This document shows, one piece after another, positions 1 through 64,000 of a DNA stretch of 64,000 bases (position 1 is its first letter; each line of letters begins with the position of its first letter). Origin of the DNA: Burkholderiales bacterium (GTDB lineage: Bacteria; Pseudomonadota; Gammaproteobacteria; Burkholderiales; Burkholderiaceae_C); assembly GCA_028868995.1 (NCBI GenBank), contig JAGWTH010000001.1:62001-126000 (forward strand). Reading direction: 5' to 3'. Under the pieces are notes generated by a model. That model did not search any database. It was not told the origin of the DNA and was given only the letters and a program-made list of their open reading frames with translations. A program made the translations under genes and the position numbers.

Positions 1-860
1 CCGGCGATCTTGGGCGTGGCATGGAAGGCATGGCCCGGCTCCTGGAAGCCCGGCTCGGTGCAGCTCACGCATGCATAGCCGCCGCGCGTGCAGGAGCCCT
101 CGCCGTTCCACAGCCGCGTGTTGCAGTCGGCGTGCGCCTGCGTGCCCTTGCAGCCCATGTGCTCCATCATGCAGCCCTGGTCCGAGGGCTTCTCGGCGCT
201 GGCCTTGAACTCGTAGTACTCGTTGCGGGTGCAGCCGTGGTGCACCAGCTGGTCGGCATAGGAGCGCGGCCGGTTCAGCGGGTCCAGGTCACCGGCGCCG
301 AACAGGCCGGCGGCCAGCGCCATCAGCGTGTCGGTCACCCAGCCCGGGTGCGTGGGGCAGCCGGCCACGTTGATCACCGGCAGGCCGCCGCGCGCGCGGA
401 AGGCCGCGCCCAGCAGGCCGCCCGGCCGGTCGTCCTCCCACTGCAGGCCGCAGGCCTCCGTCGGGTTGTCGCCGCTGGCGGTGATGCCGCCCCACGCGGC
501 GCAGCTGCCGATGGCCACCACGTGGCCCGCCACCGCCGCCAGCCGCCGCACCCAGTCGGTCATGGGCTGGCCGGTGCCGGCCAGCAGGTGGAAGCGCCCC
601 GTGCCGTTCGGCCCGCGCAGCAGCGAGCCTTCGATGCACAGCGCGTCCAGCCGCAGCGTGCCGTCCAGGCAGCGCTGCAGCACGTCCAGCACCTCGTCGC
701 CGCTTTCCAGCGAGAGCGAGGGATGCCACACCAGCCGGATGCCGGCATCTTCCAGCAGGGCGTTGAAGTCGGCCGTGTCGGCGCACAGCAGCGACATGCT
801 GCAGCCGCCGCAACCGCCCGACTGCAGCCAGACCACGTTGAACGCGTCGCGCGTTTGCAT
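1..860 (-). CDS. hoxB: Regulatory [NiFe]-hydrogenase small subunit (H2 sensor), partial
   Basis: The first 286 residues are visible; the C-terminus runs off the left edge. The N-terminus reads WLQSGGCGGCSMSLLCAD, typical of HoxB/HupU sensor hydrogenases, and there is no Tat signal, so the protein should be cytoplasmic. Further cysteine groups (GSCAAWGG, AGCPTHPG, HHGCT, MGCKGT, YACVSC) are the expected Fe-S cluster ligands. In the known family HoxB pairs with HoxC, senses H2 and signals through HoxJ to HoxA. The ATG follows the hoxA stop codon directly (TAGATG), which supports co-translation. hoxC and hoxJ would be expected just outside the window (inference). Confidence 0.93.
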   Translation of the reverse strand, partial: MQTRDAFNVVWLQSGGCGGCSMSLLCADTADFNALLEDAGIRLVWHPSLSLESGDEVLDVLQRCLDGTLRLDALCIEGSLLRGPNGTGRFHLLAGTGQPMTDWVRRLAAVAGHVVAIGSCAAWGGITASGDNPTEACGLQWEDDRPGGLLGAAFRARGGLPVINVAGCPTHPGWVTDTLMALAAGLFGAGDLDPLNRPRSYADQLVHHGCTRNEYYEFKASAEKPSDQGCMMEHMGCKGTQAHADCNTRLWNGEGSCTRGGYACVSCTEPGFQEPGHAFHATPKIA

Positions 861-2330
861 CTACTTGTCCTCCAGGCCGAAGCGCAGCAGCTTGGCGCGC
901 AGCCCCACGCGCGACAGCCCCAGCTCCTTGGCCGCCTGCGTCTTGTTCCAGCGCGTGCGCAGCATCACCTCGCGCAGCACCATGGCCTCGATCGCCTCCA
1001 GGCGCTGCGCCAGCGTGCCGGACTGCGGCATGCCGGATGCCGCCTTGCCGGCCGCCAGGCCCGCCTGGCCCTGCAGCACCTTGCGCGAAAAATCCTGCGC
1101 CGCGATGCGCGTGCCATCGGCCAGCGCGGCGGCGCGCGCGATCTCGTTGCGCAGCTCGCGGATGTTGCCGGGCCAGGGATAGTTCATCAGGGCCGGCAGC
1201 ACGTCGTCGGCGAAGGCCAGGCCCGGCGGCTTGCCCAGCTCGGCGCCCACCTCGCCCAGCAGGCGCCGCGCGATCGGCGCGACGTCGCCCGGGCGCTCGC
1301 GCAGCGGCGGCATGTGCAGCGTGATGCCGGCGATGCGGTAGTACAGGTCCTCGCGGAAGCGGCCGGCGCGCACCTCGTCTTCCAGGTTGCGGTGGGTGGC
1401 GGCGATGATGCGCACGTCCACCGGAATCGAGCGGGTGGAGCCGACCGGCCGCAGCTCGCCTTCCTGCAGCACGCGCAGCAGCTTGACCTGGAAGGCCGGC
1501 GTGGTCTCGCCGATCTCGTCGAGGAACGCGGTGCCACCGTCGGCGCGCTGGAACAGGCCCACGTGGTCTTCATACGCGCCGGTGAAGGCGCCGCGCTTGT
1601 GGCCGAACAGCTCGGACTCCAGCAGCGAGTCGGTCAGCGCCGCGCAGTTCTCCACCACGAAGGGCGCGGCCACGCGCGGGCTGGCGTAGTGGATGGCCCG
1701 TGCCAGCAGTTCCTTGCCGGTGCCGGACTCGCCGCCGATCAGCACCGAGAGGTCGTAGCGCGCCACGCGCTCGGCGGTGGCGCACACCGCGTCCAGCGGG
1801 CTGCCCTCGGCCCGCTCCAGCCGGTCGAAGCCGAAGGCGCTGCGCACCTTGGCCAGGCCCTCGGCGCTGCGGCGGCGCAGGGCCGGCACGCCGGCACGCA
1901 GCTCCAGGTCCAGGTGGCGCAGCCCGCGCTGCAGGTGCAGCGTCTCGGCCGCGCCGCGCACCGTGGCCAGCAGCGCGTCGGGCACCCAGGGCTTGAGGAT
2001 GTACTGATAGATGCCGGCCGAGTTCAGGCCTTCGATGATGTCTTCGCTGTCGGTGTAGCCGGAGATGACGATGCGCACCGCGTCGGGCCAGCGCTCGCGC
2101 ACCTCTTTCAGGAATTCCACGCCGCTGGTGCCGGGCATGCGCTGGTCGCACAGGATGACCGAGACGCGCTCCTGCGCCATCAGGCGGCGCGCCTCCTCGA
2201 CGTCGGGCGCGGTGAGCACGCGGAACTCCTCGTCCAGCGTGCGGCGCAGCGCGTCCAGCGAGCGCACCTCGTCGTCGACCACCAGGACCGTGGGCAGCGG
2301 CGCGTCGTGCGCGGAATCCGGAACAGTCAT
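861..2330 (-). CDS. hoxA: NtrC-family response regulator, hydrogenase transcription activator HoxA
   Basis: 489 residues. An N-terminal receiver domain (LVVDDE, phospho-acceptor in ILCDQRMPG) is followed by a sigma-54 AAA+ domain with Walker A GESGTGKE and the sigma-54 contact loop GAFTGA, then a C-terminal Fis-type helix-turn-helix (NKTQAAKELGLSRVGLRAKLL). In Ralstonia eutropha HoxA switches on the hydrogenase genes from -24/-12 promoters under control of the H2 sensor. The start codon overlaps the hypX stop (ATGA). The sigma-54 site upstream of hoxK is its likely target (inference). Confidence 0.95.
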   Translation of the reverse strand: MTVPDSAHDAPLPTVLVVDDEVRSLDALRRTLDEEFRVLTAPDVEEARRLMAQERVSVILCDQRMPGTSGVEFLKEVRERWPDAVRIVISGYTDSEDIIEGLNSAGIYQYILKPWVPDALLATVRGAAETLHLQRGLRHLDLELRAGVPALRRRSAEGLAKVRSAFGFDRLERAEGSPLDAVCATAERVARYDLSVLIGGESGTGKELLARAIHYASPRVAAPFVVENCAALTDSLLESELFGHKRGAFTGAYEDHVGLFQRADGGTAFLDEIGETTPAFQVKLLRVLQEGELRPVGSTRSIPVDVRIIAATHRNLEDEVRAGRFREDLYYRIAGITLHMPPLRERPGDVAPIARRLLGEVGAELGKPPGLAFADDVLPALMNYPWPGNIRELRNEIARAAALADGTRIAAQDFSRKVLQGQAGLAAGKAASGMPQSGTLAQRLEAIEAMVLREVMLRTRWNKTQAAKELGLSRVGLRAKLLRFGLEDK

Positions 2331-4090
2331 CGATGAAGGGCAAGGTGCCGGGGCGTCCAAGCCTGCGGCAGCTTGTGGACGAAATGATAGCGCGCGACGT
2401 GGTAGCTGGGATCGAAACCGTAGAAGTTGCGCCGCATGCGCGTGAGTTCTTCCTCGCGGTAGGCGGCCAGGGGCTTGGCGGCCTCGTCGGCGGCGCGCAG
2501 TGCCTGCTTGTCCGCGATGCGCCGGGCATGCCCCGCGTCGCTGGCCATCGCCAGCGCGCGCGCCAGGGCCAGCGCCATGAAGTGCTCCGCGTCGTCGCCG
2601 AAGCAGGCGTCCAGCAGGCCTTCGCGCACCGCGTCGGCCGCAGGCTGCGGCAGCCGCGCCTGGGTGAGCTCCATGGCGCGCGCCTGCCCCAGCCGGCGCG
2701 GCAGCACGTAGGTCCAGTATTCGGAGCCCCACAGGTTGCCCATGTTCTTGTAGTGCGCGTTCAGCACCACGCCGGGATGCGCCCACACCTCGTCCGCCGC
2801 CAGCGCCAGGAACACGCCGCCCGCGCCGGCGTTGCCGCACAGGGCCGACACCGTGACGCGGTCGGTGATGGTGAGGATCTCCAGCGCCACGTCGTCGATG
2901 GCCTCGATGTTGCGCAGCGACGCGTCGGCCGCGCTGCCGCCGGGCGCCTGGCCCTCGGCCTCGATGGTGTTCAGGTGGATGCCGTTGCTGAAGAAATCGG
3001 GTCCGCCCGCCAGCAGCAGCACCTGCACGGGACGCTCGCGCAGCGCCCGCAGCGCGTCGCGCAGGCGCTCGCACTGGCGGGTGGACATGGCCCCGTTGTA
3101 GAAAGCGAAGCGCAGCACGCCCACGCGCGCGCCGGCCTCGCCGTGCTCGGCGTAGTGCAGTTCGTCCCATTCGGCGGCGTCGCGCAGCAGCGGCACGGGC
3201 AGCTCCGGCAGCTGGGCCGCCTGTTCCGCGAAGGCTTCGGTGGCCGGCAGCTTGAGCGGGGCGTCGCCCTCGCCCGCATTCGCGCTGGCCGCGCGGCGCA
3301 CGTGGCCGATCCACACGCCGCCGTCGGCGGTGCGGCGCAGGATTGCGTTGGCGCGGCGCGCCACCACGGCGCCGGGCGCGCCTTCCAGTGCGCCGGCCAG
3401 CGCCTGCGGTGTCGCCGGATGCGCGTCGAACAGATGGCAGCGCTCGCCGAACAGGCTGTCGGCCAGGCCCGGGCTGCCGTCGGCGCTGCGGATCTTGCGC
3501 AGCACGGCCTCGGTGCCGTCCACCGACCAGTCGATGGCGCGCTCGGCCTGGCGCAGCAGCGGCCAGGCCCGGGCGCCCGGCTGCGGCGGCAACGGCGCGG
3601 GCGCGCCCTCGCCGCGCTCGATGCGGCGCAGGCACTGCGACAGCGCGGCCAGCGCACAGCGCGTCACCTCGTGCCGGTACAGGCTGGCCTTGGTGGCCGG
3701 CCGCATGGCGAAGGACGCGGTGGCCCACACGGGCCCCGCGTCGAATTCGCCGGTGGCCTGCAGCACCGTGACGCCCCAGCGCGCCTCGCCGCGCAGGATG
3801 GCGCGGTCCAGCGACGACGGCCCGCGGTCGCCCGGCACGCCCGGATGCACCACCAGGCACAGGTGCTGGCGCCACACCGCCTCCGGGATGCGCCGCTTGA
3901 GGAAGGGCGCGATCACCACGTCGGGCCGGAACAGCGCCACCGCCTCCTGCGTGACGGCGTCGGAGATGTCCAGCTCCAGCGACACCACGTGGCCGCGCGC
4001 GCGCAGCCGGGCGAACACCTGCTGCGTGAGCGAGTTGAAGCCGTGCGCCAGCAGCAGCACGCGCAAGGGGCGGAGGGCGGCGTCAGCCAT
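2327..4090 (-). CDS. hypX: Hydrogenase maturation factor HypX (formyl-THF dependent CO ligand synthesis)
   Basis: 587 residues. The N-terminal half resembles methionyl-tRNA formyltransferase (HPGVPGDRGPSSLDRAI segment) and the C-terminal half resembles enoyl-CoA hydratase/isomerase (GGPDFFSNGIHLN; CGNAGAGGVFLALAADE). HypX/HoxX is known to make the active-site CO ligand from formyl-tetrahydrofolate under oxic conditions, so its presence fits aerobic hydrogen oxidation. It overlaps the upstream unknown gene by 8 nt and hoxA by 4 nt. Confidence 0.94.
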   Translation of the reverse strand: MADAALRPLRVLLLAHGFNSLTQQVFARLRARGHVVSLELDISDAVTQEAVALFRPDVVIAPFLKRRIPEAVWRQHLCLVVHPGVPGDRGPSSLDRAILRGEARWGVTVLQATGEFDAGPVWATASFAMRPATKASLYRHEVTRCALAALSQCLRRIERGEGAPAPLPPQPGARAWPLLRQAERAIDWSVDGTEAVLRKIRSADGSPGLADSLFGERCHLFDAHPATPQALAGALEGAPGAVVARRANAILRRTADGGVWIGHVRRAASANAGEGDAPLKLPATEAFAEQAAQLPELPVPLLRDAAEWDELHYAEHGEAGARVGVLRFAFYNGAMSTRQCERLRDALRALRERPVQVLLLAGGPDFFSNGIHLNTIEAEGQAPGGSAADASLRNIEAIDDVALEILTITDRVTVSALCGNAGAGGVFLALAADEVWAHPGVVLNAHYKNMGNLWGSEYWTYVLPRRLGQARAMELTQARLPQPAADAVREGLLDACFGDDAEHFMALALARALAMASDAGHARRIADKQALRAADEAAKPLAAYREEELTRMRRNFYGFDPSYHVARYHFVHKLPQAWTPRHLALHR

Positions 4091-4568
4091 GGCCGGTGAT
4101 GCGCCGCATCAGGTCGTGGGCATGCCGCTTGCCCTGGTACATCACCAGCGTTTCCTCCAGCTGGACCAGCGCGGACTTGAGCGCGCGCACGTCGGCCGCA
4201 CGCAGCAGGTCCTGCGCCATGGCGCCGGCGTCCGGGCCATAGACCTCGCCCAGCACGGCGACGGCGCGCTGCTTGACGGCGGCGAGCAGCCCGTCGTGCG
4301 GTATGGGAGCCGCTGGTGGCGGCAGGGGAGCCGCTGGCGGCGGTGGGAGCGGCGCCGGTGATGGTGGTGGTGGCGCGGCCGGCTCGATCATTCCCTGCCG
4401 CAGCAGCAGGTCCAGCGCGGGCTGCACGTCGCCGCCCAGCCGCTCGGCCAGCTGCGCCGACGGAATCACCCCGTTGACCAGGATCAGCACGGAACGCTCG
4501 CGCATCCCCAGCCCCGCCTTGCGACCGCGAACCTCCTCCACGCCCAGCGCCGTCTTCCGGAACAGCAT
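4083..4568 (-). CDS. Uncharacterised proline-rich protein inside the hyp operon
   Basis: 161 residues, not a recognised hydrogenase factor. An N-terminal segment of about 70 residues (MLFRKTALGVEEVRGR, then VLILVNGVIPSAQLAERLGG, LLRQGMIE) looks like a small helical or winged-helix module. A Pro/Ala linker follows (residues about 65-90), then a C-terminal helical segment. No cysteine pairs, signal peptide or membrane segment are seen. It resembles a betaproteobacterial hypothetical family of the MLFRKT type (recalled, not searched). It lies 46 nt after hypE and overlaps hypX by 8 nt, so it is co-transcribed with the maturation genes. Confidence 0.8.
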   Translation of the reverse strand: MLFRKTALGVEEVRGRKAGLGMRERSVLILVNGVIPSAQLAERLGGDVQPALDLLLRQGMIEPAAPPPPSPAPLPPPPAAPLPPPAAPIPHDGLLAAVKQRAVAVLGEVYGPDAGAMAQDLLRAADVRALKSALVQLEETLVMYQGKRHAHDLMRRITGHG

Positions 4569-4614
4569 GTCGCCTCCTGTGGTCGATGCACTCCCCTGCC
4601 TTGCGCAAATCCCT

Positions 4615-5670
4615 TCAGCAGATCCGCGGCAGCTGCTCCCCGCTCAGCCAGTCCACCACGCGGCGCCCGCCGAAGCGCGTGTCCATCTGCACGAAGCCAT
4701 GCGCATCCTCGATCACGCTGCCGATGCGGCAGGCGCGCGCGCCGCGCGGATGCGCGCGCATCGCGGCCAGCACGGCATCCGCATCCGCCTCGGCGCAGAC
4801 CGCCACCAGCTTGCCCTCGTTGGCCACGTACAGCGGGTCCAGCCCCAGCAGCTCGCAGGCCGCCTCCACCTGCGGCAGCACCGGGATGGCCGCTTCATCC
4901 AGCAGCATGCCCGTGCCCGATTGCCGCGCGATCTCGTTGAGCGTGGTCGCCAGCCCCCCGCGCGTGGGGTCGCGCAGCACGCGCACGCCGCCGGGCGCCG
5001 CCGCCAGCATGGCCGCCACCAGCGTGTGCAGCGCCGCCGTGTCGGATTCGATGGCGGTCTCGAACTCCAGCGACTCGCGCTTGGACAGCACCGCCACGCC
5101 GTGCTCGCCGATGCTGCCGGACAGCAGCACCGCGTCGCCCGGCCGTGCGCGCGCGCCGCCCACCTGCACGCCCTGGGGCACCACGCCAACGCCGGTGGTG
5201 CCGATGAAGACGCCGTCGCCCTTGCCCTGTTCCACCACCTTGGTGTCGCCGGTGACGATGGCGACGCCCGCCTCGCGCGCGGCGGCGGCCATCGATTCCA
5301 CGATGCGCCGCAGGTCCGCCAGCGGATAGCCTTCCTCCAGGATGAAGCTGGCCGCCAGGTACAGCGGCGTGGCGCCCATCATGGCCACGTCGTTCACCGT
5401 GCCGTGCACCGCCAGGCAGCCCAGGTCGCCGCCGGGAAAGAAGATCGGCGAGACCACGTGCGCGTCGGTGGCCATCACCAGCCGCCCGCCCGCGGGCAGC
5501 GGCAGGCTGGCGCCGTCGTCGCCCTGGCGCAGGAATTCGTTGTCGAAGGCGGCGGCGAACAGCTCGGAGATCAGCTGCGCGGCGGCGCGCCCGCCCGCGC
5601 CATGGTTCATGTCGATACGGCCGTGCCTGAAATCCAGCGGCCGCACGTAGGCCTTCTTCACTTCGCTCAT
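4615..5670 (-). CDS. hypE: Hydrogenase maturation ATP-dependent dehydratase HypE
   Basis: 351 residues, PurM/AIR-synthase fold. HypE takes a carbamoyl group from HypF onto its C-terminal cysteine and dehydrates it to the cyanide ligand. The protein ends in PRIC, the conserved C-terminal motif with the reactive Cys. The N-terminal glycine-rich MNHGAGGRAAAQLI segment and DPTRGGLATTLNE are family signatures. The start overlaps the hypD stop (ATGA). Confidence 0.97.
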   Translation of the reverse strand: MSEVKKAYVRPLDFRHGRIDMNHGAGGRAAAQLISELFAAAFDNEFLRQGDDGASLPLPAGGRLVMATDAHVVSPIFFPGGDLGCLAVHGTVNDVAMMGATPLYLAASFILEEGYPLADLRRIVESMAAAAREAGVAIVTGDTKVVEQGKGDGVFIGTTGVGVVPQGVQVGGARARPGDAVLLSGSIGEHGVAVLSKRESLEFETAIESDTAALHTLVAAMLAAAPGGVRVLRDPTRGGLATTLNEIARQSGTGMLLDEAAIPVLPQVEAACELLGLDPLYVANEGKLVAVCAEADADAVLAAMRAHPRGARACRIGSVIEDAHGFVQMDTRFGGRRVVDWLSGEQLPRIC

Positions 5671-6806
5671 GCCGCCACCACCGGGATGTCGCGGAAGCGC
5701 CCGTAGGCGTAGTGCGCCGCGCAGGCGCCCTCGCTGGACACCATGCAGGAGCCCACCGGGTTTTCCGGCGTGCAGACGGTGCCGAAGATCTTGCAGTCGG
5801 TGGGCTTCTTCACGCCGCGCAGGATGGCGCCGCACTCGCAGGCCTTGTTGTCCGGCACCGGTGTGTACTGCAGCGCGAAGCGCCGCTCGGCATCGAAGCG
5901 CGCATAGGCGGGGCGGATCTTCAGCGCGCTGTAGGGCACCTCGCCCAGGCCGCGCCACTCGAAGCGCGTGCGCAGCTCGAAGATGCCGGTGACCAGCTGC
6001 TGCGCCGCCGCGTTGCCCTCGCGCGTGACAGCGCGGGTGAACTCGTTCTCCACCTCGCAGCGGCCCTGGTTCACCTGGCGCACCAGCATCAGCACGGCCT
6101 GCATCACGTCCAGCGGCTCGAAGCCAGCGATCACCACCGGCTTGCGGTACTCCTGCGCGAAATGCTCGTAGGGCTGCGAGCCGATCACGATGCTCACGTG
6201 CGCCGGGCCGATGAAGCCGTCGATGGGCACGGTGCCGAACTGCCGCACCTCGGGCGACTGCAGGATGTGGGTGATGGCCGAGGGCGTGAGCACGTGGCAG
6301 CACAGCACGCTGAAGTTGGGCAGCTGCTCGCGCTCGGCCTGGGCGATGGCCAGCGCGGTGGGCGGCGTGGTGGTCTCGAAGCCGATGGCGAAGAACACCA
6401 CTTCGCGGCCCGGATTCTCGCGCGCGATGCGCAGCGCGTCGGCCGCCGAATACACCATGCGGATGTCGCCGCCGCGCGCCTTGGCCTTCATCAGCGACAG
6501 GCCGTCCGAGGCCGGCACGCGCATGGTGTCGCCGTAGGTGCAGACGATGGCGCCCTCCCGCAGCGCCAGGCGGATCGCCAGGTCGATGCGGCCGATGGGC
6601 AGCACGCACACCGGGCAGCCCGGGCCGTGCACCATGCGCACGTTGGCGGGCAGCAGCTCGGCCACGCCGTAGCGCGAGATGGCGTGGGTGTGGCCGCCGC
6701 AGAACTCCATGAAGGCGTAGCGGCGCGCCGGATCGGCTTCGGCGCGCAGGCGGTCGGCGATCTTGCGCGCCAGCGCGCCGTCGCGGAACTCGTCGACGTA
6801 CTTCAT
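5667..6806 (-). CDS. hypD: Hydrogenase maturation Fe-S protein HypD
   Basis: 379 residues. HypD and HypC form the scaffold on which Fe(CN)2CO is assembled. Conserved motifs are visible: FCGGHTHAI, GPGCPVCVLP, GFETTTPPTA, and a C-terminal cysteine set (CECGAILRG, CKIFGTVCTPENPVGSCMVS) that holds the 4Fe-4S cluster. It overlaps hypC and hypE by ATGA junctions. Confidence 0.97.
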   Translation of the reverse strand: MKYVDEFRDGALARKIADRLRAEADPARRYAFMEFCGGHTHAISRYGVAELLPANVRMVHGPGCPVCVLPIGRIDLAIRLALREGAIVCTYGDTMRVPASDGLSLMKAKARGGDIRMVYSAADALRIARENPGREVVFFAIGFETTTPPTALAIAQAEREQLPNFSVLCCHVLTPSAITHILQSPEVRQFGTVPIDGFIGPAHVSIVIGSQPYEHFAQEYRKPVVIAGFEPLDVMQAVLMLVRQVNQGRCEVENEFTRAVTREGNAAAQQLVTGIFELRTRFEWRGLGEVPYSALKIRPAYARFDAERRFALQYTPVPDNKACECGAILRGVKKPTDCKIFGTVCTPENPVGSCMVSSEGACAAHYAYGRFRDIPVVAA

Positions 6807-7051
6807 GGCGAGCTCTCCTCGCGCGCTTGCTCCCCGGCCTGCGCCAGCTCGCCGAAGAGGGCCAGCGTGCGCTCGGCCTCCTCGGGGTCGATCATGCCGA
6901 TGGCATGGCCGACGTGCACGATCACGTAGTCGCCGACCTGCGCCTGCGTCACCAGCGCGATGGACACCTGCTTGCGCACGCCGCCCAGGTCGACGGTGGC
7001 CAGGTCCGCGCCGTCCAGCGACACCAGCCTGGCGGGAATGGCTAGGCACAT
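6803..7051 (-). CDS. hypC: Hydrogenase assembly chaperone HypC
   Basis: 82 residues starting MCLAIPARL; the N-terminal Cys2 is the essential ligand of HypC chaperones. VGDYVIVHVGHAIGMIDPEEAE is the family core. It shuttles the Fe(CN)2CO unit from HypD to the large-subunit precursor. Its start lies inside the end of hypF1 (10-nt overlap in another frame), and its stop overlaps the hypD start. A second HypC-like protein (HoxL) is encoded further upstream in the operon. Confidence 0.96.
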   Translation of the reverse strand: MCLAIPARLVSLDGADLATVDLGGVRKQVSIALVTQAQVGDYVIVHVGHAIGMIDPEEAERTLALFGELAQAGEQAREESSP

Positions 7052-8211
7052 GCGTGCATCTCCTCGGTGGCGGCAGGCACATCCCCGCCGGCAACAGTGT
7101 GGGCGGCGACCCAGGCCTGGCCCAGGGCCAGCCCGGCGTCGCCGCAGTTCACGCGCTCGGGCCGCAGCACGCGCAGACCCTGCGCGCGCAGCGCGGCCAC
7201 GACCCGCTCGCGCAGGATGGCGTTGAAGAAGCAGCCTCCTCCCAGCGCCACGGTGTCCACGCCGTGAACACGCGCGGCCTGCGCCGCCCAGCGCGCCAGG
7301 CCGTCGGCCAGCTGCACGTGGAACAGGGCGGCGCCTTCGGCAGTGCGGCGCGCATCGGCCAGGGCCAGCAGCCGCCTTGCCAGCGGCAGCAGGTCGAGCT
7401 GGCCGTCGGGCAGCACGGGCGTGAGCTCTTCCTCGACCGGCACCGCATGCGTCGCCAGCCACTCGCGCGCCGCGGCTTCCAGCGCCATCGCTGCCTGCGC
7501 CTCGTGCGCCTGCCGCGTGCACAGGCCCAGCAGGCCGGCGGCGGCATCGAACCAGCGGCCCGCGCTGCTGGTCACCGGACAGTTCAGGCCGCGCTGCAGC
7601 AGCGTGCGCACGCCGGCGGCATGGCCTTGCGGCAGCGCGTGGCCCAGGCGGGCCAAGTCGCCGTTCTCGCCCAGCGCATGCAGCACGCTGGCCGCCATGC
7701 GCCAGGGCTCGCGCGCAGCGGCGTCGCCGCCCGGCAGGCGCAGCTGGCGCAGGTGGCCCAGGCGCCGCCACTGTGCGCCGTCCACCCACAGCAGCTCGCC
7801 GCCCCAGGCCGTGCCGTCGGTGCCCAGGCCCACGCCGTCCAGCGCCAGGCCGATCACCGCGTGGCCGATGCCGTGCTCGGCCTGCACCGCCGCGATGTGC
7901 GCATGGTGGTGCTGCACCGCGACGGCCGGCACGCCGATCTCCTGCGCGATGCGCTGCGCGAGCCGCGTGCTGTGGAAGTCCGGGTGCAGGTCGTGGGCGA
8001 TGGCGTCCACCGCGCCTTCGGCCAGCAGCGCGGCCGCCGACGCTTCCAGCGCGGCGCAGCTCGCCGGATCGCCCAGATCGCCGTGCAGCGGCGACCACTG
8101 CAGCCGCGCGCCGTCCAGCCGCGCGGCCGCGTTCTTCAGCCAGGCGCCGGCCGCCAGCACCCGCGCGGGTGCTGGCTGGGTCAGTTGCAGCAGCGCTTCA
8201 TTGGCGGACAT
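7042..8211 (-). CDS. hypF1: N-terminally short HypF (Kae1-like carbamoyltransferase domain only)
   Basis: 389 residues, about half the usual HypF length. It has the YrdC/Kae1-like C-terminal part with the metal-site motif HHHAHIAA (HxHxH type) and the ALDGVGLGTDGTAWGGE and LGGGCFFN signatures, but no N-terminal acylphosphatase domain and no zinc-finger CxxC sets. R. eutropha HypF1 is known to be truncated the same way. The start at 8211 is chosen because AAGGA sits 7 nt upstream. A full-length HypF elsewhere in the genome is likely but unseen. Confidence 0.92.
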   Translation of the reverse strand: MSANEALLQLTQPAPARVLAAGAWLKNAAARLDGARLQWSPLHGDLGDPASCAALEASAAALLAEGAVDAIAHDLHPDFHSTRLAQRIAQEIGVPAVAVQHHHAHIAAVQAEHGIGHAVIGLALDGVGLGTDGTAWGGELLWVDGAQWRRLGHLRQLRLPGGDAAAREPWRMAASVLHALGENGDLARLGHALPQGHAAGVRTLLQRGLNCPVTSSAGRWFDAAAGLLGLCTRQAHEAQAAMALEAAAREWLATHAVPVEEELTPVLPDGQLDLLPLARRLLALADARRTAEGAALFHVQLADGLARWAAQAARVHGVDTVALGGGCFFNAILRERVVAALRAQGLRVLRPERVNCGDAGLALGQAWVAAHTVAGGDVPAATEEMHACA

Positions 8212-8221
8212 CCGCGATCCT

Positions 8222-9079
8222 TCAGGCGGCAGCGGCCGCACGCTGCAGCCAGCCGATCCACGCGTCCATGCCTTCGCGGCGCGTGGCCGAGACCTGCAGC
8301 ACCTCGATCTCCGGATTCACCCGGCGCGCCAGGCCGATGCAGCGCTCCAGGTCGAACTCCAGGTAGGGCAGCAGGTCGATCTTGTTGATGAGCATGAGCG
8401 AGGCGGCGGCGAACATGTCCGGGTACTTCAGCGGCTTGTCCTCGCCCTCGGTCACCGACAGCACCGCCACCTTGGCCGCCTCGCCCAGGTCCCACATGGC
8501 CGGGCACACCAGGTTGCCCACGTTCTCGATGAACAGGAACTGCGGGCCGTGCGCGTGATGGTGCTCGTGGTGATGGTGGTGACCGCCGCCGTCGTGGTGA
8601 TGGTGGTGGTGCGCATGCGAGGGCAGCCGGTCGAACGCGTCCGCCACCATCTGCGCGTCCAGGTGGCAGCCCTTGCCGGTGTTCACCTGGATGGCCGGCG
8701 CGCCGGTGGCGCGGATGCGGTCGGCGTCGAAGCGGGTCTGCTGGTCGCCCTCGATCACCGCCACCGTGGCGCCCGGCGTGCGCGCGCGCAGCTCCTCTAT
8801 GGTGGCGCACAGCAGCGTGGTCTTGCCCGAGCCGGGGCTGGAGACGAAGTTGAGCGCGGTGACGCCGTGCGCATGGAAGTGCGAGCGGTTGCGCGCGGCG
8901 ATGCGCTTGTTCTCGCCCAGCACGTCCTGCTCCAGCCGGATCGCGCGCTCGGGGCTGAGCCCCGGCACCGACATGCGCGCCGCGCCGGCGCCGTAGTGAA
9001 GGTCCCCGGTGTGGGGGTCGTGCACCGGCGCGGCCAGCCCGGCGCCCGTGGTCTCAGAACATCCGCAAACAACGCACAT
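8222..9079 (-). CDS. hypB: Nickel-insertion GTPase HypB with internal histidine-rich loop
   Basis: 285 residues. It has the N-terminal high-affinity Ni motif region (MCVVCGC), a P-loop [11 protein letters not shown], the metal-site region [23 protein letters not shown], and the base-recognition NKIDLL. HypB delivers Ni with HypA. The His-rich stretch, usually just after the N-terminal CxxCGC, is instead inserted within the GTPase domain (residues about 158-182, before FLFIENVGN), while the N-terminal spacer has almost no histidines. It lies 12 nt after hypA. Confidence 0.96.
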
Positions 9080-9091
9080 CGTGCAACTCCT

Positions 9092-9439
9092 TCAAGCGTC
9101 TTCCACCATCATCTCGATCACGCGCAGCTCGGTCCCGCCGGTGGGCTGCAGGCGGCTGCCGCTGCAGCCGGGGCAGGCGTCCAGCCGGCTGGCGATGTGC
9201 ACCGTGCCGTCGCACTGCAGGCACCAGGCCGTGGCCGGCGGCTCGTCGATGTCGATGCGGGCGTGCTCCAGCACCGTGCCGGGCACCATCGATTCCAGCG
9301 CGAAGCGCAGCGCCCGCACCTCCACGCCGGCCAGCGCGCCGGCTTCCAGGCGCAGGCGCGTGACGCGCACGAAGCGCTCGCGCCGCGCCGCGTCTTCCAC
9401 CAGCGACAGGATGCCGCCAGCCAAGCTCATCTCATGCAT
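9092..9439 (-). CDS. hypA: Nickel metallochaperone HypA
   Basis: 115 residues starting MHEMSLAG; His2 is the known nickel ligand. A zinc site is formed by CLQC and CPGC. HypA recruits Ni to the large-subunit precursor with HypB. The start was chosen at the MHE motif; it overlaps the hoxV end by 8 nt (ATGCATGA). Confidence 0.96.
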   Translation of the reverse strand: MHEMSLAGGILSLVEDAARRERFVRVTRLRLEAGALAGVEVRALRFALESMVPGTVLEHARIDIDEPPATAWCLQCDGTVHIASRLDACPGCSGSRLQPTGGTELRVIEMMVEDA

Positions 9440-10514
9440 GGGCCGCCTCCTCGCTGCGTGCCAGCACGGCCGGCACGCAGGGGTCGAAGGCGGCGGCCAG
9501 GAGGCGCGCGCCATGCGCATCCAGCGCCGGCAGCGCCTGCGCCAGCGCGCCTTCGGGATGGAAATTCCAGTCGGTGGGCGACAGCACGCGAAAGTGCGCC
9601 ACCCGCTCGCCGTCCAGCCGCACCCAGTGCACCAGCAGGCCGCGCGCCATCTCGGTCCAGGCCATGCCCTCGCCGGGGCCGGTCGTCAATGCGCCGCCGC
9701 ACAGCCAGTCGCTGCCCTCGTCCGCGGCCAGGCGGGCCAGGTCGACGAGGCGAAAGGCGAAGCGCATCCAGGCATTGTGGACCGGGCCGCGGGCCGCATC
9801 GCGGTGGCGTGTCCAGGCGCCGGTTTCCAGCCGACCGGCGGCCAGCGGCGCGATGGCCGCGTCGTCGTCCATCTCAAGCGCGGCCGCGAGGCGCTGCGCC
9901 AGCGCGGCCTGCGCCGGCGCGTCGTCGTGCAGCGCGAGCGGCTGCACGGGCAGCACGATGCGCCGGGCAGTGGATGCCGTGCTGCGCAGGAACGCGGCGG
10001 CGGGGCCCTCGTGCGTCTCGCACCAGTCGCGCAGCCAGGCTTCGCCGCCGCGCTCAGCCTGCGCCAGCCATCCGGCCACGGGCATGCCCAGCAGCTGCGT
10101 GGACAGCCAGGCCGGCAGCGCGCGCAGCGCCGCGGCCGCGTCGTCGCCGTGCGGCAGCGGGCTGCAGGCCAGCGCCTGCGCCGCGGCTTCGCGCAGCGCG
10201 GCGTCGGCCGTGCACCAGTCCAGCAGGATGCGCCGCACATGGTCGCGCGCGGTGTGCCAGCGCAGCGCGGTGCGCGCGGGCGCATCCGGCGCTGCCACCT
10301 GCCCGCGCGCCGCCGCAATGGCGCGCCGCGCGGTGCCGCGGTGCGCGTGGCCGCACAGGCTGAACACGGCCGCAGCCAGGTCCGGCCAAGCCTCGGCGGG
10401 CTGGCCCTGCAGCACGCGGCGCAGGCCGGCGGGGCGGCGGCGCAGCAGGTTGCGCGGCACCGGCGCGCCGGGCACGAGGCGCAGCTCGCCGGCCAGCTGG
10501 TCCCATTGCGTCAT
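9432..10514 (-). CDS. hoxV: Hydrogenase scaffold protein HoxV/HupK
   Basis: 360 residues. HoxV is a degenerate large-subunit relative that acts as an assembly scaffold for the membrane-bound hydrogenase. A C-terminal FDPCVPAVLAR echoes the DPCxxC site of the real large subunit but with only one cysteine left. GPVHNAWMRFAFRLVD and TEMARGLLVHWVRLDG match the family pattern. It is coupled to hoxT and hypA by overlaps. Confidence 0.88.
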   Translation of the reverse strand: MTQWDQLAGELRLVPGAPVPRNLLRRRPAGLRRVLQGQPAEAWPDLAAAVFSLCGHAHRGTARRAIAAARGQVAAPDAPARTALRWHTARDHVRRILLDWCTADAALREAAAQALACSPLPHGDDAAAALRALPAWLSTQLLGMPVAGWLAQAERGGEAWLRDWCETHEGPAAAFLRSTASTARRIVLPVQPLALHDDAPAQAALAQRLAAALEMDDDAAIAPLAAGRLETGAWTRHRDAARGPVHNAWMRFAFRLVDLARLAADEGSDWLCGGALTTGPGEGMAWTEMARGLLVHWVRLDGERVAHFRVLSPTDWNFHPEGALAQALPALDAHGARLLAAAFDPCVPAVLARSEEAAHA

Positions 10515-11011
10515 GGCGCCCTCCCCGCGCCCGCGCGGCCGAGGAAGAGCGCCCGGCGCGACGGCATCGCCGGCGCTTCGGCCGCCGTTCCGGACTTACG
10601 CAGCAGGTCCAGCACCGCCTGCGCGGTGGCGCGCGCGGCGTCCTGGTCGGCGAAATGGAACATCGGCGAGCAGAGCGAACAGGCCTCGAAGCGGCCGACG
10701 CCCGGCATCTCGGCGCCGATGAAGCCGAAGGCTTCGCCGCCCACGCGGCGTTCGCGCGCGGCGCCGACCGCCAGCGCGTCGCCGCCGTCGGGCAGGCACA
10801 CCAGATTCATGAACCAGGGCGTGATCAGCACGCCGCCGAGACCGTCCTCATCGCGCGCGAAGCCCACCGCCTCCACCCGCAGTTGCGGATGCATCACTGG
10901 CAGCCCCGCCATGCGCGTGGCCGCCACCTCTTCGAAGGCACGCACCAGCGCGGCCACACGCGGGGCCACGTGCGCGGCCTCCCTGCGGCCGGTGGCGAAG
11001 GCGGCCATCAT
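10511..11011 (-). CDS. hoxT: Hydrogenase assembly chaperone HoxT/HupJ (HybE family)
   Basis: 166 residues. The HybE-family core ITPWFMNLVCLP and the C-terminal FEACSLCSPMFHFADQ are visible. Members assist small- and large-subunit maturation in O2-exposed hydrogenase systems. The start at 11011 is the first of two tandem ATGs and overlaps the hoxR stop (ATGA); it overlaps hoxV by 4 nt. Confidence 0.88.
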   Translation of the reverse strand: MMAAFATGRREAAHVAPRVAALVRAFEEVAATRMAGLPVMHPQLRVEAVGFARDEDGLGGVLITPWFMNLVCLPDGGDALAVGAARERRVGGEAFGFIGAEMPGVGRFEACSLCSPMFHFADQDAARATAQAVLDLLRKSGTAAEAPAMPSRRALFLGRAGAGRAP

Positions 11012-11235
11012 GGCTCGATCACCATGAACTGCTCGGCGTCGCCGTCGCAGGTGGGGCAGCGCCAGTGCGCGGGCAGCTCGGCGAAGGCCACGCCGGGCGG
11101 CACCTGCCACACCGGGTCGCCTTCGGCCGGGTCGTACACCCACCAGCAGATCTTGCATTCCAGCCGCGCGTCGGCCGGCAGCCGGGCGCGGTCGCCCAGG
11201 TAGCTGCCTTCGAAGCGGCCCTCGGGCAGCGTCAC
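11008..11235 (-). CDS. hoxR: Rubredoxin HoxR
   Basis: 75 residues from a GTG start that overlaps the hoxQ stop (GTGA), with AGGAGG about 8 nt upstream. A single rubredoxin Fe site is formed by CKICWWVYDPAEGD and CPTCDGD. HoxR is known to support assembly of O2-tolerant hydrogenase under oxic conditions, probably in forming the unusual proximal cluster. Confidence 0.93.
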   Translation of the reverse strand: MTLPEGRFEGSYLGDRARLPADARLECKICWWVYDPAEGDPVWQVPPGVAFAELPAHWRCPTCDGDAEQFMVIEP

Positions 11236-12125
11236 GCCGCGGCCTCCTGCGGCGCCAGCGCGCCGTCCACCCACTGCAGCACCTCGGCCAGGCGCTCGTG
11301 CGAGTCCTCCAGGTCCTCGCGCGCGGCGCAGGCCACCTCGGGCATGTCGATCACCTCCACCGTGTTGAGGATCACCGTGTCCTGCGAGTTGTAGTACACG
11401 ACGCGCCAGCACTGCGGCATGCGCGTGTTGGTGATGCGGCAGTTGCCGTAGCCGCGCGACAGGATCAGCACGCGGCCGGTGCCCAGCTGGTGGTCCAGGA
11501 AGCTGATGTCCGGCACGCCCATGGGCAGCAGCGTGAGGTTGACCACGCGCGGCGCCTGGCCCGGCTTCCAGTCGTGCCAGTGGTCCTCGATTTCGTTGAG
11601 CAGCATGGGCGCGTTCATCACGCCCTCGGGCAGCGGCGCGGGCAGTGGCGGCAGCCGGCGCGCGGCCACGTCCTCCATGGCCGCTTCGCGCAGCGCGCTG
11701 GGCACGGGCCCCACTTCCAGGTAGTCCTCCACCAGCGCACCGCCTTGCAGCCGCATCACGCGCCAGACGCCGGCGAACACCGATTCCTGCACGCGCAGCT
11801 CGGCGCCGCCCTCGGCGGCCGGCGTGACCCGCGCGCCGACTTCGCCCTCGCCCATCACCTGGTTCACCAGCGCCAGGTCGGCCGCGCCGAAGCCCAGCAG
11901 CGAGACGCGGCGCGGCAGGCCGTCGGCGCGGGTGGCGCCCAGCGCGGCCAGCGTCTCGCGCAGCGCCCGGTGCGCGCCGGCGCGCTCGGCGATGGCTTCC
12001 GGCTCGGGCAGCACCGGCGGGCGGTAGGTGTCCATGCCCTTGGGCATGTCCATGTACTCCAGCGTCTCGTCCTCCACCTGGCTGCCGGGACCGAAGGCGA
12101 CGACGGGGATCGGAAAGTCCTTCAT
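11232..12125 (-). CDS. hoxQ: Hydrogenase maturation protein HoxQ (HyaF/HupH family)
   Basis: 297 residues. It begins MKDFPIPVV and has the family regions LEYMDMPKGMDTYRPP and GVPDISFLDHQLGTGRVLILSRGYGNCRI. HoxQ acts with HoxO as a chaperone for the Tat-exported small-subunit precursor. AAGGA lies about 10 nt upstream of the ATG. It ends overlapping hoxR. Confidence 0.93.
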   Translation of the reverse strand: MKDFPIPVVAFGPGSQVEDETLEYMDMPKGMDTYRPPVLPEPEAIAERAGAHRALRETLAALGATRADGLPRRVSLLGFGAADLALVNQVMGEGEVGARVTPAAEGGAELRVQESVFAGVWRVMRLQGGALVEDYLEVGPVPSALREAAMEDVAARRLPPLPAPLPEGVMNAPMLLNEIEDHWHDWKPGQAPRVVNLTLLPMGVPDISFLDHQLGTGRVLILSRGYGNCRITNTRMPQCWRVVYYNSQDTVILNTVEVIDMPEVACAAREDLEDSHERLAEVLQWVDGALAPQEAAA

Positions 12126-12153
12126 GGCGTGTGTTCCTTCTCTTCTCTTGCGT

Positions 12154-12642
12154 TCAGCTGCAGGACGGGCCGGCGGATGCGCTGACCACCGCGATGCCGA
12201 TGCCCGGCACGCGCGTGGCCGGCATGGCCAGCGCGCGCTCCACCTCGCGCACGAAGACGTCCCAGTCGTGCATGCCGGCCAGCGTGGTGACGTACTGGCC
12301 GTCCCGCAGGAACACCAGCGTGGGCCGGCGCGGCGCGGCCAGCTTCGCGGCCAGCGCGTCTTCGGCCTCGCGGCGCGCCACGCCCATGGCGAAGCGATTG
12401 CCCAGGTGGCGGCGCAGCTCGGGCAGCACCACCGCCACGTCCAGGCATTCGGGAAAGCGCACCGGATCGCCGCCGATCAGCAGCACCCGGTCGCCCGGCT
12501 GGCTCTTCCAGGCGTCGAAGCCGGCCGCATCGACCCAGTCGGCGCCATGGACCTCTGCCAGCTGGTGCAGCAGCGGCGGAACGTCGGCCGCCTGCGGCGG
12601 GCGGACGGTGGAGGCGAATTCGGCAAGGGTTGGGTGAGTCAT
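12154..12642 (-). CDS. hoxO: Hydrogenase small-subunit chaperone HoxO (HyaE/HupG family)
   Basis: 162 residues, thioredoxin-like fold inferred from the HyaE family. There is no CxxC redox pair, as expected for a chaperone rather than a reductase. PTLVFLRDGQYVTTLAGMHDW is the core. It binds the small-subunit Tat signal before export (family knowledge). It is separated from hoxL by a 150-nt gap that holds a long hairpin repeat. Confidence 0.9.
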   Translation of the reverse strand: MTHPTLAEFASTVRPPQAADVPPLLHQLAEVHGADWVDAAGFDAWKSQPGDRVLLIGGDPVRFPECLDVAVVLPELRRHLGNRFAMGVARREAEDALAAKLAAPRRPTLVFLRDGQYVTTLAGMHDWDVFVREVERALAMPATRVPGIGIAVVSASAGPSCS

Positions 12643-12675
12643 GTCGTCGATTGCTCAAGGGTGTGTGGAACAGCT

Positions 12676-12767
12676 TTCACCGCAGAGACGCAGAGATCGC
12701 AGAGGGCCGCAGAGAAATTGCTTTTTTCCTCTGCGGTCCTCTGCGATCTCTGCGCCTCTGCGGTGAA
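12676..12767. repeat. 92-bp near-perfect inverted repeat (hairpin) between hoxL and hoxO
   Basis: Two arms of about 40 bp (12676-12716 and 12727-12767) are reverse complements with about two mismatches, around a short T-rich loop. Each arm is itself built from CGCAGAG units repeated every 8-9 nt. The ends read TTCACCGCAGAG and CTCTGCGGTGAA. It resembles dispersed intergenic repeats seen in many betaproteobacteria (recalled). In the transcript it would form a very stable stem inside the operon. Confidence 0.9.
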
Positions 12768-12793
12768 TGCCCCCGTCTTCATCTGGCCAGCTT

Positions 12794-13111
12794 TCACGAA
12801 GGAATCTCGCCGCCGACGAGGGCGGCCAGCTGCCGCGCGTCCAGCGACGACGGCAGCGCAAAGGCGGGGTCTTCCACGGCGGGCACCTCGCCCGCCATGG
12901 CGCCGAGCACCAGGTCCAGCGTGGCGTCGACTTCCGCGGCGCGCGCGGCCGAGATGCGCTCGCGCGCGCTGTCCAGGAAGACCAGCAGCCAGTCGCCGGG
13001 CGCCACCTCGCCGATGAGGGCGGTGGACACCTCGCGCCGCTCGCCGCGCCCTTCGCACAGCGCGAAGCCGGGGCGCACGGAGGCGGCCTGCATGGGAATG
13101 CCGATGCACAT
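12794..13111 (-). CDS. hoxL: HypC-family chaperone HoxL
   Basis: 105 residues starting MCIGIPMQA with the Cys2 typical of HypC/HoxL. GDWLLVFLDSARERI is the core. HoxL is the hydrogenase-specific HypC paralogue that carries the Fe(CN)2CO unit to HoxG. It is longer than HypC by a C-terminal tail. It lies 14 nt after hoxM. Confidence 0.92.
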   Translation of the reverse strand: MCIGIPMQAASVRPGFALCEGRGERREVSTALIGEVAPGDWLLVFLDSARERISAARAAEVDATLDLVLGAMAGEVPAVEDPAFALPSSLDARQLAALVGGEIPS

Positions 13112-13125
13112 GGCGCGCCGTCCCT

Positions 13126-13785
13126 TCAGTCCGCCGCGCGCGCCAGGAAGCGCGCGTCGCCCACGCGGCAGGCCGCTTCTTCCGACGGCCGCAGCGCCTC
13201 GTAGGCTTCCAGCGCCAGCAGCGAGGACGCGCCGGACAGTTCCTGTTCGGCCGGGCGCGCCACCGGCTCGGCGCCCCAGCGGCGCAGCAGGTCCACGCCC
13301 AGCGCGAGCGCGTCTTCCAGCGCGGTCTTCACCACCGGGCGCAGGCTTCCGCCATAGTCCTCCAGCTCCTGCGGCTGGCAGCCGATCAGCGTCACCCGCT
13401 CGGGGTACTGGCCCATCAGCTGCGCCAGCAGCAGCACCTCCTGGAAGCCGGTCTGGTGCAGGCTCATCTTCTTGGCGCCCAGGAAACGCGGCACCTCGTC
13501 GTCTTCCACCGTCTTGAGCGTGCCAGGCGCGAGGCCGTAGTCGATGGCGTCGAAGATCAGCAGCCTGGTGGCCGCCTGCACGTGGTGGATCAGGTACAGG
13601 CCCTGCGTGCCGCCGTCCACCAGCTGCACGTGCGCGCCGAAGGCATAGCGGCGCTGCAGCGCCTCCACGCAGCGCACGCCGAAGCCTTCGTCGGCCCACA
13701 GCACGTTGCCGATGCCCAGCACGACGATGGTCTCGCCGCTGTCACGGTGGGGGTGGCAGGCGGCTTCGGGCGTGGAGGGGTGCAT
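13126..13785 (-). CDS. hoxM: Hydrogenase maturation endopeptidase HoxM
   Basis: About 219 residues. VVLGIGNVLWADEGFGVRCVEAL carries the Ni-sensing Glu/Asp region of the HyaD/HupD peptidase family, and DAIDYG and MSLHQTGFQEVL are further family sites. It removes the C-terminal peptide of HoxG after Ni insertion. The start at 13785 is preferred because GGAG lies 6 nt upstream; an in-frame ATG at 13797 lacks a clear ribosome site. Confidence 0.93.
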   Translation of the reverse strand: MHPSTPEAACHPHRDSGETIVVLGIGNVLWADEGFGVRCVEALQRRYAFGAHVQLVDGGTQGLYLIHHVQAATRLLIFDAIDYGLAPGTLKTVEDDEVPRFLGAKKMSLHQTGFQEVLLLAQLMGQYPERVTLIGCQPQELEDYGGSLRPVVKTALEDALALGVDLLRRWGAEPVARPAEQELSGASSLLALEAYEALRPSEEAACRVGDARFLARAAD

Positions 13786-13805
13786 GGTGTGCTCCATCGG
13801 TCGGT

Positions 13806-14159
13806 TCAGCGGGGGGAGGAAACGAGAAGAAGGCGCGGGGCGCGCGGCACCGCGCGGGCGCGGCGCAGCTGGTCCCAGGCGCGGAAGCTGTCCCAGTTGG
13901 CCTGCAGGGCCAGCCAGAACGCGGTGTCGATGCCGAACATCAGGGCGCAGCGCACCGCCGTGTCGGCGCTGATGCCGCGCTGGCCCTGCACGATCTCGTG
14001 CACGCGCCGGCGCGACATGCCCAGCAGCCGGGCCGCCTCCACCTGGGTCAGGCGCAGCGGCCGCAGGCAGTTGCGCTCCAGGAAGCGCCCGGGGTGCGGC
14101 GGCACGCGCACCGGCACGCCCGGCGGGCGGGTCCAGCTGGCGCGTGCCGTCGCGTCCAT
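13806..14159 (-). CDS. HigA-like XRE-family DNA-binding protein without a toxin partner
   Basis: 117 residues. PPHPGRFLERNCLRPLRLTQ and AARLLGMSRRRVHEIVQGQRG form a HigA/VapI-type helix-turn-helix, followed by ISADTAVRCALMFGIDTAFWLALQANWD, typical of HigA antitoxins. No HigB toxin is encoded next to it: hoxZ ends 8 nt upstream and hoxM follows. TGAGG lies 8 nt before the ATG. A regulatory role in the operon is inference. Confidence 0.87.
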   Translation of the reverse strand: MDATARASWTRPPGVPVRVPPHPGRFLERNCLRPLRLTQVEAARLLGMSRRRVHEIVQGQRGISADTAVRCALMFGIDTAFWLALQANWDSFRAWDQLRRARAVPRAPRLLLVSSPR

Positions 14160-14167
14160 GCCGGGCC

Positions 14168-14899
14168 TCACTCCTTGAAGGTGCGGTGGCCCGACAGCAT
14201 GGTGCTGACGATGCTCTGGCGGCCCATGATGTCCTCGCGGATGGCCGCGTAGACGTGCAGGATGATGAAGCACACCATCACCCACAGCCCCAGGTGGTGC
14301 CAGGTGTGCACGTCCTGCGACTGGCCCATCAGCGGAATGACCCAGCCGAACAGCCGGTTCGCCCACGAGCCCGACCCCAGCCCTTCCCCGTACAGCGCGA
14401 AGCCGGTCGCGATCATGAAGATCGTGCACAGGAAGAAGATGAAGAACATGGCGAAGCGCGCCATCGGGTTGTGGCCCACGTAGCGGTTCGGCCGCTTGCT
14501 GAGGAAGGCGTACCACTTGGCCGTGGCCAGCATCTCGCGCCAGTAGGCGCGCTGCAGCACCGGCACGTAGAACAGCTCGCGCGCATGGTGGTTGCCCACC
14601 AAAGCCCAGTAGATGCGGCCCAGCAGCCCGATGGCCAGCACGTAGCCGGCGGCGAAATGGGCGAAGCGGATGTAGCCCATCAGGAAGTGGCTGCTGGCCT
14701 CGCCCGGCATGGTGGGCAGCGGCGAGCCGATGAAGTAGCCGGTGACGCCCAGCACCACGATGGCCAGGGCGTTGACCCAGTGCCACAGGCGCACCGGCGC
14801 TTCGTAGACGTAGACCGACTTGATGGTGGCGGCGCGGGCGACGGCGGATTCGTCGGTGCCCGTGCCCTGCACGGCGGTGGAGGCGGTGGCGGAGGACAT
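14168..14899 (-). CDS. hoxZ: Hydrogenase b-type cytochrome HoxZ
   Basis: 243 residues, four membrane segments. HoxZ anchors the hydrogenase on the outer face of the membrane and passes electrons to quinone. Heme-ligand histidines are seen in VRLWHWVNA, YIRFAHFAAGY and VHTWHHLGLWV...HVYAA. The start at 14899 is chosen for AAGGAGA 5 nt upstream; an in-frame ATG at 14917 overlaps the hupE stop. Confidence 0.95.
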   Translation of the reverse strand: MSSATASTAVQGTGTDESAVARAATIKSVYVYEAPVRLWHWVNALAIVVLGVTGYFIGSPLPTMPGEASSHFLMGYIRFAHFAAGYVLAIGLLGRIYWALVGNHHARELFYVPVLQRAYWREMLATAKWYAFLSKRPNRYVGHNPMARFAMFFIFFLCTIFMIATGFALYGEGLGSGSWANRLFGWVIPLMGQSQDVHTWHHLGLWVMVCFIILHVYAAIREDIMGRQSIVSTMLSGHRTFKE

Positions 14900-14916
14900 G
14901 GGGTCTCCTTCGCGCA

Positions 14917-15513
14917 TCAGACGCGCGCGGCCAGCAGCGCCGTGCCGGTGAGCGCCACCACCGCGGCCAGCGCGCGCCACACGCCCGCCGGCAGCGTGCG
15001 CATGCGCGCGCCGGCCGCGAGGCCCAGGCCGTGCAGCGCGGCGGTGCTGAGCGCGAAGCCGGCCGCGTAGGCGGAGAACAGCGCCGCGGGCGGTGCCTCG
15101 CCGCCGTGGGCGAAGCCGTGCGCGATGCCCGCCGCGGCGACGATGGCGCCGCCGGCCAGGCCGCCGCTGCGCGCCGGCGCGGCCAGCAGCAGGGCCAGCA
15201 GCACCACGCTGGCGGCCACCGCCGGCTCGACCAGCGCCGAAGTGAACGCCGAGGCCCAGCCAGCCGCGCCGAGCACGGCGCCGGCCAGCATGGCGCCGAC
15301 GAAGGCGGCGGGACCCTGCCAGCGGCGCGCGGCCGGCAGCGCGGCGGCCGACCAGAGGCCGACGGCCACCATAGCCAGCAGGTGGTCCAGCCCGCCGAAG
15401 GGATGGACGATGCCGGCGGCGAAGCCGCTGGCGTGGCCGGGGTGGGCGCTGGCGGCGCCGGCGAAGGCGGCGAGCGCCGCGAAGGCCAGGAGGCGGCGGA
15501 AAGTGCGTGTCAT
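14917..15513 (-). CDS. hupE: HupE/UreJ-family nickel permease
   Basis: 198 residues with a signal peptide (AFAGAASAHPGH) and about six membrane helices. HPFGGLDHLLAMVAVGL carries the HPxxGxDHLLAM Ni-binding motif of HupE. HupE lets Ni2+ into the cell for hydrogenase or urease. It sits between hoxG and hoxZ, whereas in R. eutropha hoxZ follows hoxG directly. Confidence 0.93.
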   Translation of the reverse strand: MTRTFRRLLAFAALAAFAGAASAHPGHASGFAAGIVHPFGGLDHLLAMVAVGLWSAAALPAARRWQGPAAFVGAMLAGAVLGAAGWASAFTSALVEPAVAASVVLLALLLAAPARSGGLAGGAIVAAAGIAHGFAHGGEAPPAALFSAYAAGFALSTAALHGLGLAAGARMRTLPAGVWRALAAVVALTGTALLAARV

Positions 15514-15532
15514 GTGTCTTGTCTCCTGTGGG

Positions 15533-17389
15533 TTAGCGGACCTTCACCGTCGCCAGTTCCGCGCCGTCCTCGCTCATCACGTGGGTGGAGCAGGCCAGGC
15601 AGGGGTCGAAGGAATGCAGCGTGCGCAGGATCTCCACCGGCTGCTCGGGATTGACCATGGGCGTGTTCATCAGGCTGGCCTCGAAGGCGCCGATCTGGCC
15701 CTTGGGGTCGCGCGGGCTGCCGTTCCAGGTGGTGGGCACCACGCACTGGTAGTTCTCGATGCGGCCATCCTTGATGCGGATCCAGTGGCCCAGCTGGCCG
15801 CGCGGCGCGGCCACCGTGCCCACGCCCTTGGCCTCCTTGGGCCAGGTGCTGGGGTCCCACTTCTCCACGTTGGCGGTGGCGCGGTCGCCGGCGCGCACGT
15901 TGGCCACCAGCTCGTTGTAGTCGTCCAGCATCATCTCGCCGCAGTACTGGCCTTCCAGCGCGCGCGCCAGGGTGCGGCCGATGGTGGTGGGCAGCAGCTG
16001 CTTGAGCGTGTAGGACGTTTCGGGAATGCCCAGCGCCTTGGGGATGTCCACGTTGATCGCCTGGGCCGCGAACTCCAGCTGCTCCCTGGGCCGCTGGCTG
16101 TACTTGTTGCCCTTCCTGGCGTGGGCGTAGGCCAGGATGTAGCGCGCGAGCGGCCCCACCTCCATGGCGTTGCCGCGCCAGCGCGGCGCTTTGATCCACG
16201 AATACTTGGCCGACTCGTCGATCTGCTCGATGTGGGTCCGGCTGCCCTTGGTCTTCGGGCCCAGCGCGTAGTTCGGCTCGGTCACGCCGTCCCAGGGATG
16301 CAGGCCCTGCTTCTCGTCGGCGTACTTGTACCAGCTGTGCGTCACGAACTCCTGCACCTGCGCCGGGTCGCGCGGATCCACCGCGTGGATCACGTCCCAG
16401 TTGCCGCCCAGGATGGCGCCGCCGGGCAGCTGGTCGGTGCTCTTGTCGTAGTTGACCTTGGGGTACTCGCCGTAGTCCATCACGTTGGTGGCCGAGAGGC
16501 CCCCGCCGTACAGCCAGCCGGCCTGCTTGTAGAGCGTGCCGATGGCCAGCACGTCCGGGATGTAGACGTTCTTGTTGAACTCGATGATCTCGTCGATGCG
16601 CGCCTTCACGAAGTTCAGGCGCTCCATGTTGATCGGCGCGCCGGCGGCGCCGTCGCCGTCCAGGTTGATCGCGCAGGGCACGCCGCCCACCAGGTAGTTG
16701 GGGTGCGGGTTCTTGCCGCCGAAGATGGTGTGGATCTTCACCCACTCCTTCTGCAGGTCCAGCGCCTCCAGGTAGTGGGTCACCGCCATCAGGTTGGCCT
16801 CGGGCGGCAGCACGTAGGCCTTGCTGCCCCAGTAGCCGTTCATGAAGGGGCCGAGCTGGCCGCTTTCGACGAACTTCTTCAGCCGGTTCTGCACGTCGCG
16901 GAAATAGCCGGGCGAGGACAGCGGGTGCGAGGGCGACACCGTCTGCTGCAGCTCGCTGGTCTTCTTCGGGTCGGCCTTCAGCGCCGACACCACGTCCACC
17001 CAGTCCAGCGCGTGCAGGTGGTAGAAGTGCACCGCGTGGTCATGCACCTGCAGCGTCTTGGCCATCATCTCGCGGATGAGGTGGGCGTTCTTCGGGATCC
17101 TGATGCCCAGCGCGTCCTCCACCGCGCGCACCGAGGTCAGCGCGTGGCAGCCGGTGCACACGCCGCAGATGCGCTCGACGAAGGCCCAGGCGTCGCGCGG
17201 GTCGCGGCCCTTGAGGATCACCTCCAGGCCGCGCCACATGGTCCCGGTGGAGACGGCGTTGCGGATCACGTTCTTGCTGTCGAGGTTGACCTCGCAGCGC
17301 ATGTGGCCCTCGATGCGGGTCACGGGGTCGACGACCACGCGGCGGCCGCTGTCGTCGAGGTTGAAGCCTTGGGTGGCGTAGGCGGTCAT
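15533..17389 (-). CDS. hoxG: Membrane-bound [NiFe]-hydrogenase large subunit HoxG (group 1)
   Basis: 618 residues. Both Ni-Fe ligand motifs are present: N-terminal [12 protein letters not shown] and C-terminal [11 protein letters not shown], followed by the peptide [12 protein letters not shown] that HoxM would cleave after His. The start [13 protein letters not shown] lies 35 nt after hoxK. It catalyses H2 splitting at the periplasmic face. Confidence 0.97.
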
Positions 17390-17424
17390 GTTCTGTGCGT
17401 CCTCTTGTTCGGTGCTGCCTGCCT

Positions 17425-18507
17425 TCAGTGGCCCGCGCCGCTGCGCGGACGGTCCTTGTCGGTGGTGCGCTTGAGCACCGACACCGCCGCATGCGCGGCC
17501 ACCGCGGCGCCGACCACCGCCGCGGCCGTGCCGCCGACCTTGTCGGCATTGGCCTCGACGCCGAAGGCGTGGATGTCGGTCAGGCGGTCGTAGAACGAGC
17601 CCTTGTCCCAGAAGCCGTCTTCCGAGCAGCCGATGCAGCCGTGGCCGGCCTTGATCGGGAAGCTGGTGCCCTCGTTCCACATCACCGTGGAGCAGGCGTT
17701 GTAGGTGGTCGGGCCCTTGCAGCCGACCTTGTAGAGGCAGTAGCCCTTGCGCGCGGACTCGTCGTCGAAGGCTTCCACGAACTGGCCGGCGTCGAAGTGC
17801 GGGCGGCGGTAGCACTTGTCGTGGATGCGCTGGCTGTAGAACATCTTCGGGCGGCCCTGGCGGTCCAGCTCGGGGATGCGGTCGAAGGTCAGCATGTAGG
17901 TGATGACGCCCGTCATCACTTCGGCGATGGGCGGGCAGCCCGGCACCTTGATGATGGGCTTGTCGGTGATCACCTTGTGCACCGGCGTGGCCTGCGTCGG
18001 GTTCGGCTTGGCGGCCTGCACGCAGCCCCAGCTGGCGCACGAGCCCCAGCTGATGATGGCCTTGGCGTCCTTGGCCACGTGCTTCAACTGCTCCACGAAG
18101 GGCCGGCCGCCGATGATGCAGCTCATGCCGTCCTGGTTCAGCGGCGGGTTGCCTTCCACGGCGAGGATGTAGTTGCCCTTGTACTTGGTCATCACCTCGT
18201 CGAGGATGGCCTCGGCCTGGTGGCCGGCGGCGGCCATCAGCGTGTCGTCGTAGTCCAGCGAGATCATGGACAGCACCGCGTCCTTGGCCAGCGGGTGCGC
18301 CGAGCGGATGAAGGACTCGGAGCAGCAGGTGCATTCCAGCCCGTGCAGCCACAGCACCGGCGTGCGCGGCTTGGTCTCCATGGCGTGCGCGATCCGCGGC
18401 ACGAAGGACGGCGCGAGGCCGAGCGAGGTGGCGGTGAGAGAGCAGTATTTGAGGAAGCTGCGCCGCGAAATGCCCTGGCGCCGCATCACCTCGTAGAAGG
18501 TTTCCAT
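17425..18507 (-). CDS. hoxK: Membrane-bound [NiFe]-hydrogenase small subunit HoxK, O2-tolerant type
   Basis: 360 residues. A twin-arginine signal ([10 protein letters not shown]) is followed by the cleavage site AHA-METK. The mature protein has LECTCC (Cys17, 19, 20) and [10 protein letters not shown] (Cys115, 120), giving the two extra cysteines of the six-Cys proximal 4Fe-3S cluster known from O2-tolerant hydrogenases. The C-terminal Ala/Val-rich segment anchors it to the membrane. The start at 18507 has AGGAGA upstream and lies downstream of the promoter; a longer frame reaching 18645 would begin upstream of it. Confidence 0.97.
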
Positions 18508-18549
18508 CGTCCTTGTCTCCTCGTGTTGGAATGCTTTGGCGGATGGGTT

Positions 18550-18566
18550 CTCAACATCCGTGCCAG
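18550..18566 (-). promoter_or_regulatory. Sigma-54 (-24/-12) promoter of the hox operon
   Basis: On the minus strand CTGGCACGGATGTTGAG matches the sigma-54 consensus YTGGCACGrNNNTTGCW except for GA instead of GC at -12. The predicted start is near 18540, leaving a 5' leader of about 33 nt to hoxK. It agrees with HoxA being a sigma-54 activator encoded at the operon end. Confidence 0.85.
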
Positions 18567-18579
18567 TGGCCGGCCACTG
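18564..18579. promoter_or_regulatory. 16-bp perfect palindrome abutting the -24 element
   Basis: CAGTGGCCGGCCACTG overlaps the first bases of the -24 box. It could be a protein-binding site or chance in GC-rich DNA; no binder is known to me. Confidence 0.4.
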
Positions 18580-18631
18580 CGGGTAAACACCGAGCGGTCG
18601 CTGTAAGCGCTTGTGGGTGCTTGGTTTTTTC

Positions 18632-18645
18632 TTGACCTGCGTCAA
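18632..18645. promoter_or_regulatory. Candidate FNR/FixK-type binding site
   Basis: TTGACCTGCGTCAA is a perfect TTGA-N6-TCAA dyad, the pattern of Crp/FNR-family oxygen regulators. It is centred about 98 bp upstream of the predicted hoxK transcription start. Confidence 0.5.
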
Positions 18646-18876
18646 GGTGCGCGAGTGGCTGTCGGGGCGGGGTGGTCACTGCGCTTGCGCCCTCGTTGCC
18701 GGACTGGAAGCGGGCTTTGCACCCGCTTCGCGGCAAAACTCCGGAGAAGTCATATGCAAGTTTGGTCTGGGACGAACTCGCCGGCCGAACTGAATAGCCC
18801 AGTCTATCGTACTCTTGTCGCAGGAGACTTGCGGCCCAGAGCCCTACCGGGTACGGATGAGCGTGGAGTGTCCGCG
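18646..18876. other. Non-coding upstream flank of hoxK up to the intron remnant
   Basis: No convincing gene. It holds one clear hairpin (18707-18729: GAAGCGGG arm, 7-nt loop, CCCGCTTC arm) of unknown role. HoxA or IHF sites would be expected in or near this region by analogy with R. eutropha, but none can be named by eye. Confidence 0.5.
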
Positions 18877-18949
18877 ATCGCGGTAGGGACGCCCATTGCT
18901 GAGCGCCCCCCGCACAGATCCCAGCGTGCGCGATTCACGCACTGGGCTC
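18877..18949 (-). ncRNA. Group II intron 3' end: domains V and VI (remnant)
   Basis: On the minus strand, right at the end of the maturase-like frame, 18949-18917 reads GAGCCCAGTGCG...CGCGCACGCTGGGATC, which folds as the 33-34 nt domain V hairpin with a GNAA-like loop. The next stretch (CGGGGGGCGC...GCGTCCCTACC) folds as domain VI with a candidate bulged A. The 3' splice site is placed near 18877 by analogy. The rest of the intron is missing. Confidence 0.65.
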
Positions 18950-19744
18950 CCACCTTGGGTGTTTGACGGCGAACCGCTCCGTCGGCCAGGGATGAAGGAT
19001 GCGAGGTGGCGGCAGCCATGCCGCAGCGAGCTTGTCCATCCACGCCCATGTAACGCCGGCCTTCTGGCTGCGCCGCTGGAGCGTGCGTCGCCAGATGTTG
19101 AGGACGTGATGGCGGAATGCCCCGAGTGCCCGGGAATTCGTGGGCACCGCGTGGTACGCGAAGTAGCCCGTGACCACCGCCTTCAGCCACCTGCCCTGTT
19201 CGGGAATGGCATCGTGCATGCGGACACGAAGCTGCGACTCGCACTGGCCCAGAATCTGTGGCACAGCGCGCTTGAACGCCTCTGGAGACTGCGCAATCGT
19301 CACCCCTCGCTCGCCCAGCAAGCCTCTTGCCTGGTTGATCAGCGCCGTGCGCTGTGCAACCAGCAGCTCGCGCACGCGATGAACCGCTTGCATGTCTTGC
19401 TGCTCGACCGACTTCACCGTGAAGAAGCGCATCGTCGGCCGACCGGCGGCCTCGGCGATGGCCTCCGCGTCGTTGCGATCGTTCTTGTTGGTCTTGACGA
19501 ACGGGATGACGTACTGCGGGCTGATCAAGCGTACTTCGATGCCCAACTGCTGAAAGCGCCGTGCCCAGTGGTGCGCCGAGCTGCAGGCTTCCATGGCAAT
19601 GATTCGCGGATGCAGTGTCCGCGCCGCCTCCAGCAAGTCGGCGCGCATTACCTTCGAGCGGTGCAATGCCCGACCGCGCCGATCAGCGCCGTGAAGCTGA
19701 AACGCCCGCTTGGCCAGGTCGATGCCAAGAATGTCGATTTCCAT
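18935..19744 (-). pseudogene. Chimera: IS110-family transposase N-terminus fused to group II intron maturase C-terminus
   Basis: A continuous frame of 269 codons from MEIDILGIDLAKRAF. Residues 1 to about 170 are the DEDD domain of an IS110/IS1111-type transposase (D in GIDLAK, E in AMEACSSAHHWAR, D in KTNKNDRNDAEAIAEA). After ILGQCESQ the sequence changes to PEQGRWLKAVVTGYFAYHAV and ILHPWPTERFAVKHPRWEP, the C-terminal tail of group II intron reverse transcriptases. The Ser domain of the transposase and the RT domain of the maturase are both missing, so neither should be active. Confidence 0.82.
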
Positions 19745-19950
19745 GGTAGACCTCCGCATGAGAACGGTTGATGAGACGCGCAGTTTCCCCGAAGGGTGGC
19801 GTCGGGTCCATCTCAGTAGATTGGTGCGTTTTCTCCGCAAACCCTTTACCTGCGCAGCTTGCAGCCGGGTACGTAGACCGAAAGCCGCCAGGTCAGGCCT
19901 GCTCAACGGGCGTCGTACACTTGGCCAACCACACCCGCTCGACGTCGGCC

Positions 19951-20540
19951 ATGTCAACCTACGCCCTTCGCTTCGTTGGCCAGGAGGGCCTGTCGAGTCG
20001 CCTGTCCGACTTCGACCTGAACCAGTTTTTTCAGCTCAACGAAGCTGACATCAAAGCAGTGGGCGCGCAGTTTCGCTCCGACCATCGCGCGCCGGCGGCG
20101 TTGATGGTGCTGTATCTGCGAGCCGTGGGCCGCCCGTTGGACAACTCCAAGGTATTGCCGAGGAATTTGCTGCGCTACGTCGGCGAGACGTTCAGAACCG
20201 CGGCGCCCACCATCGCCACCCTGCGCTCGATCTATCAGCGCAGCCAGACGCTCTACAAACACCAGCTCTGGGCGAAAACCCACTTGGGCCTGAAGGACCT
20301 CGACGAACAGTCCGAGGCGCAGCTCGTCGCCCTGCTCAAGCTGCAAGCCGGCGAAGCCTCCCATGCCGACGATCTCGCCACTGCGGCTTGCCACTGGCTG
20401 GACGAGCATCGCATTCTGATTCCCGGGCCGCGACGCGTGCAGGACTGGGCGCGCGCCGCGTTCGCTGCGATCGAAGCCGAGATCTTGCAGACCATCAACA
20501 AAGCCGTGCCGGCGACCACGCTCAAGACTTGTCGCGACGA
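19951..20540 (+). pseudogene. tnpA: Tn3-family transposase, N-terminal fragment
   Basis: MSTYALRFVGQEGLSSRLSD through ILQTINKAVPATTLK is the N-terminal DUF4158 region of a Tn3-family TnpA, about 195 residues of some 980. It is about 90% alike, by eye, to the start of the inverted copy at 28658. At about 20540 it runs in frame into a different protein (malic enzyme tail). Homology with the other copy also covers the upstream leader from about 19820; the outer terminal repeat is missing. Confidence 0.85.
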
Positions 20541-21120
20541 GACCTATGCCTGCATGAACGGACTGATGCTGCCGGGACGCCAGGTGTTCCTGGTCGACAC
20601 GCACGTCAACTATGACCCGAGTGCGGCGCAACTTGCCGAGATCACCGTCATGGCAGCGCGGGAGCTGGAGCGGTTCGGGATCGAGCCTTGAGTAGCCCTC
20701 TTGTCCCACTCGAGTTTTGGCTCGGGCAACAGCCCATCGGCCGTCAAAATGCGGGAAGTGCTCGCGCTCGTGCGTGACCTCGCGCCCACCCTCCAGATCG
20801 ATGGCGAAATGCAAGGTGATAGCGCCCTGGACCAAGTGCTTCGAAAGCGTCAGATGCCGTCAAGCGAACTTGTTGGTGAAGCCAACCTGCTCGTCTTCCC
20901 CAGCCTAGACGCCGCCAATATTGCGTACAACCTCCTCAAGACGGCCGCCGGCGGCGGAATCGCAATCGGACCGATCCTGCTTGGAGCGGCGAGGCCCATT
21001 CATATCCTCACCCCGGGCGCCACTGTCAGGCGCATCGTCAACATGAGCGCGCTGACCGCGGTCGAGGCGAAGGCTTGGCCGTCTCCGTCGCCCCTCGAGC
21101 AGGAGCAGCGCCTTGGGTGA
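20541..21120 (+). pseudogene. NADP-malic enzyme / phosphotransacetylase C-terminal remnant with internal stop
   Basis: From ACMNGLMLPGRQVFLVDTHVNYDP through LTPGATVRRIVNMSALTAVEA this is the phosphate acetyltransferase-like end of a MaeB-type malic enzyme (or Pta). An in-frame TGA at 20689-20691 stands where the family has a Lys (FGIEP-stop-VALLSHSSFG), so even the fragment is broken. The N-terminal two thirds are gone, replaced by the Tn3 fragment. Confidence 0.82.
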
Positions 21121-22075
21121 TCGGTTCCACCTCCTCCAAGGTCTGGAGCCCGACGGGCGTGTCCGGCCGCTGGTCTTCGACATCGGCGATGCTCGGTCGT
21201 TGTACTTCAATTTCGATGGGCTCCAAAGCAGCATGAAACGTGGACAACCATCGGTGCTCGACGTCGACTACACGAAGACGATGATGGGCTTCATGCTCGC
21301 CAAACCGCAGCCCGAGCACATCCTCATGATCGGTTTGGGTGGAGGATCGCTGCCGAAGTTCTGTTTTCACAATCTGGCTGCGCGCATCACCGTCGTCGAA
21401 GTCAACCCCCACGTCATCGCATTGCGCGACGAGTTCGAGGTGCCTGCCGACGACGACCGCTTCCGTGTCGTACGTGCGGATGGAGCCGCATACGTTCAGA
21501 ACCTTCCACCCATCTTCGACGTCATGATGATCGATGGCTTCGATGAGGTCGGGCAGCCACCGCAGCTATGTTCTCACGAGTTTTACCAAGACTGCTACCA
21601 AGCGCTGAAGCCGGGTGGCCTGATGGTAGTGAACCTGCACTCCAATCCGACCTTTGAACCTATCCGCCAATCAATCAGCGAGGTTTTTGGAGGCTGCGTC
21701 GAATCCGTCGACGCCATCGAGGGGGGCAATTGCATTGTGTTTGCCTCGAAGCGGGCGTCGCTTTCGACCCGATCGATGAGCCTGAGTTGGACGCTTCAAA
21801 ACCTGAACGCGACGGCCAGGGAGCAGCTCGCAGCGGAATTTCAGCGCATTTTGGCCATGCTGAAGAGAAGTGGCTCCGCTTGTTTGAACAGCATTCCCCG
21901 ATTTATAAGTGGACTGCGGGCGGGTTGCCAAAGGTGCAGAGTTGTCCACGGCGGCGGTCGGCGCTTGCGACGAACCGACCGACGCGGTGGGCAACTCGGG
22001 GCGCACCAGGGATTTCATCTTACGCGGCCAGCTTCAACTTCGGCAAGCCGGCGAAGTACGCTTCGTCCGGCGTGA
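21113..22075 (+). CDS. Spermidine synthase-like methyltransferase-fold protein, C-terminus disrupted
   Basis: The frame starts with TTG at 21113. LVFDIGDARSLYFNFDGLQSSM, HILMIGLGGGSLPKF (SAM/dcSAM-binding glycine loop), VVEVNPHVIALRDEF, and VMMIDGFDEVGQPPQL are spermidine-synthase-family features. From about residue 265 (position ~21905) the frame enters the IS3 element, so the native end is lost or replaced by about 55 foreign residues. It lacks an obvious ribosome site. Function as a true aminopropyltransferase is unproven. Confidence 0.7.
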   Translation: MGDRFHLLQGLEPDGRVRPLVFDIGDARSLYFNFDGLQSSMKRGQPSVLDVDYTKTMMGFMLAKPQPEHILMIGLGGGSLPKFCFHNLAARITVVEVNPHVIALRDEFEVPADDDRFRVVRADGAAYVQNLPPIFDVMMIDGFDEVGQPPQLCSHEFYQDCYQALKPGGLMVVNLHSNPTFEPIRQSISEVFGGCVESVDAIEGGNCIVFASKRASLSTRSMSLSWTLQNLNATAREQLAAEFQRILAMLKRSGSACLNSIPRFISGLRAGCQRCRVVHGGGRRLRRTDRRGGQLGAHQGFHLTRPASTSASRRSTLRPA

Positions 22076-22850
22076 GCCGATCCAGGCTCGAATGAGCTCG
22101 ATGCGCCTTGTACCAGTTCAGGTAGTCGGCAATGTCGGCGCGAGCCGCGCTGACGCTGTCGTAGGCCTTCAGGTACACCCGCTCGTACTTCACGCTGCGC
22201 CACAGGCGCTCGACGAACACGTTGTCTCGCCAGGCGCCGCGCCCGTCCATGGACAGCTTGCAGTGCGCCTTGAGCACGACGTCGGTGAACTCCTCGGCGG
22301 TGAACTGGCTGCCTTGGTCGGTGTTGACGATCTCGGGCAAACCGTACTTGGCGAACGCCTGCTCGACGATCTCCTTCGCATGGCACGCCTCCAGCGTGAT
22401 CGCCACCTTGTGCGCCAGCACCTTGCGGCTGAACACGTCCACCACGGCGGTGAGGTAGACGAAGCCGCGTGCCATCGGGATGTTGGTCGTGTCCAGCGCC
22501 CAGACTTGGTTGGGACGGGTGATCGCCAGCTTGCGCAGCAGGTACGGATAGATCTTGTGGCCAGGTGCGCGTTTACTCGTTCCCGGCTGTGGCGCCAGCG
22601 CCGCGATGCCCATGCGCTGCATCAGAGTGCCGATGTGCCGCCGGCCCACCGAGACGCCCAGGCGATGCAGCTGATCGCGCAGCATGCGAGCTCCCATGAA
22701 GGGGTGCTCCAGGTGCAACTCGTCCAGCCGGCGCATCAGCGCCAAGTCGGCTTGGCTCAGCGGTCGAGGCAGGTAGTACACCGAGCCGCGGCTGATGCCA
22801 AGCAGCTGCGCCTGGCGCGTGACAGACACTTGATCGTGACGGTCGATCAT
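22020..22850 (-). CDS. IS3-family transposase OrfB
   Basis: 276 residues. DDE catalytic core: WALDTTNIP (D), VNTDQGSQF (D), VFVERLWRSVKYE (E, 35 residues after the second D). The N-terminal HTH_21-like region (HPFMGARMLRDQLHRLG) is intact. It starts ATG within the end of orfA (cgATGA overlap) and looks complete, but its orfA is split by another element. Confidence 0.93.
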   Translation of the reverse strand: MIDRHDQVSVTRQAQLLGISRGSVYYLPRPLSQADLALMRRLDELHLEHPFMGARMLRDQLHRLGVSVGRRHIGTLMQRMGIAALAPQPGTSKRAPGHKIYPYLLRKLAITRPNQVWALDTTNIPMARGFVYLTAVVDVFSRKVLAHKVAITLEACHAKEIVEQAFAKYGLPEIVNTDQGSQFTAEEFTDVVLKAHCKLSMDGRGAWRDNVFVERLWRSVKYERVYLKAYDSVSAARADIADYLNWYKAHRAHSSLDRLTPDEAYFAGLPKLKLAA

Positions 22851-22891
22851 CGCTTTGCGCTCAGCAATCCCGCCTTGGTGAGCGCACGTTC

Positions 22892-22899
22892 TAAAAAAT
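22892..22899. repeat. 8-bp target-site duplication of the ISL3 element (left copy)
   Basis: TAAAAAAT occurs directly before the left ISL3 end and again at 24326-24333 directly after the right end. Removing the element and one copy restores the IS3 orfA reading frame. Confidence 0.9.
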
Positions 22900-24325
22900 G
22901 GCTCTGTTGAATTTCAAGTGGGTTGCCCAGCGTGAGGGTTGATCGCGCTGAAGTCGAGCTTGCCGGCGATCAGGAAGATCACGACCTTGATGGTGGAGAA
23001 GCGGCCGAAGCCGCGGGCGCGCCGCTTGGCCGCCTGGAACAGCCCGTTGAGGGCTTCGAGGAATCCGTTGGTTTGGCGCGTCTGCGCCCAGGCCACGATG
23101 CCCTCCAGGTGCCGGCGCACCATGGCAGCGACATCCTTCATCGGTTCGACCTTCGAGCGCATGACGCAGGTGCACCAGCGCGTGAGCATGGCGCGCACGA
23201 CGTTGATCTGCTTGCGCTCCAGGATCTCGCGCAACTGCTCCTTGTAGGCCCAGGCGCGAGCGGTGCGCACGCGGGTGATCTTGTCCACCAGGGCGTCCAG
23301 ATCGGCCGCTGCCTCGGGCTTGAGGCTGGCGCGGTCCTTCAGCAGCGTCCAGCGCAAGCCCTTGAGGGACTTGTCGCTGCGCTGCTCGATGCGCCGCATC
23401 TTGTCGACCGCGGCGTTGGCGTGCTGCACGACATGGAACTTGTCAAACGTGATGCGCGCATTGGGCAGGTGCTGCCCGCAACCCTTGATGTACGCGGGCG
23501 ACATGTCGATGCTGACCGACTCGATCTGCTCGGGCTCGCAGCCGTGGCCCTGCAGCTGCGCGGCGATCTCTTCGATCGCTGCGGCCTCGCGCCCCTCGGT
23601 GACGCACAGCACCCGGCGCGCGTTGGCGTCGGCAGCCAGCGTGACGTAGTTGTGGCCACGAGCGCGCGAGGTCTCATCGATGGCCAGCGCAGTGACTTCG
23701 CTGAAGTCCGCCGCCGCCAGCGCCAGCTCCACGTAACGGCTGCAGATGGCCGTCACCCGATGCGCCGAGATGCCCACCAGACGTGCCACCGCCGCAAAGG
23801 GCATCTGCTGGGCCAGCAGCAGCACCAGCGCCTCGAACAGCAGCGTGAAGCCGGACAGCTTCCCCTCGAATCCAGGCACCACCTGGCGCACCGAGCCGTC
23901 AGGCAGCTTCACCCGCGGCACGCGCACCTTCAAGTAGCACTCGTGCTGGAAGAAGTTCAGGTGCCGGTACTGCTTGACGACCGTGTCATGCACGGGGTGT
24001 TGGCCCGTCTGGTCCGGCACAGCGAAGCGGCTGCCGCTCTTGAAGTCGATCTCGATGGTCAGCACCTTGGCGGCGGCGTCAAACTGCACGCCCTGCACAA
24101 ACCACGGCGCCTCAATCCCCAGCGCGGCTTCAAACAGCTTCTCTTGCACGTTCCTACTTCCTGTTCGTCAGGTCCGAAGCGGCAGCCTGCCGCCTCGGAC
24201 CTCTCATCAGCCTATTGGCGCTGCGTCACTGTCAAGGGTTCGCTGCGCCGGGCTGCGCCCGCCCTTGACAGCGCCCCAGCGCCGGAAAATGTGCGGATAG
24301 TACCCACTCAGAATTCAAGAGAGGC
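22900..24325 (-). mobile_element. ISL3-family insertion sequence (1426 bp)
   Basis: The ends are inverted repeats: left GGCTCTGTTGAATTTCAAG and right (inverted) GCCTCTCTTGAATTCTGAG. It is flanked by TAAAAAAT direct repeats, and 8 bp is the usual duplication of ISL3 elements. It contains one complete transposase gene and sits inside the orfA of an IS3 element. Confidence 0.9.
22914..24149 (-). CDS. ISL3-family transposase
   Basis: 411 residues, full length. The DDE_Tnp_ISL3 core is seen in VTALAIDETSRARGHNYVTL (D), SVSIDMSPAYIKG (D), and the C-terminal TNGFLEALNGLFQAAKRRARGFG segment (E). An N-terminal zinc-binding part with cysteines is not obvious. It ends 14 nt from the left inverted repeat. 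Confidence 0.93.
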   Translation of the reverse strand: MQEKLFEAALGIEAPWFVQGVQFDAAAKVLTIEIDFKSGSRFAVPDQTGQHPVHDTVVKQYRHLNFFQHECYLKVRVPRVKLPDGSVRQVVPGFEGKLSGFTLLFEALVLLLAQQMPFAAVARLVGISAHRVTAICSRYVELALAAADFSEVTALAIDETSRARGHNYVTLAADANARRVLCVTEGREAAAIEEIAAQLQGHGCEPEQIESVSIDMSPAYIKGCGQHLPNARITFDKFHVVQHANAAVDKMRRIEQRSDKSLKGLRWTLLKDRASLKPEAAADLDALVDKITRVRTARAWAYKEQLREILERKQINVVRAMLTRWCTCVMRSKVEPMKDVAAMVRRHLEGIVAWAQTRQTNGFLEALNGLFQAAKRRARGFGRFSTIKVVIFLIAGKLDFSAINPHAGQPT

Positions 24326-24595
24326 TAAAAAATCATTCTCCAGCGTCAGTTGCCCGATCTTGGCGTGCAGCGGCTGCAGGTCAACCGGCTCGTCAGCGTC
24401 GACGCCGCCACCAAAAGCGGTCGCAGCGTTCTCTAGCAATTGCCGGCGCCACTCCGTGATCTGGTTGGGGTGCAGTGCGAACTGCTTGGCCAGATCGGCC
24501 AGCGTCCTGTCCTCGCGCAGCGCAGCCAGGGCGACTTGCGCCTTGAATGCCGGCGTGTGGGTGCGGCGGGTGCGCCGCGCAGATTTCTTGACCAT
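24308..24595 (-). pseudogene. IS3-family transposase OrfA, split by ISL3
   Basis: [20 protein letters not shown] and [20 protein letters not shown] form the HTH_Tnp_1 domain. AGGAG lies 5 nt before the ATG at 24595. Native sequence stops at ENDFL where ISL3 inserted; the missing end ERALTKAGLLSAKR is found at about 22893-22850 on the other side, ending in a TGA that overlaps orfB. Confidence 0.88.
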
Positions 24596-24736
24596 AGAAA
24601 CTCCTGTCGCCAAGCCGTCCTCGGCCCGGCATCATGCCCGGAGTTTCCACTTATAGCGCTGTTCAGATTTGCGGGGCCACTTCTGAAGACCACCGAGGGA
24701 CAGCGGCGGTTGGAGAATTTAGAGTGAAGGAATGTG

Positions 24737-25066
24737 ATGGAAGCAGTGTTGGATCTGAACTTTTTTAGGGGGCAACTGGACGCCGGCATGCGCCAAGCCT
24801 CGAACATGCAGGATGACGAGGTTTCGGTGAAATTGCGGCGGCGGCTTGCAGCCGCGAAGGACCGGCTGGAGCTTGGTTTGTACGGCACCTGTTGCGCCTG
24901 CAAGGAGCCCATTGCTCAAGCCGTGCTTGTGAAGGACGTGTCCTCGCCGTTTTGCGGCGACTGCCAGGAAGACTTCGATTTTCGGCGGGGTTGGGCGCTA
25001 GAGCCATGGGACACTAGGGCGGATCGGCGAGGAGCACCGATTGCCACGCCCGCCTGGCTTCGTTGA
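24737..25066 (+). CDS. DksA/TraR-type C4 zinc-finger protein, tail altered by mobile DNA
   Basis: About 109 residues. YGTCCACKEPIAQAVLVKD and SSPFCGDCQEDF form a CxxC-x(n)-CxxC zinc finger like that of DksA/TraR proteins, preceded by a helical segment (MRQASNMQDDEVSVKLRRRLAAAKDRLELG). The ATG at 24737 has AAGG about 6 nt upstream. The last 20 or so residues read into a transposase relic and are probably not native. Binding to RNA polymerase is only inferred. Confidence 0.65.
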   Translation: MEAVLDLNFFRGQLDAGMRQASNMQDDEVSVKLRRRLAAAKDRLELGLYGTCCACKEPIAQAVLVKDVSSPFCGDCQEDFDFRRGWALEPWDTRADRRGAPIATPAWLR

Positions 25067-25200
25067 GCACGATTGGCTGGTCATAGACGATGTCCCACCG
25101 GTTTAGCAGGTGCGTGTAGATGCCCGTTAGGTAGGTGCGCGGGCGCAGTTTGCGCGCGCCCTCCACAGGTGCCCCGAAGCGTCCAGCGACGTCGGAACTT
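25030..25200 (-). pseudogene. Relic of a second Tn3-family transposase
   Basis: About 170 bp, translated YLTGIYTHLLNRWDIVYDQP, matches the TYAAGIYTHLLDRWGIVYDQP segment of the TnpA at 26520-26620 with clear divergence. Flanking parts of the gene are absent. It is a fragment from an older or different Tn3 copy. Confidence 0.75.
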
Positions 25201-25416
25201 GCGGTGTGCTGGACTCGCAAAGCTGAGTCGCGCGCAAAGAGCGCTCTCGCCGAGAGATCCACATGCGTAAGGCCGCCTCAGCCGTTTCGCGCATTCCAGA
25301 GTTCGACACACGACACCGGTAGGCCCTTCGAAGCTCCCGTTCCGACGTACTTGGTACATCCAACGCAGCGCGCGATGACGGTTCGCACTGAGCCGGTCTT
25401 TGTTCGAGAAGCGCTA
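25201..25416. other. Non-coding stretch between transposon relics
   Basis: No supported gene, RNA or repeat seen; short frames on both strands lack family features. Confidence 0.4.
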
Positions 25417-25674
25417 CTAGCTATTCTGGTGGCCGGAGGGGCCGTCAACACCTAGGTTTGCGACCTTGCCGGACAGCAAATTCGCCAAGCGCACAGCAAC
25501 AAGCCATCTTTGCCACGCTTCCGCGTCGTGATCAGGCATGCCGGGGAGGCGCCCAGCGACGACTGCCCAAGTGTGGCGCACTTTGGCATAAGCAGAAGTG
25601 AGCTCGTCACTGACGCGTCGGGTCATCATCACAGCCTGCGCGGTTTGTGCTAACGAGTCTGTGCGTTGGCGCAC
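25417..25674 (-). CDS. Small hypothetical protein
   Basis: 85 residues from a GTG start; not recognised. The segment TRRVSDELTSAYAKVRHTWAVVAGRL followed by DAEAWQRWLVAVRLANLLSG reads as plausible helical protein without cysteines or membrane segments. It lies in the mobile graveyard and has no clear ribosome site, so it may be a fragment or not a gene. Confidence 0.3.
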   Translation of the reverse strand: MRQRTDSLAQTAQAVMMTRRVSDELTSAYAKVRHTWAVVAGRLPGMPDHDAEAWQRWLVAVRLANLLSGKVANLGVDGPSGHQNS

Positions 25675-25719
25675 ATTCGTCCGTGCGCCCGTTAACGCGA
25701 CGGTCCCACGAGATTCGGC

Positions 25720-28658
25720 TCACGATGTCGCAGCACGTCGGGGAGTCGGTGGCAGCCGCAGAAGCGATTGCGCATACTTCTCGACACTGAAACTGAAGGT
25801 TCCACGAAAATTGATGTGGCTGGAGTGCGCCGGTCCCATGCGCCGCAACCAGGCCTCGTCGATCTCCATGCCGCCCTTGCGCAGTCGCTCCACAACGTCA
25901 TTCATGCGGGCGGTATTCCAAGCGATAACGATGTTGGTCAGCAGGGCGTGCGAACCCGAGATCGCCTTCATTTCGTCGCGCCTGCGTCCGCGCTCGGTCG
26001 GGAGCTTGCCGGTATAGACCACCCGCTGCAGCTGGTGGACCGACTCGCCCCGGGCGAGCAGTGTATGAATCTCGCGGCGGAAGTCCTCGATGGTGACGTA
26101 GTCGCACAAGAAAATGCTTCTCAGCAACCGTCCAAGATGTTCGGCAGCCCGGTACGCCGGATCGCCCTGGGCGGCGCTGCTCAGAAAACGCAGAGCCAAG
26201 TCGGCGCCGATCTTGCCCATCCGAATGGAAGCGATCAGCCGCAGGAGTTCATCCCAGCCGTCGCGAATCGCCTTGCGCGAGAGGCGCTTGACCGTCACCC
26301 GCTCGATGTTCTCCGGCACGGCGAATCCGGCCGGCAGGTAGAGTTTTCTCTCGGCCAGGTCGCGCAGTCGCGGGCACAGGTCGAACCCAAGCAGCTTGGC
26401 CACCGCCATGGCCCCATTGGTATAGCCGTGCGTGTCGACCGCCAGCAGGGACAGACGAATCCTGTCCTGGCTGTGGTTGTGCTGCTCCACGCCTTCGATC
26501 GCGACGCCGGCCTGGCGTTCGTTGAGCACGATCGGCTGGTCGTAGACGATGCCCCAGCGATCCAACAGGTGGGTGTATATGCCCGCCGCGTAGGTACGCC
26601 GGCGCGGGTCCACGCGAGCGCTCCACAGGTGCCGCGACGCGTCCAGCGACATCATGTCGGCCGAGGCCTTCTCGCCGCTGCCCCAGTGGGCGGCCAGGGG
26701 GACCCGGCCCTGGAACTCGACCACCCGCTCGTTGGCGCGCCGCAACCGGCCATGGGTTTCCAACGCCCGCATGGCCACCGACACCTGCGCCGTTTCAACG
26801 CCCGGGATCATCGATGCAGCCGTCTTGGCGTCGATGTCGGTACCGTGTGCCAGCAGCGCCGCATACAGGGCAAGCAGTTGCGCCACGGTGTCGGCTCGAT
26901 GTCCGAGCAGCACCTCGCTGACGCTGCACAGCGCGTCCATTTCCAGCAGGATGTCGGGGAATTGCATGTCGCCGATCAACTGATAAATCAGGTCGCGCAT
27001 ACGGCGCGGCTCGCCGTCATCAGGCAAGGCAGTGACCGCCGGCAGATGCAGCATGCCGTCGGCGCCGATCTCGATCTTGCCTTTCTTGCAGGCCTCGGAC
27101 ACCGCAGCGACGCCGACCTTCAGATTGTCCAAGCGGGTTCAATGAATTCGTCTGCCGTGCGCGGCAAACCCAGCATGGCGATGTACGCGTCGCGCTCGCG
27201 CGCCCATTCTTGCGGCGAAATCAGCATCTGATCGCGCTGCCGGAAACTCAGCGAATGATCGATCCACACTTTGCCGCTGCGCAGGCTCTTGCGCAGGGAC
27301 ATCATGGTGCACGCTGCAAAGGCCTGCAGGCCGTTCTTGGGATTGGCGTCATGGACAAGATCGTGCCAAGCCGCACCCACCTCGGGAACCCGGAAGTCCG
27401 GCGGCAATTCCGTCGCTTTCATCCCTTGAAGATCGCGCCAGGCAGTCCACCGCGCAAAACCGGCGTCGTCGGCCTGCCCGTCAAATTCGAGGCCCTCCAA
27501 GCCACCCAGAAACGCCTTGACCCGCTGCTGGTCCGCCGCCAGGGCCCGGCGGACATGGGACAGGAAGCTGCCCTGGGGCGTGTCCAGCAGATCCGACAAG
27601 AGCTGATCGGCCTCCAGGCAGCGCACGCGCCAGGTTTTGGTCTCGTCACGCAGGACCTCCCTGGCCTTGAGCGCCTGCTGGCGAGTGGCGCTTTCTGATC
27701 GACCCCGGCTGGTCTGGGCTTTCTGCGCGGCGTCGCGAAACAGCTTCTGGCTGCGCCGGCTGCCTTGCTGTATCGCCAGGTCGGTGAGTTCGAGCAGGGT
27801 CATGCGCAGAAAGCACACCAGTTCGATGGTCTGTGTCGTGTCCTTGATTTCTTTCGACTTCGCGGGCCGGCGCGCTTGCATCTGCTGGGCGTAGGCGCGT
27901 TGCTTGGGTATGGCGATGCTATCGAGTGGCCACTCGTGTGCCGTCAGGCCCTTGAGATACCGGATCTTTTCGAGAACTTCGGCCAGGCTGGTCGGACCGT
28001 GGCGCCTTGACGGCGTCTTGAGCCATTCGAGATGGGTGGCAGATCCGTCAGCGCGCAGGCGGTAGGCGGACTCGCGGCAGCTGTTGAGCGTGGCCGGCGG
28101 CACGGCTTTGCTGATGGTCTGCAAAATCTCGGCTTCGGTCGCGGCGAACGCGGCGCGCGCCCAGTCCTGCACGCGTCGCGGGCCGGGAATGAGGATGCGA
28201 TGCTCGTACAGCCAGTGGCAAGCCGCAGTGGCGAGATCGTCGGCGTGGGAGGCTTCGGCGGCCTGCAGCATGAGCAGGGCGACTAACTGCGCCTCGGACT
28301 GTTCGTCCAGGTCCTTGAGGCCCAGGTGTTTTTTCGCCCACAGCTGGTGTTTGTAAAGCGTCTGGCTGCGCTGGTAGATCGAGCGCAGGCTGGCGATGGT
28401 GGGCGCCGCCGTTCTGAAGGTCTCGCCGGCGTAGCGAAGCAGATTTCGGGGCAATACCGTGGCGCCGTCCAATGGCCGGCCCACGGCTCGCAGGTAGAGA
28501 ACCATCAACGCCGCCGACGCGCGGTGGTCGGAGCGAAACTGCGCGCCTACTGCCTTGATGTCAGCTTCGGTGAGCTGGAAAAACTGGTTCAGGTCGAAGT
28601 CGGACAGGCGGTTCGACAGGCCCTCCTGGCCAACGAAGCGAAGGGCGTAGGTTGACAT
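25720..28658 (-). pseudogene. tnpA: Tn3-family transposase TnpA, interrupted by one frameshift
   Basis: The first 512 codons (28658 to about 27120) run from MSTYALRFVGQEGLSNR to EFIEPAWTI and stop; a second frame (27132 to 25720, 470 residues) starts within the overlap at LDNLKVGVAAVSE and carries the DDE domain (LLAVDTHGYTNGAM, then the C-terminal ISGSHALLTNIVIAWNT and HINFRGTFSF). A single missing base around 27125-27130 explains the break. Together they give the usual length of about 980 residues. No resolvase is present. Confidence 0.88.
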
Positions 28659-28774
28659 GGCCGACGTCGAGCGGGTGTGGTGGGACAAGTGTACGACGCC
28701 CATTGAGTGTGCCTAACCGGCGGTTTTCCATCGATCAACTCGGTTGCAAGCCGCGCCCGCAAACGGTTTGCGGG

Positions 28775-28812
28775 GAAAACGCACCAATTTGCACGAAAAG
28801 TACGATCACCCC
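28775..28812 (-). repeat. Terminal inverted repeat of the Tn3-family element
   Basis: On the minus strand the element begins GGGGTGATCGTACTTTTCGT and continues for about 38 bp to GTGCGTTTTC, the size and GGGG start typical of Tn3 ends. It lies about 115 bp before the tnpA start. The partner end left of 25720 was not found. Confidence 0.6.
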
Positions 28813-29282
28813 GGATCACCGTTGTCCGGGATCTGGTCCCACTCGATGTCGAAGGGCAGGTAGATCTCGCGGATGCCGTCGTTGTTCGTGACGGTCATTT
28901 CGCCCACGACAGACTCGTTGTTCAAAACCTCATGCTGGACGCTGTCGCGCAGCGCGTTCTCGAAGGCGTCGTGCGAGGCGTGGACGGCGATTCCTACGAG
29001 GCGCTCGCCGAAGGCTGCGTGAATCAGGGCGAGCAAGTCGTCGTCCTTGAGATCCAGCGCAAGCTCCTGGCGGCGCTGCGCGAGCGCTTCGGCGTCCAGC
29101 AGGATGTGGGTTTCCCGGTCCATGGGCTGGCCCGGGTCATCCGACGCCTGCAAGGCAGCGAGGCTCTTGTAGCCGAGGGCGGCAGCAATGCACTGCTGTG
29201 CGTGGCTGAGCTTGAGGGGGTGAGGCGACTGGGCGGTGCCGCTGCGAAGCGCGAAGGCGATGCCCGAGATGTCAATAGTCAT
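28806..29282 (-). CDS. Hypothetical protein truncated at its C-terminus by the Tn3 end
   Basis: 158 residues. It starts MTIDISGIAFALRSG with a LSHAQQCIAAALGYKSLAALQAS segment seen in a family of small hypothetical proteins (recalled). FDIEWDQIPDNGD is the last apparent native part; the final GGG and TGA stop are supplied by the transposon's GGGGTGA end at 28812. Function unknown. Confidence 0.65.
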   Translation of the reverse strand: MTIDISGIAFALRSGTAQSPHPLKLSHAQQCIAAALGYKSLAALQASDDPGQPMDRETHILLDAEALAQRRQELALDLKDDDLLALIHAAFGERLVGIAVHASHDAFENALRDSVQHEVLNNESVVGEMTVTNNDGIREIYLPFDIEWDQIPDNGDPG

Positions 29283-29502
29283 GCGGTGCTCCAAATAGGC
29301 ACAGGACGTTCGAGCGATTAACCGTCTTGCGCCATGCGAACACGCATGGGTGGGACATGTGACGAAGAAGAAATACGGTTTCGCTGCAGTGCAGCGGTGT
29401 CTGGTATGAGCCGCTCGAAGCTCAGGCGGACGCCTTGCGCAGAAGTTTACTACTGCCAGCTCCCGGGCGCAGCGCGCCAGGGGGCTGCCTAGAATCGGCC
29501 GC

Positions 29503-31182
29503 GTGAGCGAGCCCAAGCTACATCCCCGCATCCCGTTCGAGGTGGACGGCATCCAGGTGAACCACTGCAAGACGCCGACATGCCCAAATTTCGGCGTGTC
29601 GGCGGCGCAAGCGCCTGAGGGGAAGGTCAACGCGTCCCAGGACCCGTACCGGGTGATCGGGGGCCGTCGCAGCCTGCGGCAGCTCACCTGCCACTTCTGC
29701 CAGCGCAGTTCCGCGCTGCGCAGCAACCTGGCGATCGCCCAGGAGGCAACACGCCTCGACCCGATCCGCTGGCGCGCCGCACGCACGACCTGTGTCACGC
29801 CTGGCTGCGCCGCCTTCGGCTTGGCTGTGGCGGATCACCCGCAGCACTACCAAAAGCACGGTCACACCGCCGCGGGCGAGCCGCGCTACCGCTGCAAGGC
29901 CTGCCGCGCGACGCTCACTGGCGGCTCGACCCTGCGCACGCAGAAGCGGCCAGAGCTGAACGTCGAGGTGCTGAAGCTGGTGGTGAACAAGGTGCCAATG
30001 CGCCGCATCTGCGAGGTGCTGGATCTCAACCCGGCCACCCTCTACAGCAAGCTGGGCTACCTGTCCGAGTTGGCCAGCGACTTCAGCGCGCGCCATGAGC
30101 GCCGCATCGCCTCCGGTGAGGTGCCGCTGGCGCGCGCCTACATCAGTGTCGACCGACAGGACCACGTGCTGAACTGGGGCAGCCAGCTCGATCGCCGCTA
30201 CACCGCAGTGGGCGCGGTTGGCGCGGCCGAGAATGAATCCGGCTACGTGCTGGCCATGCAGCTGAACTTCGACCCCGACAGCGATCCCGAGGACGTGGAA
30301 GCCGACGCCATCGAGCGCGGCGACTACCTGGTGCCGCCGGTCCATCGCCACTACGCGCGCCTGTGGCTGCGCCGCGACTACCAGGAGGTCGACGCGCCGG
30401 AGGAGGACGAAGCCGCTTTGCCTGCCGATCTCAAGGCCCCCAGCGGCGGGATGCAGGTGAAGCTGGAGGTGCTGTACTTCGCCCTCATGGTGCACTTGAA
30501 GCGGATGCTGCATCCGGTGGAGCGGGTGCGCCTCTTCGTGGACCGAGACCCCGCCCTCGATACCGCGTGCCTGGCTGCATTTCGAGAGGAGATCGTCGCG
30601 CGGCGCTGCGACGTGTTCCTGATCAAGACGGGCAAGGACCTTTCAGTGGACAAGAAGAAGTTGCTGATCGCGCAGGTCGGCCGCGATCTGGAGCGCTTCG
30701 CGGCGCGCGCCGGTGTGCCGGCGGGCGAATCGGTGCGGCTGCACTACGTGGTCGACCAACTGCGCCGGCACCGGGCCCGCAACGCGGCAGGCTGGTTCGA
30801 GTACCCGCTGTCCGACATGGCCGACCCGAGCAAGGAGCTGCTGTACCTGACCGATTTCGGCGACATGGAGCTGGAGCACCTGGCGCGGCTGCACATGCGA
30901 GCCTCCTTGCGCGGCATCGACAAGTTCTTCATGCAGGTGCGCCGGCGCCTGTCGGTGCTGGAGCGGCCATTGCAGACCCGCAACAACGCCCAGCGCGGAT
31001 GGCATGGGTACTCGGCGTACAGCCCGCTGGTCGTCCAGCAGCTGTTGAACATCTTCCGGGCGTACTACAACTACTGCCTGCCCGGGCAGGACGGCAAGAC
31101 GCCGGCCATGCGTCTGGGCCTGACCGGTCAGCCGGTCTCGCTGGACGTGCTGTCCTCGCTGCGCCCGCGCGGCATCAAGTAG
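29503..31182 (+). CDS. Tandem zinc-finger, DDE transposase-like protein (possibly domesticated)
   Basis: 559 residues from a GTG start. Paired cysteines occur as HCKTPTCPNFGV with LTCHFCQRSS, and TTCVTPGCAAFGL with YRCKACRATL: two repeats of an IS1-type N-terminal zinc-binding module. A helix-turn-helix follows (KVPMRRICEVLDLNPATLYSKL), then an RNase H-like stretch with acidic residues in AYISVDRQDHVLNWG and RLFVDRDPALD. No terminal inverted repeats were seen around it. Its end overlaps the convergent WYL gene by 55 bp. It could be a solo transposase or a repurposed nuclease. Confidence 0.75.
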   Translation: MSEPKLHPRIPFEVDGIQVNHCKTPTCPNFGVSAAQAPEGKVNASQDPYRVIGGRRSLRQLTCHFCQRSSALRSNLAIAQEATRLDPIRWRAARTTCVTPGCAAFGLAVADHPQHYQKHGHTAAGEPRYRCKACRATLTGGSTLRTQKRPELNVEVLKLVVNKVPMRRICEVLDLNPATLYSKLGYLSELASDFSARHERRIASGEVPLARAYISVDRQDHVLNWGSQLDRRYTAVGAVGAAENESGYVLAMQLNFDPDSDPEDVEADAIERGDYLVPPVHRHYARLWLRRDYQEVDAPEEDEAALPADLKAPSGGMQVKLEVLYFALMVHLKRMLHPVERVRLFVDRDPALDTACLAAFREEIVARRCDVFLIKTGKDLSVDKKKLLIAQVGRDLERFAARAGVPAGESVRLHYVVDQLRRHRARNAAGWFEYPLSDMADPSKELLYLTDFGDMELEHLARLHMRASLRGIDKFFMQVRRRLSVLERPLQTRNNAQRGWHGYSAYSPLVVQQLLNIFRAYYNYCLPGQDGKTPAMRLGLTGQPVSLDVLSSLRPRGIK

Positions 31183-32039
31183 CGCTGGGCGAGCGCCGGC
31201 TCCTTCAGCTCGATCAGGCGCTGCGGGTCCGACTTCAGGTCCAGCCGGTGCAGGTAGATGAAGTAGCCGACCAGGCACTCGCGCATGCGCGCCTTCCACA
31301 CCCAGCCGCGGCCGGCCTGGGCCATTCCGAATTCGCGGGCCACCACTTCGGCTTGGCTGGCCGACAGCGTTCGGCTCGGGACAACATCAACCTCCACCCA
31401 GTGCGACCAGCCCTTGTCGTCGTCTGGTTGGCGCGGCGCGGGCACCTCGAGCGCCGCGGTCGACAGGATGCGCTGCAGCACCAGGTCGATGAAGGCGTCA
31501 CGGCTTTCGTCATAAGCGCGGGCGTGCCACCGCGTGCCGCTGAACAGCAGGGCATGCGGCCAAACCTTGCGCGGGCTGGGCTCGGCGCGGCTGCGCGACT
31601 GGTAGCTCACCGTCAGGCCGGATTGTGAGGAGATGGCACGGGTGACGGCATTCAGGATCACCGCCTCGAGCCGGCCGCGCGGCGGCGGCACCGCGTCCGT
31701 GGTCACCGAGGTCGCCCCGGCCGGCGCGATCGCACCGTCGTTTTGCTCGGCCTGCGCACGCAGCAGCGCCAGGTATTCCTCGGCTGAGCCCTTGCCGATG
31801 CGCGGCTTGAACTTGCGGGTGGGGCGGTAGGCGCGGGCCGTCTCGTCGTACTGCAGGTTGCCTGGAAAGGCGTCCTTGTACAGCCGGAAGTCTTTGGTGA
31901 CGTGGTTTTCGCTGACGTTGAACGCGCTGGACACGCGCGGGCGGTCGACGCGGCCCTCCCAGAAGGCCACCGACTCAATGAAAGTCAGGCGCTGCCGCTG
32001 TGCGAAGCGCAGCTTGTCGACGTCGAAACCCGTGGTCAT
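31128..32039 (-). CDS. WYL-domain transcriptional regulator
   Basis: 303 residues. An N-terminal winged helix (RLTFIESVAFWEGRVDRPRVSS, AFNVSENHVTKDFRLYK) is followed by a WYL-like domain (GLTVSYQSRS, KVWPHALLFSGTRWHARAYDES) and a C-terminal extension. Such proteins (BrxR, CapW types) repress phage-defence operons. It is divergent from the methyltransferase gene with 93 bp between starts, fitting autoregulation and control of that gene. Confidence 0.87.
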   Translation of the reverse strand: MTTGFDVDKLRFAQRQRLTFIESVAFWEGRVDRPRVSSAFNVSENHVTKDFRLYKDAFPGNLQYDETARAYRPTRKFKPRIGKGSAEEYLALLRAQAEQNDGAIAPAGATSVTTDAVPPPRGRLEAVILNAVTRAISSQSGLTVSYQSRSRAEPSPRKVWPHALLFSGTRWHARAYDESRDAFIDLVLQRILSTAALEVPAPRQPDDDKGWSHWVEVDVVPSRTLSASQAEVVAREFGMAQAGRGWVWKARMRECLVGYFIYLHRLDLKSDPQRLIELKEPALAQRYLMPRGRSEDSTSSETG

Positions 32040-32046
32040 CCGGTAC

Positions 32047-32063
32047 CTACACCTTTTGCGTAG
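32047..32063. promoter_or_regulatory. Candidate operator between WYL regulator and methyltransferase
   Basis: Imperfect inverted repeat CTACAC-N5-GCGTAG starting 8 bp upstream of the regulator's start codon, within its leader. A binding role is inferred from position only. Confidence 0.4.
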
Positions 32064-32132
32064 CCTACTTGTTTCTGGTGGGCCACGCAATATGATTGCC
32101 TCCGGGCGAAGTTGCTGGTATGGTGGAGGCAT

Positions 32133-35100
32133 ATGAAAGCGGCGATCGACGACTGGCTGCAAACGCTGGGCTATGACGGCTCGGTGGGCGTCGTGCATCG
32201 CGCCGCTGGCGACGTGCGCCCGGACCATCCGTACGCGCGCGAGATCGAGCTGATGCTCCGGGCCCCGGGCGCGGCCGCCGCAGCGGTGTTCGAGGTCGAC
32301 CGCGTTCCCGCCGTGTGCTTCGTGGAGCCGGATGCCAGCCAACCGCTGGACGCTCCGTTCATCGACGAGGTGCGCAGCAGGATCTGGAACCAGAACCTGG
32401 TGTCCATCGTGGTGATCGTGCGCGGCCAGGAAGCGGTCCCGTATCCGGCACCGCGCGACCTGCCGGCCGACTCGCCGCTTTCCCTCGCGCAGGCCAGTGC
32501 CGAGGGGCCGTTCTCCGCGAACGAGGTGGCACGCGGCGACATCGCCAATCGCCTGCCCGAATGGTTCAACCGCTCGCACCGGGTCGACCGCGTCATGCAG
32601 GACAACCTGGACGTCGCGGTGGAGACCTTGAAGGGTTTGAAGCTGTCCCAGGAACAGGCGCAGCTGCTGCTGGGCAAGTGCATCTTCGTGTCCTTCCTGG
32701 AGCACCGCGGGATGGTGGGCGAGCACTACCGCGAGCGCCACAAGGTTGGTCAGCTGCTCGACCTGCTGCACGCCGGCGACGGCCGCGGGCTGGACCGCCT
32801 TTTCCGACGGCTCAAGAGCGACTTCAACGGCGACTTGCTGGAGATCGAAGGCGGCTCGAACGTCGACTGGCGCACTCTGCCCGCGAAGGTTCTGGACCTG
32901 CTCGCGCAGTTTCTGCTGCACACGCGCCTGCGCGACCAGCAGCGCTCGCTCTGGCCCTACGACTTCAACTACATCCCGGTGGAGTTGCTGTCCGGCATCT
33001 ACGAAACCTTCCTGGGCGGCGCGCAGCGCGAGATGGGGGCCTTCTACACGCCGCGCCATTTGGCTGCGCTGGCTGTGGACGAAGCGTTCCGCGGCATCGA
33101 GAAACCCTGGCAAGAGGTGGTGCTGGATGGCGCCTGCGGCAGCGGAATCCTGCTCACCAGCGCCTACCGCCGCATGCTGGGCGCGCGCCGCGCCAGCCTG
33201 CAGCGCGAGCTTCGCTACGAGGAACGCCAGGACGTGCTGCTGACCGGGATCCGGGGCGGCGACACCTCCTCGGCCGCGTGCAAGGTCACGGCCTTCAGCC
33301 TGTACTTGGCGCTGCTGGAAGACCTGGCTCCCAGTGACATCGCCCGCCTGCAGGAAGACCAGGAGGTCAAGCTGCCGCCGCTGATGGGCAAAGTGCTAAC
33401 GCGCGACGGCCAGGGCGACTTCTTTTCTGCGCGCAACGCGGTGGCCCGGCCCGGCGGCGCCACCATCTTGCTGTCCAATCCGCCCTGGTTCGAGCCGAGA
33501 GGGGAGGACGAGCGCTCCTACGAACGCTGGTGGATGCAGCGCTTCAACACGCCACTGCCGCGCCGCCAGATCGCGCTGGCCTTCGCTCGCCGGGCGAGCG
33601 AGGTGGTGAATGTGGGTGGCCGCATCTGTCTGCTACTGCCGGTCTCCACCTTGGGCGCGGCGTCCGCCGGCGCCTACCTCAAGGACTGGTTCCGCGAGGT
33701 CGCGCCGCAGCGCCTGATCAACCTCGCGGACATGCGCTTCGTGCTGTTCGAAGGCGCGGACCACCCAACCCTGGTCTTCACCGGCGAGCGCCGCAGCGAG
33801 GACGCCCAGCGCATCCCGCCGCGCGAGAGCTTCGAGTACCTGGTGCCCAAGGCGGACATCTCGCTGGCGTTCGGCCGCCTGACCGCGCACAGCTTCGACC
33901 GCAAGCGCCTGCACACCCTGACGGCGGCCGACGACCCGGAGGTGCTGCGCACCTACTTCTGGGGCACGGAGCTGGACGAGTCGCTGATCGCCCGGCTGCG
34001 CCTGTACGGCACCATCGAGGACCAGTCGCGCGGTCCCAAGGCGCGCTTCGTGATCTGCAAGGGCTTCCACCGCCTGGACTCGAGCAAGGAGCCGTCCAGC
34101 TCGAAGCCGCTGCACAAGTACAAATTCCTGAGCACGGCGATCGGCGCGACCCGCTTCCCGCGTGACCGCATGTTCGTGCACCACCGCGACCTGGAAGACT
34201 TCCCGGCCAAGGACATGCCGCGCGTGGCCGACTTCGGCTCGGCCGGCGGGCAGGCGTTCGAGGGCGTGCGCGTGCTGTTCCCGGACGGCGCGCACAACCA
34301 CACGCTGGAAGTGCGGGCCTGCTACAGCGACAAGCCGTTCTGCTTCATGCAGAGCGTGGGCGCGATCGTCGACAAAGAACGCGACAGCGATCTCATGCTG
34401 TTCCTGACGGCCTACTTGCGTTCCAAGCTGGCGCGCTACTTGCTCTTCTACACGTCCTTCTCGCTCACCATGGAGCGGCCCCACGTGAAGCTGCGCGAGA
34501 TCGAGAAGCTGCCCTTCCTGACTCCGGAGCGGCACAAGAATCCCTCGCGAGCCCGCGGCATCGTCAAGCACGTGGCCGAAGTGCTCAAGCCCTTCCAGCA
34601 ACTGCGCTCGGTCGAGGGCAACGAGGACTGGACGCGCGCGCGCGCCGAACTGGACGAACTGGTGTTCGACTACTTCGAACTGTCGGCGACAGAGCGCACG
34701 GTGGTGAGCGACACCTGCGACTTCATCATCCCCAGTCGCCTGCCGCGCAGCCTGCAGCGCCTGCGCCTGCAACTGTTTCGCCCCCCCGCGGCCACCGAGT
34801 ACGGGACCTACGCGCGGCTGCTGCGCGACGAGCTGGAGACCTGGCGCGTGCGGCTGCACGGCGAGGGTCAGTTCGAGGTGGAGCTCAGCCGCCCGAAAGC
34901 GGCCCAGCCCGGCACCATGGGCGTGGTCCGCATTGGCCTCTCCGCTGGGCGGCCCAAGCGGGCGGGAACGCCGGCGGCGGTGGAACACGTGCTGCAGCAG
35001 CTGCGGGGTGACGACGCCTTCCCGCAGGTCGGCGGCGAAGGCCTGACCGTGGCCTCTGACCTGCTGCTGTTCCACGGCGGCGACTACTACTTCGTCAAGC

Positions 35101-35192
35101 CGCTGGTGCGCCGCCTCTGGCTGGCCACTGCGGCGGCCCAGGATGCCTGGCGCATCGTCCAGACCGTGCGCCAAGGCGCCCCCATCCAGTAA
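32133..35192 (+). CDS. Large N6-adenine DNA methyltransferase (Eco57I/type IIG-like)
   Basis: 1019 residues; ATG with GGAGG 5 nt upstream. The catalytic centre includes GAFYTPRHLAALAV, VLDGACGSGILL (SAM motif I) and the N6-adenine motif LLSNPPWFEP (NPPW). The C-terminal half with FICKGFHRL-type and KYKFLSTAIGATRFPRDR segments looks like a TaqI/Eco57I-type target-recognition region. The first 130 residues are a separate module (AREIELMLRAP, AVFEVDRVPAVCFVEPD) without a clear nuclease motif. It heads a three-gene run and lies opposite a WYL regulator, so it is probably part of a restriction or other defence system (inference). Confidence 0.88.
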   Translation: MKAAIDDWLQTLGYDGSVGVVHRAAGDVRPDHPYAREIELMLRAPGAAAAAVFEVDRVPAVCFVEPDASQPLDAPFIDEVRSRIWNQNLVSIVVIVRGQEAVPYPAPRDLPADSPLSLAQASAEGPFSANEVARGDIANRLPEWFNRSHRVDRVMQDNLDVAVETLKGLKLSQEQAQLLLGKCIFVSFLEHRGMVGEHYRERHKVGQLLDLLHAGDGRGLDRLFRRLKSDFNGDLLEIEGGSNVDWRTLPAKVLDLLAQFLLHTRLRDQQRSLWPYDFNYIPVELLSGIYETFLGGAQREMGAFYTPRHLAALAVDEAFRGIEKPWQEVVLDGACGSGILLTSAYRRMLGARRASLQRELRYEERQDVLLTGIRGGDTSSAACKVTAFSLYLALLEDLAPSDIARLQEDQEVKLPPLMGKVLTRDGQGDFFSARNAVARPGGATILLSNPPWFEPRGEDERSYERWWMQRFNTPLPRRQIALAFARRASEVVNVGGRICLLLPVSTLGAASAGAYLKDWFREVAPQRLINLADMRFVLFEGADHPTLVFTGERRSEDAQRIPPRESFEYLVPKADISLAFGRLTAHSFDRKRLHTLTAADDPEVLRTYFWGTELDESLIARLRLYGTIEDQSRGPKARFVICKGFHRLDSSKEPSSSKPLHKYKFLSTAIGATRFPRDRMFVHHRDLEDFPAKDMPRVADFGSAGGQAFEGVRVLFPDGAHNHTLEVRACYSDKPFCFMQSVGAIVDKERDSDLMLFLTAYLRSKLARYLLFYTSFSLTMERPHVKLREIEKLPFLTPERHKNPSRARGIVKHVAEVLKPFQQLRSVEGNEDWTRARAELDELVFDYFELSATERTVVSDTCDFIIPSRLPRSLQRLRLQLFRPPAATEYGTYARLLRDELETWRVRLHGEGQFEVELSRPKAAQPGTMGVVRIGLSAGRPKRAGTPAAVEHVLQQLRGDDAFPQVGGEGLTVASDLLLFHGGDYYFVKPLVRRLWLATAAAQDAWRIVQTVRQGAPIQ

Positions 35193-35900
35193 ATGAAGGC
35201 ACCGGCGCGCTACCACCAGGTTCTCTCCGACAACCGCTGGCAAGCCGCCTTCGGCCGCCAAAGCACCGTCGAACAGGTGATGGCCTATGTGATTGCCCAT
35301 TGGCAGGAGCTGCAGGCCAACCCGCCGGCGGACATGCACTTCGGCAACGCCGAGCCCAAGATCACCCAGTACTTCGGCCACTCGCTGCGCAAGAACGCAA
35401 TGCGCAACGGCATCACGGGCCTCTTTTCTCCAGAAGCGGTGCAGGCCGACGTGGACGAGGCCAAGAAGGTGCTGGAAGCGCGCGGACGCTCGGACATCAG
35501 CTACTTCAGCGATCGCACCGACCCACCGCTGGACTTCGTGCTCGAGTTCAAGAAGATGAAGCTCAAGCCGGGGGGCAACCAGTCGCGTCTGGCCTATTGC
35601 AAGGACGGCGTCGTGCGCTTCGTGGAGGCCATCTACGCCCGCGACTCGGACTTCGGCTTCATGGTGGGCCTGGTGGAGAAGCCCGAGCATGTGAAGCCGG
35701 TGGCCGACGCGCTTGTGCGGGCGATCCAGCAGCCGGACATGGTGCGCATGTTGCGGATGATCCGCCACCCGGACGGCACCGCCGTCACGGTCAAGCCTCT
35801 GAAGTTCCAGCAGTCGGGGTTCGAGACGCGGCACGCACGCGATCACGTGCCCCGGCCAGATGTGCTGCTCGGCCATCTGGTGTTTGCCCATCTCGCCTGA
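35193..35900 (+). CDS. Unknown protein with PD-(D/E)XK-like motif, coupled to the methyltransferase
   Basis: 235 residues; the ATG directly follows the methyltransferase stop (TAAATG). Not recognised by family. SDISYFSDRTDPPLDFVLEFKKMKL contains acidic residues (D101, D110, D114) followed by E118-F-K120, a pattern like the PD-(D/E)XK nuclease core in adjacent strands. The rest is mostly helical with conserved-looking KITQYFGHSLRKNAMRNG near residue 57. A restriction nuclease partner is the best guess; unproven. Confidence 0.75.
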   Translation: MKAPARYHQVLSDNRWQAAFGRQSTVEQVMAYVIAHWQELQANPPADMHFGNAEPKITQYFGHSLRKNAMRNGITGLFSPEAVQADVDEAKKVLEARGRSDISYFSDRTDPPLDFVLEFKKMKLKPGGNQSRLAYCKDGVVRFVEAIYARDSDFGFMVGLVEKPEHVKPVADALVRAIQQPDMVRMLRMIRHPDGTAVTVKPLKFQQSGFETRHARDHVPRPDVLLGHLVFAHLA

Positions 35901-35908
35901 AGTCAGCG

Positions 35909-36403
35909 ATGCCGCGGCGGCGCTGGACACCCGGTGACCCGCTGGCCATCGAGCTCTATGCGTTGCTGGCCGAACACCTCTTTTCTCCCATGGGCCGCGA
36001 GGCGCAGTTGCAGCTTGCGTCGCTGCTGAGAGAGCGCGGTTTCACGGTTTCGCGCGAGGTGAAGGTGCCCGGCTATCGCCGTGTGCCGGCCGAGGGCAAG
36101 AAGCGCGGGAAGATTGGCCGCATCGACCTATTGGCGATTCGTGGTCCGGTGCGGGTGGGCATCGAGATCGACTCGTGGCGCACGCCCAAGACAAAGTCAG
36201 TGCTGAAGCTGCTCGCATTCGCGGACCTGACACACCGGATCGTGCTGCTCAATCACGCGCCGGGGTTGTGGGGTGCCGGCGTCAGCCTGCCCACGGGCGT
36301 GGACCACCTCGCTGGCGGCCTTGACTTGGTGTTGCACCTGGACGTGCTCCCGCTGACCGATTCCGATCGCGTGAGTGGCAGCGCTGCATCGTGGAATCAT
36401 TGA
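35909..36403 (+). CDS. Small putative PD-(D/E)XK-family protein
   Basis: 164 residues, 8 nt after the previous gene. GKIGRIDLLAIRGPVRVGIEIDSWRTPKTKSVLKL has D73, then E86-I-D88 and K94/K96, resembling nuclease-like proteins with a GRIDLxA...IExD...KKS pattern. The N-terminal part (FSPMGREAQLQLASLLRERGFTVSREVKV) resembles the helix-strand that precedes such cores. Role unknown; likely same operon as the methyltransferase. Confidence 0.68.
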   Translation: MPRRRWTPGDPLAIELYALLAEHLFSPMGREAQLQLASLLRERGFTVSREVKVPGYRRVPAEGKKRGKIGRIDLLAIRGPVRVGIEIDSWRTPKTKSVLKLLAFADLTHRIVLLNHAPGLWGAGVSLPTGVDHLAGGLDLVLHLDVLPLTDSDRVSGSAASWNH

Positions 36404-36418
36404 GGCGAGAATTGCGCC

Positions 36419-36736
36419 ATGAAGATGTACATCCTCGTGCGCGACGATATTCCTCTTGGTTTCGCAATGGTTGCGGTCGCCCATGCATCTTTGGCGGGAT
36501 ACCTCCGGTTCCAGGACGAGCCTGAGGTGCGCGAGTGGCTGGATGGACCGTTCTTCAAAGCCGTCTGCAAGGCCAACGCGAAGGAGTTCGAGAACGCCAA
36601 GCAGGTGCCGGACCACGTGGTGCTGACGGAATCCGCGCTTGGAGACCAGGAGGTCGCCATCGTCTTCAAGCCTCGGCACGAGTGGCCGAAGATGTTCAAG
36701 TTCCTGAAGCTGTACCGCGATCCGCCGGCCGTCTAG
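36419..36736 (+). CDS. Small Pth2-like protein
   Basis: 105 residues. MKMYILVRDDIPLGFAMVAVAHASLAGYL resembles the start of the peptidyl-tRNA hydrolase 2 fold (VVRxDL...AHAS), and FENAKQVPDHVVLTESALGDQEVAIVFKPR follows the same plan. The lysine-rich KMGKGK loop of true Pth2 is missing, so hydrolase activity is doubtful. It lies 15 nt after the preceding gene and converges with abiEii. Confidence 0.65.
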   Translation: MKMYILVRDDIPLGFAMVAVAHASLAGYLRFQDEPEVREWLDGPFFKAVCKANAKEFENAKQVPDHVVLTESALGDQEVAIVFKPRHEWPKMFKFLKLYRDPPAV

Positions 36737-36827
36737 CGCATTCACCGCTGCAATTGCAGGGGCTTGGCCACAGTGTGATCGCTCCGCTAATACCACCGAC
36801 GTCTTGCGACCGCGCCCGCTAGTGACT

Positions 36828-37898
36828 TCAGGACGGTGATGCGGCAGCTTCCTTGTTCAGCGCAGCTTCCAGGAGTGAGATTTCCGACAGCACATCGGCC
36901 AGCGCAGGCACGTCACCGAAGATCATGGCGGCCATGGCCTCGTAGTCCTTTGCCAGCTGCGAGCGCATCGCTTCGTCGGGCACGAGCGTGAAACCGCCGG
37001 CGGCCGCGGTCTCGAGACCCAAATCCGGGCTGCCGAAAAACATGCGCGCTTGTCGTGCGCAGTCCGCGGCCAGCGCTTGGTCGGCGCGCCATGCGTGGCC
37101 GGTGTCCGCCTGCATCAGCCGGTACACGTCGTAATAGTGGCGCGAAACGCGCTGGCCACCATGCCGCAGTTCGCCGCGCGTGGCGTGCCATTGGCGCAGG
37201 CCGTGGAGGATCATCACCTTGTCCCAGAAGGTGCGCTCGGGGCGAACCGTGGTGATGTTGGCCACCTGCAGGTTCAGGTGTGGCAGGTCTTGAGCCACGT
37301 AAGGTGTGACCGATGCCGAGACATGCGGGTCCAGTGCTGACTTTGCGCCCGACTCGATCTTCACGGCAGAGCGGATGTAGTCGCCTGGCTTGGGTTGCAC
37401 CGCTGCCGCCGGATACCAGAACAGGAGGCTCTGACCGTCCTTGTCATCCGGGTCCATTTCCAGCTTGAATTGCCCTTCGGGAATCGCTGTGGCGGCGATC
37501 CCCGCGAGTTGCTCGCGCAAGGGGCCTGCGATGTACTGCTGGCAGGCGTCGCGGATTTCCTCCAGGCGCGCGCGGCGCTTCTTGCCGCTCAAGGCCTCCA
37601 GCTCTTCGACCTCGACGGGCTGGCCCAGGTCCTGCCGAAACACAGTGATGTCGATGTCCTCGGAAAACCGCGAGATCAACCCGAAGGCCTTGGACAGGGA
37701 CGTGCCGCCTTTGAACAGAAGGCGCGGCCCACCGGCCTGCAGGCCGTTGAAAAGCGCATCGAGCACCCATCCGACCCAGAAGTCCTTCTCGACGTTCTGG
37801 ACCGGGGTGCCCAGGCGCGTGGCGGCGCCGACGAACAGATCGCGCCGCTCCTGCTCGCTGGCGGCGATGACGGTGTTGAAGTCGGCGTTCATCGCCAT
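36828..37898 (-). CDS. abiEii: AbiEii/AbiGii-family nucleotidyltransferase toxin
   Basis: 356 residues. RLLFKGGTSLSKAFGLISRFSEDIDI carries the nucleotidyltransferase signature (GGTSLSK, SEDID). Members are toxins of type IV-like AbiE systems that transfer nucleotides and block growth during phage infection. The ATG lies 1 nt after the antitoxin stop; this start was preferred to an upstream frame that overlaps abiEi. Confidence 0.9.
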   Translation of the reverse strand: MAMNADFNTVIAASEQERRDLFVGAATRLGTPVQNVEKDFWVGWVLDALFNGLQAGGPRLLFKGGTSLSKAFGLISRFSEDIDITVFRQDLGQPVEVEELEALSGKKRRARLEEIRDACQQYIAGPLREQLAGIAATAIPEGQFKLEMDPDDKDGQSLLFWYPAAAVQPKPGDYIRSAVKIESGAKSALDPHVSASVTPYVAQDLPHLNLQVANITTVRPERTFWDKVMILHGLRQWHATRGELRHGGQRVSRHYYDVYRLMQADTGHAWRADQALAADCARQARMFFGSPDLGLETAAAGGFTLVPDEAMRSQLAKDYEAMAAMIFGDVPALADVLSEISLLEAALNKEAAASPS

Positions 37899-37899
37899 C

Positions 37900-38589
37900 T
37901 CAGTGCTCCGCGGGCGCGTCGGCTGGCGTCGGCGTGGCCGACGCGCGGCGCGGCCGCACCAGCGTGCCGGTACCCAAGAGTGGCTGGAGCAGGTGTTGCA
38001 TCCAGCTGGGCAGCATGCTGAAGCCATCCTTCAGGTCCTGGCCGATGGCGGCGCCGTACCGCGGATCGGCGAGGATTTGTGCAATGCGATCCATGATGTG
38101 GTCGCGGTCCCCGGGCAGAGTGTCCTTGAGCCAATGCAGGGCCTGGACAACGCGCATGGCGGGGCGGCCTGCCCAGTACAGGCGGCTGGGGGCCGTGACC
38201 TTGAACTCGATCACCAGGTTGCCCAGCTGCAGCGATCGACGCCGGCAGTCAGTGTGGATGGTGACCTTGGCAGGGATGGCATCCGTGAGGCCCAGGTCGT
38301 TGGCGGCAGTCATCCCGTCTACCAGGAGCCGCAATTGATCCCGGCGGGCCAGCGCGTCGATGACCTGGCGGTAGTCGGGCGTGGTGGGCCGCTGCGTCAG
38401 GCTGTTGACCGTGGGCAGGTCGTACAGTCCCCGGTCGATGCGGCGCAGCTCGTCGGCAGCCACCATCCGCTGCAGCGTCTTGTCGATGGCGTCCCGCGTG
38501 CCCAGCGCTGCGAAGTCGGCCGGCACCCAGACCTGCCCCGGGCCGGCGGCTTGGATCTGGTTGAGGATGGCGGTTTTGAGGGCGGACAT
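37900..38589 (-). CDS. abiEi: AbiEi-type antitoxin and autorepressor
   Basis: 229 residues from MSALKTAILNQI. An N-terminal winged helix (GQVWVPADFAALGTRDAIDKTLQRMVAADELRRIDRGLYDLP) is followed by the DUF6088-type antitoxin domain. The C-terminal PRRASATPTPADAPAEH tail is basic then acidic. An in-frame ATG at 38742 is rejected because that reading passes through the operator repeats. No Shine-Dalgarno is visible before 38589. Confidence 0.85.
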   Translation of the reverse strand: MSALKTAILNQIQAAGPGQVWVPADFAALGTRDAIDKTLQRMVAADELRRIDRGLYDLPTVNSLTQRPTTPDYRQVIDALARRDQLRLLVDGMTAANDLGLTDAIPAKVTIHTDCRRRSLQLGNLVIEFKVTAPSRLYWAGRPAMRVVQALHWLKDTLPGDRDHIMDRIAQILADPRYGAAIGQDLKDGFSMLPSWMQHLLQPLLGTGTLVRPRRASATPTPADAPAEH

Positions 38590-38618
38590 GGTTTGTTTGT
38601 TTAGCTGTTTCGGCCCGT

Positions 38619-38636
38619 TTAGCTGGGCAGCTAAAT
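38619..38636. promoter_or_regulatory. 18-bp palindrome in the abiE leader
   Basis: TTTAGCTGGGCAGCTAAA is a perfect dyad with a 2-nt centre; another TTTAGCTG copy lies about 18 bp nearer to the abiEi start. It could form a leader hairpin or be an operator. Confidence 0.5.
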
Positions 38637-38649
38637 CAGGGAGGTAGCC

Positions 38650-38681
38650 TTGTCCGATATTTGTACGTCTTTTTCGGACAA
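38650..38681. promoter_or_regulatory. abiE operator site 1 (32-bp inverted repeat)
   Basis: Arms TTGTCCGATA and TTTTCGGACAA around a 10-nt centre. It matches site 2 in length and arm sequence and lies between the divergent abiEi and arsR-type genes. Confidence 0.75.
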
Positions 38682-38695
38682 AGTTCAAGCTCTTT

Positions 38696-38727
38696 TTGTC
38701 CGAAATTTGTAGAAACATTTCGGACAA
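38696..38727. promoter_or_regulatory. abiE operator site 2 (32-bp inverted repeat)
   Basis: Perfect arms TTGTCCGAAAT and ATTTCGGACAA around 10 nt, 46 bp from site 1 start to start. A lone half site TTGTCC follows at about 38732. AbiEi proteins are known to bind two inverted repeats upstream of their operon, so this is the likely autoregulation region. Confidence 0.78.
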
Positions 38728-38764
38728 TGATTTGTCCCCCAAGAGAACTGGCTATCGTGAACAT

Positions 38765-38780
38765 TCTAAAAGTCGTTAGA
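38765..38780. promoter_or_regulatory. Inverted repeat before the ArsR-rhodanese gene
   Basis: TCTAA-N6-TTAGA, 8 bp upstream of the start codon at 38789. Candidate self-operator of the ArsR protein. Confidence 0.4.
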
Positions 38781-38788
38781 CTATTGGG

Positions 38789-39469
38789 ATGGAAAAACGC
38801 CGCATCAAGGATTTGTTGTACGAACAGGTGGCCCGCATGGGCAAGGCGATGTCCAGTCCAAAGCGCCTTGAGCTGATCGAGGTACTGGCACAAGGCGAGA
38901 AGACGGTGGAAGCGCTCAGCTCCGAGCTCTCGATCGACATCAAGCTGGCCAGCGCCCACCTCAAGGCCCTGCGTGGCGCACGCCTGGTGGACAGCCGACG
39001 CGAAGGCAAGTATGTGCTCTACCGCTTGAGCGGCCAAGACGTGTCGAACTTGTGGGTCACGCTGCGCGAAGTGGCCGAAGAACACCTGCTTGAGCTGCGC
39101 ATGGCCATCGACCAGATGGTCGCCCAGCCCGACAAGCTGGCCAGCGTCGATCGAGAGGCGCTGCTGGCCCAGGCCAAGAGCGGCGATGTGATCGTGATCG
39201 ACGTGCGCCCCCAGTCGGAGTACGACCAAGCGCACCTGCCCTTTGCCCGGTCAATGCCGGTCGCCGAACTGGAGCAACGGCTGTCGGAGCTGCCCAAACA
39301 GCGCCAGATCGTCGCCTATTGTCGCGGGCCCTTCTGCATGCTCTCAGACGAAGCGCTCAAGCTCCTTCGCGCCAAGGGCTACATGGCTTCGAAGATTCTG
39401 GACGGGGTCAGCGAATGGAGCGCCGCGGGTCTGCCGCTGGTCAAGGCCGTCCCGCCGCAGGTCTCGTGA
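38789..39469 (+). CDS. ArsR-family regulator fused to a rhodanese domain
   Basis: 226 residues. Residues about 10-95 are a winged-helix ArsR domain (SSPKRLELIEVLAQGEKTVEALSS, KLASAHLKALRGARLVDSRREGKYVLYRL). Residues about 120-220 are a rhodanese domain with active-site Cys in IVAYCRGPFCMLSDEA. The fusion suggests sensing or handling of sulfane sulfur. It precedes a persulfide-dioxygenase-like gene and transporters in the same direction. Confidence 0.92.
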   Translation: MEKRRIKDLLYEQVARMGKAMSSPKRLELIEVLAQGEKTVEALSSELSIDIKLASAHLKALRGARLVDSRREGKYVLYRLSGQDVSNLWVTLREVAEEHLLELRMAIDQMVAQPDKLASVDREALLAQAKSGDVIVIDVRPQSEYDQAHLPFARSMPVAELEQRLSELPKQRQIVAYCRGPFCMLSDEALKLLRAKGYMASKILDGVSEWSAAGLPLVKAVPPQVS

Positions 39470-39481
39470 AGGAGTACCGCC

Positions 39482-40202
39482 ATGTTTTTCAACCAGCTAC
39501 CCACCAAAGATGCGTCGCTCTCGTATCTGTTCGGGTGCGTCGGCCACGCCAAGGCAATTGCGGTCGACGTCGTTGCCGGTGACGAGAAATGGTTCATCGA
39601 CCAGGCCGCGGCGATGAACGTCACGATCGCCTACGTCGTCGACACGCATGTGCACGCCGACCGGCCGGGCACTGGCCGCGACCGCCGGCGCGCCGTACTG
39701 CATGCACGAGGCGGCGCGCGCGTCGGTCAAGTTCCATTTTTGCGCGCTGCGCGATGGCGAGGAACTCGACTGCGGCAACGTCCGCGCCAAGGTACTGCAC
39801 ACACCAGGCCATACCTTGGACAGCATCTGCCTGCTGGTGAAGGACATGCGGCGCGCCGACGATCCATGGTTCGTCATCACCGGAGATACCTTGTTCGTGG
39901 GTGCGGTGGGCCGCCCCGATTTGGCTGGACGAGAAGCGGAGATGGCCGGCATGCTCCATGACAGCCTGCATTCCAAGCTGCTGGCGCTGCCAGATCCCCT
40001 GGAGATCTTTCCCGGCCATCAGGCGGGCAGCGCCTGCGGTGTCGGTCTGTCCGGCAAGCCGTCGTCGACCATCGGCTTCGAGAAGCGCTGGAACCCGTCG
40101 CTCACGATGGAGCGCGCAGCCTTCATCGCTTCCGTGACGCAAGACATTCCGCCCAGGCCCGCGCAGATGGACCAGATCGTCGCTACCAACACGGCCGCCT
40201 GA
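39482..40202 (+). pseudogene. Frameshifted metallo-beta-lactamase (ETHE1/Blh-like persulfide dioxygenase)
   Basis: The first frame MFFNQLPTKDASLSYLFGC ends its homology at VVDTHVHADR near 39660; the rest (RALAATAGAPYCMHEAA, VLHTPGHTLDSICLLV, FVITGDTLFVGAVGRPDL, IFPGHQAG) continues in another frame to 40202. A one- or two-base loss near 39660-39672 explains it. The metal motif THxHxDH is also changed to THVHADR. The gene is probably inactive, unless a sequencing error is involved. Confidence 0.87.
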
Positions 40203-40204
40203 CC

Positions 40205-41509
40205 ATGGAACTGAAGCACGGCATCCGCCACAACCTGGGGCAGTTCCTGCACCAGTTGCTGCAGGTGCTCCTGGTGGGCCTGACCATCGGTATGTTGCGC
40301 ACGGTCGTGCCTGCGCTCGCCGAATCCGAGTTCGCGGTGCCGCGCAATTCGTTCCTGTTGCTTTCCGCATTCGTCGTCGCCTTCGGCGTAGTGAAAGGCG
40401 TCATGAATTTCGTCGCTGGCAGGCTTTCGGAGCGCGTCGGACGAAGGAAGGTGCTGCTGCTCGGGTGGATCGCCGCCGCGCCGATCCCCTTCATGATCTG
40501 GTACGCGCCGAGCTGGAACTGGGTGGTGGCGGCCACCGTCTTGCTTGGGGTGAACCAGGGATTGACCTGGTCCATGACGCAGACGTCCAAGCTGGATATC
40601 ACGCGCCTGGATGAAAGAGGGCTCACGCTGGGCCTCAACGAGTTCGCGGGCTATGTGGGCGTCGCCCTGGCGGGCGTAGCCACCGCCTATCTCGCCGAGG
40701 CGATCGGTGCCCGAAGCGCGCTGCTTTGGTTCGGTGTCACCGTGATCGGATTGGGCTTGGTCCTCACCGTGCTGTGCGTGAAGGACACGCTGCCCTGGGC
40801 GCGGGCGGAGGCCGCCCGGCATCGCGGCCCCGCGAGCGTTGGTCAGGCGAGCCCGAGATACCCGCGAGATGTGGCAACGAATCCCAGCACATGGGAAGTG
40901 TTCGCGCTGGTGAGCTGGCGGGATCGCCGTCTTGCTGCGCTCAGCCAAGCAGGCCTGGTCGAGAAGTTCGTCGACGCGCTGGTCTGGGTGCTTTATCCGG
41001 TGTTCCTTTACCAGCAGAACCTCAGCCTGCCGCAAGTGGGATGGATCACCGGCGTTTACGGCTTCGTCTGGGGAGGCTCACAACTGGTGACGGGACGGCT
41101 TTCCGACCGGGTGGGTCGCCATCGCCCCAACGTCTGGGGAATGTGGACCTGCGGAGCCGGCGTTCTCATGATGGTCGTGGGTAGCGGCCCAGCCTGGTGG
41201 GCGCTGTCGGCGGCCGTCAGCGGCTTCGGCATGGCGCTGCTGTATCCCAACCTGTCGGCTGCGGTCGCTGATATCTCGCATCCGAACTGGCGCGGATCCG
41301 CGATCGGCATCTACCGGTTCTGGCGCGACCTGGGCTACGGCATCGGTGCGCTCGGCCTGGCCCTCGCCGCGCACTTCACCGGCCAGGTCGAAGCCGCCTT
41401 CTGGTTCGTGGCCGTTTCGATGTTCGCCTCCGGCGCGATCCTGGCCATGTTCGGCGAAGAAACCCATCCGCGCCTGAATCCGGCACTGGACGCCGGCTTG
41501 GCGAAGTAG
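40205..41509 (+). CDS. Major facilitator superfamily transporter
   Basis: 434 residues, about 12 membrane helices in two halves. MFS loop motifs GRLSERVGRRKVLLLG (helix 2-3) and GRLSDRVGRHRPNVWG (second half) are clear. The ATG is 2 nt after the preceding stop. The substrate is unknown; the place next to an ArsR-rhodanese regulator suggests export or uptake of a sulfur-, arsenic- or metal-related solute (inference). Confidence 0.9.
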   Translation: MELKHGIRHNLGQFLHQLLQVLLVGLTIGMLRTVVPALAESEFAVPRNSFLLLSAFVVAFGVVKGVMNFVAGRLSERVGRRKVLLLGWIAAAPIPFMIWYAPSWNWVVAATVLLGVNQGLTWSMTQTSKLDITRLDERGLTLGLNEFAGYVGVALAGVATAYLAEAIGARSALLWFGVTVIGLGLVLTVLCVKDTLPWARAEAARHRGPASVGQASPRYPRDVATNPSTWEVFALVSWRDRRLAALSQAGLVEKFVDALVWVLYPVFLYQQNLSLPQVGWITGVYGFVWGGSQLVTGRLSDRVGRHRPNVWGMWTCGAGVLMMVVGSGPAWWALSAAVSGFGMALLYPNLSAAVADISHPNWRGSAIGIYRFWRDLGYGIGALGLALAAHFTGQVEAAFWFVAVSMFASGAILAMFGEETHPRLNPALDAGLAK

Positions 41510-41517
41510 AGGAATCC

Positions 41518-42699
41518 ATGCTGCAAAACTCAATGCACCGCCAGGTGCTGCTCCTGGCCACCGCCCAGGCGCTGTTCCAGACAAATTCGGTCATGGTCAT
41601 GACGGTGGGCGGCTTGGCCGGTGCCTTGATCGCACCTTCGCCCGAGCTGGCCACGCTGCCCATTGCGGCGATGTTCCTCGGCACCGCGGCGACCACGATC
41701 CCGGCGTCTACATGGATGGCGCGCGTCGGACGCCGGACCGGCTTCGTCGCCGGCGCCGGATTGGGCGTGCTCGCAGGCGTGCTCGCCGCGCTGGGCCTGT
41801 TCATGGGATCCCTCTGGCTGCTGTCCGCCGGGACATTCTTGGTCGGCGCCTATCAGGCGTTCGCGCAGTTCTATCGCTTTGCGGCCGGCGAGGTGGCCGA
41901 CGAAGCCTTCCGGCCACGCGCCATCTCGCTGGTGCTGGCCGGTGGCGTGGTCGCCGCCATCCTGGGTCCGCTGGTCGGGCGTTGGGGCGGCCCGCTGCTG
42001 CAGCCAGCCTATGTCGGTTCCTTCTTGCTGCTATCGGTGGTCTCGTTGGTCGCCACCGGTCTGCTCATGGCCCTCAAGGTTCCGCCGCCGCCGGCCACGG
42101 CCGGCCACGCAGGAAGACCGCTGCTCGAGATCGTGCGTCAGCCCGGCTACCTGGTTGCGCTCTTCGGGGCGGCGACCGGCTACGGCGTGATGATCATGGC
42201 GATGACAGCCACGCCGCTCGCGATGGTGCATCACCAGCATCACCTGGGCGATGCGACCATGGTGATCCAGATGCATGTCCTCGGCATGTTCGTCCCCTCC
42301 TTCTTCACGGGTTCGCTCATCGCCCGGTTCGGCGTCTTGCGCATCATGTTGAGCGGCGTCGCCCTGCTGGGCGGCCACGTGCTGATCAGTCTGACCGGGA
42401 CGGCGTTCCATTCGTTCGCCGGCGCGCTGGTGCTGCTCGGGATCGGCTGGAACTTCCTTTACATCGGAGGGACCACGCTGCTCACCACCACCTACACGGC
42501 GGCGGAAAAGGGCAAGGCGCAGGCCACCAACGACATGACGATCTTTGTAGTGGGCCTGCTCGGCTCACTCGCCGCCGCGCCGCTGCTGCAACTCCTCGGA
42601 TGGCAGGGCCTCAACCTCATATTGCTACCGTGGCTCGCCGTAGCAGCCGTCGCGTTGTCCGGATTCGGAATCGTGCGGGCACGCTTGGCAACCCGATAG
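41518..42699 (+). CDS. Major facilitator superfamily transporter (second)
   Basis: 393 residues, about 12 membrane helices. STWMARVGRRTGFVAG is the MFS loop motif. A His-rich MVHHQHHLGDATMV segment lies in a loop after helix 7. GAGGA stands upstream of the ATG, 8 nt after the first transporter, so the two are co-transcribed. Substrate unknown. Confidence 0.9.
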   Translation: MLQNSMHRQVLLLATAQALFQTNSVMVMTVGGLAGALIAPSPELATLPIAAMFLGTAATTIPASTWMARVGRRTGFVAGAGLGVLAGVLAALGLFMGSLWLLSAGTFLVGAYQAFAQFYRFAAGEVADEAFRPRAISLVLAGGVVAAILGPLVGRWGGPLLQPAYVGSFLLLSVVSLVATGLLMALKVPPPPATAGHAGRPLLEIVRQPGYLVALFGAATGYGVMIMAMTATPLAMVHHQHHLGDATMVIQMHVLGMFVPSFFTGSLIARFGVLRIMLSGVALLGGHVLISLTGTAFHSFAGALVLLGIGWNFLYIGGTTLLTTTYTAAEKGKAQATNDMTIFVVGLLGSLAAAPLLQLLGWQGLNLILLPWLAVAAVALSGFGIVRARLATR

Positions 42700-42780
42700 A
42701 ACATGCCCGAGCATGATCGGACCACCGCGTTTCTGGCGGCGTTGGTCCGCGCTCAATAGCCAGGGACGAAAGGGTGAACG

Positions 42781-43362
42781 ATGAAAAAGCGTGACTTGAT
42801 TCTCCGTGCTGCTGCTTGCGTGTCCGGAGCATTGATTGCCAGTTGCGGTGGTGGTGGCACGGATGCCCCTACCGCACCTCTGGCCAGAGCGTGCCTCGCC
42901 GGCAGCGCGTGCGTCACCACAGTGGCGGGCACCGGTGAGGCTGGCAACGTTGACGGTCCGGCCCATGCAGCGCAGTTCTCGATGCCGCATTCGGTGGCAA
43001 TCGACGCGGCATCGAATATCCATGTCGCCGACTACGGCAACAACAACTTGACGCGCCTGATCTCCCGTGCCGGTGTCACGACGCCTGCGGAGGATCCCAT
43101 CTCGTTCCCGCATCCGGCCAACGAAGCAACGGACAGCATGGGCAACCGTTATGTCGTCGACACTTACGGAAACCGCATCCTCAAGGTGACAGTGTCGGGC
43201 GAAACGACAGTCTTCGCGGGCAACGGCTACTCCGGCGACGCCGATGGAGATGCGTCTTCCGCAACCTTCAGCATGCCGACGGGCCTGGTCTTCGACTCGG
43301 AAGGTGCCCTGTACATCGCTGACATGGGCAACCGGAAGATCCGCAAGATCATCATCGGCTGA
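42781..43362 (+). CDS. NHL-repeat lipoprotein
   Basis: 193 residues. A lipoprotein signal (LIASCGGGG, Cys22 region) is followed by three NHL-type blades (PHSVAIDAASNIHVADYGNNNL, NRYVVDTYGNRILKV, PTGLVFDSEGALYIADMGNRKIRK). It is short for a full propeller, so it may be a half-propeller or truncated. Function unknown; likely periplasmic. Confidence 0.85.
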   Translation: MKKRDLILRAAACVSGALIASCGGGGTDAPTAPLARACLAGSACVTTVAGTGEAGNVDGPAHAAQFSMPHSVAIDAASNIHVADYGNNNLTRLISRAGVTTPAEDPISFPHPANEATDSMGNRYVVDTYGNRILKVTVSGETTVFAGNGYSGDADGDASSATFSMPTGLVFDSEGALYIADMGNRKIRKIIIG

Positions 43363-43372
43363 GAACGACGCT

Positions 43373-44527
43373 GTGCCACTGCCCATCTACTTGGACTACA
43401 ACGCGACAACACCCGTCGCCCCAGAGGTCGTCGAAGCGATCCAGCCTTATCTCTTCGGGAGGTTCGGCAATCCATCGTCCTCCCACTCCTATGGTCGCGA
43501 GGCGGCGGACGCGCTGGCAACGGCCCGGCACCAGGTGGCTCGGTTGATCGGCGCGCATGACGACGAGATCGTCTTCACCGGGAACGCGACCGAGGCAAAC
43601 AACCTCGCCGTGCTCGGCGTCGCGTCGGCAATTTCAAGACTGCAACCAAATCGACGGCGAATTGTCACCAGCGCCGTCGAGCATCCCGCGGTGGCGGAGC
43701 CGGTCAAGCACTTGGTGAGTCGAGGATGGCTGCAGACACTGCTGCCCGTCGACGCCCAAGGAAGAGTGGACATGCAGTCGCTCGGGGAGGCGCTGGGCAT
43801 GGACACGGCATTGGTGTCCGTCATGCACGCCAACAACGAAGTGGGAACGATCCAGCCTCTCGCGGCGATCGCGGCAAGCGCACGCGAGCTGGGTATCCTC
43901 GTGCATACCGATGCGGCCCAATCCGTAGGCAAGGTCGAGGTCGACGTGCAGGCCCTGGGCGTCGACCTCCTCAGCATCGCAGGCCACAAACTGTACGCAC
44001 CCAAGGGTGTCGGCGCGCTCTACGTGCGGCGCGGCACACCGATTGAGGGCATCGTCTTCGGCGCCGGCCAGGAGCGCGGCCTGCGGCCAGGAACCGAGAA
44101 CGTGGCGCTCGCCGTCGGCCTCGGAGCAGCAGCGGAGCTCGCGCGGAGGACGCTGGCCGAGTTCCAACTGCAGATGCGCAGGCAGCGTGACTCTCTGCAT
44201 CAAAAACTGGCGACGGCGGTGACGGGCTTGCGCCTCAATGGGGACCCAGTCGATTGCTTGCCAAACACGCTGAATGTCTCGTTCCCTCGTGTCGACGGCG
44301 CGGCCCTCTTGGCCGCGGCAAGCGAGGTGGCTGCTTCTACGGGTTCTGCCTGCCATTCGGAAAGCAGGGAACTGAGTGGTGTTCTGGCGGCAATGGGCGT
44401 GGGCTTCGAGGACGGACGGGGCGCTGTCCGACTCTCAGTGGGCAGGGGCACGACAGATGATCATGTGGATCAAGCCGCCGCCGCGCTTGTGCGCGCGTGG
44501 AATCTCTTGCTTGGCAATGTTGCCTGA
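43373..44527 (+). CDS. Cysteine desulfurase (NifS/IscS-like)
   Basis: 384 residues from a GTG start 10 nt after the NHL gene. PLP enzyme features: IYLDYNATTP, TGNATEANNLA, HANNEVGTIQP, VHTDAAQSVGK, the PLP lysine in SIAGHKLYAPKG, and the catalytic Cys in STGSACHSES. It moves sulfur from cysteine to a persulfide. It stands alone without isc or suf partners, beside rhodanese and persulfide genes. Confidence 0.92.
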   Translation: MPLPIYLDYNATTPVAPEVVEAIQPYLFGRFGNPSSSHSYGREAADALATARHQVARLIGAHDDEIVFTGNATEANNLAVLGVASAISRLQPNRRRIVTSAVEHPAVAEPVKHLVSRGWLQTLLPVDAQGRVDMQSLGEALGMDTALVSVMHANNEVGTIQPLAAIAASARELGILVHTDAAQSVGKVEVDVQALGVDLLSIAGHKLYAPKGVGALYVRRGTPIEGIVFGAGQERGLRPGTENVALAVGLGAAAELARRTLAEFQLQMRRQRDSLHQKLATAVTGLRLNGDPVDCLPNTLNVSFPRVDGAALLAAASEVAASTGSACHSESRELSGVLAAMGVGFEDGRGAVRLSVGRGTTDDHVDQAAAALVRAWNLLLGNVA

Positions 44528-44529
44528 CA

Positions 44530-44997
44530 CTAGATCCAGCGCCGTACCCTGCGCCGGTAGGCGTCGAATTCTTCACCGAAACGTTCTTCAAGCACTCGTT
44601 CCTCCGGTGCGATCTGGAAACGGTTCATGTAGATGATGAACAGGGCAAGGCCCACGGGCGACGCCCAGTTCGCCAGGAATAGTGCGAAGCCCACCAGGTA
44701 GAGCAGCAAGCTCACGTACATCGGGTTGCGTGAGAACCGATAGACACCGTGTGTGACCAGGACGGTTGTTGCTTGAGGCTTCATGGGGTTGACCGTCGTG
44801 CCTGCGCGAGAAAAGGTGCGCATAGCAGCAACACCCAAGACGAGACCGGTGCCCGCGACCATGAGAGCGAGGGTAGCGCGGACCGACGTCGACGCGGTGA
44901 TGGGTTGCACGGCACGACTCGCAATCCACATGAGCGCGGCGATCACCAATGCCACCACGGGAGGCGGCACTTTGAGCTTGAGGGAAATGGGAGTCAT
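44530..44997 (-). CDS. Isoprenylcysteine carboxyl methyltransferase / phospholipid methyltransferase family protein
   Basis: 155 residues, four or so membrane helices. LVTHGVYRFSRNPMYVSLLL and EERVLEERFGEEFDAYRRRVRRW are the SAM-binding signature of the ICMT/PEMT family. It converges on the cysteine desulfurase with 2 nt between stops and overlaps the DUF2147 gene by 4 nt. Substrate unknown. Confidence 0.9.
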   Translation of the reverse strand: MTPISLKLKVPPPVVALVIAALMWIASRAVQPITASTSVRATLALMVAGTGLVLGVAAMRTFSRAGTTVNPMKPQATTVLVTHGVYRFSRNPMYVSLLLYLVGFALFLANWASPVGLALFIIYMNRFQIAPEERVLEERFGEEFDAYRRRVRRWI

Positions 44998-45479
44998 GGC
45001 GTCGCCTTGCGGGTCGGAGTGCTGGAAGGTGGATTGCAGGTCGGGGGCAACTTGCGCCAGACCTGCCGCGAGCAGACAAACAGCACGCAGCCTTCCACGA
45101 CAAGTTGATCTGGCGTTTGCAGCGTGAGCGTCGCAGCGTAGCTCCGCCCATCCTCTGGGTTGTAGATCGATCCGCCTGACCAGGAGTTCGGCTTCTCTCC
45201 TGCCGTGAAGTCTGAGAGCATCTGAAGGCCAATCAGCGGGCTGCTACGCCTTGCCAGACTTGGATTGCGAACGTCCATGACCGGGCGTCCCTGCTTGTCC
45301 AGCGGCTCCCAGAGCCAGACGATGACACCGCACAGCTTCTCGGCCGCGTTGTCGCAGCCACGAATCAGAACACGGCCAGAGTGTCCCTGGGTCACCCACT
45401 CTCCGTGCACCGCGTCGGCGGTCGCGACGCCAGCCGTGAGCGACAGAACGGCACTAGCGAGGTATTGCCACAGGCGCAT
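44994..45479 (-). CDS. DUF2147 periplasmic protein
   Basis: 161 residues with a signal peptide (MRLWQYLASAVLSLTAGVATADA). HGEWVTQGHSGRVLIRGC, LCGVIVWLWEPLDKQGRPVMDVRNP and GSIYNPEDGRSYAATLTL are DUF2147 hallmarks. Its biochemical role is unknown. The start at 45479 was chosen for the signal peptide; it overlaps the upstream desaturase by 26 nt. Confidence 0.88.
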   Translation of the reverse strand: MRLWQYLASAVLSLTAGVATADAVHGEWVTQGHSGRVLIRGCDNAAEKLCGVIVWLWEPLDKQGRPVMDVRNPSLARRSSPLIGLQMLSDFTAGEKPNSWSGGSIYNPEDGRSYAATLTLQTPDQLVVEGCVLFVCSRQVWRKLPPTCNPPSSTPTRKATP

Positions 45480-46290
45480 CACCAGCCTCCTCAATGTCCA
45501 TCTCGGCGACGAGTCTCTCGAGCCGCGGCCGGTATTCGGGGTGCTCGGTGGCGCACAAGCGGTCCCACCAAACAAAGTACAAGCCGTAGTTGAAACGGCC
45601 GTAAGCGTGGTGCATCTCGTGGTGCAGCGTCGTGGTCAGCCAGCGGCCCCACCAGCCGGCCAGCCAGCTGCGAGGAAGGAGTTCCACGCCGCTGTGCCCC
45701 ATCACGTTGCGCAGCACCATCCAGGCCATCCAGGCAAAGATGACCGCTTGGTGCGCCGGAACTACCAGCAGCACGACCGGAAGGTAGAGCGCCTGCACAA
45801 ATGCTTCGGCGGCCGAGAAGGAGTAGGCCGTCCACGGAGTAGGGGCGACGGACAGGTGATGAGTGCGATGGCTCCAATGGAACACACGGGCGTGGTGCAT
45901 CAGCCGGTGGGTCCAGTAGAACCAGGCGTCGTGCAGGATGACCAGGACGACAAAACTCGCGCCCAGCCAGGCCCAGCCATACTCGTCCGCTGTGAAGTAC
46001 AGCTTGCTGACGCCCAGGTGGTACCCCACCAGCACGCTCGTACCGACCAACGAGAACACGACCACCGTGAGCATGGACTGCCAGAATTCGCGCCGCTTCT
46101 GCCCTTCGGCCAGATTTCTGATCCGTACCAGGCGGCGGCGAATCCACCCAGCCGAGGCTATGTCGAGCACCGCAACGATGAGCGCGGCGCCGATCAGGTA
46201 GCGGACGAGGTCCAGGAGCCAGACGACTGGCCAAGTCGCCGCAGCCGTGAAAAGTAGTTCGTTGAAGCAGGTCATGGGAATCCTTTTCAT
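45454..46290 (-). CDS. Fatty acid hydroxylase / sterol desaturase family membrane protein
   Basis: 278 residues with about four membrane helices and the di-iron histidine boxes HDAWFYWTHRLMHH, HWSHRTHH and HHEMHH. Members oxidise lipid substrates. It heads a three-gene minus-strand run (desaturase, DUF2147, ICMT-like), all membrane or envelope linked. Substrate unknown. Confidence 0.93.
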   Translation of the reverse strand: MKRIPMTCFNELLFTAAATWPVVWLLDLVRYLIGAALIVAVLDIASAGWIRRRLVRIRNLAEGQKRREFWQSMLTVVVFSLVGTSVLVGYHLGVSKLYFTADEYGWAWLGASFVVLVILHDAWFYWTHRLMHHARVFHWSHRTHHLSVAPTPWTAYSFSAAEAFVQALYLPVVLLVVPAHQAVIFAWMAWMVLRNVMGHSGVELLPRSWLAGWWGRWLTTTLHHEMHHAYGRFNYGLYFVWWDRLCATEHPEYRPRLERLVAEMDIEEAGDAPVAIPR

Positions 46291-46415
46291 CCAGGGTGGC
46301 CGGAATTTAGGTTCTGGCCCAACTGGCGTCTGCGCGGATTCCGCGGATGCTTGCCGTTTTGTGAAAGTGGCCTGAATTTGCGGATTTCGGCAAGATCGGG
46401 CGATCTGGACGTGGG

Positions 46416-47537
46416 ATGCTGGAGGCCGTGATATCCGATCTAGACCTTAGTTTACGCAGCGCGGGCGTGGCCGTCAGCCTGGTGCTGATGGCGACTGTTG
46501 CGCTCCGAAGCGGATGGCGCCAGCGGGCCGACCTGCTGGCCGTCGTCGCCTGCTCGGCCGCATACGTGGTTTGCTCCGCGCCGGCTCGGCCTTGCTGCGG
46601 CACGCCGTTGACGCTTCCGCTGCTGCTTGCCGCAATTGCGTTTCCCTTTGCCTTCTGGCGTCTGGCCCGGGTCGTGCTGGAGGACGACACGACCGTGCCG
46701 AAGGTCGCCTGGGCGGGACTGGCGGTTCTATTGGTCAGCGGTGTCGGTGCCGCGGCCGACTATCTCGAACTCGCTAGCCCTTGGCGCATGGCAGGGGCCG
46801 TCGCCAACAAGCTTGCCGCTTTGGCGTTTGTTGGCGGAGCCTTGCTCGCGCTGTGGCGCAGCTGGCAGGGAGATCTGGTGGAAGGGCGTCGGCGCCTGCG
46901 CTGGTTGCTGATCGGATATCTGGGGACTTACGGGCTCGCCGTCATGATTGGCGAGACATACCTGCTGGGCGATCACCCCCCTCCATGGGTCGACCTGCTA
47001 AACGTGGCGATGATCGATCTGACGCTACTCGTAACGTGCGTGTACTTGATTGCGCCCAGTTCCAATGCGCTGGAGACCCTGTTCGCCTCACCCGCCCCGG
47101 AGAACGAACCGCCGGCCGCCCCGGTTCCGCCGGCGGAAGGACGATCATCTGATGAACCCCAGCTTGCACGCCTGCGAGCACTGATGGAGGACGAGAAGAT
47201 CTATCGCGATCCCGACGTGACGATCGGTGCGCTGGCTGCCCGCGTTGGTGTCGCGGAATACGCTTTGCGGCGTCTGATCCACGAGCACCTGAGGCATCGC
47301 AACTTCGCAAGCTTCGTGAATGAGTACAGGCTGCAGGAGGTCCGCGAGAGGCTGCAGGACCCGAACCTAGCCCGGAGGCCTGTCCTGACGCTGGCTTTGG
47401 AAGCCGGCTTCGGTTCGATTGGGCCGTTCAATCGCTTGTTCAAGGAGCGGTTTGGCGTCACACCGACGGCGTTTCGCGTTCACGGTGATTCTGCTCAGGC
47501 AGAGCGCACCCTGGCCACAGCGGTCCGTCAGGAGTAG
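46416..47537 (+). CDS. Membrane-bound AraC-family regulator
   Basis: 373 residues. The first 220 residues hold about six or seven membrane helices; the C-terminal third is an AraC helix-turn-helix pair (VTIGALAARVGVAEYALRRLI; VLTLALEAGFGSIGPFNRLFKERFGVTP). Divergent from the desaturase run with 125 bp between starts, it probably controls it (inference). Confidence 0.9.
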   Translation: MLEAVISDLDLSLRSAGVAVSLVLMATVALRSGWRQRADLLAVVACSAAYVVCSAPARPCCGTPLTLPLLLAAIAFPFAFWRLARVVLEDDTTVPKVAWAGLAVLLVSGVGAAADYLELASPWRMAGAVANKLAALAFVGGALLALWRSWQGDLVEGRRRLRWLLIGYLGTYGLAVMIGETYLLGDHPPPWVDLLNVAMIDLTLLVTCVYLIAPSSNALETLFASPAPENEPPAAPVPPAEGRSSDEPQLARLRALMEDEKIYRDPDVTIGALAARVGVAEYALRRLIHEHLRHRNFASFVNEYRLQEVRERLQDPNLARRPVLTLALEAGFGSIGPFNRLFKERFGVTPTAFRVHGDSAQAERTLATAVRQE

Positions 47538-47562
47538 GCGGCGCGATTGAGCCAGCCCCATG

Positions 47563-47594
47563 AAAAAAAAGGGGCCGCATTGCTGCGACCCCTT
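47563..47594 (-). terminator. Rho-independent terminator of the pilin gene
   Basis: On the minus strand a stem AAGGGG-CGCA / TGCG-CCCCTT with a 4-nt loop is followed by eight T. It lies about 55 nt after the pilin stop. Confidence 0.9.
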
Positions 47595-47649
47595 CCACAC
47601 TTTAGTTGAACGCCTCGCCGGACGGCCCCTTCTTTCGCCTGCATGGCAA

Positions 47650-48264
<615 letters not shown>

Positions 48265-50676
48265 TTAGCGGATGCAAACCGACCGAACCTGCTTCAGGTC
48301 GGTCAGGCCCATCAGGACCTTCTCCATGCCGTCCATCTTCAGCGTGCGCATGCCGCCGGCCACGGCGGCGACGAAAAGGTCGGCCACCCGGGCGCGTTCC
48401 TGCACCGGGCGCTTGATCTCGTCGTCGGCCACCAGCAGCTCGTGCAGGCCCACCCGGCCCTTGTAGCCGGTCTTGTTGCACTTGTCGCAGCCGACGGCCC
48501 GGTAAAACTTCAGCGAACCGTCCTGGCCGTACTGCTCGACCCAGGTCTCGTACAGCTTCTGGGCTTCGCCGCCGGGGTCGTCCTTCCAGGCCTGGGTGTT
48601 CTTCAGGTCCAAGGCGTATTCGGAGATGAAGCTGCGCAGTTCCTCGTGGGCCGGCGTGTACTGTTCCTTGCAGTCGCACAGGCGCTTGGCCAGGCGCTGC
48701 GCCAGGATGCCCAGCAGCGCATCGGCGAAGTTGAACGGGTCCATTCCCATGTCCAGCAGGCGGGTGATGGACTCGGGCGCCGAATTGGTGTGCAGCGTGG
48801 AGAACACCAGGTGGCCGGTGAGCGAGGCTTCCACGCCCATGGCGACCGTCTCCTTGTCGCGCGACTCGCCCACCATGATGATGTCCGGGTCGGCGCGCAG
48901 GAAGGCACGCATCACCAGCGCGAAGTCGATGCCCGCCTTCTTGTTCACCTGCACCTGGCGCAGGCCCTTCTGGGTGATTTCCACCGGGTCCTCGGCCGTC
49001 CAGATCTTGGTCTGAGGCGTGTTGAGGAACTTCAGGATCGAGTGCAGCGTGGTCGTCTTGCCCGAACCCGTGGGGCCGCAGACGTAGAACAGGCCGTAGG
49101 GCTTGCTGACCGTCTTCTCGAGGGCCTCCCGGTTGTGCGCGGTCAGGCCCAGCTTCTCCAGGGGAATGGGCTCGCCGGCCGCCAGGATGCGCATCACCAC
49201 GTCCTCGACGCCGCCGGCCGAGGGGATGGTGGCCACCCGCAGCTCGATGTCGAGCGGGCCGAACTTCTTGAACTTGATCTTGCCGTCCTGGGGCTTGCGC
49301 TTCTCCGAGATGTCCAGGTCGCACATGATCTTCAGGCGCGTGACCAGGGCGGAGCGGAAGTGGGCCGGCACCTCCACGTAGGGCATGAGGGAGCCGTCGA
49401 TGCGGAAGCGGATGCCGGTCTTGGCCTTGCCCGGCAGCGGCTCGATGTGGATGTCGGAGGCGCGCTGGTGGTAGGCGTCGACGATGATCTTGTTGACGAA
49501 CTTGACCAGCTCGTTGTCGGCGGCGGCGGACTCGAGCGACGACCCGTCCTCGCCTTCGTCGTCGAGCGGCGCGTTGAGGTCGGCCAGCATGTCCTCCACC
49601 GACTGGCCGTCCGCCTGCGCGCCCCAGAGCTGGTTGATCGTCTGGTTGAAGTCGGTCTGCGTGGTCACGCGCCAGGCGATCTTGCCCGCGCGCGGGAACA
49701 CCTGGGGCACGATGCGCGAGCCGCGCACCTGCTCCGGGTCCAGGCACATCACCACCAGGCCCTCGGGGCCTTCCTCCAGCGGGATCCAGCCCTGCTCGAT
49801 GACGAACTCGGGCTTGAGCGCACCCTGCAGCGCCTCCACGCGGATGCGCGACGGGTTGGAGGGCTCGTAGGGCACGCCGAAGAACTTCGCCAGCGACGGG
49901 CCGATCTGGGCGGGCTTGAGCGAGTAGCCATCCATCAGCACCTGTTCCACCGGCACCGCGTCCTCGCGCGCCCTCTGCACCGCCTGCTGCAGTTCGTCGG
50001 GGGTGAGCAGGCCGTCGGCGATCAGGCCGTCGTACTTGGTGGACTTGCGCCGCGCCCCCTCCTGCTCGCGCTGCATGCGCTGGTGGATGGCGGTGGCCAG
50101 CGTCTTGCAAAGCTGCGCCGCGCCCTCGACCTCCAGGTCGCCGAAGGGCTGGTCGCTCTTGTTGTTGATGACCTGCAGCACCCCGTGCAGCACCTCGCCG
50201 TCGAGGATGGGCACCACCAGCATCTGCTTCGTACGGTAGCCCGAACGCTTGTCCACCTCCTTGAGGAAGTGCAGGTCCGGGTGGATGCGCCTGAGCGCCT
50301 CGTCGTCGTAGACGTCGGGGATGTTCACCGGCTCCTTCGACAGGGCGACGTAGCCGGCGATCGACTGCGTGCCGATCGGCAGCTTCAGGTCGCGGCTGGT
50401 GTTCAGGCCGGTCTTCACCTTGGACACGATGGCCGTGCGGTCCTCGTTGACCGCGTACAGCGTCAGGCGGTCCGCGTTGAACAGGCGGCAGATGTCCTGG
50501 CTCGCCCCGAGCATGATCTCGTCGATGTTCTCGGTGGCGTGGATGCGCGTGGTGACGGTCTGCAGCTGGCGGAAGAACAGCGCCTCGAAGGAGATGCCGC
50601 GCTTGTCGGGCGGCAGCTGCTGCGACGTCAGGAACTCCTGCTCGCTGTCGCGCCCGGGCTTGAGGACCGCATTCAT
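48265..50676 (-). CDS. GspE/PilB-type assembly ATPase with N-terminal GAF domain
   Basis: 803 residues. Residues about 25-205 form a GAF domain (DICRLFNADRLTLYAVNEDRT). Next come an MshEN-like c-di-GMP/nucleotide-binding domain (about 215-370) and the secretion ATPase core with Walker A GPTGSGKTTT, RASDIHIEP, GESRDKET (Walker B region), STLHTNSAPE and a zinc site (CDC, CDKCNKTG). It is upstream of pilA, so pilus extension is likely, but the GAF domain is not present in standard PilB. Confidence 0.92.
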   Translation of the reverse strand: MNAVLKPGRDSEQEFLTSQQLPPDKRGISFEALFFRQLQTVTTRIHATENIDEIMLGASQDICRLFNADRLTLYAVNEDRTAIVSKVKTGLNTSRDLKLPIGTQSIAGYVALSKEPVNIPDVYDDEALRRIHPDLHFLKEVDKRSGYRTKQMLVVPILDGEVLHGVLQVINNKSDQPFGDLEVEGAAQLCKTLATAIHQRMQREQEGARRKSTKYDGLIADGLLTPDELQQAVQRAREDAVPVEQVLMDGYSLKPAQIGPSLAKFFGVPYEPSNPSRIRVEALQGALKPEFVIEQGWIPLEEGPEGLVVMCLDPEQVRGSRIVPQVFPRAGKIAWRVTTQTDFNQTINQLWGAQADGQSVEDMLADLNAPLDDEGEDGSSLESAAADNELVKFVNKIIVDAYHQRASDIHIEPLPGKAKTGIRFRIDGSLMPYVEVPAHFRSALVTRLKIMCDLDISEKRKPQDGKIKFKKFGPLDIELRVATIPSAGGVEDVVMRILAAGEPIPLEKLGLTAHNREALEKTVSKPYGLFYVCGPTGSGKTTTLHSILKFLNTPQTKIWTAEDPVEITQKGLRQVQVNKKAGIDFALVMRAFLRADPDIIMVGESRDKETVAMGVEASLTGHLVFSTLHTNSAPESITRLLDMGMDPFNFADALLGILAQRLAKRLCDCKEQYTPAHEELRSFISEYALDLKNTQAWKDDPGGEAQKLYETWVEQYGQDGSLKFYRAVGCDKCNKTGYKGRVGLHELLVADDEIKRPVQERARVADLFVAAVAGGMRTLKMDGMEKVLMGLTDLKQVRSVCIR

Positions 50677-50731
50677 TCGAAAGCCTCCGTGTGGCGCACG
50701 GCGGCATCCGGCGTGCGGGCGGCCCGGCGGC

Positions 50732-51523
50732 TCACAGTTCGAACTCCTGGCCCGCGCGCAGCCAGCGGATGTCGTGGCTCACGTTCGGCCCGAACGGCTG
50801 CGTCTGGTCGAAGCGCTGGATCTCCGCCATGATCAGCTCGGTCTCCGCCGGCTTGGTGTGGGTGATGTAGATCGGGAAGTGCTTGCGCTTGTCGATGCTG
50901 TCCAGCTCCTCGGCGAGCGCATGCGGCGACAGGTGCAGGCTGCGCCTGGCGAGCTCCTGCTCGCGGTTGGAGAAGGCCGTCTCGATCACCAGCGCCGCCA
51001 CCTCCAGCTGGTTGACGCGCTGCCAGAACGCGGGATTGCGCTCGGTGTCGCCGGTGAACACCCAGCAGCCCGAGCCCCCGGTGACGGCGAAGCCGCAGGC
51101 CGGCACGGTGTGCACCGCCGGCAGCACCTCCACCGCCTTGCCGGAGAGCGCCAGCACCTGGCCGAACTGGATCTCGTGGAACGCGACGAAGGGCGCCTGG
51201 GGCGAGGGGATGCGGCTGAAGTCGGGCCAGATCACGTTGTTGAACACGTGCGCCTTGAGCGCCGCGATGGTGCCCGGGAGCGCGTGCACCCGGATCGGCG
51301 CGTCCAGCTGCGAGGCCACCGCGTCCACCATCAGCGGCAGCGCGGCGACGTGATCGAGGTGGGAGTGGGTCAAGAGCACGTGCCGGATGCCGCGCATTTC
51401 GTCCAGAGTGAGGTCGCCGACGCCCGTGCCGGCATCGACCAGCACGTCCCCGTCGATGAGGAAGGACGTGGTCCGGCAGTCCTTGGCGATCGCGCCGGAG
51501 CAGCCCAGCACCCGCACCTTCAT
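50732..51523 (-). CDS. Class II cyclic nucleotide phosphodiesterase (MBL fold)
   Basis: 263 residues. MKVRVLGCSGAIAKDCRTTSFLI, the metal motif THSHLDH, FTGDTERNP and LVIETAFSNRE match class II 3',5'-cAMP phosphodiesterases. It lies 15 nt after a nucleotide cyclase gene, so it probably removes the cyclase product (inference). Confidence 0.88.
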   Translation of the reverse strand: MKVRVLGCSGAIAKDCRTTSFLIDGDVLVDAGTGVGDLTLDEMRGIRHVLLTHSHLDHVAALPLMVDAVASQLDAPIRVHALPGTIAALKAHVFNNVIWPDFSRIPSPQAPFVAFHEIQFGQVLALSGKAVEVLPAVHTVPACGFAVTGGSGCWVFTGDTERNPAFWQRVNQLEVAALVIETAFSNREQELARRSLHLSPHALAEELDSIDKRKHFPIYITHTKPAETELIMAEIQRFDQTQPFGPNVSHDIRWLRAGQEFEL

Positions 51524-51538
51524 TGGCAGCGCCCCTGT

Positions 51539-53788
51539 CTATTTCGTCTCGAAGTTGGTCGCGCCGTCCCAGCCCGGGTCGAACGGCAGCAACCTCATCG
51601 AGGTTACACGCTCGGCATACAGCTCGTAAAGGTATTTTTTGGCGCCCAGTCTTTGCAGGTTCAGCAGCTGCAGGTCGCACTGGTCCCAGTCCTGCGCGCG
51701 GTAGGCCTTGAGGACGGCGGCCCAGGCGCGCAGCTCCTCCCCTGTGGGCTTGTCCAGCTCCTGGGCGGGCGCCACCGGGTAGAAGATGCCCACGGCCTGT
51801 TCCTTGCCCTTCACCCGCACCCGGTCCAGCTCCTGCCACGCGAAGTCGCGCGCCTGCTGGCGGGTGGTCTCGCTCACCACGATGTCCACGCCGTAGACCT
51901 TGGACAGGCCCTCCAGGCGGGAGCCGAGGTTCACCGCGTCGCCGATCACGGTGTAGCTGCGCCGCAGGTCGGAACCCATGTCTCCCACGCACATCGTGCC
52001 GGTGTTCAGGCCGATGCCCACGCCGATCTCCAGAATGCCGCGGGCGCGATGCTCCTCGTTGATGGCGTCCACCGCCCGCGACATCGCCAGGGCGGATTTC
52101 ACGGCCAGCTCCGCGTGGTTGGGGGTGTCCACGGGCGCGCCCCAGAAGGCCATCACGCAGTCGCCCATGTACTTGTCGATGGTGCCGCGGTTGGCGCGGA
52201 TGATGTCGGTCAGCCGGCTGAAGACGGCGTTGAGCAGTTCCTGCAGCTGCGTCGGCTCCATCTGCTCGGACATCCTGGTGAAGCCCCGCATGTCGCAGAA
52301 CATGACGGTCAGCTCCTTGTTGCTGGCCTTCATGCTGTAGCTGTCCGGGTCCTTGACCATCTCGTCGACCAGCTCCGGCGGCACGTAGGTGCCGAACAGG
52401 TTGGCCAGCTCCCGCTTGCCACGGCTCTCGACGAAGTAGCCGTAGCTCATGTTCAGGGCGAAGGCCAGGCCCACCATCACCAGCGCGGAGGCCAGCGGCA
52501 TCACCAGGCCCTGCGCGAGGAACAGGTAGTAGTTCAGGCCCACCAGCGCCGCGACCACCCCCGCGCTCGCCAGCACCGCCACGGCGGCGGACAGCACGGG
52601 CAGCAGGAAGGCGAGCGACAGGCCCGCGGCCAGCAGGACCACCACCTCGTAGCCCATCGCGTAATCGGGCTTCACCAGCAGCTTGCCATCGAGCAGCCCC
52701 GAAATCATGTTCGCGTGCGTTTCCACGCCGGGGTAGGTCTCGCCCACGGGCGTCACCCGCAGGTCCAGCAGGCCGGGCGCGGTGGTGCCCACCAGCACGA
52801 TCTTGTCCTTCAGCTCGCCGGGGGCCAGGCGGCCGGCGAGCAGGTCCGCCGCCGACACGTAGCGGAAGGAGCCGCCGCCGGCGCCCCCCGGCCCGCGGAA
52901 AGGCACCAGCGCGGCCACCTTGTCGTCCACCGGCACGGACAGCTGGCGCGGGCCCTGCCTCAGGACGATGCTGTCCAGGCCCGCATAGCCGCGGCCGACG
53001 AAGCGGTCGCGCGGGAAGCCGGGTTCCACCGAGGGGCTGCCGGCCATCATGCGGAACATGGCCAGCGCCAGCGACTCGTAGTAGGCCCCGCCGTGTTCGG
53101 CCACCAGCGGGATCGAACGCACCACGCCGTCGCCGTCGGTGATGGAGTTGAAGAAGCCGGCCGCCGGCGCCGCCTGCGCCAGCTGGGGGATGTTGGAGCC
53201 GTAGCCGTCGAAGCTGTAGAAGGCGATCGGCCGGCCCTGGAGGCTGTCGCGCGTCATGACCGGCGCGGGCAGCACGCCGCTCTTGCGGCCGGCACGGTCG
53301 CTGGTGAGGTAGTAACCCAGGACGATCGGCCGCTTCGCCAGCGAACGCGCGAACAGCGCGTCGTAGTCCAGGCTGCCCTGCAGCTGCGCCAGGCGCTCCT
53401 GGAAGCCGGAGGCGTCCTTCAGGTCCGACCGCGCCAGCTCGCGCAGCCGCTGGAGACCGGAGCTCTCGTCCGGCTCGGCGAACACCACGTCGAAGCCCAG
53501 CAGGGCGACCTGCTGGCGGTCGAACAGCTCGTCGACCATCGCCGCCAGCTTGTTGCGCCCCCAGGGCCAGCGGCCCACCTCGGCCAGGCTCTTCTCGTCG
53601 ATGTCGACGATCACGACCCGCGGGTCCAGCGTGCGCGGCATGGTCGCGCGCAGGCGCGCGTCGTAGAGGATGGCGTCCAGGCGCTGCAGGAAGCCGATCG
53701 GCAGCACGCCGACGGCGTGCAGCAGGGCGAACACCAGCGGAGCCAGCGTGATCGCTATGCGCGGCCAGTGCCTGGCGAGCGAGCCCAT
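51539..53788 (-). CDS. CHASE2-domain adenylate/guanylate cyclase
   Basis: 749 residues. An N-terminal helix is followed by an extracytoplasmic CHASE2 domain (about 30-360: VVIVDIDEKSLAEVGRWPWGR, LVGTTAPGLLDLRVTPVG), three membrane helices (about 375-450) and a class III cyclase domain (about 485-670). Metal aspartates are in MFCDMRGFT and MGDCVMAFWG; the base-selecting pair is K in IDKYMGD and T in YTVIGD, which favours ATP; N and R in VNLGSRLEG are present. It appears catalytically intact. Confidence 0.93.
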   Translation of the reverse strand: MGSLARHWPRIAITLAPLVFALLHAVGVLPIGFLQRLDAILYDARLRATMPRTLDPRVVIVDIDEKSLAEVGRWPWGRNKLAAMVDELFDRQQVALLGFDVVFAEPDESSGLQRLRELARSDLKDASGFQERLAQLQGSLDYDALFARSLAKRPIVLGYYLTSDRAGRKSGVLPAPVMTRDSLQGRPIAFYSFDGYGSNIPQLAQAAPAAGFFNSITDGDGVVRSIPLVAEHGGAYYESLALAMFRMMAGSPSVEPGFPRDRFVGRGYAGLDSIVLRQGPRQLSVPVDDKVAALVPFRGPGGAGGGSFRYVSAADLLAGRLAPGELKDKIVLVGTTAPGLLDLRVTPVGETYPGVETHANMISGLLDGKLLVKPDYAMGYEVVVLLAAGLSLAFLLPVLSAAVAVLASAGVVAALVGLNYYLFLAQGLVMPLASALVMVGLAFALNMSYGYFVESRGKRELANLFGTYVPPELVDEMVKDPDSYSMKASNKELTVMFCDMRGFTRMSEQMEPTQLQELLNAVFSRLTDIIRANRGTIDKYMGDCVMAFWGAPVDTPNHAELAVKSALAMSRAVDAINEEHRARGILEIGVGIGLNTGTMCVGDMGSDLRRSYTVIGDAVNLGSRLEGLSKVYGVDIVVSETTRQQARDFAWQELDRVRVKGKEQAVGIFYPVAPAQELDKPTGEELRAWAAVLKAYRAQDWDQCDLQLLNLQRLGAKKYLYELYAERVTSMRLLPFDPGWDGATNFETK

Positions 53789-53813
53789 GCGGCTGCGGGC
53801 GCGCGGTGGGGGT

Positions 53814-54503
53814 TCAGCCTGCCTGCAGGAACTGCATCTGCGCGCCGGCCAGCTCCAGCATGTCGCCGTTCTTCAGGGCGACCGGATCCGACCCGATGGC
53901 GGCGCCGTTGAGGGTGGGCTTGTTGGCCCCCTCGACGTGGGCCACCACGAAGCCGTGGGCCCGCTTGGTGATCGCCGCCACGGCGACCCCGGGCTTGCCG
54001 ATCGTGGTCACCACCTTGACCAGGGGCACCTCGCGGCCGGCCGCGGCACCCGACAGCACCTTGATGCTGGCGCCCGTGCCGGCTTCGCCGGCGGGCTTGG
54101 CGGCTGCCGCGGGTGCAACTGCCGGGGCACCGGCGGGCGCGCCCGCTGCCTTGGGCGGCAGGGGCGGCACCATGCCCGGCTTGATGATCATGGTCTTCTC
54201 GAAGGTCGCCCCGGGCGCCTCGTTGATGAACTTGATCTTGTACTTGCCGATCTCCACCGTGTCGTTGTTTTGCAACAACTGCTTCTTCACGGCCTTGCCG
54301 TTGACGTAGGTGCCGTTGGTGCTGTTCAGGTCCTCGAGGTAGACCTCGTTGCCGGAAAGCTGCAGCACCGCGTGCTCGCCGGAGACGGCGAGGTTGTCGA
54401 TGACGATGTCGTTGTAGGGCCGCCGTCCGAGCGTCGTCCGGTCCTTCGTCAGCTGCACTTCCTTGATGACGACACCGTCGATCGAAACGATCATCTTCGG
54501 CAT
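53814..54503 (-). CDS. FHA-domain protein
   Basis: 229 residues. Residues about 5-95 are an FHA phosphothreonine-binding domain (TTLGRRPYNDIVIDNLAVSGEHAVL, LEDLNSTNGTYVNGK). A Pro/Ala linker follows, then a second, weaker FHA-like segment (about 145-225: AAAGREVPLVKVVTTIGKPGVAVAAI, KPTLNGAAIG). It probably reads the neighbouring kinase's phosphorylation. Confidence 0.92.
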   Translation of the reverse strand: MPKMIVSIDGVVIKEVQLTKDRTTLGRRPYNDIVIDNLAVSGEHAVLQLSGNEVYLEDLNSTNGTYVNGKAVKKQLLQNNDTVEIGKYKIKFINEAPGATFEKTMIIKPGMVPPLPPKAAGAPAGAPAVAPAAAAKPAGEAGTGASIKVLSGAAAGREVPLVKVVTTIGKPGVAVAAITKRAHGFVVAHVEGANKPTLNGAAIGSDPVALKNGDMLELAGAQMQFLQAG

Positions 54504-54553
54504 GGTCGACTCCTCTGGTTCAATTCTCTAGCCTGTCGGGTTCGTGCGCCGGT

Positions 54554-55339
54554 TCACTGACCCAGCCAGCGGGAGATCAGTCCCCGCCTCCTGGAGCCGC
54601 TGCTGGCCTGCGCCAGCAGCACCGAGATGTTGTCGCGGCCCCCGTTCGCGTTGGCTGCGTCGATCAATTGCACGGACTTCTGTTCCAGCGAGCCGTCCCC
54701 GGTGAGGATCTGGGCGATCGCCTCGTCGTCCAGCATATCCGACAGTCCGTCGGAACACATCAAGTAGAGGTCTCCGGGCTCCACCTTGTATTCGTTGACC
54801 TCCAGCAGCACCGCGTCCTCCACGCCCAGGGCGCGGGTGACCAGGTTCTTGTTGGTGGAGGTGGCGGCCTGCTCGGGGGTGATCAGGCCGGCATCCATCT
54901 GCTCCTGCAGCAGCGAATGGTCCTTGGTGATCTGCTCCAGCGCGTTGCCCCGCAGGCGGTAGCAGCGCGAGTCGCCGATGTGCCCCAGCATCAGGCGGCC
55001 GTCCTGGAACACGCCCACCACCAGGGTCGTGCCCATGCCGCTGTACTGCGGGTTGGAATTGGCGGCGTTGAAGATCGAGCGGTTGGCGTTGTCGACGCAG
55101 ATCTCCATCGCCCGGCGCACCTCGCGCGCATTGGCGTGGCGCCCCGCCTGCGACAGCCAGCGCCCCAGCTCCGACTTGATGAAGGTCGTGGCCATGCCGC
55201 TGGCGACCTCGCCGGCGTTGTAGCCGCCCATCCCGTCCGCGAGGATCCCGAGGCGGGTCGGTTCGTCGACGGCGACAGAGTCTTCGTTGTTTTCCCGCGC
55301 CAGACCCGGGTCCGTGCGGCTGCAAAACTCGTAGTTCAT
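54554..55339 (-). CDS. PP2C-family Ser/Thr protein phosphatase
   Basis: 261 residues. RTDPGLARENNEDS, GILADGMGGYNAGEVAS, MGTTLVVGVF, GHIGDSRCYRLRG, SDGLSDMLDDE and ANGGRDNISVLL are the PP2C metal and phosphate motifs, all present. It lies 10 nt after the kinase gene and would reverse its action. Confidence 0.95.
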   Translation of the reverse strand: MNYEFCSRTDPGLARENNEDSVAVDEPTRLGILADGMGGYNAGEVASGMATTFIKSELGRWLSQAGRHANAREVRRAMEICVDNANRSIFNAANSNPQYSGMGTTLVVGVFQDGRLMLGHIGDSRCYRLRGNALEQITKDHSLLQEQMDAGLITPEQAATSTNKNLVTRALGVEDAVLLEVNEYKVEPGDLYLMCSDGLSDMLDDEAIAQILTGDGSLEQKSVQLIDAANANGGRDNISVLLAQASSGSRRRGLISRWLGQ

Positions 55340-55349
55340 AGTTCGCGGG

Positions 55350-58124
55350 TCAAGGCTCCCGGCCGGTCGTCCCGCCGCCGGCCTGGGGCCCCTCCGGATC
55401 CCCCGACTTGTTCATCACGGTGGTCTTGTCGAGCCGCGCTCCTGACGCCAGCTCGTCATTCTGTGTCGCATCATAGCCGGGCGCCGCCCCGGACGGAGGC
55501 AAAGCGTTGCCTGGGACCATCACCGGCGCCGTCGCCTGGAACGCCGCGGTGGGCTCGTCCGCCGCCCCGGACGCGGTGGACGCCGCGCCCGCCGGCGCCG
55601 CATCGGCCCCCGCGGGCAGGCCGGCCAGCACCGAGCGCAGGTCGCGGGCGAACTCGTCGCCGTCCTGGTAGCGCAGGTCCGGCTTCTTGGCCAGCGCCCG
55701 GGCGACCACGTGGGCCAGGCTTTCCGGCAATTCCGGGCGGACCGCGCGCAGGTCGGGCGCCTCCTCGTTGGCGATCTTGTACATCAGCTCCGCCATCGAG
55801 TCGCCGCGGAAGGGCAGCACGCCCGTGAGCATCTGGTACAGGGTGACGCCCAGCGAATAGAGGTCGGTGCGGCCGTCCACCTTGCGCCCGGCGATCTGCT
55901 CGGGCGACATGTAACTGGGCGTGCCCAGCACCAGGCCGGTCCTGGTCTTGCTGGAGTCGGTGATGCGGGCAATGCCGAAGTCGGTGACCTTCACCGTGTC
56001 GGAGTCCAGCTCGTACATGATGTTGGCCGGCTTGATGTCCCGGTGCACCACGTTTTGCCGGTGCGCATAGGCCAGGGCCTCGGCCACCCGCGCGACGATG
56101 GACAGCACCCTGGGCAGCGGCAGCAGGTGGCCGCCCTTGCAGTGGTCCACCAGGTCGCGGCCCTTGAGGAACTCCATGGCGATGTAGGCCAGGTCGTGCT
56201 CCTCGCCGGCGTCGAAGATGGTCACGATGTTCTGGTGCTGCAGGCGTCCGGCGGTCTCGGCCTCGCGGAAGAAGCGGTCGCGCGCGTCGGCGAGTTCCTC
56301 GCCCTCGAACTCCTGCGACAGCGCCATCGTCTTGATCGCCACCACCCGGCCGATCTTGGGGTCGCGGCCCTGGTAGACCACCCCCATGGCGCCCTTGCCC
56401 AGCTCCTTCTCCACCTGGTAGCGGCCCAGCATGGGCTTTTCCACGGCGCCGCCTTCGAGCAGCAGGGTGCCGCCGGGATGGGTGCCGCCGCCGCCCAGGA
56501 TGACCGTCTCGGACAGGTTCTTCGCCCGGTTCAGCTTGGCTTCCAGGTCCTTGTACCTGCGGTTGTGGCGCGCCATGTGCTCGTACACGGCCTGCGCCTT
56601 GTTGAACTGGCGCTTGCGCTCGAAGTCCAGGGCCAGGTTGTAGAGGTTGGCCATCACCTCGTCGCCCAGGGGCACCCGCTGGAAGCGGTCGAAGGCCATG
56701 TCCAGCTGACCCTGGCCCTGCAGCGCCAGTCCCATCATGCGGTTGGTCTCGGCCGACTCCTCGTCGGCCCGCGCCTTGCCGGCCTCGGTGACCAGGAAGC
56801 GCTTGGTGGTGAGCGCCAGGTGCCCGAGCAGCAGCATGGTGGCCGGGAACACCAGCTGCACCCAGGTCGCGCTGCCCGAGAGCAGGCCGTACTCGGCGCC
56901 GAGCAGTCCCACGAACAGGATGCCGGTGGCCGCGCCGCCCAAGGCGGCCGACAGGCGCGGCAGCACGGCGACCAGGTACGCCGCCACCAGCAGCAGCGCA
57001 CCCAGCGTGGCCAGCGCGCTCCAGGCGGGCTGCACCACGAAGTGTTCGCCGAGGATGCTGGAGGTGACCTGCGCGATCAGCTCCACCGGCGTGAGGTCCT
57101 GGCCGGCCGGCGTCGGGAAGGGCGTGCCCAGGCCGGCGGCGGTCGGGCCGATCAGCACGATCTTGTCGGTGTACTTGGACGCCGGGATCTTGCCGGTGAG
57201 CACGTCGTAGAAGGAGTCGACGGCGAAGGCGGGCTTGCCGCCCTGGGGCGGATAGAAGCGCGGCAGCATGCGCGCCGCCGCGTCGGTACGCACCTTGAGC
57301 TTGCCGAGCTGCACCGACTCGCCCGGCTGGACGCGGATGTCGGCCACGCCGAGGTTGAGGCTCCTGGCCGCGGCCAGCAGGGCCAGCGAAGGCACCGCCT
57401 TGCCGTAGTAGCTCACCAGCAGGGGTTCGGAGCGGACCGAGCCGTCGATGTCGCGCTGCTCGTTCAGGTGGCCGATGCCGGCGGCGGCGTTGGCGATCGC
57501 CTCGATCGGCTGCTGCACGCTCACGCTGGGCAGCGAGAAGGCGTCGCGGTCGTCCAGCGCGCTTTTCAGCAGGGCCGGGGAGAGCGGCTTGTCCGGCTTG
57601 CCCAGCGGCTCGCCCAGCGCGAAGACCGCCGGCGTCAGCACGTTGCCGGCGCGCTGCATGCTGGCGGCCAGCTTGCCGTCGGTGTCGAGCGCCTGCTCGG
57701 CCTCGTCGACCAGCTTCTGGGCATTCTCGACGGCCGCGTTGCCGGCCGGATCGCCCAGCGCCTGCCGGATCCTGCGCAGGTAGGGCAGGCCGCGGTCGGT
57801 CTGCGGCTCGAGGAAGAAGGCGGTGTGGACGATGGTCTTCGCGTGCGCCGCGGCCAGCTTGTCGATCAGCTCGGCGTGGACATCGCGCGGCCAGGGCCAG
57901 CGCCCGACGTTGGCGATGCTCTGGTCATCGATGGCGATGATGGCGATGCGGTCGGAAGGCTTGCCGCCGGCGCGGGTGGTCGCGTAGTCGTAGAAGCGCC
58001 GCTCCAGCGTGCCGATGACATCGGTCGCCTCGAACAGCACGATGCCGGCGAGCACCGCGAGCACACCCACGAACCAGTCGGTGCGCCAGATCTTCCCGCG
58101 CGCGGCGGTCGTCGATGTGCTCAC
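55350..58124 (-). CDS. CHASE2-domain Ser/Thr protein kinase
   Basis: 924 residues from a GTG at 58124. CHASE2 occupies about 40-380 (IAIIAIDDQSIANVGRWPWPRD, IVLIGPTAAGLGTPFPTP), then three membrane helices, a linker with TPR-like helices (about 480-570), and a C-terminal kinase domain: GKGAMGVVYQG, VVAIKTM, HRDIKPANI, VTDFGIAR, GTPSYMSPEQ. The tail is Ala/Pro rich with possible phosphosites. The kinase domain is last, opposite to the usual PknB layout. Confidence 0.94.
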   Translation of the reverse strand: MSTSTTAARGKIWRTDWFVGVLAVLAGIVLFEATDVIGTLERRFYDYATTRAGGKPSDRIAIIAIDDQSIANVGRWPWPRDVHAELIDKLAAAHAKTIVHTAFFLEPQTDRGLPYLRRIRQALGDPAGNAAVENAQKLVDEAEQALDTDGKLAASMQRAGNVLTPAVFALGEPLGKPDKPLSPALLKSALDDRDAFSLPSVSVQQPIEAIANAAAGIGHLNEQRDIDGSVRSEPLLVSYYGKAVPSLALLAAARSLNLGVADIRVQPGESVQLGKLKVRTDAAARMLPRFYPPQGGKPAFAVDSFYDVLTGKIPASKYTDKIVLIGPTAAGLGTPFPTPAGQDLTPVELIAQVTSSILGEHFVVQPAWSALATLGALLLVAAYLVAVLPRLSAALGGAATGILFVGLLGAEYGLLSGSATWVQLVFPATMLLLGHLALTTKRFLVTEAGKARADEESAETNRMMGLALQGQGQLDMAFDRFQRVPLGDEVMANLYNLALDFERKRQFNKAQAVYEHMARHNRRYKDLEAKLNRAKNLSETVILGGGGTHPGGTLLLEGGAVEKPMLGRYQVEKELGKGAMGVVYQGRDPKIGRVVAIKTMALSQEFEGEELADARDRFFREAETAGRLQHQNIVTIFDAGEEHDLAYIAMEFLKGRDLVDHCKGGHLLPLPRVLSIVARVAEALAYAHRQNVVHRDIKPANIMYELDSDTVKVTDFGIARITDSSKTRTGLVLGTPSYMSPEQIAGRKVDGRTDLYSLGVTLYQMLTGVLPFRGDSMAELMYKIANEEAPDLRAVRPELPESLAHVVARALAKKPDLRYQDGDEFARDLRSVLAGLPAGADAAPAGAASTASGAADEPTAAFQATAPVMVPGNALPPSGAAPGYDATQNDELASGARLDKTTVMNKSGDPEGPQAGGGTTGREP

Positions 58125-58322
58125 TTCCCGCCCCCCGGCCGGCGGCGCCGGCCCATGCTGTGCGAATGTACAGGGATGCCCACCCCACCGCCGCCATCCG
58201 GGGCCGGAGTCGAGCGGCGAAGTTAGCAGAGCCCCTGCCACGCCACAAGCCACCGTGTGGCGTGGCCGGTACATTTTGTTGCAGGGTGACGGGTCGGCGT
58301 CAAGGGCCCGAAGGAAAGAGAA

Positions 58323-58350
58323 GGGCCGGCCCCCTCGCGGTGGCCGGCCC
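58323..58350 (-). terminator. Probable terminator after sucD
   Basis: On the minus strand GGGCCGGCC, 10-nt loop, GGCCGGCCC, followed by TTCTCTTTCC. The stem is strong but the U tract is broken. Confidence 0.6.
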
Positions 58351-58373
58351 CGGCCAGCGATGCCTGCCGGTAC

Positions 58374-59267
58374 TTACAGCATGGCCTTCAGCAGCTTGCC
58401 CATCTCCGAGGGGTTGCGGGTAATCTTGAAGCCGCACTCTTCCATGATGGCCAGCTTGGCCTCGGCCGTGTCGGCACCGCCGGAGATCAGCGCGCCGGCG
58501 TGGCCCATGCGCTTGCCGGGGGGCGCGGTGACGCCGGCGATGAAGCCGACGATCGGCTTCTTCATGTTGGCCTTGCACCAGCGGGCGGCGTCCGCCTCGT
58601 CGGGGCCGCCGATCTCGCCGATCATGATCACGGCGTCGGTGTCCGGGTCGTCGTTGAAGGCCTTCATCACGTCGATGTGCTTCAGGCCGTTGATCGGGTC
58701 GCCGCCGATGCCCACCGCCGACGACTGGCCGATGCCCAGCTCGGACAGCTGCGCCACGGCTTCGTAGGTCAGCGTGCCGGAGCGCGACACCACGCCCACG
58801 CGGCCCTTGCGGTGGATGTGGCCGGGCATGATGCCGATCTTGATCTCGTCGGGCGTGATCAGGCCCGGGCAGTTGGGGCCCAGCAGCAGCGTCTTCTTGC
58901 CGCCGGCGGCCTCCTTCTGCTTCATCTTGTTGCGCACCATCAGCATGTCGCGCACCGGGATGCCCTCGGTGATGCAGATGGCCAGGTCGAGGTCGGCTTC
59001 CACCGCTTCCCAGATCGCGTCGGCCGCGCCCGCCGGCGGCACGTAGATCACGGACACCGTGGCGCCGGTCTGCTGCTTCGCCTCCTTGACCGAGGCGTAG
59101 ATCGGGATGTCGAAGATCTTCTCGCCCGCCTTCTTGGGGTTCACGCCGGCGACGAAGCAGTTCTTGCCGTTGGCGTACTCCTGGCACTTCTGGGTGTGGA
59201 ACTGGCCGGTCTTGCCCGTGATGCCCTGGGTGATGACCTTGGTGTCCTTGTTGATGTAGATCGACAT
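58374..59267 (-). CDS. sucD: Succinate-CoA ligase (ADP-forming) alpha subunit
   Basis: 297 residues. CoA-binding [24 protein letters not shown], and the phospho-histidine loop [10 protein letters not shown] (His about 246) are present. It interconverts succinyl-CoA and succinate in the TCA cycle with SucC, whose gene ends 16 nt upstream. Confidence 0.97.
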
Positions 59268-59283
59268 GTCTGTTCCTTACGCC

Positions 59284-60447
59284 TTACGCCTTGACCGCGG
59301 CGACGACCTTCTGCGCGGCTTCCGCCATCGTGTCCGCGCTGATGATCGGCAGGCCGCTCTCGGCCAGCATCTTCTTGCCCAGTTCCTCGTTGGTGCCCTT
59401 CATGCGCACGACCAGCGGGACGCTCAGGTTCACGGCCTTGCAGGCGGTGATCACGCCGGTGGCGATGGTGTCGCAGCGCATGATGCCGCCGAAGATGTTC
59501 ACCAGGATCGCCTTGACCTTGGGGTTCTTCAGCATGATCTTGAAGGCCTCGGTCACCTTCTCCGGGGTGGCGCCGCCGCCCACGTCCAGGAAGTTGGCCG
59601 GCTCGGCGCCGAACAGCTTGATGGTGTCCATGGTCGCCATGGCGAGGCCCGCGCCGTTGACCAGGCAGCCGATGTTGCCGTCCAGGCTGATGTAGGCCAG
59701 GTCGAACTTGGAGGCCTCGATCTCGGCGGGGTCCTCCTCGTCCAGGTCACGCAGCGCGACGATCTCGGGATGGCGGAACAGCGCGTTGCTGTCGAAGTTG
59801 AACTTGGCGTCCAGGGCGATGATGTTGCCCTTGCTGTCGCGATTCAGCGGGTTGATCTCGACCAGCGAGGCATCGGTGTCCATGTAGCACTTGTAGAGCT
59901 TCTGGCACACGTCGATGAACTGCTTCTGCGAGTCGGCCGGCATGCCGACGCCGCGGGCGAGCTCCTCGCCCTGGGCCTGGGTGAGCCCGACCAGCGGGTC
60001 GACGAGGACCTTGACGATCTTCTCCGGCGTGGCATGCGCCACTTCCTCGATGTCCATGCCGCCTTCGCTGGAGGCGATGAAGGCCACCTTCTGCGAGGCG
60101 CGGTCGGTCACGGCGGAGAGGTAATACTCCTTCTGGATGTCGGCGCCGTCCTCGATGTACAGGCGCCGCACCTTCTGGCCCTCGGGGCCGGTCTGGTGCG
60201 TCTTCAGCTGCATGCCCAGGATCTGGCCGGCAAGCTTTTTCACGTCGTCGACGGACTTGGCGACCTTGACGCCGCCGCCCTTGCCGCGGCCGCCCGCGTG
60301 GATCTGGGCCTTCACCACCCAGACCGGGCCGCCCAGCTTCTGCGCCGCTTCGACGGCTTCCTGGACCGTGAAGGCCGGGATGCCGCGCGGAACGGGCACG
60401 CCGAACGTGCGCAAGATCTCCTTGCCTTGATACTCGTGGATCTTCAT
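59284..60447 (-). CDS. sucC: Succinate-CoA ligase (ADP-forming) beta subunit
   Basis: 387 residues. [22 protein letters not shown], the ATP-grasp segment [24 protein letters not shown]-type [18 protein letters not shown] and [11 protein letters not shown] are SucC signatures. It precedes sucD in one operon and is divergent from argC. Confidence 0.97.
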
Positions 60448-60604
60448 GAGGGTTCTCTCGGGGAAGGGAAAAACCGGACGGCCGTCGAAGCGTCGGGACA
60501 GGCGGCGGTCAGCGGAAAGCGAACGGCGACTGTATCATGGTGCATCGCATCATTTCCGTGCAGGTGCTTTGGAACACCATAAGCTTCCGCTATAAGGAAC
60601 CCCC

Positions 60605-61525
60605 ATGGCCAAGGTCTTCATCGACGGCGAGGCCGGCACCACCGGCCTGCAGATCCGCGAGCGGCTGCAGCAGATGCCGCAGGTCGAGCTCGTGAGCATC
60701 GCGCCCGAGAAGCGCAAGGACGCGGCCGCCAAGCGCGAGCTGATGGCGGGCGTGGACCTGGTGATCTTCTGCCTGCACGACGAGGCCGCCCGCGAGTCCG
60801 CCGCCATGGTGAAGGAGATCGGCCGCGCGGGCGGCCGCAAGCCGCGCATCATCGACGCGTCCACCGCGCACCGCACCGCCGAGGGCTGGGTGTTCGGCTT
60901 CCCGGAACTGGCCGCCGGCCAGCGCGAGGCGATCGCCCGCGCCGAGCGCGTGAGCAATCCCGGCTGCTACGCCACCGGCGCCATCGCCCTCCTGCGCCCG
61001 CTGGTCGACGCGGGAGTGCTTCCCAAGGACCATCCCCTGGCGCTGCCCTCCGTGAGCGGCTACTCGGGCGGCGGCCGCACCATGATCGAGGCCTACGAAT
61101 CGGGCTCGGCCCCGCCCTACGAGGTCTACGCGCTGGGCCTGAAGCACAAGCACCTGCCCGAGATCATGAAGTACTCGGGCCTGACCCGCCGGCCCATCTT
61201 CCTCCCCTCGGTGGGCAACTTCCGCCAGGGCATGCTGGTGGAGCTGCCGCTGCACCTGGACCTGCTGCCCGGCAAGCCGACGCCGGCCGACCTGGAAGGC
61301 GTGCTCAAGCGCCACTACGCCGGCAGCGAATGGGTCTCCGTGCAGCCGGCCACCGAGGACGGCAAGCTGGAGCCCACGGCCCTGAACGACAGCAACCGGA
61401 TGGAGCTGCGCGTGTACGCCAACATGGACTACGCGCACGCCGTGCTGATCGCGCGCCTGGACAACCTCGGCAAGGGCGCCAGCGGCGCCGCGGTGCAGAA
61501 CCTGAAGATCATGCTGGGGCTGTAG
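60605..61525 (+). CDS. argC: N-acetyl-gamma-glutamyl-phosphate reductase (short type)
   Basis: 306 residues. [21 protein letters not shown] is the NADP-binding start, with the catalytic Cys in [12 protein letters not shown] and [14 protein letters not shown] further on. The length fits the shorter type 2 ArgC. It reduces N-acetylglutamyl phosphate in arginine synthesis. AAGGA lies 6 nt upstream of the ATG. Confidence 0.95.
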
Positions 61526-61586
61526 CGGCTTGCGTGACCGCCGCCGGACCGCAGGTAGCATCTGCGGGTCCAGACAGGGAGAAGCA

Positions 61587-62453
61587 ATGCCGGTGGTCCC
61601 CATCATCATCCCGTTCTACCGGGAGTACGCGAAACTCGAGAAGTGCAAGGCCGCCATCGCCGCCCAGAGCTACGGGGATTGCGAAGTCTTCGTGCGCGAC
61701 AACACGCACGACAACATCCTTTTCACCGCCGCGGTCAACGAGGGCCTCGCGAAGTATTGCTGGCGACCGGACGTGCACTACGTGGTCGTCCTCAACCAGG
61801 ACGCCTACATGCGGCCGGACTGCGTGCGGCAGCTGGTCGACTTCATGGACGCCCACCCGGAATGCGGCATCGCCTGCCCGCTGCAGTGCGCGGAGGACGG
61901 CCGGACGGTGACCTGGGGCGGTTCCTACGAAGCCTTCCCCTTCGGCCGCCACCGCAAGGACCCGCTCGCCAGCTACAGTGAGCCCTTCGAGACCTTCTGG
62001 GCCAATGGCGCCTGCATGATGATCCGCACCGAGACCCTCCGCGAGGTGGGCCTCTTCGACCGCAACCTGCGCTTCATCTGCTCGGACTCGGACTTCTCCT
62101 TCACGGCGCGCGCGCGCGGCTGGAAGGTGTTCGTGGTGCCGCAGGCGGTGGCCCAGCACTCGTTGGCCGCCTCGAGCCAGGCCAGCCTCGAGATCTCGCT
62201 GGTCAAGTGCCGCGACGCCCTCTACTTCGCCGAGAAGTGGCTCACGGGCGGACTCTACCGGCAGCTCTCGTTCGAGGGGCCGGGCCTCAGCCGCATCGGC
62301 GTGCGGCAGTGGGCCGAACGGATGCGGCATGACGTGCGGATGATCGAACGCCAAGCGGGGGCTGCGCCCAGTGTCGACCCCGAGGCGTCCCTGCTGTCGC
62401 TGATGGCCGAGATGCACCAGCCGCCGCAGCCCCGGCGCCCCGGCCGGTTCTGA
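61587..62453 (+). CDS. Family 2 glycosyltransferase
   Basis: 288 residues from MPVVPIIIPFYREY, with GGGAGA just upstream. The GT-A fold is indicated by VVLNQDAYMRPDC (DxD-like position), GNNxxF-type FWANGACMMIRTETLREVGLFD, and SDSDFSFTARARGWKV. It resembles rhamnosyl- and related transferases. The acceptor is unknown. Confidence 0.88.
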   Translation: MPVVPIIIPFYREYAKLEKCKAAIAAQSYGDCEVFVRDNTHDNILFTAAVNEGLAKYCWRPDVHYVVVLNQDAYMRPDCVRQLVDFMDAHPECGIACPLQCAEDGRTVTWGGSYEAFPFGRHRKDPLASYSEPFETFWANGACMMIRTETLREVGLFDRNLRFICSDSDFSFTARARGWKVFVVPQAVAQHSLAASSQASLEISLVKCRDALYFAEKWLTGGLYRQLSFEGPGLSRIGVRQWAERMRHDVRMIERQAGAAPSVDPEASLLSLMAEMHQPPQPRRPGRF

Positions 62454-62474
62454 CGGGAAAGGGCCGACCGAGGC

Positions 62475-64000
62475 TCAGCGCGCGGCGACCAGGGCGCCGA
62501 GGTCCCGCCGCACCTGTTCCGTCACCGATGCCCAGTCCCCCGGCACCGCCTGCCGGTACAGGCGCGCGGTGGGATACCAGGGGGAATCGGAACGCTCCAG
62601 CATCCAGCGCCAGTCCGGCGCGTACGGCAGCAGGATCCAGACCGGCTTGCCCAGGGCGCCGGCCAGGTGCGCGACGCTGGTGTCCACGGTGACCACCAGG
62701 TCGAGCGCCTCGATCAAGGCCGCCGTGTCAGCGAAGTCCTTCAGGTCGGACCCGCAATCGACAGCCCCCTGCCATTGCGCCAGCACCTCGCGGTCACCGG
62801 GACGCATCTGCGGCTGCAGCGCGAAGAAGCGGCAGCCTTCCACATCCCCGAGTGCCCGCATCTCGCCCAGCGGCATCGAACGGTTCCTATCGTTCGGATG
62901 GTTCGCGTTGCCGGACCAGGCGATGCCGACGTGGAACGCTCCGGCCCCCAGGCGAGTGCGCCAGGACTGGACTGCCGTCGGCCGCGCACGCAGGTAGGGC
63001 ACTTCGGCCGGCAGCGTATCGAGATTCGTCCCCAGCACGGCCGGGACACTCATGAGAGGGCAATGGAAGTCGATCGGCGGCAGCACGGAGTGCTGGGGCA
63101 ACACCCGGCAGTTCGCGGGCAGCGCGCCGGCCAGCAGCGGCTCCAGGCCTTCCTTCACCAGCAGCAGCACCGTCCGCGCGCGACGCGCCACCTCGGGCAC
63201 GAAGCGCAGGAACTGGATGCTGTCGCCGAAGCCCTGTTCCGTGTGCAGGAAGATGGTGCGCCCCTCCAGGCTCTCGCCCTGCCAGCGCGGATGCCCCAGC
63301 CGCAGCTGCTCCTGCTGCCGGAACGCGGCGCTGCGGGTGCGCCACTCGTGCTCGCTCCAGCCGCGCCGCAGGTCGCCGAGAAGCAGCAGGCCGATGCCCA
63401 GCATCGTGTGCAGGTTCGCGTCGTCCGGCCTCTCGCGCAGGGCCTCCTCGGCGGCCGCGACCGCTTCGTTCACCTTGCGCAGCCCCAGCAACACCGCGAC
63501 CCGGTTGCCGCGGGCCTCTCCGTGCGAGGGGTCCAGAGCGAGCGCCTGGTCCACCGCCGCCAGCGCATCATCCAGCCGACCCGTGCGCTCCAGGGGCTCC
63601 GCGCGGTTGACGAGGAGCGTGGGGTGCGGCCCCGCGAGTTCCAGCGCACGATCGATGGCGGCCAGGGCTTCGTCGAACCGGTTCAACCGGACCAGCGCGA
63701 GGTGCCGCAGCAACCACCCGTTGACATTGTCCGGCTTGAGCTGCAGCAGGCGGTCCGCCCACTGCACGGCTTCCTCGTGGCGCTGCAAGCGATACAGTGT
63801 TCGGGCGCCTTCTTCCAGCGCGTCGACATGGTCCGGCTGCAGGCGTGCCGCCGTCTCGAGGTGCTGGAACGCTTCGGGCAGGACATCCAGCTGCGCCAAC
63901 GCACGTCCCAGGAGAAGATGGGCCTGCTCCGGGGCCCAGCCGTCACCGGGTCGGCGCAAAGCGAGCGCCTGGCGCAGCCGGTCGGCCGCCGCGGCGGACT
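62475..64000 (-). CDS. TPR-repeat glycosyltransferase-like protein, 5' end outside the window
   Basis: At least 508 residues; the open frame continues past the right edge. The N-terminal part is a row of TPR repeats (AFQHLETAARLQPDHVDALEE, ALAAIDRALELAGPHPTLLVNRAEPL, LDDALAAVDQALALDPSHGEA). The C-terminal 270 residues resemble GT-B transferases (HTEQGFGDSIQFLRFVP, HVGIAWSGNANHPNDRNRS, LDLVVTVDTSVAHLAGALGKPVWILLP) like those of ADP-heptose or flagellin-type glycosylation. It converges with the family 2 transferase. Confidence 0.87.
   Translation of the reverse strand, partial: SAAAADRLRQALALRRPGDGWAPEQAHLLLGRALAQLDVLPEAFQHLETAARLQPDHVDALEEGARTLYRLQRHEEAVQWADRLLQLKPDNVNGWLLRHLALVRLNRFDEALAAIDRALELAGPHPTLLVNRAEPLERTGRLDDALAAVDQALALDPSHGEARGNRVAVLLGLRKVNEAVAAAEEALRERPDDANLHTMLGIGLLLLGDLRRGWSEHEWRTRSAAFRQQEQLRLGHPRWQGESLEGRTIFLHTEQGFGDSIQFLRFVPEVARRARTVLLLVKEGLEPLLAGALPANCRVLPQHSVLPPIDFHCPLMSVPAVLGTNLDTLPAEVPYLRARPTAVQSWRTRLGAGAFHVGIAWSGNANHPNDRNRSMPLGEMRALGDVEGCRFFALQPQMRPGDREVLAQWQGAVDCGSDLKDFADTAALIEALDLVVTVDTSVAHLAGALGKPVWILLPYAPDWRWMLERSDSPWYPTARLYRQAVPGDWASVTEQVRRDLGALVAAR

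Follow-up and report, generated by a model that had tools for sequence, protein, structure and literature searches.

Gene content of the locus

A large adenine methyltransferase gene heads an operon in the stretch of DNA that we analysed (64,000 nucleotides, hereafter the window; Table 1). Its stop codon is contiguous with the start of ORF2 (TAAATG, 35190-35195), whose product carries E118-F-K120, and ORF3 begins eight bases beyond ORF2 and carries D73 and E86-x-D88. A WYL-domain regulator is encoded divergently in front, and AbiEii lies nearby. In all these points, as in the coordinates, length and DGACGSG and NPPW motifs of the methyltransferase, our analysis agrees with an earlier description made from the letters alone (the sequence-only reading). 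ORF4 and the 559-aa transposase-like gene (Table 1) did not figure in that description. The codon-position G+C of the genes, including ORF3 and ORF4, is that of real genes. The absence of BREX, DISARM or Type I/III partners, also noted earlier, held among the neighbouring proteins scanned (11 with Pfam, six with PADLOC): HsdR and HsdS had no match in either set, and PglZ, BrxC and other BREX core genes had none among the 11 window proteins scanned.

Table 1. Features of the locus in window coordinates
Feature	Position	Strand	Basis or remark
Transposase-like gene, 559 aa	29503-31182		3' end overlaps 3' end of WYL gene
CapW/BrxR-family WYL regulator, 303 aa, divergent from operon; probable repressor	31128..32039	-	Pfam WYL 46.9 bits; phmmer
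Candidate operator CACGCAAT-ATG-ATTGCCTC, overlaps possible -10	32084..32102	.	Conserved block, window versus Curvibacter L001
N6-adenine DNA methyltransferase, gamma-class, 1019 aa	32133..35192	+	Pfam N6_Mtase; PADLOC PDLC03623, 745 bits; structure model; N-terminal conservation test
ORF2, predicted PD-(D/E)XK nuclease, 235 aa, constant methyltransferase partner	35193..35900	+	AF2 model; VIA-align; conserved residues; synteny
ORF3, accessory gene, perhaps encoding a PD-(D/E)XK-like protein, 164 aa	35909..36403	+	Weak profile rows
ORF4, PTH2-like small gene	36419-36736
AbiEii	36831-37898	-	Downstream of operon; Pfam/PADLOC scans

The methyltransferase resembles Type IIG enzymes but has no conserved nuclease residues at its N-terminus

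Motif I and NPPW occupy residues 332-338 and 449-452 of the methyltransferase, and D332, G336, G338, N449 and P451 were present in 30 of 30 aligned methyltransferases. The PADLOC "Type IIG" model PDLC03623 covers the protein end to end. The structure model aligned with CamA (model residues 304-850), M.BseCI (296-855), M.EcoKI (Z 21.7), BrxX (523 residues, Z 19.1), DrdV, MmeI and BsaXI, and its best Foldseek match was the Type IIG enzyme BpuSI. Motif residues and model together show a gamma-class adenine methyltransferase with its own recognition region, as in Type IIG enzymes; much of this region (639-749) was modelled with low confidence.

According to PMC3874165, Type IIG enzymes are gamma-methyltransferases whose own chain carries a DNA-cleavage domain at its N-terminus. 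The 30-sequence alignment showed no such nuclease with catalytic residues: within residues 1-125, neither a single acidic residue nor lysine reached 70% in any column. Of the 30 proteins, 10 did have a loose D..(E/D)xK in residues 1-160, but at scattered positions. A profile of the N-terminal domain matched neither ORF2 nor the N-termini of two apparent fusions (described below). This domain, which lacks conserved nuclease residues, may be a dead nuclease fold; its topology in the model hints at a degenerate one, which is suggestive only, and we do not claim it.

ORF2 is a predicted PD-(D/E)XK nuclease

The window's ORF2 had no match in Pfam, PADLOC or NCBIfam. Ten family members scanned with Pfam and PADLOC (NCBIfam was scanned with the window's protein only) gave a single Pfam row (E 0.17) that we judged to be chance, and a sequence-profile search against solved structures returned only rows judged likewise, protein A constructs being the best. 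The family measures 214-256 aa. E54, D101, E118, K120, H214 and H228 were kept in all 39 aligned proteins, which form 34 clusters below 80% identity. Since these residues are invariant and the codon-position G+C is gene-like, the pattern exceeds chance.

VIA-align of the moderately confident AF2 model (mean pLDDT 67.5) returned BamHI (Z 8.3), OkrAI (7.8) and McrC (7.6); the same list contains Can2, Card1 and NucC, and unrelated Rep15/Rab rows in it reach Z 5.5. With Foldseek, nothing was found at E <= 0.001; BstEII came best (9e-3), followed by many DNA polymerase lambda rows. The model, at its moderate confidence and with Foldseek alone not significant, contains the alpha-beta-beta-beta-alpha-beta core, and D101, E118 and K120 make up the D...ExK catalytic residues. 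We assign the fold because of the VIA-align matches and the motif, and predict that ORF2 is a PD-(D/E)XK nuclease. Its nuclease nature had been proposed from the letters, with structure prediction as the check, and the model supported it.

The methyltransferase and ORF2 are constant partners

In 39 of the 40 loci examined, ORF2 was the next gene after the methyltransferase. At the sole unpaired locus (L021) the methyltransferase, 61% identical to the window's, lacks both its C-terminus and a partner, and no full-length methyltransferase of this family without ORF2 was found among these loci. Searches from either side gave the same picture. A broad nuclease profile matched seven of 398 Pseudomonadota genomes (window included), with the methyltransferase directly upstream in all seven; a methyltransferase profile (E <= 1e-20) matched seven of 399 genomes of the order Burkholderiales (window included), each with a PD-(D/E)XK gene directly downstream, one of which was found by reading and then by alignment. 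On plasmids, 17 of 17 ORF2 matches adjoin a methyltransferase match. A phage collection gave no methyltransferase match at E 1e-5. The divergences of the two proteins are correlated (Spearman 0.50, 26 loci, 0 of 1000 permutations).

Two distant relatives, which match only in the methyltransferase core, served as a reciprocal control (n=2): read by eye, they carry an N-terminal D..ExK, appear to be fusions, and have no partner gene. Full-triad nuclease genes remain beside methyltransferases with a broken reading frame (L008, L010) and beside others that lack the catalytic half (L013, L082), three lineages altogether. The half-gene of L013 and L082 also occurs in all 12 Pseudosulfitobacter plasmid records matched, two of which were opened.

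Neighbouring genes vary between loci

The sequence-only reading had proposed a cassette with two nucleases and suggested synteny as a check. Synteny upheld the methyltransferase and ORF2; neither ORF3 nor the WYL gene proved constant, and the idea of a two-nuclease cassette was not supported. ORF3 may be nuclease-like, judging from weak profile rows (Cas4, E 0.013; Hjc, E 0.18; MTES_1575, E 0.25). As a conserved component it is ruled out by the lack of any plasmid match at E 1e-5, by marginal matches in just three other genomes of the 399 from the order Burkholderiales, and by its reduction to a 51-base remnant in Curvibacter L001, the closest relative. In viral contigs, where the search finds close relatives only, ORF3 had no match. 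ORF4 was rejected as a component, having no plasmid match. The 559-aa transposase-like gene adjoins the pair here and in L001 and also, at 38% identity, in L046. It too was set aside: it is rare in relatives, and the four plasmid relatives opened, out of 125 records matched, have different surroundings.

Against solved proteins, phmmer matched the WYL regulator to CapW (E 3e-32, residues 8-257) and BrxR (E 6.7e-27), and the match spans the winged-helix and WYL parts, as expected of this family. The divergent protein is a probable repressor. The WYL control proposed earlier would be one local variant and not a fixed feature: a CapW/BrxR-type regulator sits in front in the window, and other small regulators occupy its place at other loci. 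The candidate operator block is conserved between the window and Curvibacter L001, which has a perfect 8+8 inverted repeat at the same place (equalled by 4 of 500 shuffles). The window's version pairs at 6 of 8 positions and, since 327 of 500 shuffles did as well, is not significant alone. Judged by eye against the promoter consensus, TATGAT (32091-32096) is a possible -10 and TTGTTT (32069-32074) a possible -35.

A probable restriction nuclease that may act in trans

Gene order, methyltransferase fold, predicted nuclease fold and catalytic residues, an N-terminus without conserved nuclease residues, and constant pairing are all computational results. Taken together, they make a restriction-modification unit of one kind or the other the likely reading of the pair, with either a methyltransferase-dependent or a self-sufficient nuclease. 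We lean towards a two-gene system whose nuclease works in trans and depends on the methyltransferase. The C-terminal half of the methyltransferase would recognise a target sequence, where the enzyme would methylate adenine and so protect the host. The 235-aa protein would be the restriction nuclease; it would most likely bind its partner enzyme, perhaps once that has stalled at an unmethylated site, and would cut only within that complex. Such a unit, which we infer to act in phage defence, would be the split counterpart of a Type IIG enzyme, its nuclease encoded separately rather than fused at the N-terminus. The CapW/BrxR-type repressor would keep its expression low here; at other loci different small regulators would do so. 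The nuclease probably acts only with the methyltransferase because its genes remain beside broken or half-deleted methyltransferases.

We consider it unlikely that ORF2 is self-sufficient and recognises the methyltransferase's site on its own, as in orthodox Type II systems. Its BamHI-like size and fold would also suit such an enzyme, and a protein of its length has room for its own recognition elements. A hypervariable recognition region, which we had sought among close pairs as proof of a shared-specificity complex, was mostly absent: in most pairs the region was not more variable than the rest of the methyltransferase. This differs from systems whose nuclease tracks the methyltransferase to new targets and tells against the split-system reading, as do the L021 locus, the moderate confidence of the ORF2 model and the non-significant Foldseek search. 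Two proteins locked to one site would be expected to show such a pattern, with little hypervariability in the region and divergence in step with ORF2. However, the L043/L044/L045 group, alone, leans towards a variable region, and between L043 and L044 that region is 53% identical versus 71% for ORF2, which argues against an orthodox system. So do the catalytically intact nuclease genes beside broken-frame or half-less methyltransferases, although those hosts may have another methyltransferase that covers for the broken one, or may not express the nuclease.

Tolerance of the nuclease without an intact methyltransferase also fits a different scheme, in which the methyltransferase supplies a mark on DNA and ORF2, rather than being a classical restriction enzyme, is a Type IV-like or suicidal nuclease that depends on modification or is triggered by infection. 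McrC, Can2, Card1 and NucC in the VIA-align list point the same way, as does the CapW/BrxR-type repressor in front, a class described in PMC9122601 as controlling host-killing or toxic defence genes. We rate this scheme as improbable: no second sensing domain was recognised in ORF2, and a gene that always accompanies a methyltransferase usually points to restriction-modification. Least probable of all, to the point of being hard to sustain, is the reading that follows PADLOC's name, a Type IIG enzyme complete in one protein to which ORF2 is an accessory. The full-length model match and the Foldseek top match favour it; against it stand the N-terminal 125 residues without conserved acidic or lysine columns, the N-terminal D..ExK that the two distant apparent fusions do show, and an ORF2 that keeps its triad and is never missing beside a full-length methyltransferase at the loci examined.

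Relation to known systems

With Type IIG enzymes (PDLC03623; Eco57I, MmeI, BpuSI, DrdV) the methyltransferase shares its size of about 1000 aa, gamma-class N6-adenine chemistry, a helical linker and its own recognition region; it differs in that the predicted PD-(D/E)XK nuclease has a gene of its own downstream. The pair recalls Type I systems (HsdR/HsdM/HsdS) in the alignment of its core with HsdM (M.EcoKI) and in its separate nuclease subunit, but the conserved unit has no ATP-dependent translocase and no separate HsdS, and the nuclease is small. Two separate genes and an ORF2 model nearest BamHI and OkrAI are orthodox Type II features, whereas the methyltransferase is of the large Type IIG/BrxX-like kind and the nuclease persists beside broken partners. 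BREX offers the alignment with BrxX and a BrxR-type regulator, but PADLOC matches of the methyltransferase to PglX were only partial and weak; according to PMC12707154, PglX also used to be classed as Type IIG. Similarity to the MAD2 methyltransferase of MADS is partial and limited to the core, the MAD2 equivalog scoring 21.4 bits where the NCBIfam cut-off is 720.

In the open-licence literature searched, which included PMC12255303 and PMC3936762, no such pair of methyltransferase and separate nuclease is named. The earlier label "undescribed" thus holds in part: PADLOC already models the methyltransferase as Type IIG, and the part without a counterpart in the libraries and literature searched is the nuclease family and its constant pairing. 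We tentatively suggest, as a possibility somewhat less likely than not, a distinct restriction-modification architecture on Pseudomonadota plasmids and islands, in which a nuclease-less Type IIG-like methyltransferase has an invariable partner, a PD-(D/E)XK subunit that acts in trans and whose family has no entry in the Pfam, NCBIfam and PADLOC libraries searched. If true, this architecture would stand between Type I, with its separate nuclease subunit, and Type IIG, with its fused one, and some enzymes now catalogued as "Type IIG" would be misassigned. PADLOC models this methyltransferase gene as a complete Type IIG enzyme; if the nuclease is a separate gene, Type IIG counts, methylome-based restriction prediction and lists of plasmid defence genes would need correcting. 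A published model (PMC6158711) derives Type IIG by fusion of nuclease and methyltransferase, and relative to it the pair would be the natural unfused state. The plasmid records annotate ORF2 as a hypothetical protein or, in several, as a "Fis family transcriptional regulator".

The methyltransferase and ORF2 genes are kept together

The sequence-only reading had described a methyltransferase and two putative nucleases under WYL control and had called for structure prediction and a synteny search. The window sequence holds the genes where that reading placed them, with the TAAATG junction and every residue that it named, and the genes, ORF3 included, are backed by codon-position G+C. We assembled 40 loci of the methyltransferase family: the window, its closest relative (Curvibacter, L001), 20 plasmid loci (15 initial, five added in a search for counter-examples), six IMG/VR contigs and twelve other genomes. 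H10 was left out because it duplicates the H20 lineage; 21 of the 52 matching plasmid records were inspected. The synteny search showed that the methyltransferase and ORF2 stay adjacent, the nuclease gene lying immediately 3' of the methyltransferase gene in 39/40 loci. The sole exception, L021, has a methyltransferase truncated at about residue 905. In L022 the nuclease gene is directly downstream and incomplete, with a contig end close by, and the L041 nuclease, which the profile failed to match, was identified by reading and alignment. A broad nuclease profile matched 7/398 Pseudomonadota genomes, with the methyltransferase in front every time; a methyltransferase profile (E <= 1e-20) matched 7/399 genomes of the order, with the nuclease present every time. 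Across 26 loci the identity matrix of one protein correlates with that of the other (Spearman 0.50, 0/1000 permutations), so they have travelled as a pair. When the methyltransferase is taken segment by segment, the correlations differ too little (0.39 to 0.51) for an interface to be picked out.

We conclude that the pair is conserved and probably an active two-gene restriction-modification module, for which we infer catalysis, a complex, a target and a defence role. Restriction-modification is itself a known kind of system, and the pair is not a new kind. On four plasmids the pair lies near AbiE and caspase-family genes (L052), SIR2 (L055, L079) and AbiH (L057).

Features of the locus (window positions)
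Feature	Position	Strand	Remarks
Tn3-type transposase	25720-28703	-	two overlapping frames (DUF4158 part, DDE part)
Zinc-ribbon, transposase-like protein, 559 aa	29503-31182	+	no Pfam family above threshold
WYL regulator	31128-32039	-	
Methyltransferase, 1019 aa	32133-35192	+	
ORF2, predicted nuclease, 235 aa	35193-35900	+	
ORF3, 164 aa	35909-36403	+	
PTH2-like protein, 105 aa	36419-36736	+	Pfam 23.5 vs threshold 23 bits; solved AF2095 E 7.7e-5

ORF2 is the probable nuclease

Window ORF2 had no match in Pfam or NCBIfam, and PADLOC scans of it and ten members found none; Pfam gave the ten members a single chance row (E 0.17). None of these libraries, as searched, knows the predicted nuclease family. 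An ORF2 model built from seven sequences (mean pLDDT 67.5; helix 54-72, strands 82-122, helix 132-145, strand 154-161) gave nothing in Foldseek alone at E <= 0.001. VIA-align, in which Z < 8 may be accidental, aligned it with BamHI (Z 8.3, 145 residues, rmsd 4.0), OkrAI (7.8), McrC (7.6), Can2 (7.1), MunI (6.1), SwaI (5.8) and NucC (5.7), with unrelated Rep15/Rab rows reaching 5.5. From their titles, we take the majority of the 50 rows to be restriction-fold nucleases. Nine residues (E54, D101, E118, K120, Y135, F143, M157, H214, H228) are identical in 39/39 aligned proteins. This set includes the window's protein, counts the L013 lineage twice (the other record being L082) and spans 34 clusters below 80% identity. 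Because the alignments agree with the invariant residues, E118 and K120 among them, we accept ORF2 as a restriction-fold nuclease of the predicted PD-(D/E)XK kind. Past the core, residues 210-228 (window 35820-35876) hold H214, H228 and R216 (37/39). Several plasmid records (L006, L013, L082) name the protein "Fis family transcriptional regulator", probably a misannotation.

The methyltransferase matched Pfam N6_Mtase and, over residues 6-1014, PADLOC PDLC03623, "Type IIG restriction enzyme-methyltransferase" (745 bits). Its AlphaFold2 model (eight sequences, mean pLDDT 69) aligned with CamA (Z 23.6), M.EcoKI (21.7), M.BseCI (20.4), BrxX (19.1), DrdV (18.7) and MmeI (18.6); Type IIG BpuSI ranked top in Foldseek. 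D332, G336, G338, N449 and P451 are invariant across 30 aligned members, the farthest at ~22-25% identity to the window's. Type IIG enzymes, however, carry their nuclease in the part corresponding to the first 150 residues, where only L12, G13, A51, V52, P59, W85, N86 and L116 are conserved at >=70% in these 30 and no acidic or lysine column is; D and E together reach >=60% only at columns 26 and 146. A loose D..(E/D)xK within residues 1-160 occurs in 10/30 at scattered positions and was taken as chance. Two farther methyltransferases of one genus (L005/L076, L004/L075), similar only in the core, have by eye an N-terminal D..ExK and no ORF2-type gene behind; they are apparently true fusions and useful controls.

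Possible dependence of the nuclease on the methyltransferase

ORF2 could be a self-sufficient restriction enzyme, and the methyltransferase recognition region, mostly no less conserved than its flanks, counts against dependence. Such an enzyme would, however, hardly be tolerated beside the broken methyltransferase frames of plasmid pRSB223 (L008) and Rhizobium gallicum (L010), or the Pseudosulfitobacter plasmid methyltransferases lacking the catalytic half (L013, L082). In all four ORF2 is complete and keeps every catalytic residue, which suggests that the nuclease probably depends on the methyltransferase. The L008 protein could be functional in two pieces, and sequencing errors may account for the L010 breaks; such an error is unlikely behind the L013 form, since 12 records share the same half.

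The adjoining regulator is exchangeable

WYL control stood in part: the gene in front encodes a CapW/BrxR-type protein (E 3e-32), but other regulators occupy that place elsewhere. WYL genes hold the same position in L001, L042 (35%) and L022 (fragment). Scanning 25 loci with WYL, MerR-like and small L011/L012-family queries recognised a homologous regulator gene adjoining the pair in 15: WYL in 2, MerR-like in L006, L007, L009, L010, L024, L047 and L050, and the small family in L011, L012, L026, L043, L044 and L048. L013 retains a MerR fragment, and the remaining loci matched none of these queries (L020 only one derived from itself); XRE regulators are annotated at L052 and L080. Because the types differ between loci, the regulator is exchangeable. 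In the intergenic region of L001 the likely -10 is spanned by a perfect 8-base inverted repeat; the same block in the window pairs at 6/8, not significant alone. An account of BrxR describes binding to inverted repeats 3' of the predicted -10 (PMC9122601).

ORF3 and the surroundings

ORF3, proposed as a second nuclease of the cassette, weakly resembles PD-(D/E)XK proteins and is not conserved. Window and L001 DNA are 83% identical from the transposase-like gene through the end of ORF2; beyond it only 51 bases of L001 align to ORF3, so the pair is retained as ORF3 decays. The PTH2-like gene behind ORF3 adjoins AbiE, and its protein had no plasmid match. The 3' end of the transposase-like gene runs 55 bases into the WYL gene, an arrangement shared by L001, and a 38% relative of its protein adjoins the pair in L046.
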